Assembly: GCA_014805025.1 (NCBI GenBank)
Contig: JAAUYR010000021.1
Location: forward strand, 1-64,000
Source: Clostridia bacterium
Lineage (GTDB): Bacteria; Bacillota; Clostridia; Christensenellales; Borkfalkiaceae
DNA: 64,000 nucleotides
Direction of reading: 5' to 3'
The notes beneath the pieces are model-generated. The model worked only from the letters and a program-made list of their open reading frames with translations, did not search any database and was not told the origin of the DNA. Positions 1 to 64,000 of this stretch are shown here, in pieces (within the stretch, counting starts at the first letter, position 1; each line of letters starts with the position of its first letter). The position numbers were made by a program, and so were the translations under genes.

Positions 1-165
1 GCACTCTATGTATCCGCCCGTCTGCAAAATCTTTACCGCCTTTTGAACGGCCGGCTGAGATACGCCTATTCGGCGCGCCACGTCCACCCTGTGAACGAAC
101 TCGCTTTCACGCGATAATATCAAAATTGTTTCAAGATAATCTTCCGATGACTGATTACGTTTCAT
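1..165 (-). CDS. DtxR/MntR-family metal-dependent transcriptional regulator (partial, runs off window start)
   Basis: Reverse translation MKRNQSSEDYLETILILSRESEFVHRVDVARRIGVSQPAVQKAVKILQTGGYIEC; DtxR-type winged HTH N-terminus. Confidence 0.8.
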   Translation of the reverse strand, partial: MKRNQSSEDYLETILILSRESEFVHRVDVARRIGVSQPAVQKAVKILQTGGYIEC

Positions 166-171
166 ACTTCA

Positions 172-200
172 ATTATATAATATAATATTTTTTATGTCAA
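172..200 (-). promoter_or_regulatory. Promoter TTGACA-N17-TATAAT for the DtxR-like gene
   Basis: Reverse strand TTGACA (200-195), 17 nt, TATAAT (177-172). Confidence 0.75.
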
Positions 201-214
201 GATTAATAAAACTC

Positions 215-243
215 TTGACAAGTAACTGTACCCATTATATAAT
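215..243 (+). promoter_or_regulatory. Promoter TTGACA-N17-TATAAT for the DUF975-like gene
   Basis: TTGACA 215-220, TATAAT 238-243. Confidence 0.8.
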
Positions 244-305
244 AACAGTGAAATTGCCGCATAAGCACGGTTTTTGCGGCATATCAATACAAAGGAGAAT
301 GTGAA

Positions 306-902
306 ATGTTAGTGGCAAAAGATTTCAGAAAACAGGCCTGGAACAGCCTGTCGGGCAAATGGTCGACAATGGCGGCTACAACCGTTATTTACTCGGTTAT
401 ACTGGGCGTATGCAGCGGACTTGCCTTTATAGTTCAAGGACCTTTGGACCTTGGTTACTATTTGATGACGGCAAACGTTATCCGCGAAAAAGACGTAGAG
501 CTTGAACAGCTGTTCGAAGGTTTTAAAAATTGCTTTTTGAACGCGCTGCTTCTGTATATTTTAAACGGCATATTTGTATTCCTGTGGTCGTTGCTGTTTA
601 TAATACCGGGAATTATCAAGAGTTATTCGTACAGTATGAGTTATTACATTCTTGCCGATAACCCCGATATGGACGCAAACGACGCAAGAAAGCAGTCAAT
701 GAAGCTCATGCACGGCAACAAGTGGAGACTTTTCTGCCTTGATTTCAGCTTTATCGGCTGGGGACTGCTCTGCGTTTTAACCTTCGGAATACTCTCGTTC
801 TGGGTAACCCCCTATCAGCAGACGGCGCACGCGGCGTTCTATCAGAGCCTTATTGCGGAGCAATATTCCACTCGACCCGCGGAAGAACCCTTCAACTATT
901 AA
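306..902 (+). CDS. DUF975-like integral membrane protein
   Basis: 198-aa ORF, RBS AAGGAG, multiple TM segments, DUF975-like N-terminus (MLVAKDFRKQAWNSLSGKW). Confidence 0.7.
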   Translation: MLVAKDFRKQAWNSLSGKWSTMAATTVIYSVILGVCSGLAFIVQGPLDLGYYLMTANVIREKDVELEQLFEGFKNCFLNALLLYILNGIFVFLWSLLFIIPGIIKSYSYSMSYYILADNPDMDANDARKQSMKLMHGNKWRLFCLDFSFIGWGLLCVLTFGILSFWVTPYQQTAHAAFYQSLIAEQYSTRPAEEPFNY

Positions 903-908
903 AATAAT

Positions 909-941
909 TAACGCGCGGCGAATTTCGCCGCGCGTTTTTTT
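909..941. terminator. Intrinsic terminator (convergent)
   Basis: ACGCGCGGCGAATTTCGCCGCGCGTTTTTTT hairpin plus T-run. Confidence 0.8.
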
Positions 942-945
942 ATGT

Positions 946-2025
946 TCAGTTTTCTTCGCCTGCAAGCTGAGCCTCTCTCTCGGCAAGCGTAAGCGCTTCT
1001 ATCATGCCCTCGATATCGCCCATAATAAACGCGTCAAGCGAGTACAGCGAAAGCCCTATTCTGTGGTCGGTAACCCGTCCCTGGGGGAAGTTATAAGTAC
1101 GGATACGCTCGCTTCTGTCGCCCGTGCCGACAAGCGATTTTCTGTGCTCGTCGTAAGCAGTGCGGTTTTTGGAGTTGTAATAGTCGTAAAGCCGCGAACG
1201 CAGAACCTTAAAGGCCTTGTCCTTGTTTTTAAGCTGACTGCGCTCGTCCTGGCAGGTAACCACAAGCCCCGTGGGGAAGTGAGTAATTCGTATTGCCGTT
1301 TCGGTCTTGTTTACCTTTTGACCGCCGGCTCCGCTCGAACGGTAAACGTCCACGCGGATATCCTCTTCCTTAATTTCGACTTCTACGTCCTCTGCCTCGG
1401 GCAGAACTGCAACCGTCGCAGTCGAGGTATGCACGCGCCCCTGAGATTCCGTTTCGGGCACGCGCTGAACGCGGTGAACGCCGCTTTCGAACTTCAACTG
1501 TTTGTACGCGCCCTTGCCGCTTATGTTCAGAACTACTTCCTTAATGCCGCCAAGCTCGGTTTCGCTCTTGTCGACTTCCTCTATTTTGAGGCGGTGGCGC
1601 TCGCAGTAGTTTATATACATTCTGTACAGCTCGTAGGCAAACAGCGCTGCTTCCTCGCCGCCGGCTCCGCCGCGGATTTCCATTATGCAGTTTCTGTCGT
1701 CGTTTTTGTCCTTGGGCAAAAGCAGAATTTTAAGCTCTTCGCGCAATGCTTCAAGCTTTTCCTTGCAGGAAAGTATTTCCGCGCCGAACAGCTCCTTCAT
1801 TTCAGGGTCTTGCTCGGTCTTTTCCGCTTCGACCGCTTCTTCAAGCTGCCGCTCGACCTCTGCGTATTCTGCGTACTTTTGCGCCGTTTCCGCTATCTCC
1901 GACTGCGCCTTGGCTATTTTAGTCCACTCAGCAGTGTCGGATATTACGGCAGGGTCACTCATCTTTTCGGAAAGCTCGCAATACCGCGCGTATACTTCCT
2001 TTAATTTTGCTATCATTTTATCCAT
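946..2025 (-). CDS. prfA: Peptide chain release factor 1
   Basis: 359 aa with GGQ motif ([20 protein letters not shown]). Confidence 0.96.
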
Positions 2026-2028
2026 AGC

Positions 2029-3894
2029 TCAGAACACTATCTTTAAAAATCTTTCTACGCCGTTTAAATCTTTCAACACTATTGCGTAGTCGCGCTTGGG
2101 GAAGATTTTTAAAATATCCGTCGCCTGGTTTTCGCCGCACTCCATAATCAGCATACCGTCGCGCGTCAGATAGTTTTTGACGTTCTTGGATATCTGGCGG
2201 TAAAATTCCAGACCGTCCTCGCCGCCGTCAAGCGCAATGCGCGGCTCGTGCTCGCGCACTTCCCTCTGCAAAAACGGAATATCGCCGCTCTTAATATATG
2301 GCGGATTACATACTATTATATTGTATCTGCCGTGAACGTTCTCGAACAAATCGCTCACAACAAAGCTGACGTCCGCGCTGTTGTAGTTAGCGTTTTCCTT
2401 GGCGAGCATTATAGCCGCGTCGGATATATCCGCAGCGGTAACTGAAACTCCGCGCTTTTTGCAGGCCTTTGAAACGGCTATGGCAATACAGCCCGAGCCG
2501 GTGCACATATCCAGAACCTTATCGCCGTTTTCAACCGATTTGATTACTATATCGGCAAGCATTTCCGTTTCGGGACGGGGAATGAGCGCGCGCTCGTCCA
2601 CCTTAATGGTGCAGCCGTAGAACTCGGTATCGCCTATAATGTACCAGAGCGGTCTGCCCGTTAAACGCTTTTGAATAATCTCGGCAATTTTCTTACTCTC
2701 GTAAGAGCTTACCGTGCGCTCGACGGTGTACAAATCGCTGCGGTGTATCTTTAACACAAGCGCGTAAATCCACTCCGCGTCGCTCTCGTCGATGTCCTCG
2801 GCCGCAAACTTCTTTTTGGTTGCGTCCAGCATTTTTGAAAGTATGCCGCCCGTTACGAACTGCGACTCGGGCGAGGTTTCGTCCGCGTCCATTTCAAGCA
2901 CTTTATTGAACGCCGCAATTGCGACTTCTATCATATCCTCGGTCGGCTCGCGAGTTGTCAGGTATTTCTGCAACAGCATACCCGGAGCCTTGAATATGTT
3001 TACAAACTTGTTATCGAACTTAGCTAAAAGCTTTAAAATTTCGTAGGAAATTCCGGCAATTACCGGCAAAAGCACGATTTCGAGGCCTAATCTTGCTAAA
3101 ACTCGCAAAGGCCCGTTGGAAATCATGTTGACCCTGCACGCCCAGCTTACTACGGAAAACACGATAACGTTTATAAGCAATACTATAAACAGAAACGAAG
3201 TTCCGCATCTGTCGTGTATGCGCGAGCACTCCGTAACCTTTTCGGGCGTAAGCTCCACGCCGTGCTCGTACGCGTTAATGGTCTTATGCTCGGCGCCGTG
3301 GTACTGGTAAAGCCTGCGAATATCTTTAAGCAGCAGAATTGCGCCGAGATACCCCAGGAAAATAATAAATTTAATACCGCCTAAAATAAGCCCCGTCCAA
3401 AGCCCGTTCAAATCGCTGTAAACGAGCGCGTCGGGAAAGGCTTTCTGCAACAGTCCCACAAGGTAGTTGGGCAGGAAAAAGAACAGCGCCACCGCAAGGA
3501 TTACGCCGAGGCAAACGGATATAACGGTTACTATATCCATTAAGCTTACTTTGAATTTCTGCATTACCCAGTTTTCGACCTTGCCGGGCTCATCCCCGTC
3601 CTCGCCGTTGCCGTAAACGGTAGCCGAGCGCATAAGCGTTTTAGTGCCGCGCACGAGCGACGAGACCAGGTTGACGATACCGCGCACAAACGGAATTTTA
3701 GCTACGGTTTTAGCGGCGTCGCTTTTAACGATTCTCTGCGCTTCAATCTGAATTTCGCCGTCGGGGTCGCGCACGGCGGTAGCCATACCCGATTTCCCCA
3801 TCATCATAACGCCTTCTAAAACGGCCTGACCGCCTATGTACGTTCCGCACTTTTTGGGCTTTTTAATTTTTTCGGTTTTTTCTTTTTTTGACAT
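2029..3894 (-). CDS. prmC: Fused DUF1385 (YqhQ-like) membrane protein and PrmC release-factor glutamine methyltransferase
   Basis: N-term GGQAVLEGVMMMGKSG plus TM segments (DUF1385); C-term ALIPRPETEML, DMCTGSGCIAIA, NPPYIKSGD (PrmC). Start taken at MSKKEKTEK (3894), since a hairpin lies across the longer ORF start. Confidence 0.88.
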   Translation of the reverse strand: MSKKEKTEKIKKPKKCGTYIGGQAVLEGVMMMGKSGMATAVRDPDGEIQIEAQRIVKSDAAKTVAKIPFVRGIVNLVSSLVRGTKTLMRSATVYGNGEDGDEPGKVENWVMQKFKVSLMDIVTVISVCLGVILAVALFFFLPNYLVGLLQKAFPDALVYSDLNGLWTGLILGGIKFIIFLGYLGAILLLKDIRRLYQYHGAEHKTINAYEHGVELTPEKVTECSRIHDRCGTSFLFIVLLINVIVFSVVSWACRVNMISNGPLRVLARLGLEIVLLPVIAGISYEILKLLAKFDNKFVNIFKAPGMLLQKYLTTREPTEDMIEVAIAAFNKVLEMDADETSPESQFVTGGILSKMLDATKKKFAAEDIDESDAEWIYALVLKIHRSDLYTVERTVSSYESKKIAEIIQKRLTGRPLWYIIGDTEFYGCTIKVDERALIPRPETEMLADIVIKSVENGDKVLDMCTGSGCIAIAVSKACKKRGVSVTAADISDAAIMLAKENANYNSADVSFVVSDLFENVHGRYNIIVCNPPYIKSGDIPFLQREVREHEPRIALDGGEDGLEFYRQISKNVKNYLTRDGMLIMECGENQATDILKIFPKRDYAIVLKDLNGVERFLKIVF

Positions 3895-3918
3895 TTCGCC
3901 CTTCACTAACAAAAATTT

Positions 3919-3950
3919 AAGCTCCAAAAACTTCTTTTGGAGCCGCAGAT
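3919..3950 (-). terminator. Hairpin/terminator between rpmE and DUF1385-prmC
   Basis: GCTCCAAAA-N5-TTTTGGAGC perfect stem followed on the minus strand by a T-rich stretch. Confidence 0.55.
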
Positions 3951-3951
3951 T

Positions 3952-4164
3952 TTAAATATTGTATCTTTTTTTGAACTTGTCTACACGGCCGCCTGTGTCA
4001 ACAAGCTTCTGCTTGCCGGTAAAGAAAGGATGGCATTTATTGCATATATCCACTTTCAGCGTATCCACATTTTTGGTAGTACCCGTAGTGAACGTTTCAC
4101 CGCAAGCGCATACAACCGTAACCTCGTGATAATCGGGATGTATTTCGGGCTTCATAGCTTTCAC
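3952..4164 (-). CDS. rpmE: 50S ribosomal protein L31 (zinc-binding type)
   Basis: [28 protein letters not shown]...[14 protein letters not shown]. Confidence 0.95.
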
Positions 4165-4345
4165 CTCGCTGTTATTTCATCTTATTCGCGTATATTATAT
4201 ATAAAATATGCGCGATAGTCAATTGATTTTCAAGCGCCTGAAAAAGTTTTTGGCGGAAATTGCAAAAAAAACCGTATTTTTTATTTTTCTGTGTTTTTAG
4301 TTGCAAAAGTCGGTTTCGAGGCGTATAATGTGCAATAGTTAGATT

Positions 4346-5368
4346 ATGGATAACTGGATTTTAAAAGGGGTTAATACCCTTGTAAACGAACCTTCGAGCG
4401 TTAACATTACCGCTCCTACCCAGGTTAAAGTCAAGGTTTCGCACCTGCTTTTAACCGATGATGACGCCATGCTTTATAACGGCGACGTTAAAACGACCTA
4501 CCCTAGGATTATCGGCAAAGCCGCCGTGGGTATCGTTACCGAGGCCGGAGATAACTGCTACGGCTTACAGAAAGGTTCAAGAGTTTACTTCGAGCCTTCC
4601 CGTGCCTGCGGAAACTGTCTTTCCTGCAAGAGCGGCAAACCCAAGGACTGCTCCGAGGTTGCCATTGCCGGAAGGGATTTCGACGGCTTTATGCGCGATT
4701 TCGTCGTATGCGAGTACGGCGACGTTGCAGCGCTGCCCGATTCCGTAAGCGATTTCCACGCGCTGTGCATAGAAACTATCGGTATTGCGGAAAATATTTA
4801 CGACAAACTCAATCTTTCCGCGGGTCAGAGGGTTGCGGTCGTAGGCGGCAGCTTTACGGGCAATATAATAGCCCAGGTGCTGTTGTACCACAAGGTTATA
4901 CCTATCGTTATCGATAACAACGCCGCCAACCTCGAAGCCGCCCAAAAGTGCGGCATAAGCTACGCTTTCGAGGCCAACGACGAGTTCGACGAGAATATCA
5001 GGAACGCCACAAGCGGAAATCTTTGCGACGCGGCAATTTACTGCGCTGCTTCAAGACTTCCCTTATCGCTCATCCCGAGGCTTGTCGGCGACGGCAAAAA
5101 AGTAGTTTTGTGCGCAAGTACGACGGGCAACGCAGTTATGGATATGCACGATATAATGGAAAAGAACCTTACCGTTTTCGGCGTTTCCAACGCGTACGGC
5201 TATACCGACGCAGTCATAAACATGCTTGTGCATAAGGCGGTCAACATCGACGTTTTCGAAAAAGAAGTGCTTACCGAGTTTAACCCGGCCGAGCTTCTCG
5301 ACGAAAAGTCGGCGTTCGTTACCTCGCCCAAGCGCAATATAATGACCGTGCTTAAAATGATTATCTGA
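4346..5368 (+). CDS. Zinc-type alcohol dehydrogenase-like (MDR) oxidoreductase
   Basis: 340 aa; structural zinc lobe CGNCLSCKSGKPKDC; Rossmann region VAVVGGSFTGNIIAQ. Confidence 0.75.
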   Translation: MDNWILKGVNTLVNEPSSVNITAPTQVKVKVSHLLLTDDDAMLYNGDVKTTYPRIIGKAAVGIVTEAGDNCYGLQKGSRVYFEPSRACGNCLSCKSGKPKDCSEVAIAGRDFDGFMRDFVVCEYGDVAALPDSVSDFHALCIETIGIAENIYDKLNLSAGQRVAVVGGSFTGNIIAQVLLYHKVIPIVIDNNAANLEAAQKCGISYAFEANDEFDENIRNATSGNLCDAAIYCAASRLPLSLIPRLVGDGKKVVLCASTTGNAVMDMHDIMEKNLTVFGVSNAYGYTDAVINMLVHKAVNIDVFEKEVLTEFNPAELLDEKSAFVTSPKRNIMTVLKMII

Positions 5369-5385
5369 CGCGCGCAAACTAATTT

Positions 5386-6801
5386 ATGCGCAATTTCCCT
5401 AAGTTTTTATTTTCTTTGAATTTTTTATATATAGCGTTAATTGCGGCACAAGTTGCCGCAATTGTTTTTTTATGTCTGTATATACCGGCGTTTTTGCCCG
5501 TTGCGGTAGTCGTTTTAACGGCCTGGGCGATAACTACCGTAACCGCGGTCATACTCTTTGCGCGGAGTAGCGCCGCAGAGGTCAAAAGCGCATGGTTCGT
5601 GCTGATTACCGCAATACCCGTTGCAGGCTCGGTAATTTACCTTCTTGCAACTTTAAAGCGCCCCGACTGCGGCGTTTTAGACGTCGAAAAAGAATACGTC
5701 GGCGGCGGCCTTGAAGCCGCCGCCAAAAGCCTTTGCGGAACGGTTGAATCCGGCTACGACCGCGCAGAATACTTTTCAAGCGGCACGGAGTATTTCAAAG
5801 TACTGATAAGCGAAATCGAGCGCGCCAAAGAAAGCGTGTATATCGAGTACTTTATAATTGCGCGCGGACATATCTTCAACGCCGTATGCGAGGCCCTGCA
5901 AAAAGCCGCAAAAAACGGCGCGGAAATAAAGATAATTTTAGACGGCATAGGCTCGCTTTTGCGTATAGGCAAAAGGGATATTAAGCGCCTTAAAGAGCTC
6001 GGCGCGGAAGTCAAGACCTTTCACCGCCTTACCCCCTACCCCCGTCCCAACCTGAACTTCCGCGACCACAGAAAGATTGTGACCGTCGACGGCAAAACGG
6101 CGTTCACGGGCGGCATCAACCTTGCCGACGAATACGCGAATATCACAAGCCCCTACGGCTACTGGAAGGACAGCGGCCTGGTTATTTACGGCGCGGCGGC
6201 AAAGATTTTCGAGGGAATGTTTCTTGCCGTGTGGCAAAAAAAGTATACTATGTCCGCACCGCGGGGCGGAAAGGCGCGCTGCCTGCCATTTTACGACAGT
6301 CCGCACAGCCGCGCGTTCTTCGAGGACGCGTGCGTCTACGCAATAAACAATTCCGTTGGCCGCGTGCATATAATGACACCGTACTTCTGTGTGAGCGAAA
6401 AAACCGCCGCGGCGCTCGTTTTCGCGGCGCGCCGCGGCGTAGATATAAAGATAATTCTGCCGCATATCCCCGACAAAAAGTACGCTTTTGAAATCTCCAA
6501 AGCGTACGCAAAAGAACTGCAACTTAGCGGCATCAAGTTTTACGAGTTCACCCCCGGCTTTATGCACGCAAAGTGCCTTGTGTGCGATAACCAGGTGTTT
6601 TTAGGCAGTTATAACTTCGACAGCCGCTCCACCCGGCTAAACTACGAATGCGGCGCGGTGTTCGGCGAGGAAATGACGGAAAAAGCCGAGCTGGACTTCA
6701 ACGAATGTCTTGCGCTTTCTTCGGAGTTTTCCGAGGGCAAAATTACCGCTTTCAGAAAGACTTACCGCTTTATTTTAAAACTGCTTGCACCGCTCATATA
6801 A
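5386..6801 (+). CDS. cls: Cardiolipin synthase (PLD superfamily)
   Basis: Two TM helices, two HKD-type motifs (FRDHRKIVTVDGKTAFTGG; MHAKCLVCDNQVFLGSYNFDSRS). Confidence 0.9.
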   Translation: MRNFPKFLFSLNFLYIALIAAQVAAIVFLCLYIPAFLPVAVVVLTAWAITTVTAVILFARSSAAEVKSAWFVLITAIPVAGSVIYLLATLKRPDCGVLDVEKEYVGGGLEAAAKSLCGTVESGYDRAEYFSSGTEYFKVLISEIERAKESVYIEYFIIARGHIFNAVCEALQKAAKNGAEIKIILDGIGSLLRIGKRDIKRLKELGAEVKTFHRLTPYPRPNLNFRDHRKIVTVDGKTAFTGGINLADEYANITSPYGYWKDSGLVIYGAAAKIFEGMFLAVWQKKYTMSAPRGGKARCLPFYDSPHSRAFFEDACVYAINNSVGRVHIMTPYFCVSEKTAAALVFAARRGVDIKIILPHIPDKKYAFEISKAYAKELQLSGIKFYEFTPGFMHAKCLVCDNQVFLGSYNFDSRSTRLNYECGAVFGEEMTEKAELDFNECLALSSEFSEGKITAFRKTYRFILKLLAPLI

Positions 6802-6819
6802 ATTTGTTACAATTTACTT

Positions 6820-7608
6820 ATGATTAAATTAATTGCTTCGGACTTGGACGGAACGCTTCTGCCGCCGAGCAAGATACTGCCCGAAGAAACGTTCGATATA
6901 ATCGGAAAACTGCACTCGCGAGGAATTACGTTCGCGCCGGCGAGCGGCAGACAGCTGCCCAACCTTAAAAAGCTGTTTGCGCCCGTCCTCGATAAAATTG
7001 CGATAATCGCGGAAAACGGCGGACTTGTATGGTACGGCGGAGAGGTCATTTATTCCGACCCGACCCCGTCCGAGAGCGTGGCGTACGCACTGGATATTAT
7101 CCGCAAGGAACAAGGGCTTTACCCCGTTTTATCCTGCACCGACTGCGCATACTACTCGGACGACAACGAAAAGTTCGTTAAAACGCTGCTTGCCTCGTAC
7201 TCTTCGGCAAAGCGCGTTGATAATTTAAACGAGGTCTTAAAGGACAATACCGTGCTTAAAATTTCCGTCTGGGACGAAATACCGCCCTGCGCCGAACACG
7301 GCGGAGCAATTCTTCCGCCCAAAATCAAGGGTCTGCGCACGATGGTTTCGGGCTACGACTGGCTCGACGTATCGGTGACCGGCTCGTCAAAGGGCAAGGC
7401 GCTCGAAGCACTCATGGAAAAGCTGGGCGTGGATAAGAGCGAATGCGAGGCCTACGGCGACCATATGAACGATTTGGAGATGCTGCAAACCTGCGGCAAC
7501 CCGTTCGTTACCGCCAACGCATTTCACGCGCTGAAAGCCATAATCAGAAACGAAATCCCCTCAAACGCGGAATTCGGAGTAATTCAAAAATTAAAGGAGC
7601 ATCTATGA
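6820..7608 (+). CDS. Cof-type HAD-superfamily hydrolase
   Basis: MIKLIASDLDGTLLPP; GDHMNDLEMLQ. Confidence 0.9.
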   Translation: MIKLIASDLDGTLLPPSKILPEETFDIIGKLHSRGITFAPASGRQLPNLKKLFAPVLDKIAIIAENGGLVWYGGEVIYSDPTPSESVAYALDIIRKEQGLYPVLSCTDCAYYSDDNEKFVKTLLASYSSAKRVDNLNEVLKDNTVLKISVWDEIPPCAEHGGAILPPKIKGLRTMVSGYDWLDVSVTGSSKGKALEALMEKLGVDKSECEAYGDHMNDLEMLQTCGNPFVTANAFHALKAIIRNEIPSNAEFGVIQKLKEHL

Positions 7609-8153
7609 AGTTAATTATTGCGTCGGATATTCACGGCTCGGCCAAGTATTGTACGTATTTATTGCAGGCTTTTAAAAGAGAAAACGCAGATAAACTGCTG
7701 CTTCTCGGCGATATTTTATATCACGGGCCGCGCAACCCGTTGCCCGACGAATACTCGCCCTCGCAGGTTGCCCAGCAGCTTTCGGAAGTAAAGCGCGATA
7801 TTTTGTGCGTTCGCGGTAACTGCGACAGCGAAGTCGACCAGATGGTTCTGCCCTTCCCTCTGCTTTCGGAGTACGCGGTGTTCTCGGTTGACGGAATTAA
7901 TTTTTATCTCTCGCACGGGCACAGGCAGGTTCCGCCCATGGGCAAGGGCGATATTTACCTTACGGGGCATACTCACGTTCCGCTTAAAAAGGTTGAGGCG
8001 GAAGGCTATCTGCACCTCAACCCCGGCTCGGTCTCGCTGCCCAAGGAAAGCAGTCCGCGCGGATATATACTCTACGACGACAAGACATTTTACTTTAAAG
8101 ACTTCAACGGAACGGTATACGATAAAATTGCGTATTGGGAATATCTCGCATAA
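7605..8153 (+). CDS. YfcE-like metallophosphoesterase
   Basis: MKLIIASDIHGS, LLGDILYHG, VRGNCDSEVDQ, LTGHTHVP; ATGA overlap with the upstream stop, so start corrected to 7605. Confidence 0.88.
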   Translation: MKLIIASDIHGSAKYCTYLLQAFKRENADKLLLLGDILYHGPRNPLPDEYSPSQVAQQLSEVKRDILCVRGNCDSEVDQMVLPFPLLSEYAVFSVDGINFYLSHGHRQVPPMGKGDIYLTGHTHVPLKKVEAEGYLHLNPGSVSLPKESSPRGYILYDDKTFYFKDFNGTVYDKIAYWEYLA

Positions 8154-8190
8154 AAAAAACGTCCGCGGTAAACCGCGGACGTTTTTTTGC
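8154..8190. terminator. Bidirectional intrinsic terminator
   Basis: AAAACGTCCGCGGTAAACCGCGGACGTTTTTTT. Confidence 0.85.
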
Positions 8191-8197
8191 AAGTTTT

Positions 8198-8422
8198 TTA
8201 AACGGGCAAAATGCGCAGGATGTGCTTGCTGACAATCATAAGAATGAGGTCGCAAAGCCAAATGATGTTGAATCCGAAGAAAATACGGATAATCGCTGCA
8301 ACGATTTTGCCGTCCTGAATTCTGGTGATAATTCCGCAGAACCACGAGGTTACGGGAATAATAGCCAGAATCAAGCTAACTAAGTAGCCAAGTCCAAAGT
8401 AATCGCCCTTTTTAGCTGCCAT
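8198..8422 (-). CDS. Small membrane protein, unknown function
   Basis: 74 aa, two TM stretches, RBS AAAGGAGCG upstream, own TATAAT-type promoter. Confidence 0.65.
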   Translation of the reverse strand: MAAKKGDYFGLGYLVSLILAIIPVTSWFCGIITRIQDGKIVAAIIRIFFGFNIIWLCDLILMIVSKHILRILPV

Positions 8423-8528
8423 TTTAAAACGCTCCTTTTGTTTTATTTAATTATATTATATCATAATATAAAAATATGTCAACAATAATACAAAAAATGT
8501 CAATAAAATAGCATATTTTCGCGATTGT

Positions 8529-8777
8529 TTATGAGAACATTTCCTCTCCGAGCAAAAGCGCGTGACCCTTGGTAAGCACCCATATAAGGTCAAGTATCCA
8601 TATAAAGAACGCGCCGGGGAAAACCGTAAGTACGCCCAAAATAAGCCACACAATATCGTTTTTGACAGCGCCCTTTACTATACGGCATATCCCGTAGAAA
8701 ACGTCTACGCAGGGAATACACAAAAGCACCTTTACTATCAGCGGCAGCCCCTCGACAGCCTTTAACAATTCGTCCAT
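8529..8777 (-). CDS. Small membrane protein, unknown function (related to neighbour)
   Basis: 82 aa, similar TM pattern to 8198-8422; TTGACA-N16-TATAAT and GAGGAGC RBS upstream. Confidence 0.65.
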   Translation of the reverse strand: MDELLKAVEGLPLIVKVLLCIPCVDVFYGICRIVKGAVKNDIVWLILGVLTVFPGAFFIWILDLIWVLTKGHALLLGEEMFS

Positions 8778-8833
8778 AATAAGCTCCTCAAATATTTTAT
8801 TATATTATATCACTCGCATATAAAATGTCAAAA

Positions 8834-9034
8834 TTAAATTTTGCGACCTATTAATTCGTCTAAACTTATTCCGTAACAGTCAGCAAGCTTTACACAAAAA
8901 TCAATACTGGGGATAACATCTCCCCTTTCCCACCTTGTTATATTTTGATGTGATGTCGATAATTTTTTTGCTAACTCCATTACTGAAAGTCCAGCAAGCT
9001 CCCTTTGCTCTTTTAAAGCTTCTCCATAATTCAT
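8834..9034 (-). CDS. XRE-family HTH transcriptional regulator
   Basis: MNYGEALKEQRELAGLSVMELAKKLSTSHQNITRWERGDVIPSIDFCVKLADCYGISLDELIG; start corrected to 9034 (RBS GAGAGGC). Confidence 0.9.
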   Translation of the reverse strand: MNYGEALKEQRELAGLSVMELAKKLSTSHQNITRWERGDVIPSIDFCVKLADCYGISLDELIGRKI

Positions 9035-9080
9035 AAAACTGCCTCTCATATATTTTTAGCACAAATTTGTACCAAATAAC

Positions 9081-9109
9081 TTGACAGGTACATAAATGTA
9101 CTTTATACT
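9081..9109 (+). promoter_or_regulatory. Promoter with operator palindrome in the spacer
   Basis: TTGACA (9081-9086), N17 containing GTACATAAATGTAC (9088-9101), TATACT (9104-9109). Confidence 0.85.
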
Positions 9110-9137
9110 ATGTACAAATATGTATTTGGAGGTGCTT

Positions 9138-9410
9138 ATGACTAATTCAATTTTATCAATGTTACTTGACGGTGGCAACGGGTTACACGAAGTTATAAAA
9201 GACAGCAAACAGTATATTGATTTGCAAAACGAAATAGACAAGATAATTACAAGATGCACCCCCAACCTAACGGAAGAGGAACGGCATAAAATTTTGTTCG
9301 ACATAGGACTTTTGCACTGCAAAATGGAGCTTGAAAAAACGACCCTCTTTTTCAAAGAGGGCGTAAAAACAGCGTTCAAGCTTTTTGTTGAAACCTGTAC
9401 TTACATATAA
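9138..9410 (+). CDS. Small helical protein, DUF6809-like
   Basis: MTNSILSMLLDGGNG...LTEEERHKILFDIGLLHCKMELEKTTLFFKEGVKTAFKLFVE; RBS GGAGGTG before ATG 9138; the longer ORF start at 9096 overlaps the promoter. Confidence 0.7.
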   Translation: MTNSILSMLLDGGNGLHEVIKDSKQYIDLQNEIDKIITRCTPNLTEEERHKILFDIGLLHCKMELEKTTLFFKEGVKTAFKLFVETCTYI

Positions 9411-9411
9411 A

Positions 9412-9436
9412 AAAGCGGCGCAAATTGCGCCGCTTT
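9412..9436. terminator. Bidirectional terminator
   Basis: AAAGCGGCGCAAATTGCGCCGCTTT. Confidence 0.85.
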
Positions 9437-9444
9437 CTAATTTT

Positions 9445-9951
9445 TTAAACTAATTCGATAATAGCTTCTTCGGCAGCGTCGCCGCGGCGTTCGCCGAGCA
9501 GATAAATCCTCGTATAACCGCCGCCCTGACCAAGCTCTTCCGCACGCTGCGCGTACTTGGGCGCAATCTCGTTGAAGAGTTTTTCCATCAGGGGATGACG
9601 GATATCCGCAGTCCTTGCCTTGAAGTCCGACTTCTTTTCGCTGAAAGGCTTAACTTCCTGCAAATCGCGGAGTTTACCCATAAGTTCGCGGCGAACCGCA
9701 AGCTTTTTGGGGCTGTCCTTAACGTTTTTAACGGTAATCTCCTTACCCTTAGCGTCGGTCTTTTTAACGTCGAACTCGATATTGTCGTCGTATACCTTGA
9801 TAGCCTTGGTTATAATCTTTTCAACGTACGGTTGAAGTTCCTTAGCCTTTGCCTTGGTAGTGGTAATTTTGCCGTACCACAAAAGCTCGGAAGCCTGATT
9901 TCTTAAAAGCGCTTCTCTTTGCTGCGCCGTTCTTCCCAATTTGCCGGGCAT
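9445..9951 (-). CDS. rplQ: 50S ribosomal protein L17
   Basis: MPGKLGRTAQQREALLRNQASELLWYGKITTTKAKAKELQPYVEK. Confidence 0.95.
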   Translation of the reverse strand: MPGKLGRTAQQREALLRNQASELLWYGKITTTKAKAKELQPYVEKIITKAIKVYDDNIEFDVKKTDAKGKEITVKNVKDSPKKLAVRRELMGKLRDLQEVKPFSEKKSDFKARTADIRHPLMEKLFNEIAPKYAQRAEELGQGGGYTRIYLLGERRGDAAEEAIIELV

Positions 9952-9954
9952 ATG

Positions 9955-10908
9955 TTAGTCCTCCTTGTTTGAAAGTGTAAGTCCGTACGATTGAAGCTTT
10001 AAAATAACCTCATCCAAAGACTTTCTGCCAAGGTTGCGCACCTTCAACATTTCGTCTTCGGTTTTTCTCGTAAGGTCTTCCACCGTGTGTATGTTTGCGC
10101 GCTTCAAGCAGTTGTAGGAACGCACCGAAAGGTCCATATCCTCAATTGCCATCGCAAGAATTTTTGCCTGCTTGTCGTCCTCGCTTTTAACGAGAATATC
10201 CATATCCTTAATGGAGTCGGACAAATCAACGAAAAGCGAAATGTGGTCCTGCATAATCTTTGCAGCCAAAGAAACGATTTCCTTTGCGGAGAACGCGCCG
10301 TTGGTCCACACTTCCAAAGTAAGCTTGTCAAAGTCGGTCTTCTGACCTACGCGGGTGTTTTCAACCGCATAGTTGACCTTTTTAACGGGCGTGTAGATAC
10401 TGTCGATGGGAATGTAATCCAAAAGCTCGGTACGGGTATGGTCAGCGCCCTTGTAGCCCCTGCCTCTGCCTATGGTTATTTCCATATCTATTTTGCCGCC
10501 CTCGTCTACGTAGCAGATATGCTGGTCGCCGTTGATAATTTCTATCTCGGCGTCGTCGCTTATATCGGACGCTTTAACCTCGCAAGGGCCTTCCTTGTAG
10601 AGGTGAACTACTTTGACGTAATCTTTATCGGTAACGGCGGTTTTTATAGCAAGCGTCTTTAAGTTGAGGATAATTTCCGCAACGTCTTCCTTAACGCCGG
10701 CAACAGCCGAAAACTCGTGCTTAACGCTTCCGTCTAAAAATCTTATTCCCTGCGCAGCAGCTCCGGGGAGCGCCGACAACAGTATTCTCCTAAGGCAGTT
10801 GCCTATCGTAAGACCGAAACCCTTTTCAAGAGGTTCAACGACAACCTTCGCGTAAGCGCGGTCCTCGCTTTCTTCCACCTCGATTTTGGGCATATCCATT
10901 TCGATCAT
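9955..10908 (-). CDS. rpoA: DNA-directed RNA polymerase subunit alpha
   Basis: EPLEKGFGLTIGNCLRRILLSALPGAA; C-terminal HhH LRNLGRKSLDEV-like motif. Confidence 0.97.
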   Translation of the reverse strand: MIEMDMPKIEVEESEDRAYAKVVVEPLEKGFGLTIGNCLRRILLSALPGAAAQGIRFLDGSVKHEFSAVAGVKEDVAEIILNLKTLAIKTAVTDKDYVKVVHLYKEGPCEVKASDISDDAEIEIINGDQHICYVDEGGKIDMEITIGRGRGYKGADHTRTELLDYIPIDSIYTPVKKVNYAVENTRVGQKTDFDKLTLEVWTNGAFSAKEIVSLAAKIMQDHISLFVDLSDSIKDMDILVKSEDDKQAKILAMAIEDMDLSVRSYNCLKRANIHTVEDLTRKTEDEMLKVRNLGRKSLDEVILKLQSYGLTLSNKED

Positions 10909-10932
10909 AAAACTTCCTCCTTTTTATTCTCG

Positions 10933-11553
10933 TTACTTGGAGTACAGCTCGACAATCATATGCTCTGCAATCTGACTGTCAATATCTTCTCTTTCGGGAT
11001 TTGCTAAAATCTTTCCCTGCAATTTCTCGGGGTCGAATTCGAGCCACTTGGGGGTGTTTACCTTGCTGGCTTTAACCGCCTCGAAATATTTATTGGAAGT
11101 TTTGCTCTCTTTAACGGTGATAATATCGCCCGCTTTAACTATATAGGAGGGTATGTTTACCTTTTTGCCGTTCACAAGGAAATGACCGTGGTTTACAAGC
11201 TGTCTTGCCTGCGACCTGCTTGCGCCGACGCCCATACGGAAAATAACGTTATCCAGTCTGCGCTCCAACAGCGAAAGCATGTTTTCACCGGTGATGCCCT
11301 TCATTCTGTCGGCCTTTTCGTAGTAAGCGCGGAACTGACCTTCCTGTACGCCGTAAATTCTCTTAACCTTCTGTTTTTCTCTCAGCTGCTTGCCGTATTC
11401 GGAAACCTTCTTGCGTGAAAGTCCGTGCGCACCGGGAGGCGTAGGTCTTTTTTCAAACGGGCACTTGCCGTTATAACATTTTTCGCCCTTTAAGAACAGC
11501 TTTCCGCCCTCTCTTCTGCACAGGCGGCATTTTGCTTCTCTGTAAGTTGCCAT
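10933..11553 (-). CDS. rpsD: 30S ribosomal protein S4
   Basis: [18 protein letters not shown]...[34 protein letters not shown]. Confidence 0.96.
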
Positions 11554-11567
11554 AACTTTCTACCTCC

Positions 11568-11969
11568 TTATACTCTGCGGCGCTTAGGCGGCCTGCATCC
11601 GTTGTGGGGAATGGGAGACACGTCGGAAATCAAAGTAATTTCCACGTCGCACGCGCCAATTGCGCGGATAGCCGACTCTCTGCCCGCACCCGGTCCTTTT
11701 ACGTAAACTTCAACCGAGCGAAGTCCGTGTTCTTTTGCTGCTTTTACAGCCGTTTCGGTTGCCTGCTGAGCGGCAAACGGCGTGCCCTTTCTCGAACCCT
11801 TGAAGCCGAGGCTGCCTGCCGACGACCAGCTTATTGCGTTGCCCTGTGCGTCGGTTACGGTTACGAGCGTGTTGTTGAAGGAGGACTGAATGTGTACCTG
11901 ACCTCTGTCAACCTTTTTAAGCTCTCTGCGTTTTCTTGTAACGGTTTGCTTTTTCTGTTGCTGTGCCAT
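11568..11969 (-). CDS. rpsK: 30S ribosomal protein S11
   Basis: [43 protein letters not shown]. Confidence 0.97.
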
Positions 11970-11980
11970 ATACTACCTCC

Positions 11981-12355
11981 TTACTTAGCGCCCTTCTTCT
12001 TAGCTACCGTGCGACGGGGCCCCTTACGGGTTCTTGCGTTCGTCTTGGTGGACTGTCCGCGAACGGGCAGACCCTTTCTGTGACGGATTCCGCGATAGCT
12101 GCCTATTTCCATAAGCCTCTTTATGTTGAGTGAAACTTCGGTACGAAGTTCGCCCTCAACCCTGATATTGTGGTCAATGTATTCTCTCAATTTGGATACG
12201 GTGGTCTCGTCCAAATCCTTAACTCTCGTGTTGGGGTCAACGCCCGTTGCGGCAAGGATTTTCTGCGAAGTTTTAAGACCGATACCGTAGATATAGGTGA
12301 GTCCGATTTCGACTCTCTTTTCTCTGGGTAAATCTACACCGGCAATACGTGCCAT
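11981..12355 (-). CDS. rpsM: 30S ribosomal protein S13
   Basis: [26 protein letters not shown]...[25 protein letters not shown]. Confidence 0.97.
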
Positions 12356-12510
12356 CTTGATTTAATTCCTCCGTTAAAATTTTTGAATGTATATAAGCCG
12401 TGCTAAACCCTGCGCCGAAAAGTTGGAATGTAGCGCAAAATTTAAACGGAATTGTTTTCTAAAATTCTCACAAATTTTCTTATGCTTCTGCGCAAATAAA
12501 ATTCGTGAAC

Positions 12511-12732
12511 TCAGTTTTTACTGCGCCAAACAATGCGGCCCTTGGTTAAATCGTACGGACTGATTTCGAGCTTGACGTTGTCGCCCTCTATAATTCTGAT
12601 ATAGTTAAGGCGAAGCTTACCCGAAATGTACGCAGTTATAACGTGACCGTTTTGAAGCTTTACTTTAAAGTTTGCATTGGGAAGGCACTCTATTACCTTG
12701 CCCTCTGTTTCAATAACGTCGTCCTTTGACAT
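12511..12732 (-). CDS. infA: Translation initiation factor IF-1
   Basis: [47 protein letters not shown]. Confidence 0.95.
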
Positions 12733-12757
12733 AAATACCTCATAAATTGCGGCAGCC

Positions 12758-12773
12758 TAAAACGCAGAGAAGC
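12758..12773. repeat. Possible one-ended remnant of the ~122-bp inverted-repeat element
   Basis: 16-nt exact match TAAAACGCAGAGAAGC to the left end of the 16279-16401 element. Confidence 0.4.
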
Positions 12774-12922
12774 AAATTACTTTAATTACGGCGCAAGCAA
12801 GGTTTCCTTGCGTTAGCGCGCCCCAATTTGCGCATACCTGCGCCTCAGCGGTGTGAATTGGCGCAATTATATAATAAGTTTGCACCTAAGATTGCGCCAA
12901 GAGCGGCAGAGCCGCTAAAATC

Positions 12923-12963
12923 ACGGAAATTATCGCGCGCAGAATAGCGCGATAATTTCGTGA
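12923..12963. repeat. Long hairpin between rpmJ and infA
   Basis: CACGGAAATTATCGCGC-N8-GCGCGATAATTTCGTG, one bulge. Confidence 0.7.
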
Positions 12964-12969
12964 ACATAC

Positions 12970-13086
12970 TTAGCCCTGGCGCTGCTTGTGGTTCTTATTC
13001 TTGCTGCAAATAACCATCACTTTGCCGTTTCTCTTGATTACCTTGCACTTGTCGCACATAGGTTTTACAGAAGGTCTTACTTTCAT
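12970..13086 (-). CDS. rpmJ: 50S ribosomal protein L36
   Basis: Reverse translation [38 protein letters not shown] (38 aa, below the ORF-track size cutoff). Confidence 0.95.
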
Positions 13087-13097
13087 AATTTTCTCCT

Positions 13098-13394
13098 TTA
13101 ATTTTCGCCCTCGTCGGGTTTTGGATAATTGTACGTTTTTAACGCCGAGTAAATTTCACTGTCGTAAACCTGCTTGCCCTCGGTAAGCTTCAAGGCAATG
13201 CTTTCGGCTTTCTCCGGCAGAAGTTTAAGATGTTTTAAGTTTTTTACTTTCGGCGAGGCAAGTTTTTTGAAGTTTCCGTCCACAACCGCGACTTTGCCGC
13301 CGTCCAAAACGGACGAAATCAAATAAAATCTGCCTTTATCTCTGCCCTGTAAGCTTTCGCAAATGCCGCCGACGGCAGGGGTTTTAACTTTCAT
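13098..13394 (-). CDS. KOW-domain RNA-binding protein (L14e/L6e-like)
   Basis: 98 aa located between map and rpm[41 protein letters not shown]. Confidence 0.75.
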
Positions 13395-13400
13395 AATTAC

Positions 13401-14147
13401 TCACAACGTCAGAATTTCCACACCGTCCTCTTTTATAAGTACGGTGTTTTCGTAGTGCGCCGCGGGTTTTCCGTCCGCAGTAGTTACCGTCCAGCCGTCC
13501 TCACGGTTGAAGTTGACCTTGTACGTGCCCATTGCTATCATAGGCTCTATACAGATAGTCATTCCGGCTTTAAGACGCATTCCCGTACCCTTTTTACCGT
13601 AGTTGGGAACGGACGGGTCCTCGTGCATTTCACTGCCGATACCGTGCCCAGTCAAAGCCCTTACCACTCCGTAGCCGTTGGCTTCGGCGTGGGTCTGAAC
13701 TTTGTAGCCGATATCATACAGCGGAGTTCCGGCCTGCAAGCCCTCGATAGCTTTGAAAAAGCATTCTTCGGTAACCTTTACAAGCCTGCGCTTTTCTTCG
13801 GAAACCTCGCCTATTAAAAACGTTCTTGCAGCGTCGCCGTGATAACCGTTCTTTTCGGCTGTTATATCCACGCTGACGATGTCGCCGTCCAAAAGTATTC
13901 TGTCGCCGGGGATACCGTGGACTACCACTTCGTTGACGGACACGCACGAGCTTGCCGGATAACCCTCGTAACCGAGTTCGGAAGGATACGCTCCGCAGGA
14001 GGTTATATACCTGTAAACGAGTTCGTCCACTTCCTTGGTGGTCATACCGGCGCGAATGTTTTTGCCGACGAATTCAAGCGTTTCCTTGACTATGCGGCAG
14101 CTTTCGCGCATATATTCAATTTGCTGCGCGTTTTTAACAGTTACCAT
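13401..14147 (-). CDS. map: Type I methionine aminopeptidase
   Basis: TGHGIGSEMHEDPSVPNYG; ICIEPMIAMG; start corrected to MVTVKNAQQIEYM. Confidence 0.94.
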   Translation of the reverse strand: MVTVKNAQQIEYMRESCRIVKETLEFVGKNIRAGMTTKEVDELVYRYITSCGAYPSELGYEGYPASSCVSVNEVVVHGIPGDRILLDGDIVSVDITAEKNGYHGDAARTFLIGEVSEEKRRLVKVTEECFFKAIEGLQAGTPLYDIGYKVQTHAEANGYGVVRALTGHGIGSEMHEDPSVPNYGKKGTGMRLKAGMTICIEPMIAMGTYKVNFNREDGWTVTTADGKPAAHYENTVLIKEDGVEILTL

Positions 14148-14158
14148 AAGCGTTCCGC

Positions 14159-14779
14159 TTAACCGAGTATTTTGCAAATCTGAACAAACACTTCGTCGGG
14201 GCTGCCTTTGCCGCTGCGCACCGATTTGAGTTTGCCCTGCGCCTTGTAATAGTCGATTAAAGGCGCCGTCTGCGTATTGTAAGTTTCAAGACGGGACTTG
14301 ACCGTTTCGGGGTTGTCGTCCGCGCGCTGATAAAGCTCGCCGCCGCACTTTGCGCAGGTCGTTGCGCCGTTAAGCGTAGATACGTGATAGCTTTCGCCGC
14401 AAGCGCAAACGCGTCTGCCGCAAATTCTGTCCATAAGCAACGCTTCGTCAACGTCGATATTCAGACAAAGGTCTATCTTTGCAAACTTATCCAGCTCCTC
14501 CGCCTGAAAAACGTTACGGGGGAAACCGTCGAGCATGTAACCGTGCTTTGCGTCGTCCCAGGTCAGTCTGTCCTTGACAATGTCGCAGGTGACTTCGTCG
14601 GGAACGAGCTTGCCGGCGTCTATATACGATTTAGCGAGTTTGCCTATTTCCGTGCCGCCCTTGATGTTGGCGCGGAAAATATCGCCCGTGGATATGTGCA
14701 GCAGCTTGTACTTATCTGCTATTTTGCTCGCCTGAGTGCCTTTGCCCGCACCCGGCGCGCCAAGTAATATAATATTCAT
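14159..14779 (-). CDS. adk: Adenylate kinase (zinc-binding LID)
   Basis: MNIILLGAPGAGKGTQASKI; DGFPRNVFQAEELD; CACGESYH...CAKCGGELYQRADD. Confidence 0.96.
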   Translation of the reverse strand: MNIILLGAPGAGKGTQASKIADKYKLLHISTGDIFRANIKGGTEIGKLAKSYIDAGKLVPDEVTCDIVKDRLTWDDAKHGYMLDGFPRNVFQAEELDKFAKIDLCLNIDVDEALLMDRICGRRVCACGESYHVSTLNGATTCAKCGGELYQRADDNPETVKSRLETYNTQTAPLIDYYKAQGKLKSVRSGKGSPDEVFVQICKILG

Positions 14780-14847
14780 AAGCGTTCCGCTTAACCTCGT
14801 TTCTTAATTTGTTTACCGTTTGACAGGCTATCACTCAAATCAAACTA

Positions 14848-16203
14848 TTATTTTAAGAAGCCCTTATAATTCTTCATCATAAGCTGCGATTCGAGCTGCT
14901 TATCGAGTTCGAGCGCAACCGATACGACGATTAGAATACCCGTCGTGGAGAATACCGAAAGAAGCGCGGTATCGCTTACGACGTTCAGCGACGTCAATAC
15001 CATCGACAAAATCGAGGGGATAAACGCAACCAACGAAAGGTAAATTGCGCCGAACAGGGTAATTCTGTTGGAAATTTTCTTTAAATAGTCCGCAGTAGGT
15101 CTGCCGGGGCGAATACCCTGGATAAAGCCGCCGTTCTGCTGGATAGTTTTTGAAACGTCCTCGGGGTTGAACTGCATAGAAGCGTAGAAGAACGCGAATG
15201 CAAATATAAGAAGACACAGAACTATCATATAGATAAGCTGTCCGTACCAAGCGCCCGAGCCGGAGAACCACTGGGTTATGCCGTCGTTCGCGCTGCTGTT
15301 GGGCCAGAACAGGCTTATAATCATGTTGGGGAAGGATATAATCGCAAACGCGAAGATAAGCGGCATAACGCCAGAACCGGAAATTCTGATGGGAATAACC
15401 GAGGACTGTCCGCCGTACATCTTCCTGCCCTTTACCTGTTTTGCATACTGAACGGGTATGCGGCGCTCGGATAAGTCGACCGTAACGATAGCGGCAAACT
15501 CTACGATGGTAAGCAGTACGAAGCCTAAAACTTCCCAAAGTACGGAAGGTTCGCCCGTGAATGCTTTAATGAATTTGTCGACCAAAGTCAGGCCCGCGGT
15601 GGAAAGAATACCAACGAAAATTATAAGCGATATACCGTTGGATACGCCGTATTCGGTTATTCTTTCGCCCAGCCACATAACGAGCATTGCGCCGGCCGTG
15701 TACACTACCGTAAGGAAAATACCGGCTATCCACTTTGCACCCGTTTCGCCTATAACCGTGCTGCCGAAAAGCGCAAGCTTTAACGAACTGCCCTGAATAC
15801 CGAAGTTGACGATAATACCTATTGCCTGCGCAATTGCAAGCGCTATGGTTACGTAACGGGTAATCTGCGCAATTTTCTTTCTGCCGTCCTCGCCCTGCTT
15901 GGAAAGTCTTTCCAAAGCCGGAATGCCGACCGTTAAAAGCTGAATTATAATCGACGCGTTGATATACGGGCTTATACCTAACGCAAACAGCGTGGCGTTT
16001 TGAAGCGAACCGCCCGTAATGGACGAAAGCACGTTCAAAAATTCATTGCCCGTGATTTGTTCGCTGAACGTCGAGGTGGTAATGCCCGGTACGGGAATAT
16101 AACAGCCCAAACGGAAAATAAGCAGAAGTAACAAGGTTATAAAAATCTTCTTGCGTATTTCCTTGACCTTAAAACAATTTTTTATTGTTTCGAACATAAA
16201 CAA
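14848..16203 (-). CDS. secY: Preprotein translocase subunit SecY
   Basis: 451 aa; YINASIIIQLLTVGIPALERLSKQGEDGRKKIAQITRY. Confidence 0.97.
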   Translation of the reverse strand: MFMFETIKNCFKVKEIRKKIFITLLLLLIFRLGCYIPVPGITTSTFSEQITGNEFLNVLSSITGGSLQNATLFALGISPYINASIIIQLLTVGIPALERLSKQGEDGRKKIAQITRYVTIALAIAQAIGIIVNFGIQGSSLKLALFGSTVIGETGAKWIAGIFLTVVYTAGAMLVMWLGERITEYGVSNGISLIIFVGILSTAGLTLVDKFIKAFTGEPSVLWEVLGFVLLTIVEFAAIVTVDLSERRIPVQYAKQVKGRKMYGGQSSVIPIRISGSGVMPLIFAFAIISFPNMIISLFWPNSSANDGITQWFSGSGAWYGQLIYMIVLCLLIFAFAFFYASMQFNPEDVSKTIQQNGGFIQGIRPGRPTADYLKKISNRITLFGAIYLSLVAFIPSILSMVLTSLNVVSDTALLSVFSTTGILIVVSVALELDKQLESQLMMKNYKGFLK

Positions 16204-16278
16204 ATCTCCTCACGCAAATATTAGCCTATTCTGCGGCTTGTATTTGCAGTGAATTTCTGTGGGGCTATCCCACTTCAA

Positions 16279-16401
16279 TAAAACGCAGAGAAGCGAGCAA
16301 GACAAGGAGCGTGAGGCTTCCCGACGGGGAGTTTACTTTGCGTAAATGACCCAAGGGAACCGCAAGCGCGACACCGTATTGCGACGCTTATATGCGTTTT
16401 A
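16279..16401. mobile_element. MITE-like inverted-repeat element, copy 1
   Basis: TAAAACGCAGAGAAGCG ... CGACGCTTATATGCGTTTTA; homologous to 36785-36906; one end is the rplO stop codon. Confidence 0.7.
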
Positions 16402-16845
16402 GATTATTTCGCAAGTGCCGCCGGCCTTCTCAATAGCTTCCTTAGCCGTAGCCGAGAACTTAGCCGCTTTAACGGTAAGGGCAACCTTAACTTCGCCCGT
16501 GCCGAGCACTTTAAGACCTACGGAGTCCTTAACTTCCTTAGCAAGACCGTTAAGACGAACGTAACCGAAGTCTACAACCGTGCCCGCAGGTACGCTTTCA
16601 AGCTGGCTTAAATTGATAATGGTATAATTTTTAGCCCATTTGTTGTGGAAACCGCGCTTGGGGATTCTTCTTGCAAGCGGCATCTGACCGCCCTCGAATC
16701 CGGGACGAACGCCACCGCCCGAACGCGCCCACTGACCTTTATGACCCTTGCCGGAGGTCTTGCCCAAGCCTGAGCCGATACCTCTGCCGAGTCTTTTTGA
16801 TTCCTTTCTTGCGCCCTCAGCGGGCGACAAAGTATCTATTCTCAT
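16399..16845 (-). CDS. rplO: 50S ribosomal protein L15
   Basis: MRIDTLSPAEGARKESKRLGRGIGSGLGKTSGKGHKGQ. Confidence 0.96.
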   Translation of the reverse strand: MRIDTLSPAEGARKESKRLGRGIGSGLGKTSGKGHKGQWARSGGGVRPGFEGGQMPLARRIPKRGFHNKWAKNYTIINLSQLESVPAGTVVDFGYVRLNGLAKEVKDSVGLKVLGTGEVKVALTVKAAKFSATAKEAIEKAGGTCEII

Positions 16846-16910
16846 AGTTAACTCCTTATTTCGTGAAAATCTCGGCAAGCCTGCGATTTTGCACGAGATT
16901 GCTGCGGACG

Positions 16911-16957
16911 TAAAACGCTTAACGGCGAAAATGAATTCCGCCTTGCGTTTTTCGGCG
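16911..16957. repeat. Short hairpin repeat, copy A
   Basis: TAAAACGCTTAACGGCGAAAATGAATTCCGCCTTGCGTTTTTCGGCG; matches 20790-20838. Confidence 0.6.
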
Positions 16958-16978
16958 CAAATATTTCAGGAACTCTCC

Positions 16979-17152
16979 TTAAACCTGTTCAACCTTTACA
17001 AGGTGCGCAACCTTTTTAATCTGACCAAGGTTTGCGGGGGTTTCCTCCAAGGTTTTCGACTGGCGGATTTTTTTAAGTCCCAAAGCGGCAACGGTATCTT
17101 TAACCGATTTAATCTCGCCGTTGGTGCTTTTAATTAAAGTTACTTTAACCAT
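16979..17152 (-). CDS. rpmD: 50S ribosomal protein L30
   Basis: Reverse translation MVKVTLIKSTNGEIKSVKDTVAALGLKKIRQSKTLEETPANLGQIKKVAHLVKVEQV* (57 aa). Confidence 0.93.
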   Translation of the reverse strand: MVKVTLIKSTNGEIKSVKDTVAALGLKKIRQSKTLEETPANLGQIKKVAHLVKVEQV

Positions 17153-17163
17153 ACTTTGCCTCC

Positions 17164-17700
17164 TTATCGATTCAGCTCTTCAACGCTTATACCGCGTGCC
17201 GCCGCAATTTCTTCGGGCGATTTCAAATCGAAAAGTCCGCATACCGCAGCCTTTACGCAGTTGATGGGGTTGGAAGTGCCGTGCGACTTGGTTCTTACGT
17301 CCTTAACGCCTGCGGCTTCCATAACCGCACGCACGGGGCCGCCGGCAATAACGCCGGTACCTTCGGATGCGGGCATCATAAGCACGGAGCCTCTGCCGAA
17401 TACGCCGAGCACGGTGTGGGGAATGGACGTACCTTGAAGCGCAACCTTCCTCATATTCTTTTTAGCCTGTGCATTAGCTTTTTCGATAGCTTCGGGAACT
17501 TCCTTGGATTTGCCCATACCGTAACCTACCGAGCCCTTGCCGTCGCCTACGACAACGAGAGCCGCAAAGCGCATATTTCTGCCGCCTTTAACGGTCTTGG
17601 TTACTCTGTTAACCTGGATAAGCTTTTTGATTAAGCCGTCGTCTTCCTGCCTTCTTCTGTCGTTTGTTCTTCTTGCAGGTCTTTCTTTCTTTTCTTCCAT
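17164..17700 (-). CDS. rpsE: 30S ribosomal protein S5
   Basis: [45 protein letters not shown]. Confidence 0.97.
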
Positions 17701-17710
17701 AATACGCTCC

Positions 17711-18079
17711 TTAGAAATTAAGTCCGGCTTCTCTTGCGCCGTCTGCCAATGCCTGAACGCGACCGGTATAAATGTAGCCGCCTCTGTCGAACACTACGCT
17801 TTCAATGCCGAGCTTTTTAGCTTTTTCGGCAACCGTCTTTCCGACGAGCTTAGCTGCGTCCGTCTTGTTCAGTTTGGCAATTTTGCCCTTAACGTCCTTT
17901 TCTACGGTCGACGCGGCGCAAAGCGTTACGCCCTTAACGTCGTCGATAATCTGAACGTATATATGGTTTAAGCTGCGGAAAACGCACATTCTGGGGGTCT
18001 CCGCCGTGCCCGAAATCTTTCTGCGGACGCGAGCGTGCCTCTTTAAACGTTCTTCGTTTTTATCAATCTTATTAATCAT
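17711..18079 (-). CDS. rplR: 50S ribosomal protein L18
   Basis: [37 protein letters not shown]; start at [10 protein letters not shown]. Confidence 0.95.
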
Positions 18080-18147
18080 TGTATCTCCTTCAAGCAAGCT
18101 GCCGCATAGCGGCTATTGTTTGCATTACGCCGCGTGGGCGTACGAAA

Positions 18148-18696
18148 TTACTTCTTGCCCTTGCCTCCCGTCTTACCTTCTTTGCGCTCGATAACTTCGT
18201 CCGAGTACGCAATTCCGTAGCCGTGGTAGGGTTCAGGAACTCTTATTTTGCGGATGTTTGCAGCGGTCTGACCTACGACGGTCTTATCGATGCCCGAAAC
18301 TACGATTTCGTTGGGGTTGGGGCACTCGAACTTAATGCCTTCGGGTTCAACGAACTCTACGGGGTGCGAAAAACCTACGTTAAGTACTATTTTGTTGCCC
18401 TGCTTTGCAACCTTCCAGCCGACGCCGTTTACTTTGAGGCTCTTTTTGTAGCCCTCGGTAACGCCTACGACCATGTTGTGAAGCAGTGCGCGGTACAAAC
18501 CGTGTTTTGCGTTAGCGTCGGCAGCTTCGGAAGTTTTAACAACCTCTGCCTCAGCGCCGTTTACTTTGATATCGATATCGCCCACAACCTTCTGGGTGAG
18601 CGTGCCCTTGCCGCCTTTAACCGTGATAAGTCCGTTTTCGAACGTTACGGTTACGCCTGCCGGCAGAGCTACGGGTAATTTACCTATTCTTGACAT
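18148..18696 (-). CDS. rplF: 50S ribosomal protein L6
   Basis: MSRIGKLPVALPAGVTVTFENGLITVKGGKGTL...VRVPEPYHGYGIAYSDE. Confidence 0.96.
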   Translation of the reverse strand: MSRIGKLPVALPAGVTVTFENGLITVKGGKGTLTQKVVGDIDIKVNGAEAEVVKTSEAADANAKHGLYRALLHNMVVGVTEGYKKSLKVNGVGWKVAKQGNKIVLNVGFSHPVEFVEPEGIKFECPNPNEIVVSGIDKTVVGQTAANIRKIRVPEPYHGYGIAYSDEVIERKEGKTGGKGKK

Positions 18697-18710
18697 ATAA
18701 AATTACCTCC

Positions 18711-19103
18711 TTACCAGATGTAGCAAAGCACTTCGCCGCCGACGTTCTGCGCCTTTGCCTGCTTATCCGTCATAATACCCTTGTTGGTGGAAAGTATTGC
18801 AATTCCCAATCCGTCCATAACCTTGGGCATGGTCTCAACGTCCGAATAAACGCGGAGGCCGGGACGGGAAACTCTCTTCAAGCCGTTGATAACCGACTTT
18901 TTCTTGCCAACGTATTTTAAAGTTAATACTATTTTGCCGTTGTGCTCGTCCGCTACGTGCTTAACGTCTGCAACGTAACCTTCTTTGAGCATAATTTCGG
19001 CGATAGCCTTTTTCATATTGGATGAGGGAACTTCAACCACATCCTTATTTGCACGAATCGCGTTGCGAACGCGTGTGAGCATATCTGCTATAGGGTCTGT
19101 CAT
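18711..19103 (-). CDS. rpsH: 30S ribosomal protein S8
   Basis: MTDPIADMLTRVRNAIRANKDVVEVPSSNMKKAIAEIMLKEGYV. Confidence 0.96.
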   Translation of the reverse strand: MTDPIADMLTRVRNAIRANKDVVEVPSSNMKKAIAEIMLKEGYVADVKHVADEHNGKIVLTLKYVGKKKSVINGLKRVSRPGLRVYSDVETMPKVMDGLGIAILSTNKGIMTDKQAKAQNVGGEVLCYIW

Positions 19104-19119
19104 TTTAATTCTCCTCCTC

Positions 19120-19305
19120 TTACCAACTCGATTTCTTTACGCCGGGTATCTGACCCTTGTAAGCGAGGTTTCTGAAACAGATACGGCAAACACCGTACTT
19201 TCTTAAAACCGCGTGCGGTCTGCCGCAAATGGAGCAACGGGTGTACGCTCTCGTCGAGTATTTAGCAGGCTTCTGCTGCTTGTTTATCATTGATTTCTTA
19301 GCCAT
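19120..19305 (-). CDS. rpsN: 30S ribosomal protein S14, zinc type
   Basis: [61 protein letters not shown]. Confidence 0.96.
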
Positions 19306-19315
19306 TTTCTACTCC

Positions 19316-19894
19316 TTACTTCTTGAAGGGCATACCCATCGCCCTCAAAAGCTCTCTCGCTTCTTCGTCTGACTTTGCGGTTGTTACGAAACAGATATCC
19401 ATACCCCTGATTTTTTCGACCTGGTCGTACTGAATTTCGGGGAAGATGAGCTGTTCCTTAACGCCCATGCAGTAGTTGCCCTTGCCGTCGAAACTTTCGG
19501 AGGGAACGCCACGGAAGTCGCGGACTCTCGGAAGAGCAATGGAAGTTAATTTATCGTAGAAGTCGTACATCATCTTGCCGCGCAGGGTAACTTTCAAACC
19601 TATGGTCATGCCCTCGCGCACCTTGAAGTTTGCAACCGACTTTTTAGCCTTGCACAGCACGGGCTGCTGTCCCGTAATCTGCTTTAACTCGTTCTGAGCT
19701 ATCTGAATGGACTTTGCATTGTCCTTGATATCGCCTAAGCCCGAGCTTATTACTATTTTAACAAGCTTGGGAACCTGCATCGGGTTCTTATAGCCGAACT
19801 TTTCGGTAAGTGCGGGCTTTACTTGCTTGTCGTAGTTTTCAAGAACACGCGACACGTAAACTTTTTCAGTAGTTTCTTTCTTCTTCGTAGCCAT
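19316..19894 (-). CDS. rplE: 50S ribosomal protein L5
   Basis: [18 protein letters not shown]...[34 protein letters not shown]. Confidence 0.96.
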
Positions 19895-19905
19895 TGCGCA
19901 CCTCC

Positions 19906-20340
19906 TTATTCAGCCTTATTGTCTTCCGCGGGAGCAGTCTCCGCGGTTTCTTCTTTCTTTGCGCGCTTTCTTACACGCTTTGCAGGCGCTTCCTTCTTAG
20001 CCGCCTTGCCCGTTGCCTTGCCGGAGTAGCCCTTGTCGAGCACTGCGCCGCACTTGGGGCAAACGCGAACCTTTTTGCCGTCTACAACGGAGTGTTTAAC
20101 CCTTATAGCCTTGTCGCAAGCCTCGCACAAAACCATTACGTTTGATGCGTTGAGGGGAGCTTCCTTTTCGACTATCTGAGAAACTTCGTTAGCTTTTCTT
20201 GCTTTCTGCGCCTTTTTGTGAATGTTTACGCCCTCTACGGTTACGGTATTGCTCTTGGGTGAAACCGCGATAACCTTGCCCGTTTTAGCTGCATATTTGC
20301 CGGTGATAACGACTACCGTATCATTTAATTTTACGTTCAT
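19906..20340 (-). CDS. rplX: 50S ribosomal protein L24 with CxxC pairs and extended charged tail
   Basis: [61 protein letters not shown]. Confidence 0.93.
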
Positions 20341-20356
20341 GGTCTTTCTCCTTTAA

Positions 20357-20725
20357 TTACAGCACTTCGGGTGCGAGCGAGATAATCTTCATGTAGTTCT
20401 TTTCACGAAGCTCTCTTGCTATCGGTCCGAAAATACGCGTTCCGCGAGGTTCTTTGTTGGTGTTGATTATAACCGCGGCGTTATCGTCGAACGTGATATA
20501 CGTTCCGTCGTCGCGTCTTATACCTTTCTTAGTGCGCACGATTACGGCTTTAACAACTTCGCCTTTCTTAACCGCGCCGCCGGGGGCTGCCGTCTTAACC
20601 GAGCAAACGATAACGTCGCCGATGTTGGCAAACTTTCTGAACGAACCGCCCAGCACCTTTATACACATAAGCTCTTTTGCGCCGCTGTTATCGGCAGCTT
20701 TAAGCCTTGTCTGAGGTTGTATCAT
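20357..20725 (-). CDS. rplN: 50S ribosomal protein L14
   Basis: [40 protein letters not shown]. Confidence 0.97.
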
Positions 20726-20789
20726 ATAAACTCCTTTCGCGCAAATCTCACTTCGTTGCGATTTGCCGCGATAATATTTAATTTTGTCG

Positions 20790-20838
20790 TAAAAACGCTT
20801 AACGGCAAAAGTAAATTTTACCTTGCGTTTTTTCGGCG
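20790..20838. repeat. Short hairpin repeat, copy B
   Basis: TAAAAACGCTTAACGGCAAAAGTAAATTTTACCTTGCGTTTTTTCGGCG; matches 16911-16957. Confidence 0.6.
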
Positions 20839-21005
20839 TATTTTGTTTTGGAAAATTACTTTCCGTTGCCTTAAAGGCTGTTCCGGCGGAAATAAATTCC
20901 GCCTGCCTTTTGCGGCATATTTGAATTTATGCTAAAACTTACAACCGTTGCAGAGGATTGCTCCGTAATAGGTTTGCAATCGTACAACCTGAATATTAGT
21001 TTTAA

Positions 21006-21266
21006 TTACTTAGCCTTTTCTATTATTTCGGCAACGCGCCAGTTCTTATCCTTCGACAGCTTGCGCGTTTCTACGATGCGAACCTTATCGCCTTCGCCGC
21101 ACGCGTTTTCCTCGTCGTGCGCCTTGAAACGGGTGGTACGGGTTATCGTCTTTTTATACAGGGGGTGTTTGGACTTTTCTACAACGGCAACAACGACCGT
21201 CTTGTCCATCTTGTCGGATACGACAATTCCAACCCTTTCTTTTCTGAGTGTAGTCCTGTTTTCCAT
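21006..21266 (-). CDS. rpsQ: 30S ribosomal protein S17
   Basis: [53 protein letters not shown]. Confidence 0.96.
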
Positions 21267-21281
21267 AACTTCTGCTCCTTT

Positions 21282-21476
21282 TTACGCCTTTAACTGCCTT
21301 GCGCGGATAACCGTGTTCACCCTTGCGATATCCTTTTTAACGAGGTTTATCGACATGGGATTTTCAAGCTGACCGCTCGCGTGGCGAAAGCGCAGATTAA
21401 AAAGTTCCGTTTTAAGCTCTTGAAGCTTTTTCAAAAGCTCCTCGTCGCTCAAATTTACTATTTCCTTAGCCTTCAT
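21282..21476 (-). CDS. rpmC: 50S ribosomal protein L29
   Basis: [41 protein letters not shown]. Confidence 0.94.
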
Positions 21477-21912
21477 TAGCCTCACCGCCTTCTTCAACTT
21501 GCTCGGGTTCTTTTACCAAGAACTTGCACTTAACGGGAAGTTTATGGCTTGCAAGGCGCATTGCCTCGCGCGCGATTTCCTCGTTTACTCCCGCCATTTC
21601 AAACATTACTCTGCCGGGTTTTACGTCTGCTACCCAATACTCAACCGAGCCTTTACCTGAACCCATACGGGATTCGGCAGGGTGCTTGGTTATGGGCTTG
21701 TGGGGGAATATGTCTATCCATACTTTACCGCCACGCTTAATAAATCTGGTCATTGCGATACGGGCTGCTTCTATCTGTCTGGAAGTAATTCTGCCGCCTT
21801 CCAGAGCTACGAGGCCGTACTCGCCGTAAGCGATTTTATTGCCCTTCTGAGCCTTGCCGCGAATTTTGCCGCGGTGCTGCATTCTTCTTTTAACTCTCTT
21901 GGGGATTAACAT
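21466..21912 (-). CDS. rplP: 50S ribosomal protein L16
   Basis: [38 protein letters not shown]. Confidence 0.97.
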
Positions 21913-22583
21913 TACTCTTCGCCTCCCTCCGAAATAATCAGACGTTTAGCCGTATCAAGCACTTCGCCCTTGTATATCCAGCACTTAATGCCGAGTACGC
22001 CGAAGGTGGTGTGCGCTTCCGCAAAGCCGTAATCGATGTCGGCGCGGATGGTTTGAAGAGGTATAGAACCCTCGTGGTAGCTTTCGCTGCCGGCGATTTC
22101 TCTGCCGTCGAGACGTCCGCCCACGGTAATTTTAACGCCCTTAACGCCGGTTTTTGCAACCTTTGCTATCTGCTGTTTAACCGCTCTTCTGTACGATACG
22201 CGCTTTTCAAGCTGCGAAGCAACCGCTTCTGCAACGAGCTGAGCGTCCTGGTCGATTTTTTCGACCTTTTTAACGTTTATTATGATGGCCTTGCCCTTTG
22301 CAAGCTTAGCCAAATCTTTTTTGATAACCTCTATCTCGGAGCCTGCCTTACCGATAAGCACGCCGGGACGACCGGTGTAGATGCCTACTTCGATTTTGTT
22401 AGCAGCTCTTATGATAGTGATTTTGCTTATAGCCGCGTCGTAATACTTCTTTTTTAAGAAGGTACGGATTTCATTGTCCTCTTTGATAAAAGCGGAAAAG
22501 TTTTTCTTATCAGCGTACCACTGGGTATCCCAAGCGGAAATTACGCCGACTCTCAAACCGTGAGGATTAACTTTTTGTCCCAT
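21912..22583 (-). CDS. rpsC: 30S ribosomal protein S3
   Basis: [29 protein letters not shown]. Confidence 0.97.
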
Positions 22584-22595
22584 AATTTTATCTCC

Positions 22596-22985
22596 TTATA
22601 CCTTCTTCGCGTCGAGTATGACGGTAACGTGGCTGGTTCTTTTCAGAATGGCGTGGCCGCGGCCCTTGGAAACGGGCTGCATTCTCTTTAAATGAGGGCC
22701 GCCGTTAGCAAAAGCTTCGGCAACGATAAGGTCGCTTCTGTCCATTCCGTTGTTGTGCTCGGCGTTAGCCGCCGCGGATAAAAGTACTTTTTTAACCTCT
22801 AAGCTTCCGCCCTTGTTGCAATAAGTTAAGATTGCTTCCGCCTCTTCTACGGACTTGCCGCGGATAAGCGCGAGAACCGTTCTTATTTTGTAGGGGGAAA
22901 TTCTGAGGTATTTAGCCGTTGCGTAAGGACGGTTATCCTTATTGGCGGCAATTCTTTCAACCTTTTTATTCATATTGCTTGCCAT
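22596..22985 (-). CDS. rplV: 50S ribosomal protein L22
   Basis: ATAKYLRISPYKIRTVLALIRGKSVEEAEAIL...MQPVSKGRGHAILKRTSHVTVIL. Confidence 0.95.
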   Translation of the reverse strand: MASNMNKKVERIAANKDNRPYATAKYLRISPYKIRTVLALIRGKSVEEAEAILTYCNKGGSLEVKKVLLSAAANAEHNNGMDRSDLIVAEAFANGGPHLKRMQPVSKGRGHAILKRTSHVTVILDAKKV

Positions 22986-22996
22986 AATTCAACTCC

Positions 22997-23269
22997 TTAC
23001 TTCTTGGCGGTCTTAGCCGCGTGTCCCTTGAACGTTCTGGTGGGCGCGAATTCACCTAACTTGCAGCCTACCATATCCTCGGTTACGTATACGGGAACGT
23101 GTTTTCTTCCGTCGTAAACCGCGATAGTATGTCCTACCATCTGGGGGAATATCGTTGTCGCGCGCGACCAGGTCTTAACGACCTTCTTCTCGCCGGCAGC
23201 GTTCATCGCCTCGATTCTTGCCATAAGTCTTTCTTCGGCATAAGGTCCTTTCTTAACGCTTCTTGACAT
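22997..23269 (-). CDS. rpsS: 30S ribosomal protein S19
   Basis: [23 protein letters not shown]...[29 protein letters not shown]. Confidence 0.97.
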
Positions 23270-23282
23270 TGTCTATTCCTCC

Positions 23283-24110
23283 TTAATTAATTCTCTTCAA
23301 AATGAACTTTGAAGTAGGGTTCTTCTTCTTTCTCGTCTTATAGCCGAGCGCAGGCTTGCCCCAAGGGGTCATAGGGCCTGCATGGCCGACAGGGCTCTTG
23401 CCTTCGCCGCCGCCGTGAGGGTGGTCGTTGGGGTTCATAACCGAACCGCGGACGGTGGGACGGATACCGAAGTGTCTCGTTTTACCGGCTTTACCCACGC
23501 GGATAATTTCGTGTTCGAGGTTGCCTACCTGTCCGATAGTAGCCTTGCATTTAAGCGAGATAAGTCTCATTTCGCCGGAAGGCATCTTGATGGTCGCATA
23601 AGCGCCCTCTTTTGCCATAATCTGCGCGGAGATACCTGCGGAACGCGCTATCTGCGCGCCGCGGCCCGGCTGCATTTCGATTGCGTGAACGACGGTACCT
23701 ACGGGGATATCCGCAAGGCAAAGCGCGTTGCCGCTCTTGATGTCCGCAGTGCTGCCCGAAAGGACTTTGTCGCCTACGTTCAGGCCTACGGGCGCGAGGA
23801 TATACCTCTTTTCGCCGTCTGCGTACGCAAGGAGCGCGATGTGCGCCGAACGGTTGGGGTCGTACTGAATGGACTTAACCGTTGCGGGAATGCCGTCCTT
23901 ATTGCGCTTGAAATCTATTATTCTGTACTTAATTCTGTTGCCGCCGCCGATATGACGAACGGAAATTTTACCTTGATTGTTCCTGCCGCCCGATTTGCGC
24001 TTATCGTGCAATAAGCTTCTTTCGGGCTTGTCGCCCGTAAGCTCGGTGTAAGCGCTTACCGTCATAAAACGGCGCGCGGGGGAGGTAGGTTTATACCTTT
24101 TAACTGCCAT
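23283..24110 (-). CDS. rplB: 50S ribosomal protein L2
   Basis: [25 protein letters not shown]...[22 protein letters not shown]. Confidence 0.98.
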
Positions 24111-24130
24111 AATTAGTGCCTCCTTGCTCC

Positions 24131-24421
24131 TTACGATAACGAGTTGAAGAACTCAATCGCCTTGGAGTCAGCTTTAAGCTGGACGACTGCCTTCTTGTAA
24201 TCGGGGGTGTAGCCCTCGTTTCTGCCCATTCTTTTAAGCTTGCCCTTGCAGTTCAGGGTGTTTACGCTTTCAACTTCAACGCCGAACAGCTTTTCAACCG
24301 CATGCTTAATCTGGGTCTTGTTAGCCGACTTTTTAACGATGAACGTATACTTTTTGTCGGCGATACCGTCGTAACCTTTTTCCGTGAGGAGAGGTTTTAA
24401 AATTATATCTTCGGCAAACAT
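24131..24421 (-). CDS. rplW: 50S ribosomal protein L23
   Basis: [44 protein letters not shown]. Confidence 0.95.
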
Positions 24422-25047
24422 TATTCTCCGTAGACCTCCTCTATTTTCTTAACCGCAGCCTTGGTCAGAACGACCTTTGCGTTGGCAACCACTTCGTAAG
24501 TGGAAATCTGCGCTACGGGAAGGGTGGAAAGCTCCTGTATGTTCCTTGCTGCGAGAATTACGTTCTTGTCGTCGTTGTCCATAACGATAACGGCGGACTT
24601 GTCAAGCTTCAACGCCTTCTGGAACGCTACCATTTCTTTCGTCTTGCCTTCCTTAACTTTGAGGCTGTCCACAACGACCACTTCGCCGTCTGCAACCTTT
24701 TTGGAAAGCGCCGATATAAGTGCGGCAACCTTTGCCTTTTTGTTCATATCCTTGGAAAAGTCGCGGCTCTTGGGTGCGAACACAACGCCGCCCTTTATCC
24801 ACTGCGGTGCCCTTATAGAGCCCTGACGCGCATTACCCGTGCCTTTCTGTCTCCAAGGCTTTCTGCCGCCGCCCCTTACTTCCGTACGGGTCAAGGTCGA
24901 CTTTGTGCCCTGCCTTTCGTTTGCAAGACGGGTAACTACCGCCTGGTGAATGAGCGCTTCGTTGTACTCAGCGCCGAACACCTTGTCGCTTAATTTCATC
25001 GAACCGGCTTCCGTGCCGTCCATTTTATACACTTTAATACTAGGCAT
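24421..25047 (-). CDS. rplD: 50S ribosomal protein L4
   Basis: [47 protein letters not shown]. Confidence 0.96.
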
Positions 25048-25061
25048 ACTTTGGTACCTCC

Positions 25062-25691
25062 TTATTTAACGGTGTCGTTTATGGTAACGACAGCCCCGTT
25101 AGGGCCGGGAACAGACCCTTTAATAAGTAAGCAGTTTCTCTCAACGTCCACCCTTACGATTTCGAGGTTTTGTACGGTTACGTTCTCAACGCCGTACTGA
25201 CCTGCGAGGCGCTTGTTCTTGAATACCCTCGAAGGCGAGCTGTTCGCGCCCATAGAACCGGGTTCTCTGTGAACGGGGCCTACGCCGTGGGTTTCCTTCA
25301 ACCTGTGCTGATTCCATCTCTTGATAACGCCGGAATAGCCGTGACCTTTGGATACGCCGTGAACGTCTACCTTGTCGCCAGCTGCAAATACGTCTGCCTT
25401 GATTTCGCTGCCAACCTGATAGGAAGCGGTGTTTTCAAGACGGAACTCTTTAAGCACTTTGCAGGGCTTAACGCCGGCTTTCTTGAACTGTCCGAGTTCG
25501 GGCTTGGTCAAAGCCTTTTCCTTTGCTTCGTCAAAACCGAGTTTCAAAGCGGCGTAGCCGTCCTTTTCGACAGTTTTGATTTGCACTACGGGGCAGGGAC
25601 CTGCTTCGATAACCGTTACGGGTATCACCTTGCCCTCCGCCGTAAATATCTGGGTCATACCAGCTTTACGGCCGATGATTGCTTTATTCAT
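25062..25691 (-). CDS. rplC: 50S ribosomal protein L3
   Basis: [54 protein letters not shown]. Confidence 0.97.
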
Positions 25692-25809
25692 TGATAAAGT
25701 TCTCCTTAAAAAATTTATTTTTTCAGATAACTCGTTCTAAGTAGCGCCGCTTTCGCGTCGGCATAAATCCGTTGGTTATCTATATTGACTTATTATATAT
25801 ATGGAATAA

Positions 25810-26109
25810 TCAGAGCTTGATTTTGATATCTACGCCTGCCGGAAGGTGCACGGTATCGAGCAATTTCGCGTTGGGGGTATAGATATCGATAATTCTCTTA
25901 TAAGTTCTCTGTTCGAACTGCTCGCGGCTGTCCTTGTATTTATGAGGCGAGCGAAGAATCGTTACTATCTCCCTCTCGGTGGGAAGGGGAATAGGTCCGG
26001 AAATTTTCGCGCCGCTCTTCTTCATAGTTTCAACTATGCGCTGAGCTGCAAGGTCAACCAATTCGTGGTCGTAAGCTGCAAGTTTGATTCTGATTTTCTG
26101 TCCTGCCAT
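25810..26109 (-). CDS. rpsJ: 30S ribosomal protein S10
   Basis: [45 protein letters not shown]. Confidence 0.97.
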
Positions 26110-26182
26110 TTGTGAACTCCTGTACTAACTTGAAATTTTTTAGCTGTGTCAACTTAACCGTGTGTATCGCGGCTTTGAGTAC

Positions 26183-26206
26183 TAAAAAACACCAAACGTT
26201 TGGTGT
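26183..26206 (-). terminator. Terminator-like hairpin inside the rpsJ 5' leader (candidate attenuator)
   Basis: Reverse strand ACACCAAACGTTTGGTGT followed by TTTTTT. Confidence 0.75.
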
Positions 26207-26345
26207 CGCTTTAAAGCCACGGTTAGTCGCAGGGGTCGCGCCCCTACATTTGTCAGCGCAAATTATCTGTTGCGAGAGCTTTTTTCGCACTTTTGCAGTA
26301 ACTTTACGCCTCAACCCAATACGCACCCATTGAACACGCTTGACT

Positions 26346-26374
26346 ATTATATATAATCAAAAAGCTTTTGTCAA
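26346..26374 (-). promoter_or_regulatory. S10-operon promoter
   Basis: Reverse strand TTGACA (26374-26369), N17, TATAAT (26351-26346). Confidence 0.85.
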
Positions 26375-26631
26375 CGGAATTTAAGCCCTATTTTTGCGGT
26401 TTTTTTAACTTTTTTGCCCTGTTTTACCCCGTTTTTGCCCGTTTTGAGGATACCCCGAAAAACCTTGCCGCAAGCCACAATATATTGACAAAATTCCTTA
26501 AAAAACCCCGTATTTAGTCCTTTGAAAACTATGCAAAAACCGCCAAAAAACTACTATTATATTTTCTTATACCCTTTTTAAAATGAAATATAACAGACTT
26601 TTTGAAAAATAGTTACAAAAAATCTGTTAAT

Positions 26632-26904
26632 TTAAGTGTAATTATCTTTTGAAACTTCCATACCGAGTAATACGCCGCTTTTAAAACCAACCCTATATGC
26701 GGTCTTTTCCGTCTCTAATTCAAGCTCTCCGTATAATGTATTAATTCTCGACAACATTTCTTTTTGCTTTTCATTTAAGGTACTGTCAAGCTTATCGCAA
26801 AGGTCTAATAATTCTTGTTTGTCTTGATTATACTTCTCCGTATTGCTTATCCCCTCGCATACGTCGCATTCATAATAATAAAAATCTTCTATTATTGAAG
26901 TCAT
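26632..26904 (-). CDS. Small helical protein, DUF6809-like
   Basis: MTSIIEDFYYYECDVCEG...KLDSTLNEKQKEMLSRINTLYGELELETEKTAYRVGFKSGVLLGMEV; RBS AAAGGAG, start corrected to 26904. Confidence 0.75.
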   Translation of the reverse strand: MTSIIEDFYYYECDVCEGISNTEKYNQDKQELLDLCDKLDSTLNEKQKEMLSRINTLYGELELETEKTAYRVGFKSGVLLGMEVSKDNYT

Positions 26905-26940
26905 AATTCTAAACTCCTTTATCAAAATATTGATATGGGC

Positions 26941-26969
26941 ATTATAGTATCAAGATTTTGATAAGTCAA
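26941..26969 (-). promoter_or_regulatory. Promoter with operator palindrome filling the spacer
   Basis: Reverse strand TTGACT (26969-26964), TATCAAAATCTTGATA + C (26963-26947), TATAAT (26946-26941); further operators at 26920-26935 and about 26979-26992. Confidence 0.85.
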
Positions 26970-27007
26970 TTACTTTAAGCAATATTTTGATATTTTGTAG
27001 TAGAACT

Positions 27008-27211
27008 ATGTACGGCAAAGAAATTAAACAAATACGTAAATCTTTAAATTTTACGCAAACACAAGTTGCACAGGCGACGGGCATTCCGCAAAATACTTTA
27101 AGTTGGATTGAGGCCGATAAAGGTATTCCAAATATACAGCAGTGTGTTTTGTTGGCCAACTTTTACGGTGTTACCCTTGAAGAATTGCTTGGTCTTGAAT
27201 TAAATAAATAA
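27008..27211 (+). CDS. XRE-family HTH transcriptional regulator
   Basis: MYGKEIKQIRKSLNFTQTQVAQATGIPQNTLSWIEADKGIPNIQQCVLLANFYGVTLEELLGLELNK. Confidence 0.9.
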   Translation: MYGKEIKQIRKSLNFTQTQVAQATGIPQNTLSWIEADKGIPNIQQCVLLANFYGVTLEELLGLELNK

Positions 27212-27218
27212 TCTTAAA

Positions 27219-27243
27219 CGCCCCACGGCAAAGCCGTGGGGCG
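27219..27243. terminator. Bidirectional terminator
   Basis: GCCCCACGGCAAAGCCGTGGGGC. Confidence 0.8.
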
Positions 27244-27249
27244 CTTTAT

Positions 27250-29295
27250 TTATTTTTCTATTATTTTTTCTGCTAATTGCGGCGGCAGCTCCTCGTACCG
27301 CAAAAACTCGGTAGAAAATTTACCTTGCCCCCTAGTAAGTCCGCGCAAGTCTGTTGCGTACTTTGTAATTTCCGAAAGCGGAACTTCGGCAACGACCGTC
27401 GTTACGTTGCCCTCTGTCGAGCTGTCGGAAATTCTACCTCTGCGCTTGGATATATCGCCCATAACTCCGCCGAGGTATTCGCCGTCAACGGCAACTTTCA
27501 GCTTCATAACCGGCTCTAACAGCACGGGCGAAGCGTTTTTAATTCCCTCTTTAAACGCAAGCGCGGCCGCCGCCTTGAAAGCCATTTCCGAGGAGTCCAC
27601 ATCGTGGTAGCTTCCGTCGTAAAGCACCGCCCTCACTCCCGTTACGGGGTACCCTGCAAGCACTCCGCGCGAAAGGCATTCCCTAAGCCCCTTTTCAACC
27701 GCCGGTATGTACTGCTTGGGTACTGCGCCGCCCACAACCTCGTCGGCGAACTCAAACTCGCTCTCGCACGGCTCGAAGCGCACTTTGCAGTGTCCGTACT
27801 GTCCGTGTCCGCCCGACTGCTTTTTGTGTTTGCCCTCGGCGCTGGCTACGGCGCGTATAGTCTCGCGGTAAGGAATTTTCGGCTCGGAAAGCTTCACCTC
27901 TATGCCGTATCTCGATTTCAGCTTTTTAGCGAGCATTTCAAGGTGAACCTCGCCCTGACCGCTCAGTATCAGCTCGCCGGTGTCCGCGCGCTTTTCAACC
28001 GAGAATGTATAGTCCTCCTCGCGCATCCTTGCAAAGCCTGCCGCCATTTTGTCCTCGTCGCCCTTGACCGCGGTAGTAACCGCAAGCGAAATTGAGGGGC
28101 GCGGAAAACGTATGGGGTCGAAAACAAGGTTCGTGCCGACGGCGCAAAGAGTATGGTTCGTATCGGTGCTTGCAAGCTTGTTTACCGCGCCGATATCGCC
28201 TGCGGAAAGCTCGGTTACAAGCTCCGCCTTTTTGCCTTTGAGCGCAAATATCTGACCTATGCGCTCCTCAACCCCCGTGTTTGCGTTTAAAACGGTCATG
28301 CCCGTTTTCAGTCGGCCGCGGAAAATCTTAATATAGTTCATTTTGCCCGAGTACGCGTCGTACACGGTTTTGAAAACCTGCGCGGCGAAAGGCCCGTCCT
28401 CTTCGCAGGTGACGTTTATCATTTCGTCGGCGGCGAGGTCGGTTGCAAGCGAGTTTCTGCGCTCGTTTGCGGTGGGCATATAGCGCACTATTTCGTCCAA
28501 CAGATTTATAACGCCGCGGTTTTGAAGCGCGCTGCCCGACATTACGGGTATAACGTTGCCCGTTGCAATGCCGCGGCGAACGCCGTGAACGGTATCCTCT
28601 TTGGAAAGCGCGCCGTTCTCGAAGTATTTATCCAGCAGCAGCTCGTCGTTTTCCGCAGCGGTCTCCATAAGCGAGGCCTGCATTTCGTCCATATATTTTT
28701 TCAGCTCGTCGGGAACGGGTATTTCCTGCGGCCCCTGGGTGGAAAACTTGTAGGCTCTTTCCTGAATGGCGTTGACGTAGCCCGTCATTTTGCCGTCCGA
28801 CATTATGGGTATCTGAATGGGCGCAAGCTTGCCGGCGTATTTTTCCCTGAGCGCGTGCACAGTGCCCGCGTAGTCCGCGTTGGCTTTGTCCATTCCGTTT
28901 ATGAAAATTACAAGCGGTTTGCCGAGCTTCAAGCAGTACTCCACCACGCTTTCCGCGCCGACCGGCAGAACGCCGTTAGCGCCTATGACGAGCACCGCCG
29001 CGCCGCAGGCAGCAAGCCCCTCGTGCCGCTCGCCCTCGAAGTCGTAAAAGCCGGGCAAGTCCAAAAGGTTTATTTTTACGCCTTTCCAGACGAGGTATGC
29101 AACCGAAGTGTAAACGGAAAGCTTTTTGGCTTTTTCAAGCTCGTCAAAGTCCATTACGGTCGTGCCGTCCTCGACCTTGCCCATTCTGTCCGTTACGCCG
29201 CCGTTGAAAAGCATTGCCTCGCAAAGGGTGGTCTTGCCCTCGCCGCTGTGGCCTATTACCGCCACGTTTCGTATCTCTTTTGATGTTATGTTCAT
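27250..29295 (-). CDS. Elongation factor G-like protein (paralogue type)
   Basis: 681 aa; GHSGEGKTTLCEAMLF, DLPGFYDF, NGMDKANAD; EF-G domains III-V; atypical P-loop and G2 relative to FusA. Confidence 0.88.
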   Translation of the reverse strand: MNITSKEIRNVAVIGHSGEGKTTLCEAMLFNGGVTDRMGKVEDGTTVMDFDELEKAKKLSVYTSVAYLVWKGVKINLLDLPGFYDFEGERHEGLAACGAAVLVIGANGVLPVGAESVVEYCLKLGKPLVIFINGMDKANADYAGTVHALREKYAGKLAPIQIPIMSDGKMTGYVNAIQERAYKFSTQGPQEIPVPDELKKYMDEMQASLMETAAENDELLLDKYFENGALSKEDTVHGVRRGIATGNVIPVMSGSALQNRGVINLLDEIVRYMPTANERRNSLATDLAADEMINVTCEEDGPFAAQVFKTVYDAYSGKMNYIKIFRGRLKTGMTVLNANTGVEERIGQIFALKGKKAELVTELSAGDIGAVNKLASTDTNHTLCAVGTNLVFDPIRFPRPSISLAVTTAVKGDEDKMAAGFARMREEDYTFSVEKRADTGELILSGQGEVHLEMLAKKLKSRYGIEVKLSEPKIPYRETIRAVASAEGKHKKQSGGHGQYGHCKVRFEPCESEFEFADEVVGGAVPKQYIPAVEKGLRECLSRGVLAGYPVTGVRAVLYDGSYHDVDSSEMAFKAAAALAFKEGIKNASPVLLEPVMKLKVAVDGEYLGGVMGDISKRRGRISDSSTEGNVTTVVAEVPLSEITKYATDLRGLTRGQGKFSTEFLRYEELPPQLAEKIIEK

Positions 29296-29455
29296 AATAT
29301 TTTCCCCTTATATTTCTATTATAATATAGGTTTTGTCATTTTACAAGGGGCAATTTAAAAATTCCGCCCACAGCAAAGCTGTGAACGGAACGTTTGATTT
29401 GAGAGTTGCTTGTGTTAAGCAAAAGAATTTAAGATACTTTGATTAAACGGAACGT

Positions 29456-30592
29456 TTAAACCCTGTATTTTATATATTTAATTAATTGCGTCAACGCGCT
29501 TATAAAAATCAATACGCCTATACTCATAAAGAAGCACATACCGGCAAATATCGGCGAGAACGACGATAAAAACTCGTGCAGCGAGGAAATCGGCAGCGGC
29601 GTACCCGTATCTCCGTAAATAGCAATAAGCAGAAATACCGGCCCTACAATAAAAAACGCGCCGAACAGACAGGGTATTAAAAATATTTTAACTAACGCAA
29701 AGCTGTCGAAAGCGGTAAACATAACCAAAACTCCGCCACCGACGAAAAACGCGCCTATGCCCCAGGGTATCTGCTGATTTATCTTAAAGTGCAGCATTAT
29801 CACCACTACGCCGACCGCGGCGGCGATAAACCCCATAATCAGCCCTGCAAGGTGGTTGCCCGTAAAAGTCTCCTTTAAAGCGTTAGGTTCGGACTCGTAC
29901 TTGTCAACGTAATCGTATTCCTTGAATTTTTCCCTTTTGACTTTTCTCGGCTTTTCCACTTCCAGCAAATCGCCGAAAATCTCTTTAAGCTTATAGACTT
30001 CCTCTTTTTTTATATCTGCGTTGGAGTACTCCCATTCGCCGCGTATAGAATATATCGCCGTGCGATATGCGCTTCCGGCTTTTTGAAGCGTTACGCGTTT
30101 AATTACGTTCCGGTTCAGCCAGCGCGACTTGCCGTAGTTGATTATATTTATGTATTTTTTATAGATATACAGCGCGTATTTTTTGTCCGCGTTTCTGTCC
30201 GCCTCTTCAACCTGCGCTTCAATGCGCCTTCTGTCCTCGCGGTGGACGGTGTTGGTTCTCAGCGCAAAGCGCGCTAACTTGCCCCAAAGCCCGAACATAG
30301 TCACAAACAGTATAAGCTCGATTACCGCAAGCAGAAAAAACGACGGGATAAGCTCCGCAAGCCGAACCCAGTTTTCATAATTGACGGCTGCGGCTATAAA
30401 GCTGTACAGATACCAGAATACGAGAAACACCGCAACGGCAAAAAGATATATACCCGTAGGCGTTGACATAACCTGCTTAAAGTGCAGCTGTTTACCGTCG
30501 AACTCCGCCTTGCTGTTGTCGCTCTCGAAAACCGGAATACCGGCGTCCGCAGGCTCTTCTATATAAAATTTTTCGTAAACGTATTTAGACAT
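29456..30592 (-). CDS. Integral membrane protein, unknown function
   Basis: 378 aa, about five TM segments, no motif recognised. Confidence 0.6.
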   Translation of the reverse strand: MSKYVYEKFYIEEPADAGIPVFESDNSKAEFDGKQLHFKQVMSTPTGIYLFAVAVFLVFWYLYSFIAAAVNYENWVRLAELIPSFFLLAVIELILFVTMFGLWGKLARFALRTNTVHREDRRRIEAQVEEADRNADKKYALYIYKKYINIINYGKSRWLNRNVIKRVTLQKAGSAYRTAIYSIRGEWEYSNADIKKEEVYKLKEIFGDLLEVEKPRKVKREKFKEYDYVDKYESEPNALKETFTGNHLAGLIMGFIAAAVGVVVIMLHFKINQQIPWGIGAFFVGGGVLVMFTAFDSFALVKIFLIPCLFGAFFIVGPVFLLIAIYGDTGTPLPISSLHEFLSSFSPIFAGMCFFMSIGVLIFISALTQLIKYIKYRV

Positions 30593-30594
30593 TT

Positions 30595-31542
30595 TTAATA
30601 ATAGGTTACGACTACCTCTTCGGGTGGTTCGGCTCTTTCAGCCTTTTCCGCTATAAATACGGGGCCTTCCGACTGATAAGCCGAGTTGTATTCTATCTTG
30701 ATTTTTGCCGTTACCGTAAGCCAGTCACGCGTCTGCACGCCCTTTACAAGGTCGTTGAGCTTAACCGCAAAACCGTCGTAGGCAATGTCCGCCTCGCAAC
30801 AGGTCATTATATGCCTGCCCAAAACTATATAGCCCTTGGGAACTTTCCGCGATACCGCCGCCATCCCCTTGAACCGTACCGTCTTGCCGACGTACTCCGC
30901 CGTGTTTTCCGCCATGTCGCGGTAAAACCAGGCAAAATCCCTGTCCGCTATCTCGATAATGGGTGCGGTCTTGTCGAACGGCATAGGGTCTTCTATTTCG
31001 TCGAACTCGGGCTTGCCGCCTAAATATTCGTACACGATGTCGGGTCTGCGCGAAATTCCGCGCACTACCTTGTGGAAGTCCATTTTATCAAACTCGCCCT
31101 TGAAGCGGTTGAATACGACCATCTGCGTCATCTGAATTTTGTCGAAAACAAGCTGGCGCATATTTGCGTTGTAATTCAAAAACGTTGTCGCGTCGAAGAA
31201 CGTCATTATCTGGTTAATGACCCAGCTTTCGGGCATTGCGTCGAAAAACTGCTGCAACAGCCAGGTGCCGTTGTACTCTACCACTACGCGCTGTACCTTG
31301 TGCTTTTTGGTGAGCGCTTCGAGGTTTTCCATTGTAAGCTCTTCCGCGCTTTCAAGCGTTACAACCGCAACGTTTTGTACGGCAAACTTTTCGGGCGAGT
31401 ATTCAACCTCGCCTTCCTCGCAGACCAAAAGCATTGTCCTTTCGCCGTTTTCCATTCTCGGGTCTTCGAGCGTTTCCTGAATAAATTGAGTTTTGCCCGA
31501 TTCCAGAAAACCGAGAAACATATAAACGGATATCTCTTCCAT
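30595..31542 (-). CDS. CobW/G3E-like GTPase family protein (divergent)
   Basis: 315 aa; FLGFLESGKTQFIQETL P-loop; C-terminal OB-like region. Confidence 0.65.
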   Translation of the reverse strand: MEEISVYMFLGFLESGKTQFIQETLEDPRMENGERTMLLVCEEGEVEYSPEKFAVQNVAVVTLESAEELTMENLEALTKKHKVQRVVVEYNGTWLLQQFFDAMPESWVINQIMTFFDATTFLNYNANMRQLVFDKIQMTQMVVFNRFKGEFDKMDFHKVVRGISRRPDIVYEYLGGKPEFDEIEDPMPFDKTAPIIEIADRDFAWFYRDMAENTAEYVGKTVRFKGMAAVSRKVPKGYIVLGRHIMTCCEADIAYDGFAVKLNDLVKGVQTRDWLTVTAKIKIEYNSAYQSEGPVFIAEKAERAEPPEEVVVTYY

Positions 31543-31620
31543 AACCTTACGTTAACGAGGTATCTTAATTTCTTAGCAGATACCCCGACAAACCTCCAAT
31601 CAAACGTATTAATCTGCGTT

Positions 31621-32706
31621 TTACACCCCAAAAAGTTCTGTTAATTCTTCCTTATCTATTTTACTGCCTATAACGCAAAGTCTGCCCGTGTACGAAGCTC
31701 CGCCCTCGCGGATATTGATTTCGCCCGGAATATAGTCGAAGTGCAGCCACTTGCCGTTTTCGCCTGCAACTATGCCCTTTGCGCGGAGCACAGTTCCGAA
31801 CCGAACCGCGTCCGAAAGCGCCGAAAGCATTTGGTTAAGCCCCTCTTTTGTGAACTTCTTGCCCGTTTCAACGCCCCAGCTTGCGAATACGTCGTCGGCA
31901 TGGTGGTGATGATGTTCGTGCTCGTGGTCGTGGTCATGGTGATGATGGCCACAACCGCATTCGCCGTGCTCGTGCTCGTGCTCGTGCTCGTGTTCTTCAT
32001 GGTCGTGGTCGTGGTGGCAGCAGTGGTGTTCGTGCTCCTCATGGTCGTGGTCGTGATGGCAGCAGTGATGCTCGTGCTCGTGTTCAAGCTCTTCAAGCGC
32101 GCCTTCGAGGGTATCGATATGCTCCATTGCCGAAAGTATATCCTTGCCGCTAAGCTCGTTCCAGGGCGTGGTAACTACGGTTGCGTGAGGGTTCTTTTCG
32201 CGCACGAGAGCTACGGCGGTATTCAGCTTGTCCGCCGAGGCAACGTCAGCGTGACTGAACACTATGCAGGCCGCGGTCTGAATCTGGTCGTTGAAAAACT
32301 CGCCGAAGTTCTTCATATACATTTTGCACTTAGCCGCATCCACAACGGCGGTGTAGGAATTAATTTTGCAGTCTTTGAGTTTTGCGCTTTCAACTGCGCG
32401 GATAACGTCGGAAAGCTTGCCCACGCCCGACGGCTCTATTAAAATGCGGTCGGGATGATACTCGTTGTAAACCTGTTGAAGCGCCTTTGCAAAGTCGCCG
32501 ACAAGCGAGCAGCATATACAGCCCGAGTTAAGCTCGTTTATTTTAACGCCTGCGTCCTGCAAGAAACCGCCGTCAACGCCGATTTCGCCGAACTCGTTTT
32601 CAATTAAAACAAGTTTTTCGCCTGCGAACGCTTCCTTGATTAACTTTTTGATGAGCGTGGTCTTGCCTGCGCCCAAAAAGCCGGAAAAAATATCGATTTT
32701 AGTCAT
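31621..32706 (-). CDS. CobW/ZNG1-like G3E GTPase with long His/Cys-rich insert
   Basis: FSGFLGAGKTTLIKKL, ENEFGEIGVDGGFL, LNSGCICCSLVGDF (CxCC); HHDHDHEEHEHHCCHHDHDHEEHEHEHEHEHGECGCGHHHHDHDHEHEHHHHH. Confidence 0.93.
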   Translation of the reverse strand: MTKIDIFSGFLGAGKTTLIKKLIKEAFAGEKLVLIENEFGEIGVDGGFLQDAGVKINELNSGCICCSLVGDFAKALQQVYNEYHPDRILIEPSGVGKLSDVIRAVESAKLKDCKINSYTAVVDAAKCKMYMKNFGEFFNDQIQTAACIVFSHADVASADKLNTAVALVREKNPHATVVTTPWNELSGKDILSAMEHIDTLEGALEELEHEHEHHCCHHDHDHEEHEHHCCHHDHDHEEHEHEHEHEHGECGCGHHHHDHDHEHEHHHHHADDVFASWGVETGKKFTKEGLNQMLSALSDAVRFGTVLRAKGIVAGENGKWLHFDYIPGEINIREGGASYTGRLCVIGSKIDKEELTELFGV

Positions 32707-32729
32707 AATTTCACCTCGTTTTATAATAC

Positions 32730-32748
32730 CCGCGAGAAATCTCGCGGG
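32730..32748 (-). terminator. Hairpin between the DUF2188 gene and the CobW gene
   Basis: ACCCGCGAGAAATCTCGCGGGT. Confidence 0.6.
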
Positions 32749-32757
32749 TGTAGAATT

Positions 32758-33243
32758 TTAATATGTCAGTTTGCGGAACGAACCGTCCTCTTTATGTATC
32801 ATAACGTTAGCGTCCTGATTTTCCGCAAGGGTCTTGCAATAGTCTATCGCTTCCTTCTGGGTCTTGAAAAGCTTCGTAGCCCTGCTTGCGCCGGCAGCCT
32901 TTATCTGCCACATATTGTCGTCCTTGCGCTTGGATATATGATAGGTTTTAGAAGCCGGTTTTTCAGCCGCGGCAGGTTTTGCCTCTGCCGGCTTTGCCGC
33001 AACGGGCTTTGCCGCAGGTTTTTCGGCAGGCTTTTGCACGGGTTTTTCTTCTTCGACCGGCTTAGCCTCTTGCTTCTTTTCCTGAACGGGCTCCTGCTTT
33101 TTTGCCGTTGCCGATTTTTTAGCTTTCTTCTTATTGGCGTTTACGACTATAATCAGAATTATTATCAGCAGTAACGCCGCCGCTGCAACCGCTCCGGCGA
33201 TTATCCACTGCGTAGTCGTAATTTCTATCGAGAGTAAATTCAT
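32758..33243 (-). CDS. Membrane-anchored DUF2188-like protein with Ala/Pro/Lys-rich linker
   Basis: N-terminal TM, low-complexity linker, C-term TYHISKRKDDNMWQIKAAGASRATKLFKTQKEAIDYCKTLAENQDANVMIHKEDGSFRK. Confidence 0.75.
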   Translation of the reverse strand: MNLLSIEITTTQWIIAGAVAAAALLLIIILIIVVNANKKKAKKSATAKKQEPVQEKKQEAKPVEEEKPVQKPAEKPAAKPVAAKPAEAKPAAAEKPASKTYHISKRKDDNMWQIKAAGASRATKLFKTQKEAIDYCKTLAENQDANVMIHKEDGSFRKLTY

Positions 33244-33253
33244 CTGTGCACCT

Positions 33254-34225
33254 TTAATTCTTGGTAATCTTAACGCTCTTGATAATTATGGGCGTTTTAA
33301 CTGCCTTGAACGTTCTTTCGATATTCTTGTCGCTGTCTTCCTTTGAGAAGCCCTCTATGCTGTCAACGTACACGGTTGTGGTAACCGTCTTGTCGCTGAG
33401 GCCCGTACCGTAAGCTTCTTCAAGGTAGGTGTTTACCGCTTCGGCAAGCTCTGTAACGTCGTCAACGTCGTCGGCCTGAGCAAATACGCAGTACTCGGTT
33501 GACGAATACGACGAAGAACCTACCTGTACCGAGAATACCGAAGTTGCGCAGTTGGACTTGTAGTCCGCCTGAATAATCTGGTCGGAAGTCGGAGTTACGA
33601 ATACCTTTTGGGTAGTTTCCTTTTTATAGTAGAACATTTTAAGGCTGCCGACCTCGGCACTCAGCGCACCGCTGGTTATAACCTGGTTGATGTTGTTATG
33701 ATACTCGCCCATAAGCACGGGAAGCGCATACTCCGAATTTATAACGCGTACGGGGTTATTGTCGTCGTCGCGGACGATATTGCCGTTTTTATCGGTCTTG
33801 TAATCGGTATTGGAATACACCGAGGGCGTAAGCTTGCCGTTTTCGAACAGCGAGTAATAAACGCTCTCCTTGGAGTTATCGGTAAAGTAGCCCGACATTG
33901 TGTCGCCGCCGGACGAATACTGAGCGTACTGCTCGGCGTTGTACGAATACGCGCCCGTAAGCCAGTCGCCCGTGCCGTAGTCGTGCACGACCATATTATC
34001 GTAGAAGCCCTCGCGCGAAAGCTCGATAAAGTGGCGCACGGTCTGGGGATACATATTTCTGTACAAGGTATAGTCTACTACGTACTCCTTGTTGTTGAAC
34101 TCGAAAGTGATGCGCGCCTTGGGGTGCGAAGTTTCGATAGTGCAGGCCGATGCCGCTGCCGAAAACGCAACGACGCCTGCAAGAAGCGAACCCGTTATAA
34201 ATCTTTTAATTTTGCTGATAGCCAT
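33254..34225 (-). CDS. Cyclophilin-type peptidyl-prolyl isomerase-like lipoprotein
   Basis: Signal peptide with lipobox (SAAASAC); TVRHFIELSREGFYDNMVVHDY. Confidence 0.75.
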   Translation of the reverse strand: MAISKIKRFITGSLLAGVVAFSAAASACTIETSHPKARITFEFNNKEYVVDYTLYRNMYPQTVRHFIELSREGFYDNMVVHDYGTGDWLTGAYSYNAEQYAQYSSGGDTMSGYFTDNSKESVYYSLFENGKLTPSVYSNTDYKTDKNGNIVRDDDNNPVRVINSEYALPVLMGEYHNNINQVITSGALSAEVGSLKMFYYKKETTQKVFVTPTSDQIIQADYKSNCATSVFSVQVGSSSYSSTEYCVFAQADDVDDVTELAEAVNTYLEEAYGTGLSDKTVTTTVYVDSIEGFSKEDSDKNIERTFKAVKTPIIIKSVKITKN

Positions 34226-34333
34226 AATTTTGTTCCAGTTTAGCGTGATAATTATACTACTTTATTTTACTTTTAATTGTTGACTTCGTCAAGCGTTTTA
34301 ATTTGCGCCCGACAATTTTTTTTAAATAAAGTA

Positions 34334-34366
34334 AAACCGCTCGCAAGCGACGCTTGCGAGCGGTTT
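34334..34366 (-). terminator. Terminator after rplL
   Basis: AAACCGCTCGCAAGCGACGCTTGCGAGCGGTTT. Confidence 0.85.
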
Positions 34367-34381
34367 GATTTTGTTATTGAA

Positions 34382-34762
34382 TTACTCCAAAACTGCGGTT
34401 GCGCCGGCTGCTTTGAGGTCAGCAAGAATCTTTTCTGCATCCTCTTTAGCAACGTTCTCTTTAAGAACGCCACCCTTTTCAACAGCGGTTTTAGCTTCAA
34501 CAAGGCCAAGGCCCGTGAATGCGCGTACAACCTTGATAACGTCGATTTTCTTAGCGCCTGCGTCTTTAAGAACAACGTTGAACTCGGTCTTTTCCTCAGC
34601 TGCCGCTGCTGCGGGAGCTGCGCCTGCTGCAGGTGCAGCAGCTACTGCTACGGGAGCAGCGGCGCTAACGCCGAACTCCTCTTCGAGAGCCTTAACAAGC
34701 TCGCTGGTTTCAAGTAAAGTCAAAGTTTTGATTTCTTCGATTAATTTTTTGATGTCTGCCAT
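34382..34762 (-). CDS. rplL: 50S ribosomal protein L7/L12
   Basis: [32 protein letters not shown]...[24 protein letters not shown]. Confidence 0.97.
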
Positions 34763-34848
34763 TTTATTTAATTCTCCTGATTATTTTTATATTTTAATTA
34801 TATTTTTTAATTTTGCGCTATGAGGTTGCGCCAACCGTTTCACTGTAA

Positions 34849-35370
34849 TTATTGCTTTGTTTGTGCCACAGCGTTAAGCGCACGCACAAGCCCTGCAACG
34901 ACGTTGTTGAGTACTCCCGCAAGATTTGTAGCGGGCGACTGCAACGAGCCGAGCATTTTTGCGACAAGCTCTTCCCTTGCAGGTATAGCCGCAAGCGCCT
35001 TGGCGCCGGCCTTGTCAACGTACGCGTTGTCAACGAAAGCGCTCTTTAAAACGATTTTGCCTTCAAGGTCTTTCGCGGCGTTAATCATAACCTTAGCCGC
35101 TCCGGTTTCGTCCGAGCCGAAAGTTACGGCGGTAGGGCCGTTGAGGTCGGCGTCGAAATCCTTATATCCCAAATCGTTAAAAGCTTTTCTTACAAGCGTG
35201 TTTTTGTATACCTTGTATTCGCAACCCGCCTTTTTGCATTTCTGACGGAGGTCGGATACTTCCTTAACGGTAAGCTTGTTGTAATCTACCAAAACAACCG
35301 ACTTAGAAGCCTTGATTTTTTCGGTAATTTCCTGTACTACTACTTTTTTAGCTTCGAAATTAGCTGACAA
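34849..35370 (-). CDS. rplJ: 50S ribosomal protein L10 (TTG start)
   Basis: AAGGAGG RBS then TTG TCA GCT AAT TTC GAA; SKSVVLVDYNKLTVKEVSDLRQKCKKAG. Confidence 0.94.
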   Translation of the reverse strand: MSANFEAKKVVVQEITEKIKASKSVVLVDYNKLTVKEVSDLRQKCKKAGCEYKVYKNTLVRKAFNDLGYKDFDADLNGPTAVTFGSDETGAAKVMINAAKDLEGKIVLKSAFVDNAYVDKAGAKALAAIPAREELVAKMLGSLQSPATNLAGVLNNVVAGLVRALNAVAQTKQ

Positions 35371-35394
35371 ATTTTTACCTCCTTTTCCGCATAT

Positions 35395-35535
35395 CAAGCG
35401 AAAAATTCCCTGTTGCCGCACGGCAACAGGGAACAAGCAGCGCACAATACGCATTTAAAACTTATTATTCCTGCAACCTCGGTGGGATAATTAAGTCTTG
35501 CGACGCCCACTTTCTACGGCAGCAAATTTAATTTA
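35395..35535 (-). ncRNA. L10 leader (rplJL autoregulatory leader)
   Basis: Reverse strand AAGTGGGCGTC...CAAGACTTAATTATCCCACCGAGGTTGC...TTCCCTGTTGCCGTGCGGCAACAGGGAATTTTT; CCCACCGAGGT and AGACTTAA as in known L10 leaders. Confidence 0.85.
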
Positions 35536-35578
35536 CTGTTCGATTATAACGGTTAATTTTTATAAAGTCAACCGTTTT

Positions 35579-36268
35579 TTAGCCTTTATTGTAATTTACA
35601 CGCACACCGGGGCCCATCGTAGAGGTCAAAGTAACGCTCTTAATATACTGGCCCTTTGCGGTTGCAGGCTTTGCCTTGACAATTGCGTCCATAAGCGCGG
35701 TGAAGTTTTCGGTGAGTTTTTCAACGCCGAACGACTTCTTGCCGATACCTACGTGGATAATTGCGGTTTTATCAAGACGGTATTCAACTTTACCGGCCTT
35801 AACTTCTTTAACCGCCTTGGCAACGTCCATAGTAACCGTGCCGCTCTTGGGGTTGGGCATTAAGCCCTTGGGGCCGAGGATACGGCCAATTCTACCTACA
35901 ACGCCCATCATATCGGGGGTGGTAATCATAACGTCGAAGTCGAACCAGTTATCCTTCTGGATACGCTGAATCATTTCTTCCGCGCCGACGTAGTCTGCGC
36001 CTGCCGCCGTAGCCGCGTCCGCCTTGTCGCCCTTTGCAACGACTAAAACCTTTTTGGTTTTACCGGTGCCGTTGGGAAGTACGAGCACGCCGCGAACCTG
36101 CTGGTCTGCCTGACGGGGGTCAACGCCTAAACGTACGTGAAGTTCGATAGTTTCGTCGAATTTAGCCTTTGCGGTATCGATAACTATTTTAGCCGCTTCG
36201 TTAAGGTCGTAAGATTTGGAACGGTCGTATGATTTAATGCTTTCCGCATACTTTTTAGCAAGTTTCAT
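35579..36268 (-). CDS. rplA: 50S ribosomal protein L1
   Basis: [50 protein letters not shown]. Confidence 0.97.
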
Positions 36269-36279
36269 ATGTGTCCTCC

Positions 36280-36705
36280 TTACTCCTCTACCGTAACGCC
36301 CATAGAGCGCGCAGTACCCTTAACCATAGACTTAGCCGCTTCGATATCGGTGCAGTTCAAGTCGGGCATTTTGGTTTTTGCGATTTCTTCAACCTGAGCC
36401 TTGGTAAGCTTGCCTACCTTATCCCTGTTGGGACGTGCGCTTGCAGTCTCCAAGCCGAGCGCTTTTTTGATAAGCACGGGCGTAGGGGGCGTTTTAAGCT
36501 CGAACGTGAAGCTTCTGTCCTGATAGATAGTTACTACGCAAGGAATGATAAGTCCTGCCTGTGCGGCGGTCTTTGCGTTGAACTCCTTGGTGAAGCCGGG
36601 AATGTTGATGCCGTGCGGGCCGAGCGTAGAACCTACGGGGGGCGCGGGGGTTGCTTTACCGGCAGGAAGCTGCAATTTAACTACCGCAGTAATCTTTTTT
36701 GCCAT
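36280..36705 (-). CDS. rplK: 50S ribosomal protein L11
   Basis: [39 protein letters not shown]. Confidence 0.97.
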
Positions 36706-36784
36706 TTTTTATATCCTCCGTGTGGTTAAAACGAATATAACTTAAAAATTTGAAATATTCTCCCACTGATTTAACTTGTTTATT

Positions 36785-36906
36785 TAAAATGCAGAGAAGC
36801 GAGCAGAACGAGGAGCACGAGCACCGTCCGCAGGGAGTTTACTTTGTGTAAATGACCAAGGCGGCGCGGAGTGCGACAAAGTTATGCGACGCTTATATGC
36901 GTTTTA
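36785..36906. mobile_element. MITE-like inverted-repeat element, copy 2
   Basis: TAAAATGCAGAGAAGCGAGC...GGGAGTTTACTTTGTGTAAATGACC...GACGCTTATATGCGTTTTA; homologous to 16279-16401; one end is the nusG stop codon. Confidence 0.7.
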
Positions 36907-37449
36907 CTCTTCTATTTTGCGAATTTGAATAAACTCAACTTCAACGTCGGTATTTCTGCCGAACATCTGAATGTTGACTTTTGCTTTTTGTGCGGCTACG
37001 TTCAGCTCGGTAATTACACCCTCGAAGCCTTCGAGAGGGCCGCTGTCCACGCCGACCTTATCGCCGACTGCGAACGCGCCGGCCTCCACAACAACTTCTT
37101 CAAGGCGCATTTTGCGGATTTCGTCCTGCTTCATGGGGATAGGTCTGCCCTGAGGGCCTACAAAGCCCGTAACGCCTCTCGTATTGGTTACCCAGTACCA
37201 AAGCTGGTTGGAATATATCATTTTTATGAAAACGTAGCAGGGTAAAAGCTTGCGCTCAACAACCTTGCGCTTGCCGTTTTTTTCTTCGATAGTCTGTTCC
37301 ATGGGAATCTTGACGTCGAATATCATATTTTGCAGATTATTGTTTTCAATAAGCCGCTCCAAGCTGTCCTTTACCATTGCCTCGTAGCCCGAGTAGGTAT
37401 GAAGAATGTACCAGCAGGGATTTTCGGTATCTGCCACCATCGTTGCCAT
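36904..37449 (-). CDS. nusG: Transcription termination/antitermination protein NusG
   Basis: WYILHTYSGYEAMVKDSLERLIENNNL...GFVGPQGRPIPM. Confidence 0.96.
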   Translation of the reverse strand: MATMVADTENPCWYILHTYSGYEAMVKDSLERLIENNNLQNMIFDVKIPMEQTIEEKNGKRKVVERKLLPCYVFIKMIYSNQLWYWVTNTRGVTGFVGPQGRPIPMKQDEIRKMRLEEVVVEAGAFAVGDKVGVDSGPLEGFEGVITELNVAAQKAKVNIQMFGRNTDVEVEFIQIRKIEE

Positions 37450-37452
37450 AGT

Positions 37453-37686
37453 TTACTCTCCGATACCCGTAATTAAATTCAAAAGCGCCTGCAAGCCGTA
37501 GTTTATACCCGTAACGACTACGGTAAACACCACTACCACTACTAAAACGACGCAAGTTCCCCTGACCACCTTCGGAAACGAGGGCCAGGTAACTCTTTTA
37601 AGCTCGGAAAAAGTTTCTTTAAGTTTTCTGCCCATTCTTACGAATATGTTGGGCTTTTTAGCGTTCTTATCCGCCTGACTTGCCAT
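37453..37686 (-). CDS. secE: Preprotein translocase subunit SecE
   Basis: RKLKETFSELKRVTWPSFPKVVRGTCVVLVVVVVFTVVVTGINYGLQ. Confidence 0.92.
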   Translation of the reverse strand: MASQADKNAKKPNIFVRMGRKLKETFSELKRVTWPSFPKVVRGTCVVLVVVVVFTVVVTGINYGLQALLNLITGIGE

Positions 37687-37705
37687 AATAACTCCTTATA
37701 AAGGC

Positions 37706-37873
37706 TTATTTCGATTCTTTATGCTCGGTGTGCTTTTTGCAGAAAGGGCAATACTTGGAAAGCGTAATTCTGTCAGGGTCGTTACGCTTATTCTTATAAC
37801 TGTCGTAATTGCGGTGCTTGCACTCCGTACATTCAAGAGTTATCTTGGTTCTTACGTCTGCTTTCTTAGCCAT
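37706..37873 (-). CDS. rpmG: 50S ribosomal protein L33 (zinc type)
   Basis: Reverse translation [55 protein letters not shown]. Confidence 0.94.
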
Positions 37874-37924
37874 TTTGGAAAAACTCCGTACAAAAAAATT
37901 ACACCCCCATTCGAGTGCTAATTG

Positions 37925-37953
37925 AGTTTAACACACAAAAGGGGGCTTGTCAA
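37925..37953 (-). promoter_or_regulatory. Promoter for rpmG-secE-nusG
   Basis: Reverse strand TTGACA-N17-TAAACT. Confidence 0.7.
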
Positions 37954-38029
37954 CCGTTTTTTGCGCCGTTATTGACATTTTTGAAATAATATCTATAATT
38001 ATTTAAGGAATAATCAAGGAGTTTTTGCT

Positions 38030-39505
38030 ATGAAATACTGTTTACAATGCGGAGCTGAATGCCCCGACAATATAAAAAAGTGCGAAAGCTGCGGCAACGG
38101 CGCATTCGCTTCAACGCGCGAAGAGTACCTTGCCGGCAAGTTCGGCAAAGCGGCGCAACCGACGCTCGCCGCGCAAGCACCCCACGCTTGCGAAAGCTAC
38201 GACGAAGATTTATTTGATATTGTCGGGACTTACCTCGTGCTTTATAAAGGCGACGAAAAGAAAGTTGCAGTACCCACTTTCGTAACGGAAATTGACGAAG
38301 ACGCTTTCGGAGATACTTCGGAAATGGAAGAGCTGATACTTCCCGACGGCGTAAAGGTTTTGCCCGAGTGCATTTTTGCATACAGTGTAAACCTGAAAAC
38401 GGTTCGCTTCCCCTCAGAGCTTGAAAGAATAGAAGAGTCCGCATTTCAGGAATGCACCTCGCTTATTTCTGTAAATATCGAAAGCGTAGACGAAATCGGG
38501 GAATTTGCCTTTTCGGAGTGTAAAGGCCTTGAAAGCGTAAAAATTGCAAGTGGGCTTAAAAAGATAGGCGAGTACGCCTTTGACGATTGCGAAAACCTTA
38601 AAACGGTAATTCTGCCCGACGGGCTTGAAGAGATAGGCGAGCACGCATTTGACGGCTGTACGGATTTAAAAGAAATCCGTCTGCCCGACAGCGTAAAAAA
38701 GATAGGCCCTTCCGCGTTCGAGAAGTGCGTAAGTCTTGAAAAAATAGTAATACCCAAGAGCGTAACTTTAATTGATTACGACACCTTTTACGAGTGCAAA
38801 AATTTGAAGACGGTAGTTATTCACGACGGCGTAAAGGAAATTGCCGCCTCCGCTTTTGAAGACTGCGACAGCTTAACCGAAAAGCCCTGCGTTACACAAG
38901 CCGATACGGATTTTAAAATGGACGGCACCACCCTTGAAGACTATACCGGCACGGCTCGGGATGTAACTATTCCGTCTTACGCCGACAAAATAGGTGATTT
39001 CGCGTTTGAGGGTTACGATATTAAAACGGTTACCGTAAGACAGGGCGGCTCGTACGACTTCCCCGAGGGTTGCTTTGCAAATTGCAAGAGCTTAGAAAAG
39101 TTGTATCTCCCCAACACCATTTGGTCGTTCGGCGAAAAGTGTTTTGAAAACTGCCTCTCCCTCGTTGAATTCGAGTGCCCGGCTCGGCTTATTTTTATTT
39201 ACGACTGGGCTTTTGCCGGATGTAAAAATCTTAAAAGCATTACCCTTAGCGAAGATTTGGCGCAAATCAAAGACGAAGCGTTTAAAGACTGCGCAAGCCT
39301 TGAAAGCATAACCATACCCGAGAACGTAAGTAAAATGGGCGCGAATATATTTTTAGGATGTGAGAATATTACCGTCTACTGCGAAGCTAAACAAAAGCCC
39401 TCAGGCTGGAACAATAACTGGGACGTTTACCGCACGGGGCTTTTTAAAAAGCGCGTAAAGGTCGTATGGGGCGTAGAAAAGAAATCCGATGACGACGAAG
39501 ATTAA
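38030..39505 (+). CDS. BspA-type LRR protein with N-terminal zinc ribbon
   Basis: MKYCLQCGAECPDNIKKCESCG; repeated I..YAFDDCENLKTVILPDGLEEIG units. Confidence 0.88.
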   Translation: MKYCLQCGAECPDNIKKCESCGNGAFASTREEYLAGKFGKAAQPTLAAQAPHACESYDEDLFDIVGTYLVLYKGDEKKVAVPTFVTEIDEDAFGDTSEMEELILPDGVKVLPECIFAYSVNLKTVRFPSELERIEESAFQECTSLISVNIESVDEIGEFAFSECKGLESVKIASGLKKIGEYAFDDCENLKTVILPDGLEEIGEHAFDGCTDLKEIRLPDSVKKIGPSAFEKCVSLEKIVIPKSVTLIDYDTFYECKNLKTVVIHDGVKEIAASAFEDCDSLTEKPCVTQADTDFKMDGTTLEDYTGTARDVTIPSYADKIGDFAFEGYDIKTVTVRQGGSYDFPEGCFANCKSLEKLYLPNTIWSFGEKCFENCLSLVEFECPARLIFIYDWAFAGCKNLKSITLSEDLAQIKDEAFKDCASLESITIPENVSKMGANIFLGCENITVYCEAKQKPSGWNNNWDVYRTGLFKKRVKVVWGVEKKSDDDED

Positions 39506-39518
39506 CCAAATAATAAAA

Positions 39519-39549
39519 GGCCCCCGACCTTTGCAAGGTCGGGGGGCTT
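39519..39549. terminator. Bidirectional terminator
   Basis: GGCCCCCGACCTTTGCAAGGTCGGGGGGC. Confidence 0.85.
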
Positions 39550-39560
39550 TATTGTTTTAC

Positions 39561-39998
39561 TTAGTTCAAATTGTCGCCGCCGACGGAGAACGCGTACTGG
39601 TCTCTGTCCTCGGGGAAAATCGGGCCGGAAATTACGGGCAGGTTCAAAGGCGCGATATAAGCGCTTGCGGTAAGGTTGGTAACTGCCGCGCGCAAATACG
39701 GGTAAACGAGCTTGGTAGCCTCGATAACGAAGCGTCTTTCTTCTGCGTCGTTTTTAACGTCCTCCACCTCGAACACGCCGACCATCGTCACGAAGATATT
39801 GAAGGGCTTGGGCTCTTCCTCGGTGCTCTCTATTTTAACGGACAGCGCCAAAAAGTTGAGCTTGTCGTTGCCGTTTACCTTGCGCACCTGGCGCGAGAAC
39901 TGGGGCTTGATATCCAGCTTGTCCTCGGGGTTGAGTCTTACCCTGTTGAGCTTGAAGGAAATTTCCTCGCCTGTTATGCCTTTAAATTCGTATTTCAT
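39561..39998 (-). CDS. SecB-like protein
   Basis: FNIFVTMVGVFEVED...LVYPYLRAAVTNLTASAYIAPLNLPVISG resembles the SecB core and C-terminal helix. Confidence 0.65.
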   Translation of the reverse strand: MKYEFKGITGEEISFKLNRVRLNPEDKLDIKPQFSRQVRKVNGNDKLNFLALSVKIESTEEEPKPFNIFVTMVGVFEVEDVKNDAEERRFVIEATKLVYPYLRAAVTNLTASAYIAPLNLPVISGPIFPEDRDQYAFSVGGDNLN

Positions 39999-40125
39999 AT
40001 TTAATTTATCTCCTTAATAATATGTTTTTATTATACAATGCCGCGCCGCCGTTGTCAACAAACCTTGGGTTTTTGGCGCTTTTTTTATTGATAAATTTGC
40101 TTTATTGTAATATAATGACAGCGTT

Positions 40126-41610
40126 ATGTCTAAGAAAACGCTTTACTTTGACTGCCACTGCGGCTATATAATTTCCGCCGTTACCGAAAACGGCTTATTG
40201 AGCGAGTTCGCTTACGAAAAAATTTCCGACGGCAGTATTATAGGCAACGTATATAAGGGCAGGGTTGAAACGGTTTTACCGGGAATGCAGGCCGCGTTCA
40301 TAAACTGCGGTTTGGAGCGCAACTGCTATCTTTCTGCCGAAGAGTTGCCCGACTGCGACAGGTACGGCGACGAGCCTTCCGCGGTATTCCCCGAGCTTAA
40401 AGAGGGCGACGAAATTCTCGTTCAGGTTACAAAAGCCCCCGTCGGCAAGAAGGGCGCGAAGGTAACCGTGCACCCCTCGTTTGTCGGAAAGTGCCTCATA
40501 TATATGCCCGAAACTCCGTTTATCGGGGTCTCCCGTAAAATTGCCGACGACGAACTCCGTAAAAATCTTGCGTTCTGCGCCGAGCGCCTCAAAAGCCCAA
40601 ACGAGGGTCTTGTAGCGCGCACCGCCGCCCCGTACGCAAGGCGCGAGCAGCTTGAAACGGAATTCAAATACCTTAAAAATTTATATGCGGAAGTTAAACA
40701 GGCTTTTAAAACCGCGGCCGTCGGCGAGCTTCTGCATACCGACTTTTCGCTGCCCGTGCGCGTTCTTCGCGACACGCTTTCAAACGATATAGAAAGCGTT
40801 ATTGTCGGCGATAAAGCGCTTAAAGAAAGCATAGACAAAATTGTCAAAATGTATCCTACGCAAAGGCGCTTGCCCGTCAAACTTCACGATACGGGCAGGG
40901 ATATGCTTGAAGAAACGGGTATAGCCGAGCAGATTACGGCAGTATCTTCCAACCGCGCCGAGCTGGAAAACGGCGCGTATCTCATAATAGAAAAGTGCGA
41001 GGCGCTGACCGTTATTGACGTAAACACCGGCAAGTATACGGGCGACGACAGCCTGGAACACACGGTATACTACACCAACGTTCTGGCCGCTCGCGAAATT
41101 GCGCGGCAGGTGCGGCTGAGGAATATCGGCGGCATAGTCGTGGTCGATTTCATTGATATGCACAACGCGGCGCATAAAAAGGCGCTGTGCGAAGAGCTTG
41201 AACGCGCTTTAAGCACCGACAAAGCAAAGTGCGCGGTTGCGCCGATGTCGCGCTTCGGGCTTGTGGAGTTCACCCGTAAGCGCACTGGTACAAGCCCTGC
41301 GAGCCTGCTCGTAAAGCCCTGCAAGCACTGCAAGGGAACGGGACGCGGATTGACGCACGAGTTTATTATTTTCGGCTTGCGCGCAAAGCTTATGGAGCTT
41401 GTTTTAAGCGGTCAAAAGGAGCTGCGCATAGATATGAACGCCGACGTCTTAAATTATTTATTGAAGTGGCGCGAATGTCTTAACGATTTGAACGCGCGTT
41501 TAAACGGCGCAACCGTTTACGCCGTGCCGCACCGCACCTATAACGAGGAGCAGATTAATATCCGCCCCACCCCGTTCGATATTCCGACAGACGCCGTAAA
41601 ATTAGTTTAA
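40126..41610 (+). CDS. rng: Ribonuclease G/E family protein
   Basis: S1-like GNVYKGRVETVLPGMQAAFINCGLERNCYL; LTVIDVNTGKYTG; GGIVVVDFIDM; CKHCKGTGRG. Confidence 0.92.
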   Translation: MSKKTLYFDCHCGYIISAVTENGLLSEFAYEKISDGSIIGNVYKGRVETVLPGMQAAFINCGLERNCYLSAEELPDCDRYGDEPSAVFPELKEGDEILVQVTKAPVGKKGAKVTVHPSFVGKCLIYMPETPFIGVSRKIADDELRKNLAFCAERLKSPNEGLVARTAAPYARREQLETEFKYLKNLYAEVKQAFKTAAVGELLHTDFSLPVRVLRDTLSNDIESVIVGDKALKESIDKIVKMYPTQRRLPVKLHDTGRDMLEETGIAEQITAVSSNRAELENGAYLIIEKCEALTVIDVNTGKYTGDDSLEHTVYYTNVLAAREIARQVRLRNIGGIVVVDFIDMHNAAHKKALCEELERALSTDKAKCAVAPMSRFGLVEFTRKRTGTSPASLLVKPCKHCKGTGRGLTHEFIIFGLRAKLMELVLSGQKELRIDMNADVLNYLLKWRECLNDLNARLNGATVYAVPHRTYNEEQINIRPTPFDIPTDAVKLV

Positions 41611-41613
41611 AAA

Positions 41614-41639
41614 AATTCCGCCGTGTCCGGCGGAATTTT
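41614..41639. terminator. Bidirectional terminator
   Basis: AAATTCCGCCGTGTCCGGCGGAATTT. Confidence 0.8.
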
Positions 41640-41641
41640 TA

Positions 41642-42358
41642 TTATCCTTTAAAACCCCAAACGGTTTTAAGTCGCTTTGTAAATATAAGGCCTTTCCACT
41701 TATCCCAGTTTTTATCCCAGCCCACGGGCTTTTTCTCGGCGGCGCAATGCACCACTATATCCCCCGTGCCGAAAAATACCGAGCCGCCCATCTTTTGAAC
41801 GCTCAAAGGAATGACCGCCTCCGTAAGCTTATCGCAGCCGCTGAACGCGTTGTCGCCTATTTCCGTAACGGCCGCAGGGATAATTACCGACTTTAAAGAC
41901 AGGCACTCCAAGGCGCATTCGCCGATATATTCCAGCCCCTCGGGCAACTTTATATCTTCTAAGGCAAAGCAGTTTGCAAACGCGAACCCCTCTATTCTTT
42001 TAATGCTTTGCGGCAGGTTAATGCTTTTAAGCTTGCCGCAGAACCAGAACGCGCCCTCGGGTACGGCTTTTAAGCCCTCGGCAAGCACTACCTTTTCAAG
42101 CTTTTCGCACTCGTAAAAAGCCCTGTCCCAGCTTTCGAGGGTAGAAGGCAGCGTTACCTCTTCAAGGTTTTCGCAGTGATTAAACGCAAGCTCGGCAATG
42201 GTCTTTACCCCCTCGGGTATTATCAGCTTTTTGAACGTCGCATCGAAAAACGCCACGTCGTCTATCGCCGTCACCCCGTCGGGAATAACCACCGTTTCCG
42301 CCTGCCCGTTATACTCGGTGAGCAGTCCGTTCTCTATTACAAATTCTTTATTTTCCAT
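41642..42358 (-). CDS. BspA-type LRR protein
   Basis: LRR_5-like repeats; C-term VHCAAEKKPVGWDKNWDKWKGLIFTKRLKTVWG. Confidence 0.85.
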   Translation of the reverse strand: MENKEFVIENGLLTEYNGQAETVVIPDGVTAIDDVAFFDATFKKLIIPEGVKTIAELAFNHCENLEEVTLPSTLESWDRAFYECEKLEKVVLAEGLKAVPEGAFWFCGKLKSINLPQSIKRIEGFAFANCFALEDIKLPEGLEYIGECALECLSLKSVIIPAAVTEIGDNAFSGCDKLTEAVIPLSVQKMGGSVFFGTGDIVVHCAAEKKPVGWDKNWDKWKGLIFTKRLKTVWGFKG

Positions 42359-42842
42359 TTTTGCACTCGCAATTATTCAAATCGGTTTTTTCGTAAACCG
42401 CGCAGTCAAGCTCTAAGCAGTAATCTTCGGTTTTATTATAACCGCACGCCGTGAAAAAGTCTTCCGTGCCGCTTGCAGGCAGCGCGTAAGTTTTTGATAC
42501 TCCGCTCTCTTTAAGCTTCATTTCGGCGGTATATAACAGGAACTTTCCGTAGCCTTTTCGGCGGCGAGCCGGCGCAACGTAAATTTCGCGGATGTCCCCC
42601 CAGCCCTCTTTAAAGTTCCAGTCGTTGTCTATATCGTCCGTCTGGTAAATGACGAAGCCGGCGTAAACTTTGCCTTCCTGCAACATATCTATTTTTATAA
42701 GCCCTGCCAGAAGGTCGGGCAAAATATATTCTTTGAGAAGGTGCGGAACGTCATCGTCGCAACCGAGCTCGGCGTAATATGCGGCAAAGAGCATTTCGAA
42801 TTCTTTTTGTGTTTTGTCGTTAAGCGGTGAAACGGTAATCAT
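42348..42842 (-). CDS. GNAT-family N-acetyltransferase
   Basis: IREIYVAPARRRKGYGKFLLYTAEMKLKESGVSKTYALPAS. Confidence 0.85.
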   Translation of the reverse strand: MITVSPLNDKTQKEFEMLFAAYYAELGCDDDVPHLLKEYILPDLLAGLIKIDMLQEGKVYAGFVIYQTDDIDNDWNFKEGWGDIREIYVAPARRRKGYGKFLLYTAEMKLKESGVSKTYALPASGTEDFFTACGYNKTEDYCLELDCAVYEKTDLNNCECKNGK

Positions 42843-42854
42843 AAAAACCTATAA

Positions 42855-42883
42855 AAAAACGAGGGCAAAAACACCCTCGTTTT
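42855..42883. terminator. Terminator after rpmA
   Basis: AACGAGGGCAAAAACACCCTCGTT. Confidence 0.75.
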
Positions 42884-42892
42884 AATTTTAAA

Positions 42893-43171
42893 TTATTCTG
42901 CAACGGGGTAGATAGAAACCTGCTTGCCGTCTCTGCCTACTCTTTCGAACCTGACAGTGCCGTCGATAAGCGCGAACAAGGTATCGTCCTTGCCCATGCC
43001 AACGTTATTGCCTGCCTTGAATTTAGAGCCGCGCTGTCTTACAAGAATGTTTCCCGCAAGCACGAACTGACCGTCCGCGCGCTTAACTCCGAGCATTTTG
43101 GGATTACTGTCTCTGCCGTTGTGCGAAGAGCCCGTACCTTTTTTATGGGCGAATAATTTGATAAAAATCAT
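42893..43171 (-). CDS. rpmA: 50S ribosomal protein L27
   Basis: [67 protein letters not shown]. Confidence 0.96.
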
Positions 43172-43187
43172 AATTTAATCCTCCTGA

Positions 43188-43613
43188 TTATTCAGCCTTA
43201 GCTTCGGTAGCTTCGGCCTTTGCGGTTGTGGGCTTCTTTGCCGCAGGCTTTTTAGCTGCTGCGGGTTTTTTAGCGGCGGTGGTCTTTGCAGCCGGCTTTT
43301 TAGCCGCTTCCTCGCCGATAGCCGTAACCTTTACAAGCGTATAGGGCTGTCTGTGACCCTGCTTCTTTCTTTCGTTTTTCTTGGGCTTGTACTTGAATAC
43401 GATAATCTTTTTATCCTTGCCCTGTAAAACGACCTCCGCAGTCACTTTAAGGCCGGAAACCTCCGCGCCTGCCGCTACACCCTTTTCGCCCGACGTAAGC
43501 AGAACGGGGAATTCTACGGTAGCACCTACCGCGGCGTTGAGTTTTTCAACCTTGACCGTATCGCCCACGCAAGCTTTATACTGCTTGCCGCCGTTTTCAA
43601 AAATTGCGTACAT
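43188..43613 (-). CDS. rplU: 50S ribosomal protein L21 with Ala/Lys-rich tail
   Basis: MYAIFENGGKQYKACVGDTVKVEKL...KYKPKKNERKKQGHRQPYTLVKV; start corrected (RBS GAGGAGGT). Confidence 0.95.
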   Translation of the reverse strand: MYAIFENGGKQYKACVGDTVKVEKLNAAVGATVEFPVLLTSGEKGVAAGAEVSGLKVTAEVVLQGKDKKIIVFKYKPKKNERKKQGHRQPYTLVKVTAIGEEAAKKPAAKTTAAKKPAAAKKPAAKKPTTAKAEATEAKAE

Positions 43614-43619
43614 TGTGTG

Positions 43620-43730
43620 ATAATACCTCCTCAAACCAGTCTCGCCGGATACGTTGTTGCCAAAGGCATAGGCGGCGCGAATTGCGCACTTAAAAAAGCC
43701 CGTTCCGAGCGGCTCGTTATCAAATTTATC
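43620..43730 (-). ncRNA. Possible structured rplU 5' leader (L21-leader candidate)
   Basis: Untranslated stretch before the rplU RBS with GC-rich potential stems; consensus not verified. Confidence 0.3.
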
Positions 43731-43776
43731 ATAAGAAGAATTTTTAGTCAAGCGTTTTTTTATACTTATAATGAAA

Positions 43777-43802
43777 AAACCGCCCGTTTGACGGGCGGTT
43801 TT
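43777..43802. terminator. Terminator of the lipoprotein gene
   Basis: AAACCGCCCGTTTGACGGGCGGTTT. Confidence 0.75.
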
Positions 43803-43811
43803 AAATATTTT

Positions 43812-44753
43812 TTAATCTTTTTCCTTGTCTGCCTTGGCCTTGTCTATAACCTTGGTTATATCCTTTGTTGCCTTTTTGGAAACGTCGGTACTCTTAACGT
43901 CGGTTATGCCGCACTTTGCGTCAAGCTTGTAGGAATACTTAATATCGTAATAATCCTTTAAGTAGAGGTTTGCGTTTTTAACGTTGATTTTTATGCCGTA
44001 GCCTACTGCGCAACCGTCCTTAATGCTTACCGTAACCTTGCATTCAAGCAAATCGGACAGGTTGTAATCTTCGCTGACTTCCTGATAGTAATATAAGGTT
44101 GCCTTATAAACGCCGCCGGAATACTTGAATTTGTCGTACAGATTTGCAAGCTTGGCGCGCTTTGCGGTATCCTTGTCGTTGCTGTCGTAGAAATAATCGT
44201 TGAACACGTACGCTGCCTGGTTAGACGAAAACGAAAGAGATTCGTTTGCATACCAGTAATTTTCGGTATAATTCTCGCCCTCTTCGGTCTTGGTTTCGCT
44301 CTTGGAATAGCTTGCTCTCCAATAAGTGTCGATAAGCGAATTGCTTTCGCAGAGCGTGTAATACTGCTTGTTGGTAGTTTTTCTCGAATAATTTGATTCT
44401 TCGTCGTCCGCGGTTGATTTGCCCTTGCTCTCCGTCGTATATTCGGCGTAGGAAGTATGTCCGTCTTTATCGTAAAGAAACAGCTGGTTAGAAGAAGTGC
44501 TTACAGTACTTTTAACTTCTACTTTTTTGCTGCCTTTGGCAGTTACCGTGCCCTTTAAATTGATATCTAAATCGCTCGACGAATTTAAAGTGTAGTTAGT
44601 AAATTCCGTGGTTTTGTCAAACGCGTTTTTCCAGGCCTCTTCGGTTACCTGTTCGCCCTTGGGTATGCTTGCTCCGCCGCAGGCCGCAAGACCCATAACG
44701 GTCGTAGCCGCCACTGCGCCAACCAGTATTGTTGCTAAAATTCTCTTTTTCAT
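43812..44753 (-). CDS. Lipoprotein, unknown function
   Basis: MKKRILATILVGAVAATTVMGLAACGG signal/lipobox. Confidence 0.75.
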   Translation of the reverse strand: MKKRILATILVGAVAATTVMGLAACGGASIPKGEQVTEEAWKNAFDKTTEFTNYTLNSSSDLDINLKGTVTAKGSKKVEVKSTVSTSSNQLFLYDKDGHTSYAEYTTESKGKSTADDEESNYSRKTTNKQYYTLCESNSLIDTYWRASYSKSETKTEEGENYTENYWYANESLSFSSNQAAYVFNDYFYDSNDKDTAKRAKLANLYDKFKYSGGVYKATLYYYQEVSEDYNLSDLLECKVTVSIKDGCAVGYGIKINVKNANLYLKDYYDIKYSYKLDAKCGITDVKSTDVSKKATKDITKVIDKAKADKEKD

Positions 44754-44862
44754 AGTAAATCTCCTTATGTCTATAATTATAGACTTATACTTTAATAAAT
44801 TCAACTTTTTTTGCATATTTTTCGCCAAACGCCGCAAAATAAATTGTAATAACGGAGGAATT

Positions 44863-45303
44863 ATGGAAGAAATTAAAAAAGACAGCGAAATACTCGCCGA
44901 AATTTACCGCAACGCACAGCTCGGTTTAACGAGTATCGCGGATATTCTCCCCGAAATAGACGATTTGCCCATCAAGGAAGAAATTTTACGCGAACACGAA
45001 GAATACGAAAGAATTTGCAGCGAAGCGGCGTCAATTGCGCGCAAGTACGATTTGGAGCTTAAGGAGCCCAACCCCATGAAAAAGGCAATGATGTGGAGCG
45101 CCATTAAGATGGGTACGGCTGCGGATAACTCACCTTCGAACATCGCACAGATGATGATTAAAGGCACGGTTCAGGGTATTACCTCGCTTAAAACCTCGCT
45201 TTCCGAAAGCGAGCACGTTATGGACGAGGAAGTCAAAAAACTGCTTATGGACTTAATAGAAATTGAAGAGAGCTTCGAAGAAAAGTTAAAGTCTTTCTTA
45301 TAA
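44863..45303 (+). CDS. Helical protein of unknown function (ferritin-like length)
   Basis: MEEIKKDSEILAEIYRNAQLGLTSIADILPEI; RBS GGAGGA; start corrected. Confidence 0.7.
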   Translation: MEEIKKDSEILAEIYRNAQLGLTSIADILPEIDDLPIKEEILREHEEYERICSEAASIARKYDLELKEPNPMKKAMMWSAIKMGTAADNSPSNIAQMMIKGTVQGITSLKTSLSESEHVMDEEVKKLLMDLIEIEESFEEKLKSFL

Positions 45304-45309
45304 TAAAAA

Positions 45310-45336
45310 ATAAAACCGCCGGACGGCGGTTTTATT
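45310..45336. terminator. Bidirectional terminator
   Basis: AAAACCGCCGGACGGCGGTTTT. Confidence 0.8.
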
Positions 45337-45342
45337 TTTTTA

Positions 45343-45795
45343 TCAGCTGCAAAGCTGCTTTATATACTTCTTTTCTTTAAGCGAAATTTTGCCGTCTATC
45401 GAAGTTACCAACAGGCACAGCGATATTATATCCACGCCCAGCTCTTCGTCAACGTAGCTTAAAATACTGTGTAAGTCCTTGGTGTACTGCGCCACGGCCT
45501 TTTTAACGTCCTTTGATACCTTGTATGCGTTTTTGATTGTAGCAAAGTCGAACTCTTCGCCGAACGCTTCTTTAAGCGAGGGATAAATGCCGAGATAGTT
45601 CATTTCGTCGATAACTCCGTCGGATACGACCGAGCCCACTATAAACGCCGCCAGCGTTTCAACGGGGTCGGCAAACGGCAAGTCCAGCTCCTTTAAGCTT
45701 GCAAGCACCTTAACGGATTTTTCGGCAAGCAATACCTGCCTTTCCAACGAGTTGAGCTTTTCGTACTCGTTGCAGAGTTTATTGAATTCAAACAT
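45343..45795 (-). CDS. TerB-like helical protein (tentative)
   Basis: 150 aa, LLVTSIDGKISLKEKKYIKQL reminiscent of TerB. Confidence 0.45.
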   Translation of the reverse strand: MFEFNKLCNEYEKLNSLERQVLLAEKSVKVLASLKELDLPFADPVETLAAFIVGSVVSDGVIDEMNYLGIYPSLKEAFGEEFDFATIKNAYKVSKDVKKAVAQYTKDLHSILSYVDEELGVDIISLCLLVTSIDGKISLKEKKYIKQLCS

Positions 45796-45912
45796 AGTTT
45801 TCTCCTTTGTTTTTTTGTTTTAGTTTACAACTCTTTTAAAAACTTGTCAACACACTGTCTATAAATTTTTAAATATATAGACAAAACGGATATATTATGT
45901 TAAAATACGGAT

Positions 45913-46587
45913 ATGAACAAAATAGTTTTCGTCGGCGAGCTTGAAGCCGCCGGCGGCGAAAAAACGGATAAGTATTTTAAAATTGCAGTGCCCGACGACG
46001 ACGGCGGCGAAATAGTTTTGGTACCGCCAAACGTTAAGTATACTTTTGCTTTTAAAAGCGCGACTTTGATTTTACTTGAACAGGCGCTTTTGCCCGTAAA
46101 GGAAGTTACTTTAATTCCAGACGACAACCTCGGAAGCATACGCAGCGCCGCCTCCTCCGCGCGCGAATACTTCGGCAAAAGCCAAATTGTTTTGTCTGCA
46201 CTCGGAAATCTTTTAGCGGCGTACGTAACGGCGTTCACGGCGCGTGATAAGTTTTCGCCCGTGGTCGCTATCGTGCGCGAGGATATTATAAAGAACGTTT
46301 CCAACCCCACCTACTACCTTGACGACGCGCTTAAAAAACTGCCGCTCAACTACGACTACGTTCGCAAGCTCTTCAAAAAGGAAACGGGCGCAACCCCTCA
46401 CGAGTTCCTTTTACAGCAGAGAATGGAGCTTGCGGCAAATCTTTTGCACAGCGGAATAACCAACAGGTATTCGGGTTACACCGTTTCGCAGATAGCCGAG
46501 GCCTGCGGTTTTTCCGAGCCGCTGTATTTTTCGAGGGTGTTTAAAAAGTATTACGGAATGGCTCCCAGTGAATACCAGAGTAAATAA
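45913..46587 (+). CDS. AraC-family transcriptional regulator
   Basis: C-term LPLNYDYVRKLFKKETGATPHEFLLQQRMELAANLL...VSQIAEACGFSEPLYFSRVFKKYYGMAPSEYQ. Confidence 0.9.
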   Translation: MNKIVFVGELEAAGGEKTDKYFKIAVPDDDGGEIVLVPPNVKYTFAFKSATLILLEQALLPVKEVTLIPDDNLGSIRSAASSAREYFGKSQIVLSALGNLLAAYVTAFTARDKFSPVVAIVREDIIKNVSNPTYYLDDALKKLPLNYDYVRKLFKKETGATPHEFLLQQRMELAANLLHSGITNRYSGYTVSQIAEACGFSEPLYFSRVFKKYYGMAPSEYQSK

Positions 46588-46643
46588 TTTGTCTTTATTG
46601 ATATATTGTGATATAATAATAAAAAATTTACTACGGAGAAAAT

Positions 46644-47483
46644 ATGTTTAAAGTACTTTATAATCCCCTTGCCGGGCATTCGGACGAAAACCAACTTAAA
46701 AACAGTTTAAAAGCTCTCGTCGAGGACGAGCTTGAATTTTACAACGTTACCGAAATCGAGAACCTGCAAACTTTTATCGACGGCTTTGACAAATCGGATA
46801 AAGTTTTGCTTGTCGGCGGCGACGGAACGCTTAACAAGTTTATCAACGCCGTTGACAATATTAAAAACAGCGTATGGTACTACGCGGCAGGCAGCGGCAA
46901 CGATTTCTGGACGGATATCGGCAAAAAGCTCGGCGATGCGCCCGTCTGCATTGACGAATATTTAAAAGATTTGCCCGTCGTAATTATTGACGGCAAAGAA
47001 TACAAGTTTATTAACGGCGTCGGTTACGGCATTGACGGCTGGTGCTGCGAGGTTGCCGACCAGCTTAAAGCCAAGGGCAAAAAGGTCAATTATACCTCTA
47101 TTGCAATTAAGGGACTGTTGTTCAAGTTTAAGCCGGCAAACGCAACCGTTACCGTGGACGGAGTTACCAAGACCTATAAAAGGTGCTGGATAGCGCCCAC
47201 CATGAACGGCAGATGCTACGGCGGCGGAATGTACGCAACCCCGGCGCAGGACAGATTAAACGAAGAACGCAAAGTTTCCTGCTGTCTTATGTACAAGGCA
47301 GGCAAAATAAAAACGCTGATGGTCTTCCCCTCCATTTTCAAGGGCGAGCACGTTAAAAAGACCAAGCAGGTTGAAGTATTGAGCGGCAAACAGGTTACCG
47401 TCAAGTTCGATAAACCCGTCGCGGCGCAAATCGACGGCGAAACCATTTTGGGAGTTACCGAATACACAGTCAAAACGAAATGA
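46644..47483 (+). CDS. Diacylglycerol kinase-family lipid kinase
   Basis: LLVGGDGTLNKFINAV; AAGSGNDFWTDIG; NGVGYGIDGWC. Confidence 0.88.
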   Translation: MFKVLYNPLAGHSDENQLKNSLKALVEDELEFYNVTEIENLQTFIDGFDKSDKVLLVGGDGTLNKFINAVDNIKNSVWYYAAGSGNDFWTDIGKKLGDAPVCIDEYLKDLPVVIIDGKEYKFINGVGYGIDGWCCEVADQLKAKGKKVNYTSIAIKGLLFKFKPANATVTVDGVTKTYKRCWIAPTMNGRCYGGGMYATPAQDRLNEERKVSCCLMYKAGKIKTLMVFPSIFKGEHVKKTKQVEVLSGKQVTVKFDKPVAAQIDGETILGVTEYTVKTK

Positions 47484-47494
47484 AAGTCGTATCC

Positions 47495-47567
47495 CGTCAT
47501 TGCGAGGGTGCTTGCACCCGAAGCAATCCAGAAGCAAAGTAAAAGTAATAGTGAAGTAGTAAAAAGT
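47495..47567. repeat. Interspersed palindrome-bearing repeat (copy 1)
   Basis: CGTCATTGCGAGGGTGCTTGCACCCGAAGCAATCCAG + AAGCAAAGTAAAAGTAATAGTGAAGTAGTAAAAAGT; matches 62510-62583. Confidence 0.8.
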
Positions 47568-47578
47568 TAGATATGTTT

Positions 47579-47950
47579 ATGAAAAAAATATTAAATATTC
47601 TTTCTTTAACAATTTTAATTTGCTGTATAGCTGTTTTATTTACAGCTTGCACCGAAAATGGGCATAAGACAATTACAACGGATTATGCAAAACTACACAA
47701 TGTTGACGAAAGTGAAATAAGTTTTACTTGCTATGCAGAATTTGAAGGTACGCATGTTTTAATGTTAAACGGATATTATCCTGACGCATTGTCTATTGAG
47801 GTTGTTGACGGTGTTGTGTTTAATCATTCACAAATCAAAACTTTTACCGTATATAGCAACGGCGAATTTTATAGCTTACAAGAAGCGTTTGATAGTGGCT
47901 TGGTAACGCACGATAATCTTTTAACTTTGCGCGAAATATACAACGGTTAG
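47579..47950 (+). CDS. Small lipoprotein, unknown function
   Basis: MKKILNILSLTILICCIAVLFTACTENG lipobox. Confidence 0.65.
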   Translation: MKKILNILSLTILICCIAVLFTACTENGHKTITTDYAKLHNVDESEISFTCYAEFEGTHVLMLNGYYPDALSIEVVDGVVFNHSQIKTFTVYSNGEFYSLQEAFDSGLVTHDNLLTLREIYNG

Positions 47951-47981
47951 ATTTAAATTTATTGCTTTAAACAATTCACAG

Positions 47982-48018
47982 TTAAAAGCTCCCGAACATT
48001 TTTGTTCGGGAGCTTTTT
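47982..48018. terminator. Bidirectional terminator
   Basis: AAAAGCTCCCGAACATTTTTGTTCGGGAGCTTTTT. Confidence 0.85.
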
Positions 48019-48021
48019 AAT

Positions 48022-50718
48022 TTACTTTCTGAGCCGTCTTATTTCTGTATAAGCCATTACGAACGGGCCGGTGCCCTTCGCGTCGTTTTCAACTACGGGT
48101 TCGGAAATGTAATACTCGAACGTGCCGTCGCGCTGCGGCTTATCCTCGGGGCCGAGGCCGGCCATAAGGCAGATACCGCCGAGGTTGAGCTTGCCGTCCG
48201 TTTCGGTCAGATAGCGCTTGCAAATGCCGTTGAACACCCTTTCGCCAACGGAAGCAAACCGCCTTTCAACGTAGCCGAGGCGCGCGCCCTTCATCATAGC
48301 GTAAGCTATCATTGCGCTGCCAGAGGTTTCAAGATAGTTGCCCTCTCTGCCGCCCTGGTCAACGACCTGCCAAAACATATCGCTCTTTTGGTCTATGTAC
48401 TGCTCCAAGCCCGTTATTGTCTTTCTGAATATGGTTATAAGCTCCGCCTTTAAGTTGGGCGCGCTCGTATCGAAATAGCTGATAGCGTCAACAAGGCCTA
48501 CCGTGTACCAGCCCACCGAACGCAGCCAGAAGCTCTTTGAAAGCCCCGTTTCTTCGTCCGCCCAGAACGCTTTTTTGGTGCAGTCCCAGCCGTGATAGTA
48601 AAGCTTTTTGTCGGTATCGTACATATTGTTGTACACGTTGCGGAACTGCTTTACTATGTCGGCGTAGTTCACGCCGCGGTTGAACTCCGTTTCGTAACGG
48701 GTATAGAATACCTGCGCCATATACAGTCCGTCAAGCCATACCTGGTTGGGGTAAATTTTCTTGTGCCAGAAGTTGCCCGTAGGCGTGCGCGGCTGACCGA
48801 TAATCTGACGGTGCAGAAGGTCTATGGCCTTTTTGTACTTTTGCTTGCCCGTGTCGCGGTATAAGTCGAACAGTACTCTGCCCTCGTTGATGTTATCTAC
48901 GTTGTAGTCTTCAACGTCGTATCCGCGGATAGTTCCGTCGTCGAAAACGTAGTAGTCAACGAACTTATCGATAAATTCCAGATATTTTCTGTCGCCCGTC
49001 TGCTTGTATATGGTGTACAGCGAGGTCATCATACAGCCGTCAATATAGTTCCAGCCCGGCTTCTTGCCGTGTTGCAGGTTCTCTATATTCCATACGGGTG
49101 CGTCGGGAGTGGTGTCCTCGATAAGCCTGTCAATGTATCTTTCAATAATCGAATAATCCATAATTTTTTTCCTCTTTTGTTTTTCTATTACTTTGCCGCA
49201 GTTTTTAACTATTATCTTTTCGCCGACAACGCCGTCAAACCTGACGTTTTTAAGCACGAGCCTTTCAACGTTGTCAACGTACAGCCCCTCTTTGCAGTAC
49301 TCGCGAACGTTTTCGAGCATGGCCGGCAAAAACGGTTTTGCATCCGCCTTGTAGCTAAAACTTACGTTTTCGAGAACTATTTCTTTTATAGGCTGCTCGA
49401 CAAGCCCGTCGAAGTAACCCGCCATGCACTCGCAGTCAACGCATTCCAAATCGCGGAAGGCGAACCTGCCAAGGTAGGGCGTGCCGTCGTCCACGGGGGT
49501 TTTGGGGTTGCGCGACCAAACGTATTCGGTATGACCGTCCGGGTCGCAGAAATAATACATATTGATAACGAGCGGAGTAATAACGTTTTCCATTCTTATG
49601 TTTTCGAAAACTACTCCGTCGATTATTCCGTTTTTGCCGCGGCCGCGACGGGATTTAATTCTCAGTCCTCTGTCCGTATGGCAGAAAAGGCACTGTCCGA
49701 CCGTAAGGTTTTTTACGCCGCCGCTCATTTCACTGCCCAAAGTTATTGCGCCGTGGCCGTCTTGGAACAAATTGTTCCTCAGCGTATGGTTGTTTGCAGG
49801 CGTATGATAGGTTTTGCCCATGTACAGCTTGCCGCTCTTTATCGCGCAGCAGTCGTCGCCTACGCTGAACTGACAGCCGATTATATCCACGCCGTCGCAG
49901 CTTTCGGGGTCGAGGCCGTCGGTGTTGGGTGCGTTAGCCGGGCATTTTATTTTAATATCGTAAAATTTAAGGTTCTTAGAGAAGAACGGGTGGAAATTCC
50001 ACGCAGCCGAGTTAGTACCAGTTACGCCGTGGAAAACTACGTTTTCGCACTTGTTTAAAAATACCAGGCGCGGACGGGCTATTTTTCTGCCCTTGGGGGT
50101 CTTCCACCAGGTTGAGTTGTCGGCGTTGCCGTTAATTACGCCCTCGCCCACGACTTTTATATTCTTCTGCTTATACGCCGAAACGAAGGACTGATAGCAG
50201 TCGTACGGGTCGCCCTCCCAGGATGCGGTAATTTCTTCCTTGCCGTCCAAATAAATACGCGCCGGAATTACGGGATAGTGCCCTTCGTCGGGGTCGCCGA
50301 GAAGCTGCGCGCCCTTTTTAAGCTCTAAGGTTATATTGCTTTTCAAGGTCACGGGACGAACGAGATAGTTGCCCTCTTCAAGCACTACTCTGCCGCCCTC
50401 GGGGCACATTTCTATGGCCTTTTGAACAATAAACGTATCGTCGGAAACTCCGTCCGCCTTAGCGCCGAGAGCTTTAACGTAGATTACTCCCGTTTCCGGT
50501 TCGGTTTTGAAAGTAAGCTCGGTATCGTCGCAAGTAGTTTTAACGGTGTATTTCGTTGCCGGCTTTAAGTCGAACAGCGAAAAAACGTTGGTGTTGCGCT
50601 CGCCGCCGATTTCGCGGCCGTTGAGAATGACCTTATAGCTCTGCGTGTTGTAATAAGGGTTTTTGTTGGCGAACTCGAAGCACGCCGTCGTGCTTGAAAC
50701 GAACAGCTTATTAAACAT
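48022..50718 (-). CDS. GH28 polygalacturonase-like + GH105 unsaturated rhamnogalacturonyl hydrolase-like, single ORF
   Basis: GH28: NTDGLDPESCDGVDIIGCQFSVGDDCCAIKSG; GH105: WNYIDGCMMTSLYTIYKQTGD...NQVWLDGLYMAQVFYTRY; no signal peptide. Confidence 0.9.
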   Translation of the reverse strand: MFNKLFVSSTTACFEFANKNPYYNTQSYKVILNGREIGGERNTNVFSLFDLKPATKYTVKTTCDDTELTFKTEPETGVIYVKALGAKADGVSDDTFIVQKAIEMCPEGGRVVLEEGNYLVRPVTLKSNITLELKKGAQLLGDPDEGHYPVIPARIYLDGKEEITASWEGDPYDCYQSFVSAYKQKNIKVVGEGVINGNADNSTWWKTPKGRKIARPRLVFLNKCENVVFHGVTGTNSAAWNFHPFFSKNLKFYDIKIKCPANAPNTDGLDPESCDGVDIIGCQFSVGDDCCAIKSGKLYMGKTYHTPANNHTLRNNLFQDGHGAITLGSEMSGGVKNLTVGQCLFCHTDRGLRIKSRRGRGKNGIIDGVVFENIRMENVITPLVINMYYFCDPDGHTEYVWSRNPKTPVDDGTPYLGRFAFRDLECVDCECMAGYFDGLVEQPIKEIVLENVSFSYKADAKPFLPAMLENVREYCKEGLYVDNVERLVLKNVRFDGVVGEKIIVKNCGKVIEKQKRKKIMDYSIIERYIDRLIEDTTPDAPVWNIENLQHGKKPGWNYIDGCMMTSLYTIYKQTGDRKYLEFIDKFVDYYVFDDGTIRGYDVEDYNVDNINEGRVLFDLYRDTGKQKYKKAIDLLHRQIIGQPRTPTGNFWHKKIYPNQVWLDGLYMAQVFYTRYETEFNRGVNYADIVKQFRNVYNNMYDTDKKLYYHGWDCTKKAFWADEETGLSKSFWLRSVGWYTVGLVDAISYFDTSAPNLKAELITIFRKTITGLEQYIDQKSDMFWQVVDQGGREGNYLETSGSAMIAYAMMKGARLGYVERRFASVGERVFNGICKRYLTETDGKLNLGGICLMAGLGPEDKPQRDGTFEYYISEPVVENDAKGTGPFVMAYTEIRRLRK

Positions 50719-51415
50719 TTGCCGCTATCTCCTTTTTCCCGCGTTTCTTTACAAGACGGACTATTCCGTCCTTTATCCCGATAAAAATCATATCTACAAC
50801 TACCGTGTAAACGCCGAACAGCAGCGGCTCGACGCCCGTCCAAACGCTGGCCGAACCGTTGATATGAATTACAAGGTTTGTTATTCCGGCGTATATGAAC
50901 ATTACGCAGGTCACAACTAAAACGTAATAGAGTATGTTCGTAAAAAACGTCCAGAATGCCTTGAACGGGAACGGAAACATCATATAATCGTTATATTCTT
51001 TTCTGTCCGTTTCCATATATCTGAACAGGGGGTTTACAAGAACGTCTACTATAAGGCCGAGCACTGCGCCCAACAGCACCATCTGGTCGAGCGCGTCAAG
51101 GCCGCTAAGCCCCCACATTACAAAATAACAAACTACTCCGGCAAACCACCACTTTACAAAAATCGCCTTTATCCAGGTCGGTATGCGCCCCAAAAAGTCG
51201 GTTTTGTAAGGGTCGAACTGCTTTTGCTTGCCGCTACGGGTTACGTTTTTGGGGTCGTCTATACCCGTGCAGTCGGATATGTTCATAGATATATCGCCCT
51301 GCGGCTCGTAGCTGTCGTCTTTAAGTGCCGCGACAAGCTCGTCGATTTTGTCAACCCTTAAATCGTAAAAGTTTTCGATAGTAGTTTCTTTGAAATTCTT
51401 TTTCTTTTTAGCCAT
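50711..51415 (-). CDS. Membrane protein, transporter-operon associated
   Basis: MAKKKKNFKETTIENFYDLRVDKIDELVAAL; five or so TM segments. Confidence 0.65.
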   Translation of the reverse strand: MAKKKKNFKETTIENFYDLRVDKIDELVAALKDDSYEPQGDISMNISDCTGIDDPKNVTRSGKQKQFDPYKTDFLGRIPTWIKAIFVKWWFAGVVCYFVMWGLSGLDALDQMVLLGAVLGLIVDVLVNPLFRYMETDRKEYNDYMMFPFPFKAFWTFFTNILYYVLVVTCVMFIYAGITNLVIHINGSASVWTGVEPLLFGVYTVVVDMIFIGIKDGIVRLVKKRGKKEIAANV

Positions 51416-51474
51416 AGTCCTTCTTGGAAAAATAACCGACAAAATAATTTTTGCCGGTTATCGTTTTATAAAAA

Positions 51475-52116
51475 TTAAACCTCTTCGCTTGTATCAATCG
51501 CTTCTTTGATAACGTTTTCTTCAAGCACTTTTCTGGTGTTGATTTTGCCGATAAGCTTGCCGTAAAGCGGATACGTTGCGGTGAGTAACGCCGCGATTGC
51601 AACGAATATTGCGTGAACAAGCACGCCGTTTATTGCGCCGTAAATGTATTTTTCGCGGACGGCTTTCTGCGATTCGTTCAGTATTTTAAGTGCCTCGGTC
51701 CAGGCGTTTGTCCACTGAACGTAAAGCAGAATATCCATACCAATCATAACTGCCATAAACACAAACGTGAATACCAGCATTACGATTTTGGGCTTTTTAG
51801 CACGCTTGGGGAAGGAGTACATAAAAAGCAGCAATACCAGAATACTGAACAGCGTGTTTATGAACAGCGCTACGGGAACGCCCGTTTTGGGATATTCAAG
51901 TCCGGCCTGCGAGATGCTACCAAGCATAAACAGGTAAATGAGCGAGGATACGATGAGCACGAAGAATGCAATGTTCATCGGTCTGCGTTTTAATTTAACT
52001 ACGAACTTACGCAGCCACTCTTTAACGCCCCCGATAAATTTAGCGCCCTTGGAAGGCTTTGATGATTCGGGTGCGGTTTCAACGGTGTTTTCCATTACGG
52101 TTTCGTTTTCTGCCAT
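51475..52116 (-). CDS. Membrane protein, transporter-operon associated
   Basis: 213 aa, four TM segments. Confidence 0.65.
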   Translation of the reverse strand: MAENETVMENTVETAPESSKPSKGAKFIGGVKEWLRKFVVKLKRRPMNIAFFVLIVSSLIYLFMLGSISQAGLEYPKTGVPVALFINTLFSILVLLLFMYSFPKRAKKPKIVMLVFTFVFMAVMIGMDILLYVQWTNAWTEALKILNESQKAVREKYIYGAINGVLVHAIFVAIAALLTATYPLYGKLIGKINTRKVLEENVIKEAIDTSEEV

Positions 52117-52129
52117 TTTTTATCCCTCC

Positions 52130-53223
<1,094 letters not shown>

Positions 53224-53224
<1 letters not shown>

Positions 53225-53829
53225 TATTGCACCTCCTCTGCTGTGTTGACAGGCTGTGCCTCAACCTGAGCCTTTGCCGCCTCTTCATCGCTTTCGATTT
53301 TCTTAATTGCCGCCATAACGTCAACTTCGCCGTTGTCGATTTTCTTCTGGAAGTTTTCGTGCTTGGTGGCCTGTATCCAGCCAAGTACTGCGGAAGCTAT
53401 AAGGCAAGCTGCCGAAGCGCAAAGATATACGGTTAAAATTACGAATTCTACCCAGCTCTGTTCAGCCGTGGGATAAAAACCGAAGTAGCCTGCGGTTAAA
53501 AGCTGATGACGAAGTCCGTAAAGAGGATATCCGAATATACGGAGTATCTGGAAAGCCGCAATTACCAAAAGTACGTACGTGAACTTTTTGTTGTAGCCTT
53601 TAACGCCCTCGGACGAAAGGAACGTTATCAAAAGAACGACAAGCGTTAATATGACCGAAAAACCTATGGTTATGGTCTGAAAATAGCTGTCGGTATAAGC
53701 GTACAAAAGCATAAAGTACAGGCAGTTGAACACCAGCCCCAAAAGAGCCAGCGACGACGCGAGTTTGTTACTCTTGTAGCGCAGTATATCGTGCTGTATA
53801 ATTTCCTGCTCGGGAGTTAATTTTTTCAT
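53224..53829 (-). CDS. Membrane protein, transporter-operon associated
   Basis: 201 aa, four TM segments. Confidence 0.65.
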
Positions 53830-53832
53830 AGC

Positions 53833-54429
53833 TTACGCCACCTCCTTTACAAGTCCTTGGCTTAAAAGAGCTTTTTCGCCCTTCATAAGCTTTATTTTCC
53901 AAACAAGGTTAAGTACGAAGCCTACGGCGTTTACTATAAGTATTCCGGCCATAGCGTACCCGACGGGGAAAGTCCAAGTACTTTCCTTCCACATTCCGGG
54001 TAAAATTTCTTCGTATTCCCTTTGTGCTTTTTCTAAATCAATTGAGTTAAGAATACTCTGGCAGTCTGCTACCAATGCAATTATAACTATTGCAACCACT
54101 ACCTGCGCAAGTATAACCACGCCGATTGCAACATAATTAGTTACGTAATAATTACGCCTTGAATGAGTGCCCATTATGTAATTGAGGCACACCGCAAGTA
54201 TAACTACGATACCCAAAATAAGGCAGGTATCGCTTACTCCTTGCGAAGCGTAAAACAGGTCGCCCGCACCAGCGACGTATTCCTTATTTTTCTCAACGTC
54301 GAAAATACTGGGTTGCGACATCTGATAAAGAGTGCCCGAGCAGAAGATAAGCGAGAACACTACTACGAGCGCCGCGATTATCAGCGATACGAGCATAAAG
54401 ATTTTTTGAAATCTCATTTGAGTTTTCAT
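53833..54429 (-). CDS. Membrane protein, transporter-operon associated
   Basis: 198 aa, four TM segments. Confidence 0.65.
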   Translation of the reverse strand: MKTQMRFQKIFMLVSLIIAALVVVFSLIFCSGTLYQMSQPSIFDVEKNKEYVAGAGDLFYASQGVSDTCLILGIVVILAVCLNYIMGTHSRRNYYVTNYVAIGVVILAQVVVAIVIIALVADCQSILNSIDLEKAQREYEEILPGMWKESTWTFPVGYAMAGILIVNAVGFVLNLVWKIKLMKGEKALLSQGLVKEVA

Positions 54430-54454
54430 ATCATTTCCCCGAAAAGCTTAACCT

Positions 54455-54486
54455 TACTGCGCCCGCCCGAAAGCGGGCGCAGTTTG
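54455..54486 (-). terminator. Hairpin after the solute-binding protein gene
   Basis: ACTGCGCCCGCCCGAAAGCGGGCGCAGT. Confidence 0.65.
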
Positions 54487-54532
54487 GTTAAACAGAATTT
54501 TAGTTTTTAAGCTTTAAAGCTTACAGTTGAAA

Positions 54533-57223
54533 TTATTTCTTCGTAAGGCTATTGTAATAAGTTTTAACCTTATCCCAAGCCGAAGTCATAAAGCCGGATA
54601 CGGTGTTAAGACCGGACTCGTTAAGCAACGATATTATGCCCTGAGCATCGCCAGGAAGCGCACCGCCGCCACCACTGTGTATCGTCTTGCTGGTATCGTA
54701 ACCGTAGTACATAACGTCGGTCAAAATGTTGTAGTTTTCTTCCTTATTTGCATAGAAGTAGTTATCAGCACTGGATTTACCTGCACAAACCTTTGCATAA
54801 TTGTCGGACATAGCCGTGGACTGAGCCTTTGTGAAAGGTAACAGCGTAGGCACAAGGGTGTACCAGTAGTTGTTAGCATCAATGCCGGGAAGCGTGTGCT
54901 TGATAGTACCGTTAACTTCCGCAATAGCCCAGATATCTGCGCCTACAAGTCCGCAAGTTGCGGTGCACTGATATTCGAAGCCCTGGTCCTTGTTACCGAA
55001 GTTAAGAGCGGAACCGATAATCTGACGAGCATAGTTTGTAAAGTTACCATTACCGATAGCGGTATCGATAAATGCGTCGTAGCTTGCAGTGGTCATTGTG
55101 GGAACCATCTTGCCCTTATAGTAAGTACCGGTGTAAAGCTTGTTGCCGTAGCAGAAGTACTGACCCTGATATTTTTCGGTTACGTAGTACTGTTTATCGT
55201 CGTGAGTATCAACGATACCGTCCTTGAACGCCTTGTTGATATCCATATTTACGGGAGTGCCGTACCAGGTACCAACGGTACTGTCAACGGTTGCCGCCTG
55301 AGCGGTAGTAACGTTGCCTTTTTCAGAGAAAGGTCCGTAGGTCAATACCATCTGACCGTCGTTGGAGTACATCCAGTCGATAAGGGTAAGAATAGCCGAA
55401 AGTTTTTCGGGCTGGTCCTTAACGTACGATTTAAGTACGCAGATACCGCCGTCTTTAACGCCACGCCAACTCTCGGTAAATCTCATAACGGTTTCGTGCG
55501 AGCCGTTATCGTCGGTATCCCATCTGGAAACGGGGGTAAGGATAGGCGCGTAGTTGTAACCGTCTTCGGTAGTTACAAGCTTAAAGCCGCCGTTCTTGGT
55601 CTGAGTCTGAACGTAGTCGGTAGAGCTGTAAATCTGAACGCCGCCGTTACCGGAAGCCGCAATAGAACCTACGTCTACTTTTGTACCGAGACCTGTGTAA
55701 TAGAGGCCCTCTTCTGCAAGCGCGTGCATTTTTGCAAGAGCGTCCCACATATCCGTCTTGGTACGAGCGTCTACTATGCCGCCGTCTTTATTGATATACG
55801 CATAAAGCGAAGAATATCTGGAAGTAAGTCCGCGAACGCCGTATAATTCGCCTGCCATAGAAGCAACGTCGTACGTTCTGTCGGTCTTGCCGTAACGCGA
55901 GCCGAGGAAGTAAGCCGTTTCACCCTTGGAAGCGTTGCCAAGAAGCGCGCTGGAAGATACCGCACATCTGCCGAGCGCTACGTAAAGGTCAACGTCCCAT
56001 GCAGCGTATGCGCTGTTGAATACGTCGGAAAGCTTGGTATAGAAAGGCGCGGTTTCGCCGGTCTTATGATAAGCAACCTTGATGTATTCCTGTAAAACTT
56101 TGATAAGTTTTGCGCCGGTTACAGCACCCTGAGTATCGTCGATAATCTGGTTCTGAATGTCAACGATGTTACCGGAAGCCTTCTGAGGAGTTGCAACGCC
56201 TGCCGCAACAACTGCTTTATAAAGCTCGCTGTCGCTGTTGCCCAAAGCCGTGATAACTGCGCCGTAGTCAACGGTAAGTTCTACTACGTTCATCTTCTTG
56301 CTTTCGTCAACTTTATGAAGGTTATTACCGTACGTAGCCGTACCGGTTAAAGCCGCAGGGTCGGTTACGTTAATTTTGTAATTTTCCGCAGCGGTTTTAC
56401 CCATAAATGATTCAACCGAGTGAGCCGTTCCCTTAGCGGTTACTTCTGCCTGGTTGGACGTAACTGCATTCTTTGCAGCTGCCTGGCCTGCAAACGTGCC
56501 GGTTGCTGCTGAAACGTCTGCGGTGTCGAGCAGTTTTTCAACTATATCCTTACGCATTAAAACGTATTTTTCGATATCGTCGTTACCGTCGAAGTAAGGA
56601 ACCATATACATAGCACCCGTATCGGTATCAGCGGTAATCGCCATACGAACGACTGCGTTGCTTTCAAGGAACGCCTTGTAGTTAGGCATCCAGTCAAGAT
56701 AAAGGTTCAGGTTAAGAAGGTTATCGGTAGTCGTACCTTCGGTGGAGATAATCGAGGAAGACTCGGTGATTATGCCGTAATTACCAAGGTTGTTGGTAGT
56801 CTTGATATTATCAAGGTTTTCACCCGTCTTTTTCATATTAGCTACCCAGTCATCCTTAACGGTAATTCCAAGGGTGTCTGAAAGTGCCTGCCAAGCGGGT
56901 TTCAAGTCGCCGGAAACGTAAGTTTTACCTGCAACTACTGCGCTCGAAGCGGTAGTATCTTTCGCCGCCGTCTGAATCAGTTTACTGTTGTAGGTTATAC
57001 CTGTTTCAGTATTATTGTAGCCCATTCTGGTAGCGATTTCAGTGCCTTCGGAATAGGTCATTCTGCCGTCTTTGTCTATTTGAGGACGGTAGCCTTCTTC
57101 AAGCTCGTCAACCGAAGGCGGAGTGTAACGTCTGTTAGGTCCGCACGCAGCCATCGAAGCGAGCATTGTGCCTGCCATAACGGTTGAAACAACCGCCATA
57201 ACAATTTTCTTGTTCTTGTTCAT
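54533..57223 (-). CDS. Extracellular solute-binding lipoprotein of an LplABC-type carbohydrate ABC transporter (large, 896 aa)
   Basis: MNKNKKIVMAVVSTVMAGTMLASMAACGPNRR lipobox; next to two permeases. Confidence 0.8.
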   Translation of the reverse strand: MNKNKKIVMAVVSTVMAGTMLASMAACGPNRRYTPPSVDELEEGYRPQIDKDGRMTYSEGTEIATRMGYNNTETGITYNSKLIQTAAKDTTASSAVVAGKTYVSGDLKPAWQALSDTLGITVKDDWVANMKKTGENLDNIKTTNNLGNYGIITESSSIISTEGTTTDNLLNLNLYLDWMPNYKAFLESNAVVRMAITADTDTGAMYMVPYFDGNDDIEKYVLMRKDIVEKLLDTADVSAATGTFAGQAAAKNAVTSNQAEVTAKGTAHSVESFMGKTAAENYKINVTDPAALTGTATYGNNLHKVDESKKMNVVELTVDYGAVITALGNSDSELYKAVVAAGVATPQKASGNIVDIQNQIIDDTQGAVTGAKLIKVLQEYIKVAYHKTGETAPFYTKLSDVFNSAYAAWDVDLYVALGRCAVSSSALLGNASKGETAYFLGSRYGKTDRTYDVASMAGELYGVRGLTSRYSSLYAYINKDGGIVDARTKTDMWDALAKMHALAEEGLYYTGLGTKVDVGSIAASGNGGVQIYSSTDYVQTQTKNGGFKLVTTEDGYNYAPILTPVSRWDTDDNGSHETVMRFTESWRGVKDGGICVLKSYVKDQPEKLSAILTLIDWMYSNDGQMVLTYGPFSEKGNVTTAQAATVDSTVGTWYGTPVNMDINKAFKDGIVDTHDDKQYYVTEKYQGQYFCYGNKLYTGTYYKGKMVPTMTTASYDAFIDTAIGNGNFTNYARQIIGSALNFGNKDQGFEYQCTATCGLVGADIWAIAEVNGTIKHTLPGIDANNYWYTLVPTLLPFTKAQSTAMSDNYAKVCAGKSSADNYFYANKEENYNILTDVMYYGYDTSKTIHSGGGGALPGDAQGIISLLNESGLNTVSGFMTSAWDKVKTYYNSLTKK

Positions 57224-57285
57224 TTTTTTCTCCTTATTATATATTTAAATTCTTCACGGGGTAACCCCCCCGAATTTAATCTTTA

Positions 57286-58221
57286 TTACTCTTTTACGCC
57301 GCCCATATTTACGCCCTTTGCAAAGTACTTTTGTATGAAGGGGTAAATTACGAGTATGGGTATCATTGCAAATACTACCATTGCGTAAGCTATCGAGGTA
57401 CCTTTACCTAAATCCATCTGAGCGGCTTCCGACGTCCACTTTCCGGTTAAGTTGGTATTTATCTGAATAAAGTCACGCATATAAACCTGTACGGGCCAGG
57501 AATAGTTTTGTCCTGCCGCGCCCGTTACCTTGTACGCCCAGAAGTAACCGTTCCAACGGGAAATTCCGAAGAACAATGCAACTGTTGCAATTGTTGCCTT
57601 ACTCATGGGGATATATACCTTTGTTAAAATCTGCAACTCGGTAGCGCCGTCTATACGCGCCGCTTCCTCTATTTCGGAAGGCACGCCCTCAAACGAGTTT
57701 CTTAAAAGAACTATGTTGGTTGCGTTCATACCCATTGCAAGAACGATAAGCCATTTAAGGTCGATATCGCCCATATTGGTGCTACCTGCAAAAATCGTAG
57801 CCATAATTCTGCCCGTCTGCTGATAGTTGAGGAACTGGGGCACAACGCCTGCCGAGAACCACATTGTGAAAACAAGGAAGAAGTTAAAGCCGTGTCTGCC
57901 CAAAAGTCTCTTTTTGGAAAGTGCGTACGCGCCGAGTATTGAGTATATTAAGCACCATATAGTACCTATAAAGGTTACGAATAAGGTGTTAGAATAGCTT
58001 ACCCAAAAGTTAGAACTTGATAAAACGTATTTTGCAGCTTCTATCTGCAAATCGCCGGTGGGCCAAAGAATAACCTCGTTATTGCCTACCTCGTTAAAGC
58101 CGCTGAACATCGAGCTGAGCGCGAATACGAGAGGGTAAACGCAAAGTACCGCAAAAATTATAAGAAATACGTAAGCGATGATTTTGAATATCAGCTCGCT
58201 GACTTCAATTTTTCTTTTCAT
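57286..58221 (-). CDS. Carbohydrate ABC transporter permease (LplC-like)
   Basis: EEAARIDGATELQILTKVYIPMSKATIATVALF EAA loop. Confidence 0.9.
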   Translation of the reverse strand: MKRKIEVSELIFKIIAYVFLIIFAVLCVYPLVFALSSMFSGFNEVGNNEVILWPTGDLQIEAAKYVLSSSNFWVSYSNTLFVTFIGTIWCLIYSILGAYALSKKRLLGRHGFNFFLVFTMWFSAGVVPQFLNYQQTGRIMATIFAGSTNMGDIDLKWLIVLAMGMNATNIVLLRNSFEGVPSEIEEAARIDGATELQILTKVYIPMSKATIATVALFFGISRWNGYFWAYKVTGAAGQNYSWPVQVYMRDFIQINTNLTGKWTSEAAQMDLGKGTSIAYAMVVFAMIPILVIYPFIQKYFAKGVNMGGVKE

Positions 58222-58237
58222 AACTCCGCCCCCCCTA

Positions 58238-59296
58238 TTAATACAACGATACGTTGGCAGCCTTTCTGGATATCGTGTTAGCGCCTATAACCAAAATCAT
58301 ACCTATAAGGTTGTTGGTCATTTCGCCTGCGATACCGTAAGCCTGCGTGGTATAGTCACCCATTGCGTTAGCCCAAGTTGAAACTACGGTTGCAACATTG
58401 TAGTTGGCGTAAGACGAGCCGGGGCATAACAGGTACAGCTTTTCGTAGCCTACGGAAAGAAGTCCGCCTATCTTCATAATAAGCATTATAACTACCGTAG
58501 AAAGTATGCTGGGAAGCACTACGTAACGCATCTGCGCCATCTTGCCGGCGCCGTCTATCTGAGCCGCCTCGTACGAAGTGGGCGATACGGCGATAACCGC
58601 TGCGAAGAACACTATTGAGTCATAGCCGGCATGCTCCCAAATATCGGTTACTATGTAAATAGCCCTGAAATACTCAACCGTGTAAACAAGTCCGCCCGAA
58701 AGCTTGTCGTGAAGAACGGGGTCTGCCGATATTGCGTCGAGAAGTTTTGAAATAACGCCGACTTCGCCGCCCGATTTGTTGCCACTGAAAAGCGCCAGGG
58801 TAAGCGAAGTTACTATAACGGTGGAAATAAATTTGGGAAGATATACGCAAACCTGCATTATCGACCTAGCTATATTCGACTTTACCTCGTTGAAGAACAG
58901 TGCCAGAATTATAGGCGTAGGGAAGCCGAACAACAGTCCGTAAAACGCTATAATAAACGTATTCCTGAACGCCATCCAGAACTCCGCCGACTTATCACCG
59001 AAGTAGATATTCCGGAAGTTTTCAATTCCAGCCCAAGGGCGGTCGGTAACGTACTGGAAGTCACCGTATCTGAACGCGCCGGTAAGCTCGGTCATCGGGG
59101 CGTACTTCCAAAGCAGGTACACTAAAATCATAGGTACGAGCATCAGGTACAGTCGCCAGTCCTTTAAGATGGTGAACCCCGTGGACTTCCATTTGTTCCT
59201 CTCAGTTTCGTCCCTTACCTGCTGCTCGGCCGACATCGAATAGCTGCCCGTCGCCTCGTCGTAGATAAGGAAGTCGTCACATTTGAGTTTGAACAT
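58238..59296 (-). CDS. ABC transporter permease (LplB-like)
   Basis: YEAAQIDGAGKMAQMRYVVLPSILSTVVIMLI EAA loop. Confidence 0.9.
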   Translation of the reverse strand: MFKLKCDDFLIYDEATGSYSMSAEQQVRDETERNKWKSTGFTILKDWRLYLMLVPMILVYLLWKYAPMTELTGAFRYGDFQYVTDRPWAGIENFRNIYFGDKSAEFWMAFRNTFIIAFYGLLFGFPTPIILALFFNEVKSNIARSIMQVCVYLPKFISTVIVTSLTLALFSGNKSGGEVGVISKLLDAISADPVLHDKLSGGLVYTVEYFRAIYIVTDIWEHAGYDSIVFFAAVIAVSPTSYEAAQIDGAGKMAQMRYVVLPSILSTVVIMLIMKIGGLLSVGYEKLYLLCPGSSYANYNVATVVSTWANAMGDYTTQAYGIAGEMTNNLIGMILVIGANTISRKAANVSLY

Positions 59297-59417
59297 ATTT
59301 TTCCTCCATATCCTAATTACTGTTTAAAGTAATTTTTTAATACATTTAACGTTTTTTGCGTGCTTATTATCCAATAAGCACGCAGGGGACGTCCCCTGCA
59401 CGGTTGTGTTTTGAATT

Positions 59418-60131
59418 TTAATAAAGGTCGTCGTCTTTCTTATTTAATATGGAAAGGCTTTCCTCGTCGATATCGATAGGCTCGTCGCCGTAGCTGTCGT
59501 AGCGCATCTTGTCTTTGCGCTCCTTATCGATACGTTTCAAATAACTAATCTGGTCTTCGAACATTCCGTCCAGCCGGCGCATGACCAGTACCACTATTAT
59601 TGCGATAGCCAGCGATAACAAATCCCAAAGCTGACCTACAAGCGCGCCCACAAAACTGAAACCGCATATTGCCGAAACTGTCGCCTTGCCTAAAAACACC
59701 AGCACCCAGCCCAAAACGGCAAACAGCGCAGAGAAGTACCACTTCCCCGCTATTTTGTCCTTGCCGAAAAACTTTACGGCAAGCAGTAAAAGCATTATGA
59801 ATAAGTTGCCTACTACGTTTATCGCAAACAGCTTGGGGGTGTAGCCCTCGCTGTTTAAACGCAATAAGGTTATAAGCAGTCCGTCGCCGGCGGCAAAAAA
59901 CACCGACCACCAGCCCCAGCGCATCATTACCATTAAAATTATGGGAACGGCAAGGCTGAACGAATAAATTGTTGACGATGCCGGCTTCGGAACGTAAAAC
60001 GTGATAACCTCGGCAACGACAAGTATTACCGCGAACAAAAACAAATCTGTAAGGCGATATTGCCGTATTGAAATTAATCTTGAACCGTTCTTTCGCATAA
60101 TTTTAATTGCGCACATTTTTGCATAGGCCAA
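59418..60131 (-). CDS. Membrane protein, possibly ECF S-component-like
   Basis: Six TM segments; 237 aa. Confidence 0.5.
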   Translation of the reverse strand: MAYAKMCAIKIMRKNGSRLISIRQYRLTDLFLFAVILVVAEVITFYVPKPASSTIYSFSLAVPIILMVMMRWGWWSVFFAAGDGLLITLLRLNSEGYTPKLFAINVVGNLFIMLLLLAVKFFGKDKIAGKWYFSALFAVLGWVLVFLGKATVSAICGFSFVGALVGQLWDLLSLAIAIIVVLVMRRLDGMFEDQISYLKRIDKERKDKMRYDSYGDEPIDIDEESLSILNKKDDDLY

Positions 60132-60255
60132 AATGTGATAATCTTACACCTAGCTTACACATTATAACATGGCGTTTTTTAAAAATCAATACTTTTTTTA
60201 TTGTTTCACAAAAAAATATGTGCTATAATAAGCTTACTTTAAAAAGGAGCGTTTT

Positions 60256-61182
60256 ATGAAAAAATTATACCTCACGCCCGAGGACGATTTGCAGCATATA
60301 TTGGATAATATATCCGGCCCGACCACAATATATTTGAAATCGGGAGTTTATAGACAGAAAGTCGAAATTGCAAAGAATGACGTAATTCTGATAGGCGAAA
60401 ACCGTGAAACCTGCGTTATAACCTACGACGATTACGCGAAAAAAATTGACAAAAACGGAGTTGAGTATACTACCTTCCGAACCTATACTTTGTGCGTTTC
60501 CGGCGAGCGTGTAAGGCTTGAAAATCTTACCGTGGAGAATTCCAACACCGCGCCGGAAAAAGTCGGGCAGTGCGTGGCGCTTTCGGTAAACTGCCGAAAT
60601 TTCAGTGCGGAAAACGTTGATTTGCGCTCCACCCAGGATACGCTGTTTATGATGCCCTTCCCCGACGATTTGGTTATAAGATACCGCGATTTTCTTCCTG
60701 AAAGGCAGTTGTATATGCAGGGCACTTCGCTGCACCTTTTTAAAAACTGCCGCATTTACGGCACGGTGGACTTTATTTTCGGCGGAGCGGAAGCGTATTT
60801 TAAAGGCTGCGAGATAGTTTCCGTACACGATAACCGCAATATGGGCTTCGTTGCCGCGCCCTGCCACTCGCTTACGCAAAGATGCGGTTTTTACTTTATT
60901 GACTGCACTTTGCGCTCGGAAAACGTCGAGGATAACACGATATATCTTGCGCGGCCGTGGCGCGACTTTGGCAAAAGCACGTTTATAAATTGCCGCTTGG
61001 GCAAGCATATAAAGCGCGAGCTGTTCGATAAATGGAACGACACAAACCGCGACCAAACGGCGAGGTTCGAATACTTCGGGCTTGACTGCGAGTTTACCCC
61101 CTCTCCCGTCAAGTGGGCGCGCGAGCTGACCTCTGCCGAGGCAAATGAAATTATAAATGAATGTAACAAGCATTTTAAGTAA
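60256..61182 (+). CDS. Pectinesterase (CE8), no signal peptide
   Basis: TVENSNTAPEKVGQCVALSVNCRNFSAENVDLRSTQDTLFM; GTVDFIFGGAEAYFKGCEI; LARPWRDFGKSTFINC. Confidence 0.92.
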   Translation: MKKLYLTPEDDLQHILDNISGPTTIYLKSGVYRQKVEIAKNDVILIGENRETCVITYDDYAKKIDKNGVEYTTFRTYTLCVSGERVRLENLTVENSNTAPEKVGQCVALSVNCRNFSAENVDLRSTQDTLFMMPFPDDLVIRYRDFLPERQLYMQGTSLHLFKNCRIYGTVDFIFGGAEAYFKGCEIVSVHDNRNMGFVAAPCHSLTQRCGFYFIDCTLRSENVEDNTIYLARPWRDFGKSTFINCRLGKHIKRELFDKWNDTNRDQTARFEYFGLDCEFTPSPVKWARELTSAEANEIINECNKHFK

Positions 61183-61223
61183 TAATTAAAACGAATTTGA
61201 CGAATAACCGCGAGGACGAAAAA

Positions 61224-61252
61224 ACCGCCGCGGCGCAACTGCGCCGCGGCGG
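61224..61252. terminator. Bidirectional terminator
   Basis: ACCGCCGCGGCGCAACTGCGCCGCGGCGGT. Confidence 0.8.
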
Positions 61253-61274
61253 TAAAGTTATTTATTGATAATAA

Positions 61275-62243
61275 TTAGTCGTTAGCCTGTGTTACGGTAA
61301 ACGTACCACCATAACCCATTATATAATAGGTGCCGGCTGCAAGTTGTTTGGTTTCAGTTGATTGATAATTACTACCGTTCTCGTTAGAAAATTCGATAAT
61401 ATCTTGTACACCTTCACCATCGGTTTCTTTACCAAGCATTACATCATAAAGGCCTTCACTTGAAGTTGTAGTAAAAGTATAGTTGCCGGCGGTTGTAATT
61501 ACTAATTTGTAGATTGTTTCATCCCCATCATAAGCAGTACCAAGCGTAATTTCGTCATATTCATCTTCATCACCGCCGCCAATTACAGTGTCTGCAACTG
61601 TAAGAGTAACGGTTACGCTTGCAACGTCGTTTTCTGCGGTCAGTTTAAGCGTTGCAACGTTATCAAAACCCACGTATTCGGAACCGTCAAAAGTCTCAGG
61701 ACCGGCATAGTTGTTTCCCAGCTTGCCAACGAACAATACGTCATCGCTGTTTACATCTACGGTATAAGTTTTACCTGTCTGAGTGTTAACAGTTATGAAA
61801 AATTCATCGCCTGCTTTAAGGTCAGTAACAACCACGGGTGTTTCTTCCGTCAGGGCGAAAGTGGTTTGTTTGGGAATTTCGGGCGCGGTGTACGCTTCCA
61901 TAACAACGGTTACGTTTTCAACGTCGCCGGAAGTTGCCTTAAAAGTTGCGGTGCAGCCCTCTTTATACGTAAAAACTACAAATTCCGTATTCTGTGCGTC
62001 GCCTACTTCAATTAAAACGGCATCGCTAGCTTCGCCGTCCACTTTTGCGGTTAATTTGTATTCGGTATCAACCGTGCCTTCAACACTGTAAGTTGAGCCT
62101 TCCGCGGTTACTTTACCGATATTTGTTTCGCCGAGTTTGATTACCACTTCCTCATCATCGCCGCAAGCAGCCAGACCGATTGCGCCGCATACAAGGCACA
62201 CCAAAGAAAGCAAAGCAACGAGTAAAGTACTTTTTTTCTTCAT
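61275..62243 (-). CDS. Lipoprotein, unknown function (beta-rich, acidic)
   Basis: MKKKSTLLVALLSLVCLVCGAIGLAACGDDEE lipobox. Confidence 0.75.
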   Translation of the reverse strand: MKKKSTLLVALLSLVCLVCGAIGLAACGDDEEVVIKLGETNIGKVTAEGSTYSVEGTVDTEYKLTAKVDGEASDAVLIEVGDAQNTEFVVFTYKEGCTATFKATSGDVENVTVVMEAYTAPEIPKQTTFALTEETPVVVTDLKAGDEFFITVNTQTGKTYTVDVNSDDVLFVGKLGNNYAGPETFDGSEYVGFDNVATLKLTAENDVASVTVTLTVADTVIGGGDEDEYDEITLGTAYDGDETIYKLVITTAGNYTFTTTSSEGLYDVMLGKETDGEGVQDIIEFSNENGSNYQSTETKQLAAGTYYIMGYGGTFTVTQAND

Positions 62244-62465
62244 AAATTTCTTCTCCTTAAATTTATTTGTGTGTTATGTTACCACATATAATTACAAAAC
62301 GCAAGTTTTTTTATTGGTAAATTTTATAAAAATATACAATTTATCATATAATCTATACTTATATACACAATTTTGTGCATAATTATAAATTTTAACAAAA
62401 AAAGCGGCGCGTGAAAGCGCGCAGCCTGTTTCGTCATTGCCAGCCACTGTTTCGGTCGTCTTTCA

Positions 62466-62636
62466 CGTCATTGCGAGGGTGCTTGCACCCGAAGCAATCC
62501 AGCCCACCCCGTCATTGCGAGGGTGCTTGCACCCGAAGCAATCCAGAAGAAAAGCAAAAAGTAATAGTGAAGAAGTAAAAAGTATGGTATAAATAATCTG
62601 AACGCTGGATTGCTTCGCCTACGGCTCGCAATGACG
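62466..62636. repeat. Palindromic composite repeat (two direct units + one inverted unit)
   Basis: CGTCATTGCGAG...GAAGCAATCCAG at 62466 and 62510; inverted CTGGATTGCTTCG...CTCGCAATGACG at 62605-62636. Confidence 0.85.
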
Positions 62637-62685
62637 TTGGGCAAAGCGCTCAGGTTTAATGAATGCAACGCCTTCGCTTATTTGT

Positions 62686-62715
62686 ATAAAGTAAACGGCG
62701 CGAGCAAAACTTGCT
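62686..62715 (-). terminator. Terminator after uxaC
   Basis: ACGGCGCGAGCAAAACTTGCTCGCGCCGT. Confidence 0.8.
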
Positions 62716-62737
62716 CGCGCCGTAAAAATTCGTGAAC

Positions 62738-64000
62738 TTAGAACCCGAAGTACTCCGCAGCGTTGTTGTAGCAGACGTCCTCTACTATCTTGCCGAGACG
62801 GGGAAGCTCCTCGGCAGGATACTGACCGCTTTCCACAAGGCGGCCGAGCATCTGGCACAAAAGCCGTCTGTAATACTCGTGACGGGGATACGCAAGGAAG
62901 GAACGGCTGTCGGTAAGCATACCCACCGACTGTGCAACGAGACCTACCTGCATTAAAGTTTCAAGGTTCTGACGCATACCGTCCTGCTGGTCTAAGAACC
63001 ACCAGGCAGTGCCGACCTGTACCCTGCCCTTAACGCCTGCTTTCTGGAAGCAGCCTGCAAGCACGGTCAAAGCGTAATTGTCGCGCGGATTAAGGCAGTA
63101 CAATATAGTTTTGGGCATATTGCCGTCCTTATCAAGCTCGCCCAAAAGCGCGGAAAGCTTTTCCATATACACCGCGTCCTCGATAGCGTCGAAGCCGGTA
63201 TCGGGGCCGATTTTTTCAAGCATACTCTTGGAGTTGTTCCTGAGTGCGCCTATATGATACTGCTGCGCCCAGCCGTACTTTGCGTACTCCTTGCCGAGGA
63301 ATACCAGTATGTAGCCCTTGTATTTATCCTGCTCCTCCTCGGAAATCGCGCCGCCTTTCATGCCCTTTAAAAAGATTTTGTTGGCCTCGGCGTAAGTTGC
63401 CGGCGCGTAGTGAACTACGTCCAGAGCGTGGTCGGAAAGTTTTGAACCCATTTCGTCGAAGAATTTAATTCTTTCGGCAAGCGCGTCGCACAAGTCCTGT
63501 AAACATTTGATGGGTTTGCCTACGACGCCGGCAAGCTGATTTACCCAGTCTTTAAACCAGCTAAGCTCAACGTTTATCGCCTTATCGGGGCGGAACGCAG
63601 GGCGAACGCGAACTTTAAGCGTTTTGTCCTCGTTCATTTTTTTGTGCCATTCGAGGCTGTCAACGGGGTCGTCGGTAGTGCACACAGTTTTAACGTTAAA
63701 CTTGTACATCATTTCGCGCGCGGTCAGTTTTTCAAGAACCTTGTTGGCCTTGTCCCAAATGACTTTTGCGTTCTCTTTATTGATAATTTCGTCTATCCCG
63801 AAGTACCTGCGCATTTCGAGATGCGACCAGTGATAGAGCGGATTGCCCACGAAGTATGGCATACTTTCGACGAATTGAAGGTATTTTTTGTAGTCGTCGT
63901 CAGGGCCGGAAATACTGTCTTCCTCGTAGCCGCGAGCGCGGAGCGCGCGCCACTTGTAATGGTCGCCGTATCTGTCGCCTGCGCCCAGCCAGACCTCCGC
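62738..64000 (-). CDS. uxaC: Glucuronate (uronate) isomerase, partial at window end
   Basis: HYKWRALRARGYEEDSISGP...YFVGNPLYHWSHLEMRRYFGI; continues in frame past the listed ORF to 64000. Confidence 0.93.
   Translation of the reverse strand, partial: AEVWLGAGDRYGDHYKWRALRARGYEEDSISGPDDDYKKYLQFVESMPYFVGNPLYHWSHLEMRRYFGIDEIINKENAKVIWDKANKVLEKLTAREMMYKFNVKTVCTTDDPVDSLEWHKKMNEDKTLKVRVRPAFRPDKAINVELSWFKDWVNQLAGVVGKPIKCLQDLCDALAERIKFFDEMGSKLSDHALDVVHYAPATYAEANKIFLKGMKGGAISEEEQDKYKGYILVFLGKEYAKYGWAQQYHIGALRNNSKSMLEKIGPDTGFDAIEDAVYMEKLSALLGELDKDGNMPKTILYCLNPRDNYALTVLAGCFQKAGVKGRVQVGTAWWFLDQQDGMRQNLETLMQVGLVAQSVGMLTDSRSFLAYPRHEYYRRLLCQMLGRLVESGQYPAEELPRLGKIVEDVCYNNAAEYFGF

Follow-up and report, generated by a model that had tools for sequence, protein, structure and literature searches.

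A predicted autoregulated repressor switch with exchangeable small cargo in an uncultured clade of Clostridia

We conclude, with a probability of roughly 85% and on the strength of comparative sequence analysis, that two divergent gene pairs in a 64,000-nucleotide stretch of contig JAAUYR010000021.1 from a Clostridia bacterium (the window) are stand-alone, autoregulated repressor switches of the phage immunity kind (CI/RstR-like) with exchangeable cargo. Comparison among genomes establishes the linkage of repressor and cargo, the promoter geometry, the association of operator with recognition helix, the shuffling of modules and their presence or absence at a locus. That the XRE protein represses the cargo promoter from a palindrome in its spacer, and regulates itself, is very likely.

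In module 1, an XRE ORF and the ORF of a 90-aa helical protein are divergent (start codons are predicted). The sequence-only reading had proposed this arrangement, with a palindrome inside a TTGACA-N17-TATACT promoter, and genes, promoter and palindrome all lie where it placed them. The predicted features of module 1 are:

8834–9034, minus strand: gene for an HTH-only XRE repressor of 66 aa (HTH_3, 6.5e-15; NCBIfam RstR, 7.1e-14, below its cut-off)
9059–9072, no strand: XRE-side operator GCACAAATTTGTAC, upstream of the XRE gene, 10/14 identical to the central operator
9081–9109, plus strand: promoter of the helical-protein gene (TTGACA at 9081–9086, 17 nt, TATACT at 9104–9109)
9088–9101, no strand: central operator GTACATAAATGTAC, inside the −35/−10 spacer, with a single genomic occurrence
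9112–9125, no strand: leader operator GTACAAATATGTAT, 11/14 identical to the central operator
9138–9410, plus strand: gene for the DUF6809-like 90-aa helical cargo protein (iterated profile, profile comparison and AlphaFold2 model)
9412–9436, plus strand: intrinsic terminator that closes the module and faces rplQ

The promoter matches the consensus at 11 of 12 positions, and the helical-protein gene has a Shine–Dalgarno sequence, GGAGG, at 9128–9132. The central operator is a perfect 14-nt palindrome whose whole length falls within the spacer, and the related flanking sites suspected from the sequence proved real. Allowing up to one mismatch, GTACATAAATGTAC occurs once in the 1.32-Mb genome, so the module 1 XRE most likely controls a single locus.

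Module 2 (26632–27211) had been described as a second copy. The common layout was borne out, but the two XREs are 31% and the two DUF6809 proteins 21% identical, and the operator of module 2 (TATCAAnnnnTTGATA) is unlike that of module 1. Judged by these comparisons, the modules are not copies; they belong to a diversified family in which operators differ. The predicted features of module 2 are:

26632–26904, minus strand: gene for the DUF6809 cargo protein of 90 aa (PF20648, 6.6e-14, above cut-off)
26920–26935, no strand: leader operator TATCAATATTTTGATA, 15/16 identical to the module 2 central operator
26941–26969, minus strand: cargo promoter, TTGACT-17-TATAAT
26948–26963, no strand: central operator (TATCAAAATCTTGATA on the minus strand), inside the TTGACT-17-TATAAT spacer
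26977–26992, no strand: XRE-side operator TATCAAAATATTGCTT, 13/16 identical to the module 2 central operator
27008–27211, plus strand: XRE repressor gene, 67 aa (HTH_3, 4.4e-15)

Both repressors belong to the XRE/HTH_3 family, with scores of 55.4 and 55.9 bits against a cut-off of 23, and that of module 1 consists of a single HTH_3 domain. The top NCBIfam match of the latter is the RstR family (NF041951), at 52 bits against a cut-off of 80 and with an alignment that covers profile positions 1–65 of 108, short of full length. Among the cargo proteins, that of module 2 is a DUF6809 member (PF20648; 52.9 bits, gathering cut-off 27). The DUF6809 identity proposed for the 90-aa protein of module 1 held in part: its Pfam score is 14.5 bits, below the same cut-off, and it is reached by an iterated profile of DUF6809 relatives (5.8e-19) and by hhalign profile comparison (96% over 84 columns), which indicates full-length homology. 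The label DUF6809-like holds by virtue of these two matches, which make the protein a divergent relative of the family.

The AlphaFold2 model of the module 1 protein (pLDDT 92) has helices at residues 5–11, 16–19, 24–39 and 46–88, and Foldseek gave no match with E ≤ 0.001; DUF6809 itself is predicted to be helical, with a 43-residue C-terminal helix (AlphaFold2 model). A conserved FKxGFKxG motif in DUF6809 suggests a role in helix packing. Our literature search on PF20648, a family without known function, gave no paper. Neither the 90-aa protein nor a typical DUF6809 had tblastn matches in phages or plasmids, and no DUF6809 cargo was present in viral contigs; on these blanks, and with weak PHROG matches only, mobile or phage carriage of the cargo was rejected. 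A defence-family identity was likewise rejected, since PADLOC gave single weak matches only. Our best guess is that DUF6809 would act as a conditionally released effector; a toxin or an antirepressor is possible.

To place the two modules in context, we rely on 93 metagenome-assembled genomes of one genus; coming from one genus, the modules are not fully independent. DUF6809 matches are present in 50 of the 93 genomes, with up to ten per genome, and at these loci profiles seeded by the window proteins gave 111 distinct DUF6809-like genes. The conserved XRE linkage on which the sequence-only reading depended is present: a divergent XRE gene lies directly upstream of 77 of the 101 DUF6809-like genes with upstream sequence (76 by profile and L095 by eye). 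The other 24 are solo genes with enough upstream sequence, and 10 genes cut by contig ends were left out of the 101. Outside the genus, about 3 of 22 DUF6809 loci have a divergent XRE. A clade of near-identical solo genes (L023, L024, L027, L033 and L090; MQSKLIKAFF...) includes several whose upstream sequences are similar and repeat-like when translated.

The modules share one geometry, TTGAC-(17 nt palindrome)-TATAAT, with the operator repeated towards the XRE gene and, in some modules, in the leader as well; the intergenic spacers are mostly 80–110 nt long. In the 69 modules with a clear promoter, six symmetric spacer positions are complementary in 55–70% of cases, against 25–38% expected from composition. 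Perfect 6/6 arms occur between the −35 and −10 boxes in 33/69 modules, compared with 6.3% of dinucleotide shuffles (we count 6/6 arms only, the 5/6 threshold having been dropped because 45% of shuffles reach it). There are 56 distinct half-sites among the 69 modules. Exact repeats of a module's own half-site are found on the XRE side in 59% of modules and in the leader in 22%, where swapped half-sites give 3.7% and 1.7%, respectively; some modules have an imperfect palindrome or no clear second operator. None of the 24 solo genes combines a strong promoter with a palindrome. Counting short XRE genes by genome, a strong divergent promoter accompanies 11 of 17 in the window's genome, 21 of 25 in G004 and 0 of 3 in G002, which is without DUF6809; the spacer palindrome is a perfect 6/6 in six of the 11 and in 13 of the 21. 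Operators within one genome are mostly different, yet not beyond chance (p 0.76), and selection for differing operators inside a genome was rejected.

The operator follows the recognition helix of the repressor. In XRE pairs with 60–80% framework identity, operator similarity is 0.80 when the recognition helix is the same (n=24) and 0.42 when it differs (n=22), which ties the XRE to the palindrome by comparison alone. Together with the linkage, this association supports the earlier proposal of a local XRE repressor acting on the helical-protein promoter, and the occurrence of the operator in the promoter region of the XRE gene also supports the autoregulation that had been suggested as possible. 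In many XRE genes the ATG lies ~6 nt past the end of a −10-like box and has no strong Shine–Dalgarno sequence ahead of it, which suggests leaderless mRNA for many of them (L001–L127); the pattern is not clear in the window modules. The lambda cI transcript from pRM is leaderless.

Switch and cargo have been shuffled against each other. Among 61 non-orthologous modules, XRE similarity is uncorrelated with DUF6809 similarity (Mantel r 0.043, p 0.19), and co-evolution of the two was rejected for this set. The XRE of L013 is 81–82% identical to those of L049, L071 and L074, with a shared operator and a DUF6809 protein just 19% identical; in the reverse case, DUF6809 proteins are 45–60% identical while their XREs are 15–45% identical. 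Homology between shuffled modules often covers the XRE and the promoter and breaks off at the end of the −10 box or a little downstream, the cargo beyond being unrelated. DNA homology ends at the −10 box or ≤1 nt from it in L081/L075, L186/L013, L151/L042, L138/L124 and L137/L108, and the breakpoint has this position across cargo types too (L186, L151, L138, L137); not all breakpoints are sharp (L219, L225, L226). Downstream of the switch stand other DUF6809 genes, a four-cysteine protein or a lipoprotein. Operator TACCCC..GGGGTA precedes DUF6809 cargo in L011 and four-cysteine cargo in L198, and TATTCA..TGAATA does so in L037 and L206, respectively. On the DUF6809 tree, the link to an XRE changes at least 11 times, and intact solo genes are scattered. 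From these alignments we conclude that the XRE gene, operators and promoter are the moving unit. The idea of a repeated two-gene cassette was right about recurrent linkage, but DUF6809 is not the only partner: the unit is joined to other cargo as well.

The four-cysteine proteins form a second recurrent cargo family, found at L198, L206, L208, L218, L219 and L225 (all G004) and at L149 (G000:C31). They have 83–97 aa, are helical at the C-terminus and contain four cysteines in a zinc-ribbon-like pattern, C..C..Y/F..GxC; the members scanned had no Pfam family above cut-off. In the window's genome, small XRE-like genes at L144 (G000:C25) and L155 (G000:C41) are each divergent from a near-identical short membrane peptide (MKKKILLFLLVGVLLFVTVIVI...), possibly toxin-like.

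Two rival readings make the cargo a partner of the repressor. The modules could be toxin–antitoxin systems, with DUF6809 as toxin and the XRE as transcriptional (or binding) antitoxin: they are compact two-gene units, patchily distributed and with as many as 10 DUF6809 matches per genome, their strong promoter is held under an operator, and the module is missing at the same locus in relatives. Yet intact solo DUF6809 genes persist without an XRE across the tree (forcing the label changes counted above), the pairs do not co-evolve, lipoprotein genes and other cargo are placed under the same switch, and no convincing defence or toxin–antitoxin family match was found. A cognate, co-evolving pair whose toxin is not kept without its antitoxin, as in type II systems, is not what the modules present, and we consider this reading unlikely. 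Alternatively, DUF6809 could bind the XRE and lift repression, giving a bistable switch like SinR/SinI or the Gifsy repressor/antirepressor pairs. A small helical protein beside a small XRE without a sensor domain would suit such a pair, and the missing pairwise co-evolution is compatible with it, since antirepressors can act on repressors having different operators (PMC3121763). The mismatched identities at L013 and in the reverse case, the unrelated cargo found in the same position and the solo DUF6809 genes that persist without an XRE speak against it, and we regard it as doubtful.

Module 1 lies between a small membrane protein gene and rplQ. In relatives, the order is YfcE–M74–M82–rplQ (G008) or YfcE–M74–rplQ (G007), and module 1 is absent from both, so it behaves as a compact gain or loss. 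The gene content of the YfcE–rplQ interval varies among relatives. In G009, a related XRE with an intact palindromic divergent promoter (L241) lies beside rplQ in the orientation opposite to module 1, with no recognisable cargo ORF at the locus. Near rplQ in the window, each of two small membrane-protein genes is preceded by a perfect TTGACA-16-TATAAT promoter whose −10 box has a TG in front of it (8455–8482 and 8804–8831, minus strand). The position of module 1 between core genes and outside a prophage would suit a reading without a phage link, in which an ordinary regulator acts locally on a small housekeeping protein, as would the commonness of XRE regulators and a phage match that, beyond inoviruses, is general only. 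This is quite unlikely given the patchy presence across the genus (50/93 genomes), the absence of the module at the same locus in relatives, the diversified operators, the shuffled cargo and the same layout in inovirus genomes.

In the exchangeable-cargo switch that we favour, the XRE, presumably as a dimer, would sit on the palindrome between −35 and −10, block RNA polymerase and keep the cargo silent. The module 1 XRE would be expected to bind within 9059–9125 with a preference for GTACATNNATGTAC. Through the operator copies in its promoter region and the leader, the XRE would set its own level, perhaps with cooperative binding. The evolving and moving unit would be the repressor gene with its operators and promoter, which recombination at or just past the −10 box would join to different small cargo, most often DUF6809; as operator and recognition helix diversify together, modules in one cell would be mostly independent. 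Cargo would be released when the repressor is titrated or inactivated by an invading element with matching operators, by an antirepressor or by chance. A further idea, speculative and rather unlikely, is a genus-wide tripwire arsenal of orthogonal phage-type immunity switches, in which each XRE would block phages with the same operator, and titration by incoming phage DNA or a phage antirepressor would release a small effector (DUF6809, the four-cysteine protein or another) against the infection.

Collectively, these modules offer a repressor–operator–promoter unit reused in plug-in fashion with small genes that are unrelated to one another, and the −10 box is where the breakpoint can be seen. 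With their one geometry, the half-sites amount to a natural catalogue that pairs XRE recognition helices with operators and can be used directly for testing a recognition code and as a source of orthogonal parts. The modules also provide a testable lead on DUF6809 function and connect chromosomal switches with inovirus immunity in this clade.

The closest phage look-alike that we found is, by sequence and layout, a filamentous-phage immunity switch. Among phage proteins, the module 1 XRE is matched best by the repressor of gut inovirus PQ006181.1, at 60.6% identity. The promoter divergent from that repressor has the sequence TTGACA-agtcacgtatgtgtgact-TATAAT and is followed by another operator copy in the leader, and PQ006164.1 is built in the same way. 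Of the 93 genomes, 7 contain inovirus loci (Zot), and at one of these loci (L278) an XRE has a perfect spacer palindrome. The window's genome gave no Zot (PF05707) match. Module operators had 36 matches in viral contigs, none adjoining an XRE, so we treat them as chance.

Among known systems, the lambda CI/Cro switch has divergent promoters, three operators and a repressor controlling both sides, a likeness to the modules; the module XREs differ in being HTH-only, without a cleavage domain, and the partner in the window modules is not a Cro. Elsewhere in the window's genome, at L139 (G000:C30, around 11505–11975), an XRE with three TCCCTAATTAGGGA-type operators stands opposite a second small XRE that resembles Cro; no prophage is evident around this CI/Cro-like pair. 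The XRE regulator of ICEBs1 (PDB 7t8i) is the sole solved-structure match of the XRE by sequence (1.1e-8), but it is part of an integrative element, and no element genes surround the modules. Unlike the phage repressors of the inovirus kind, the module XRE has no C-terminal extension. Pf4r of Pseudomonas phage Pf4 is an inovirus repressor conferring superinfection immunity (PMC8402870), but its binding sites are non-palindromic and its nearest relative is the P2 repressor C. CTXphi RstR comes in many alleles, each repressing its own promoter only and conferring allele-specific immunity (PMC11509585), and several coexist in one strain (PMC11509585, PMC3323433). Like the modules, the RstR/rstA region has a small XRE-type repressor divergent from the controlled gene, with several intergenic operators, and the modules show the RstR/CI-type hallmark, a divergent repressor together with one operator that is repeated several times over the two promoters. 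Unlike CTXphi, module 1 is without surrounding phage genes, and the modules would control small exchangeable cargo rather than replication.
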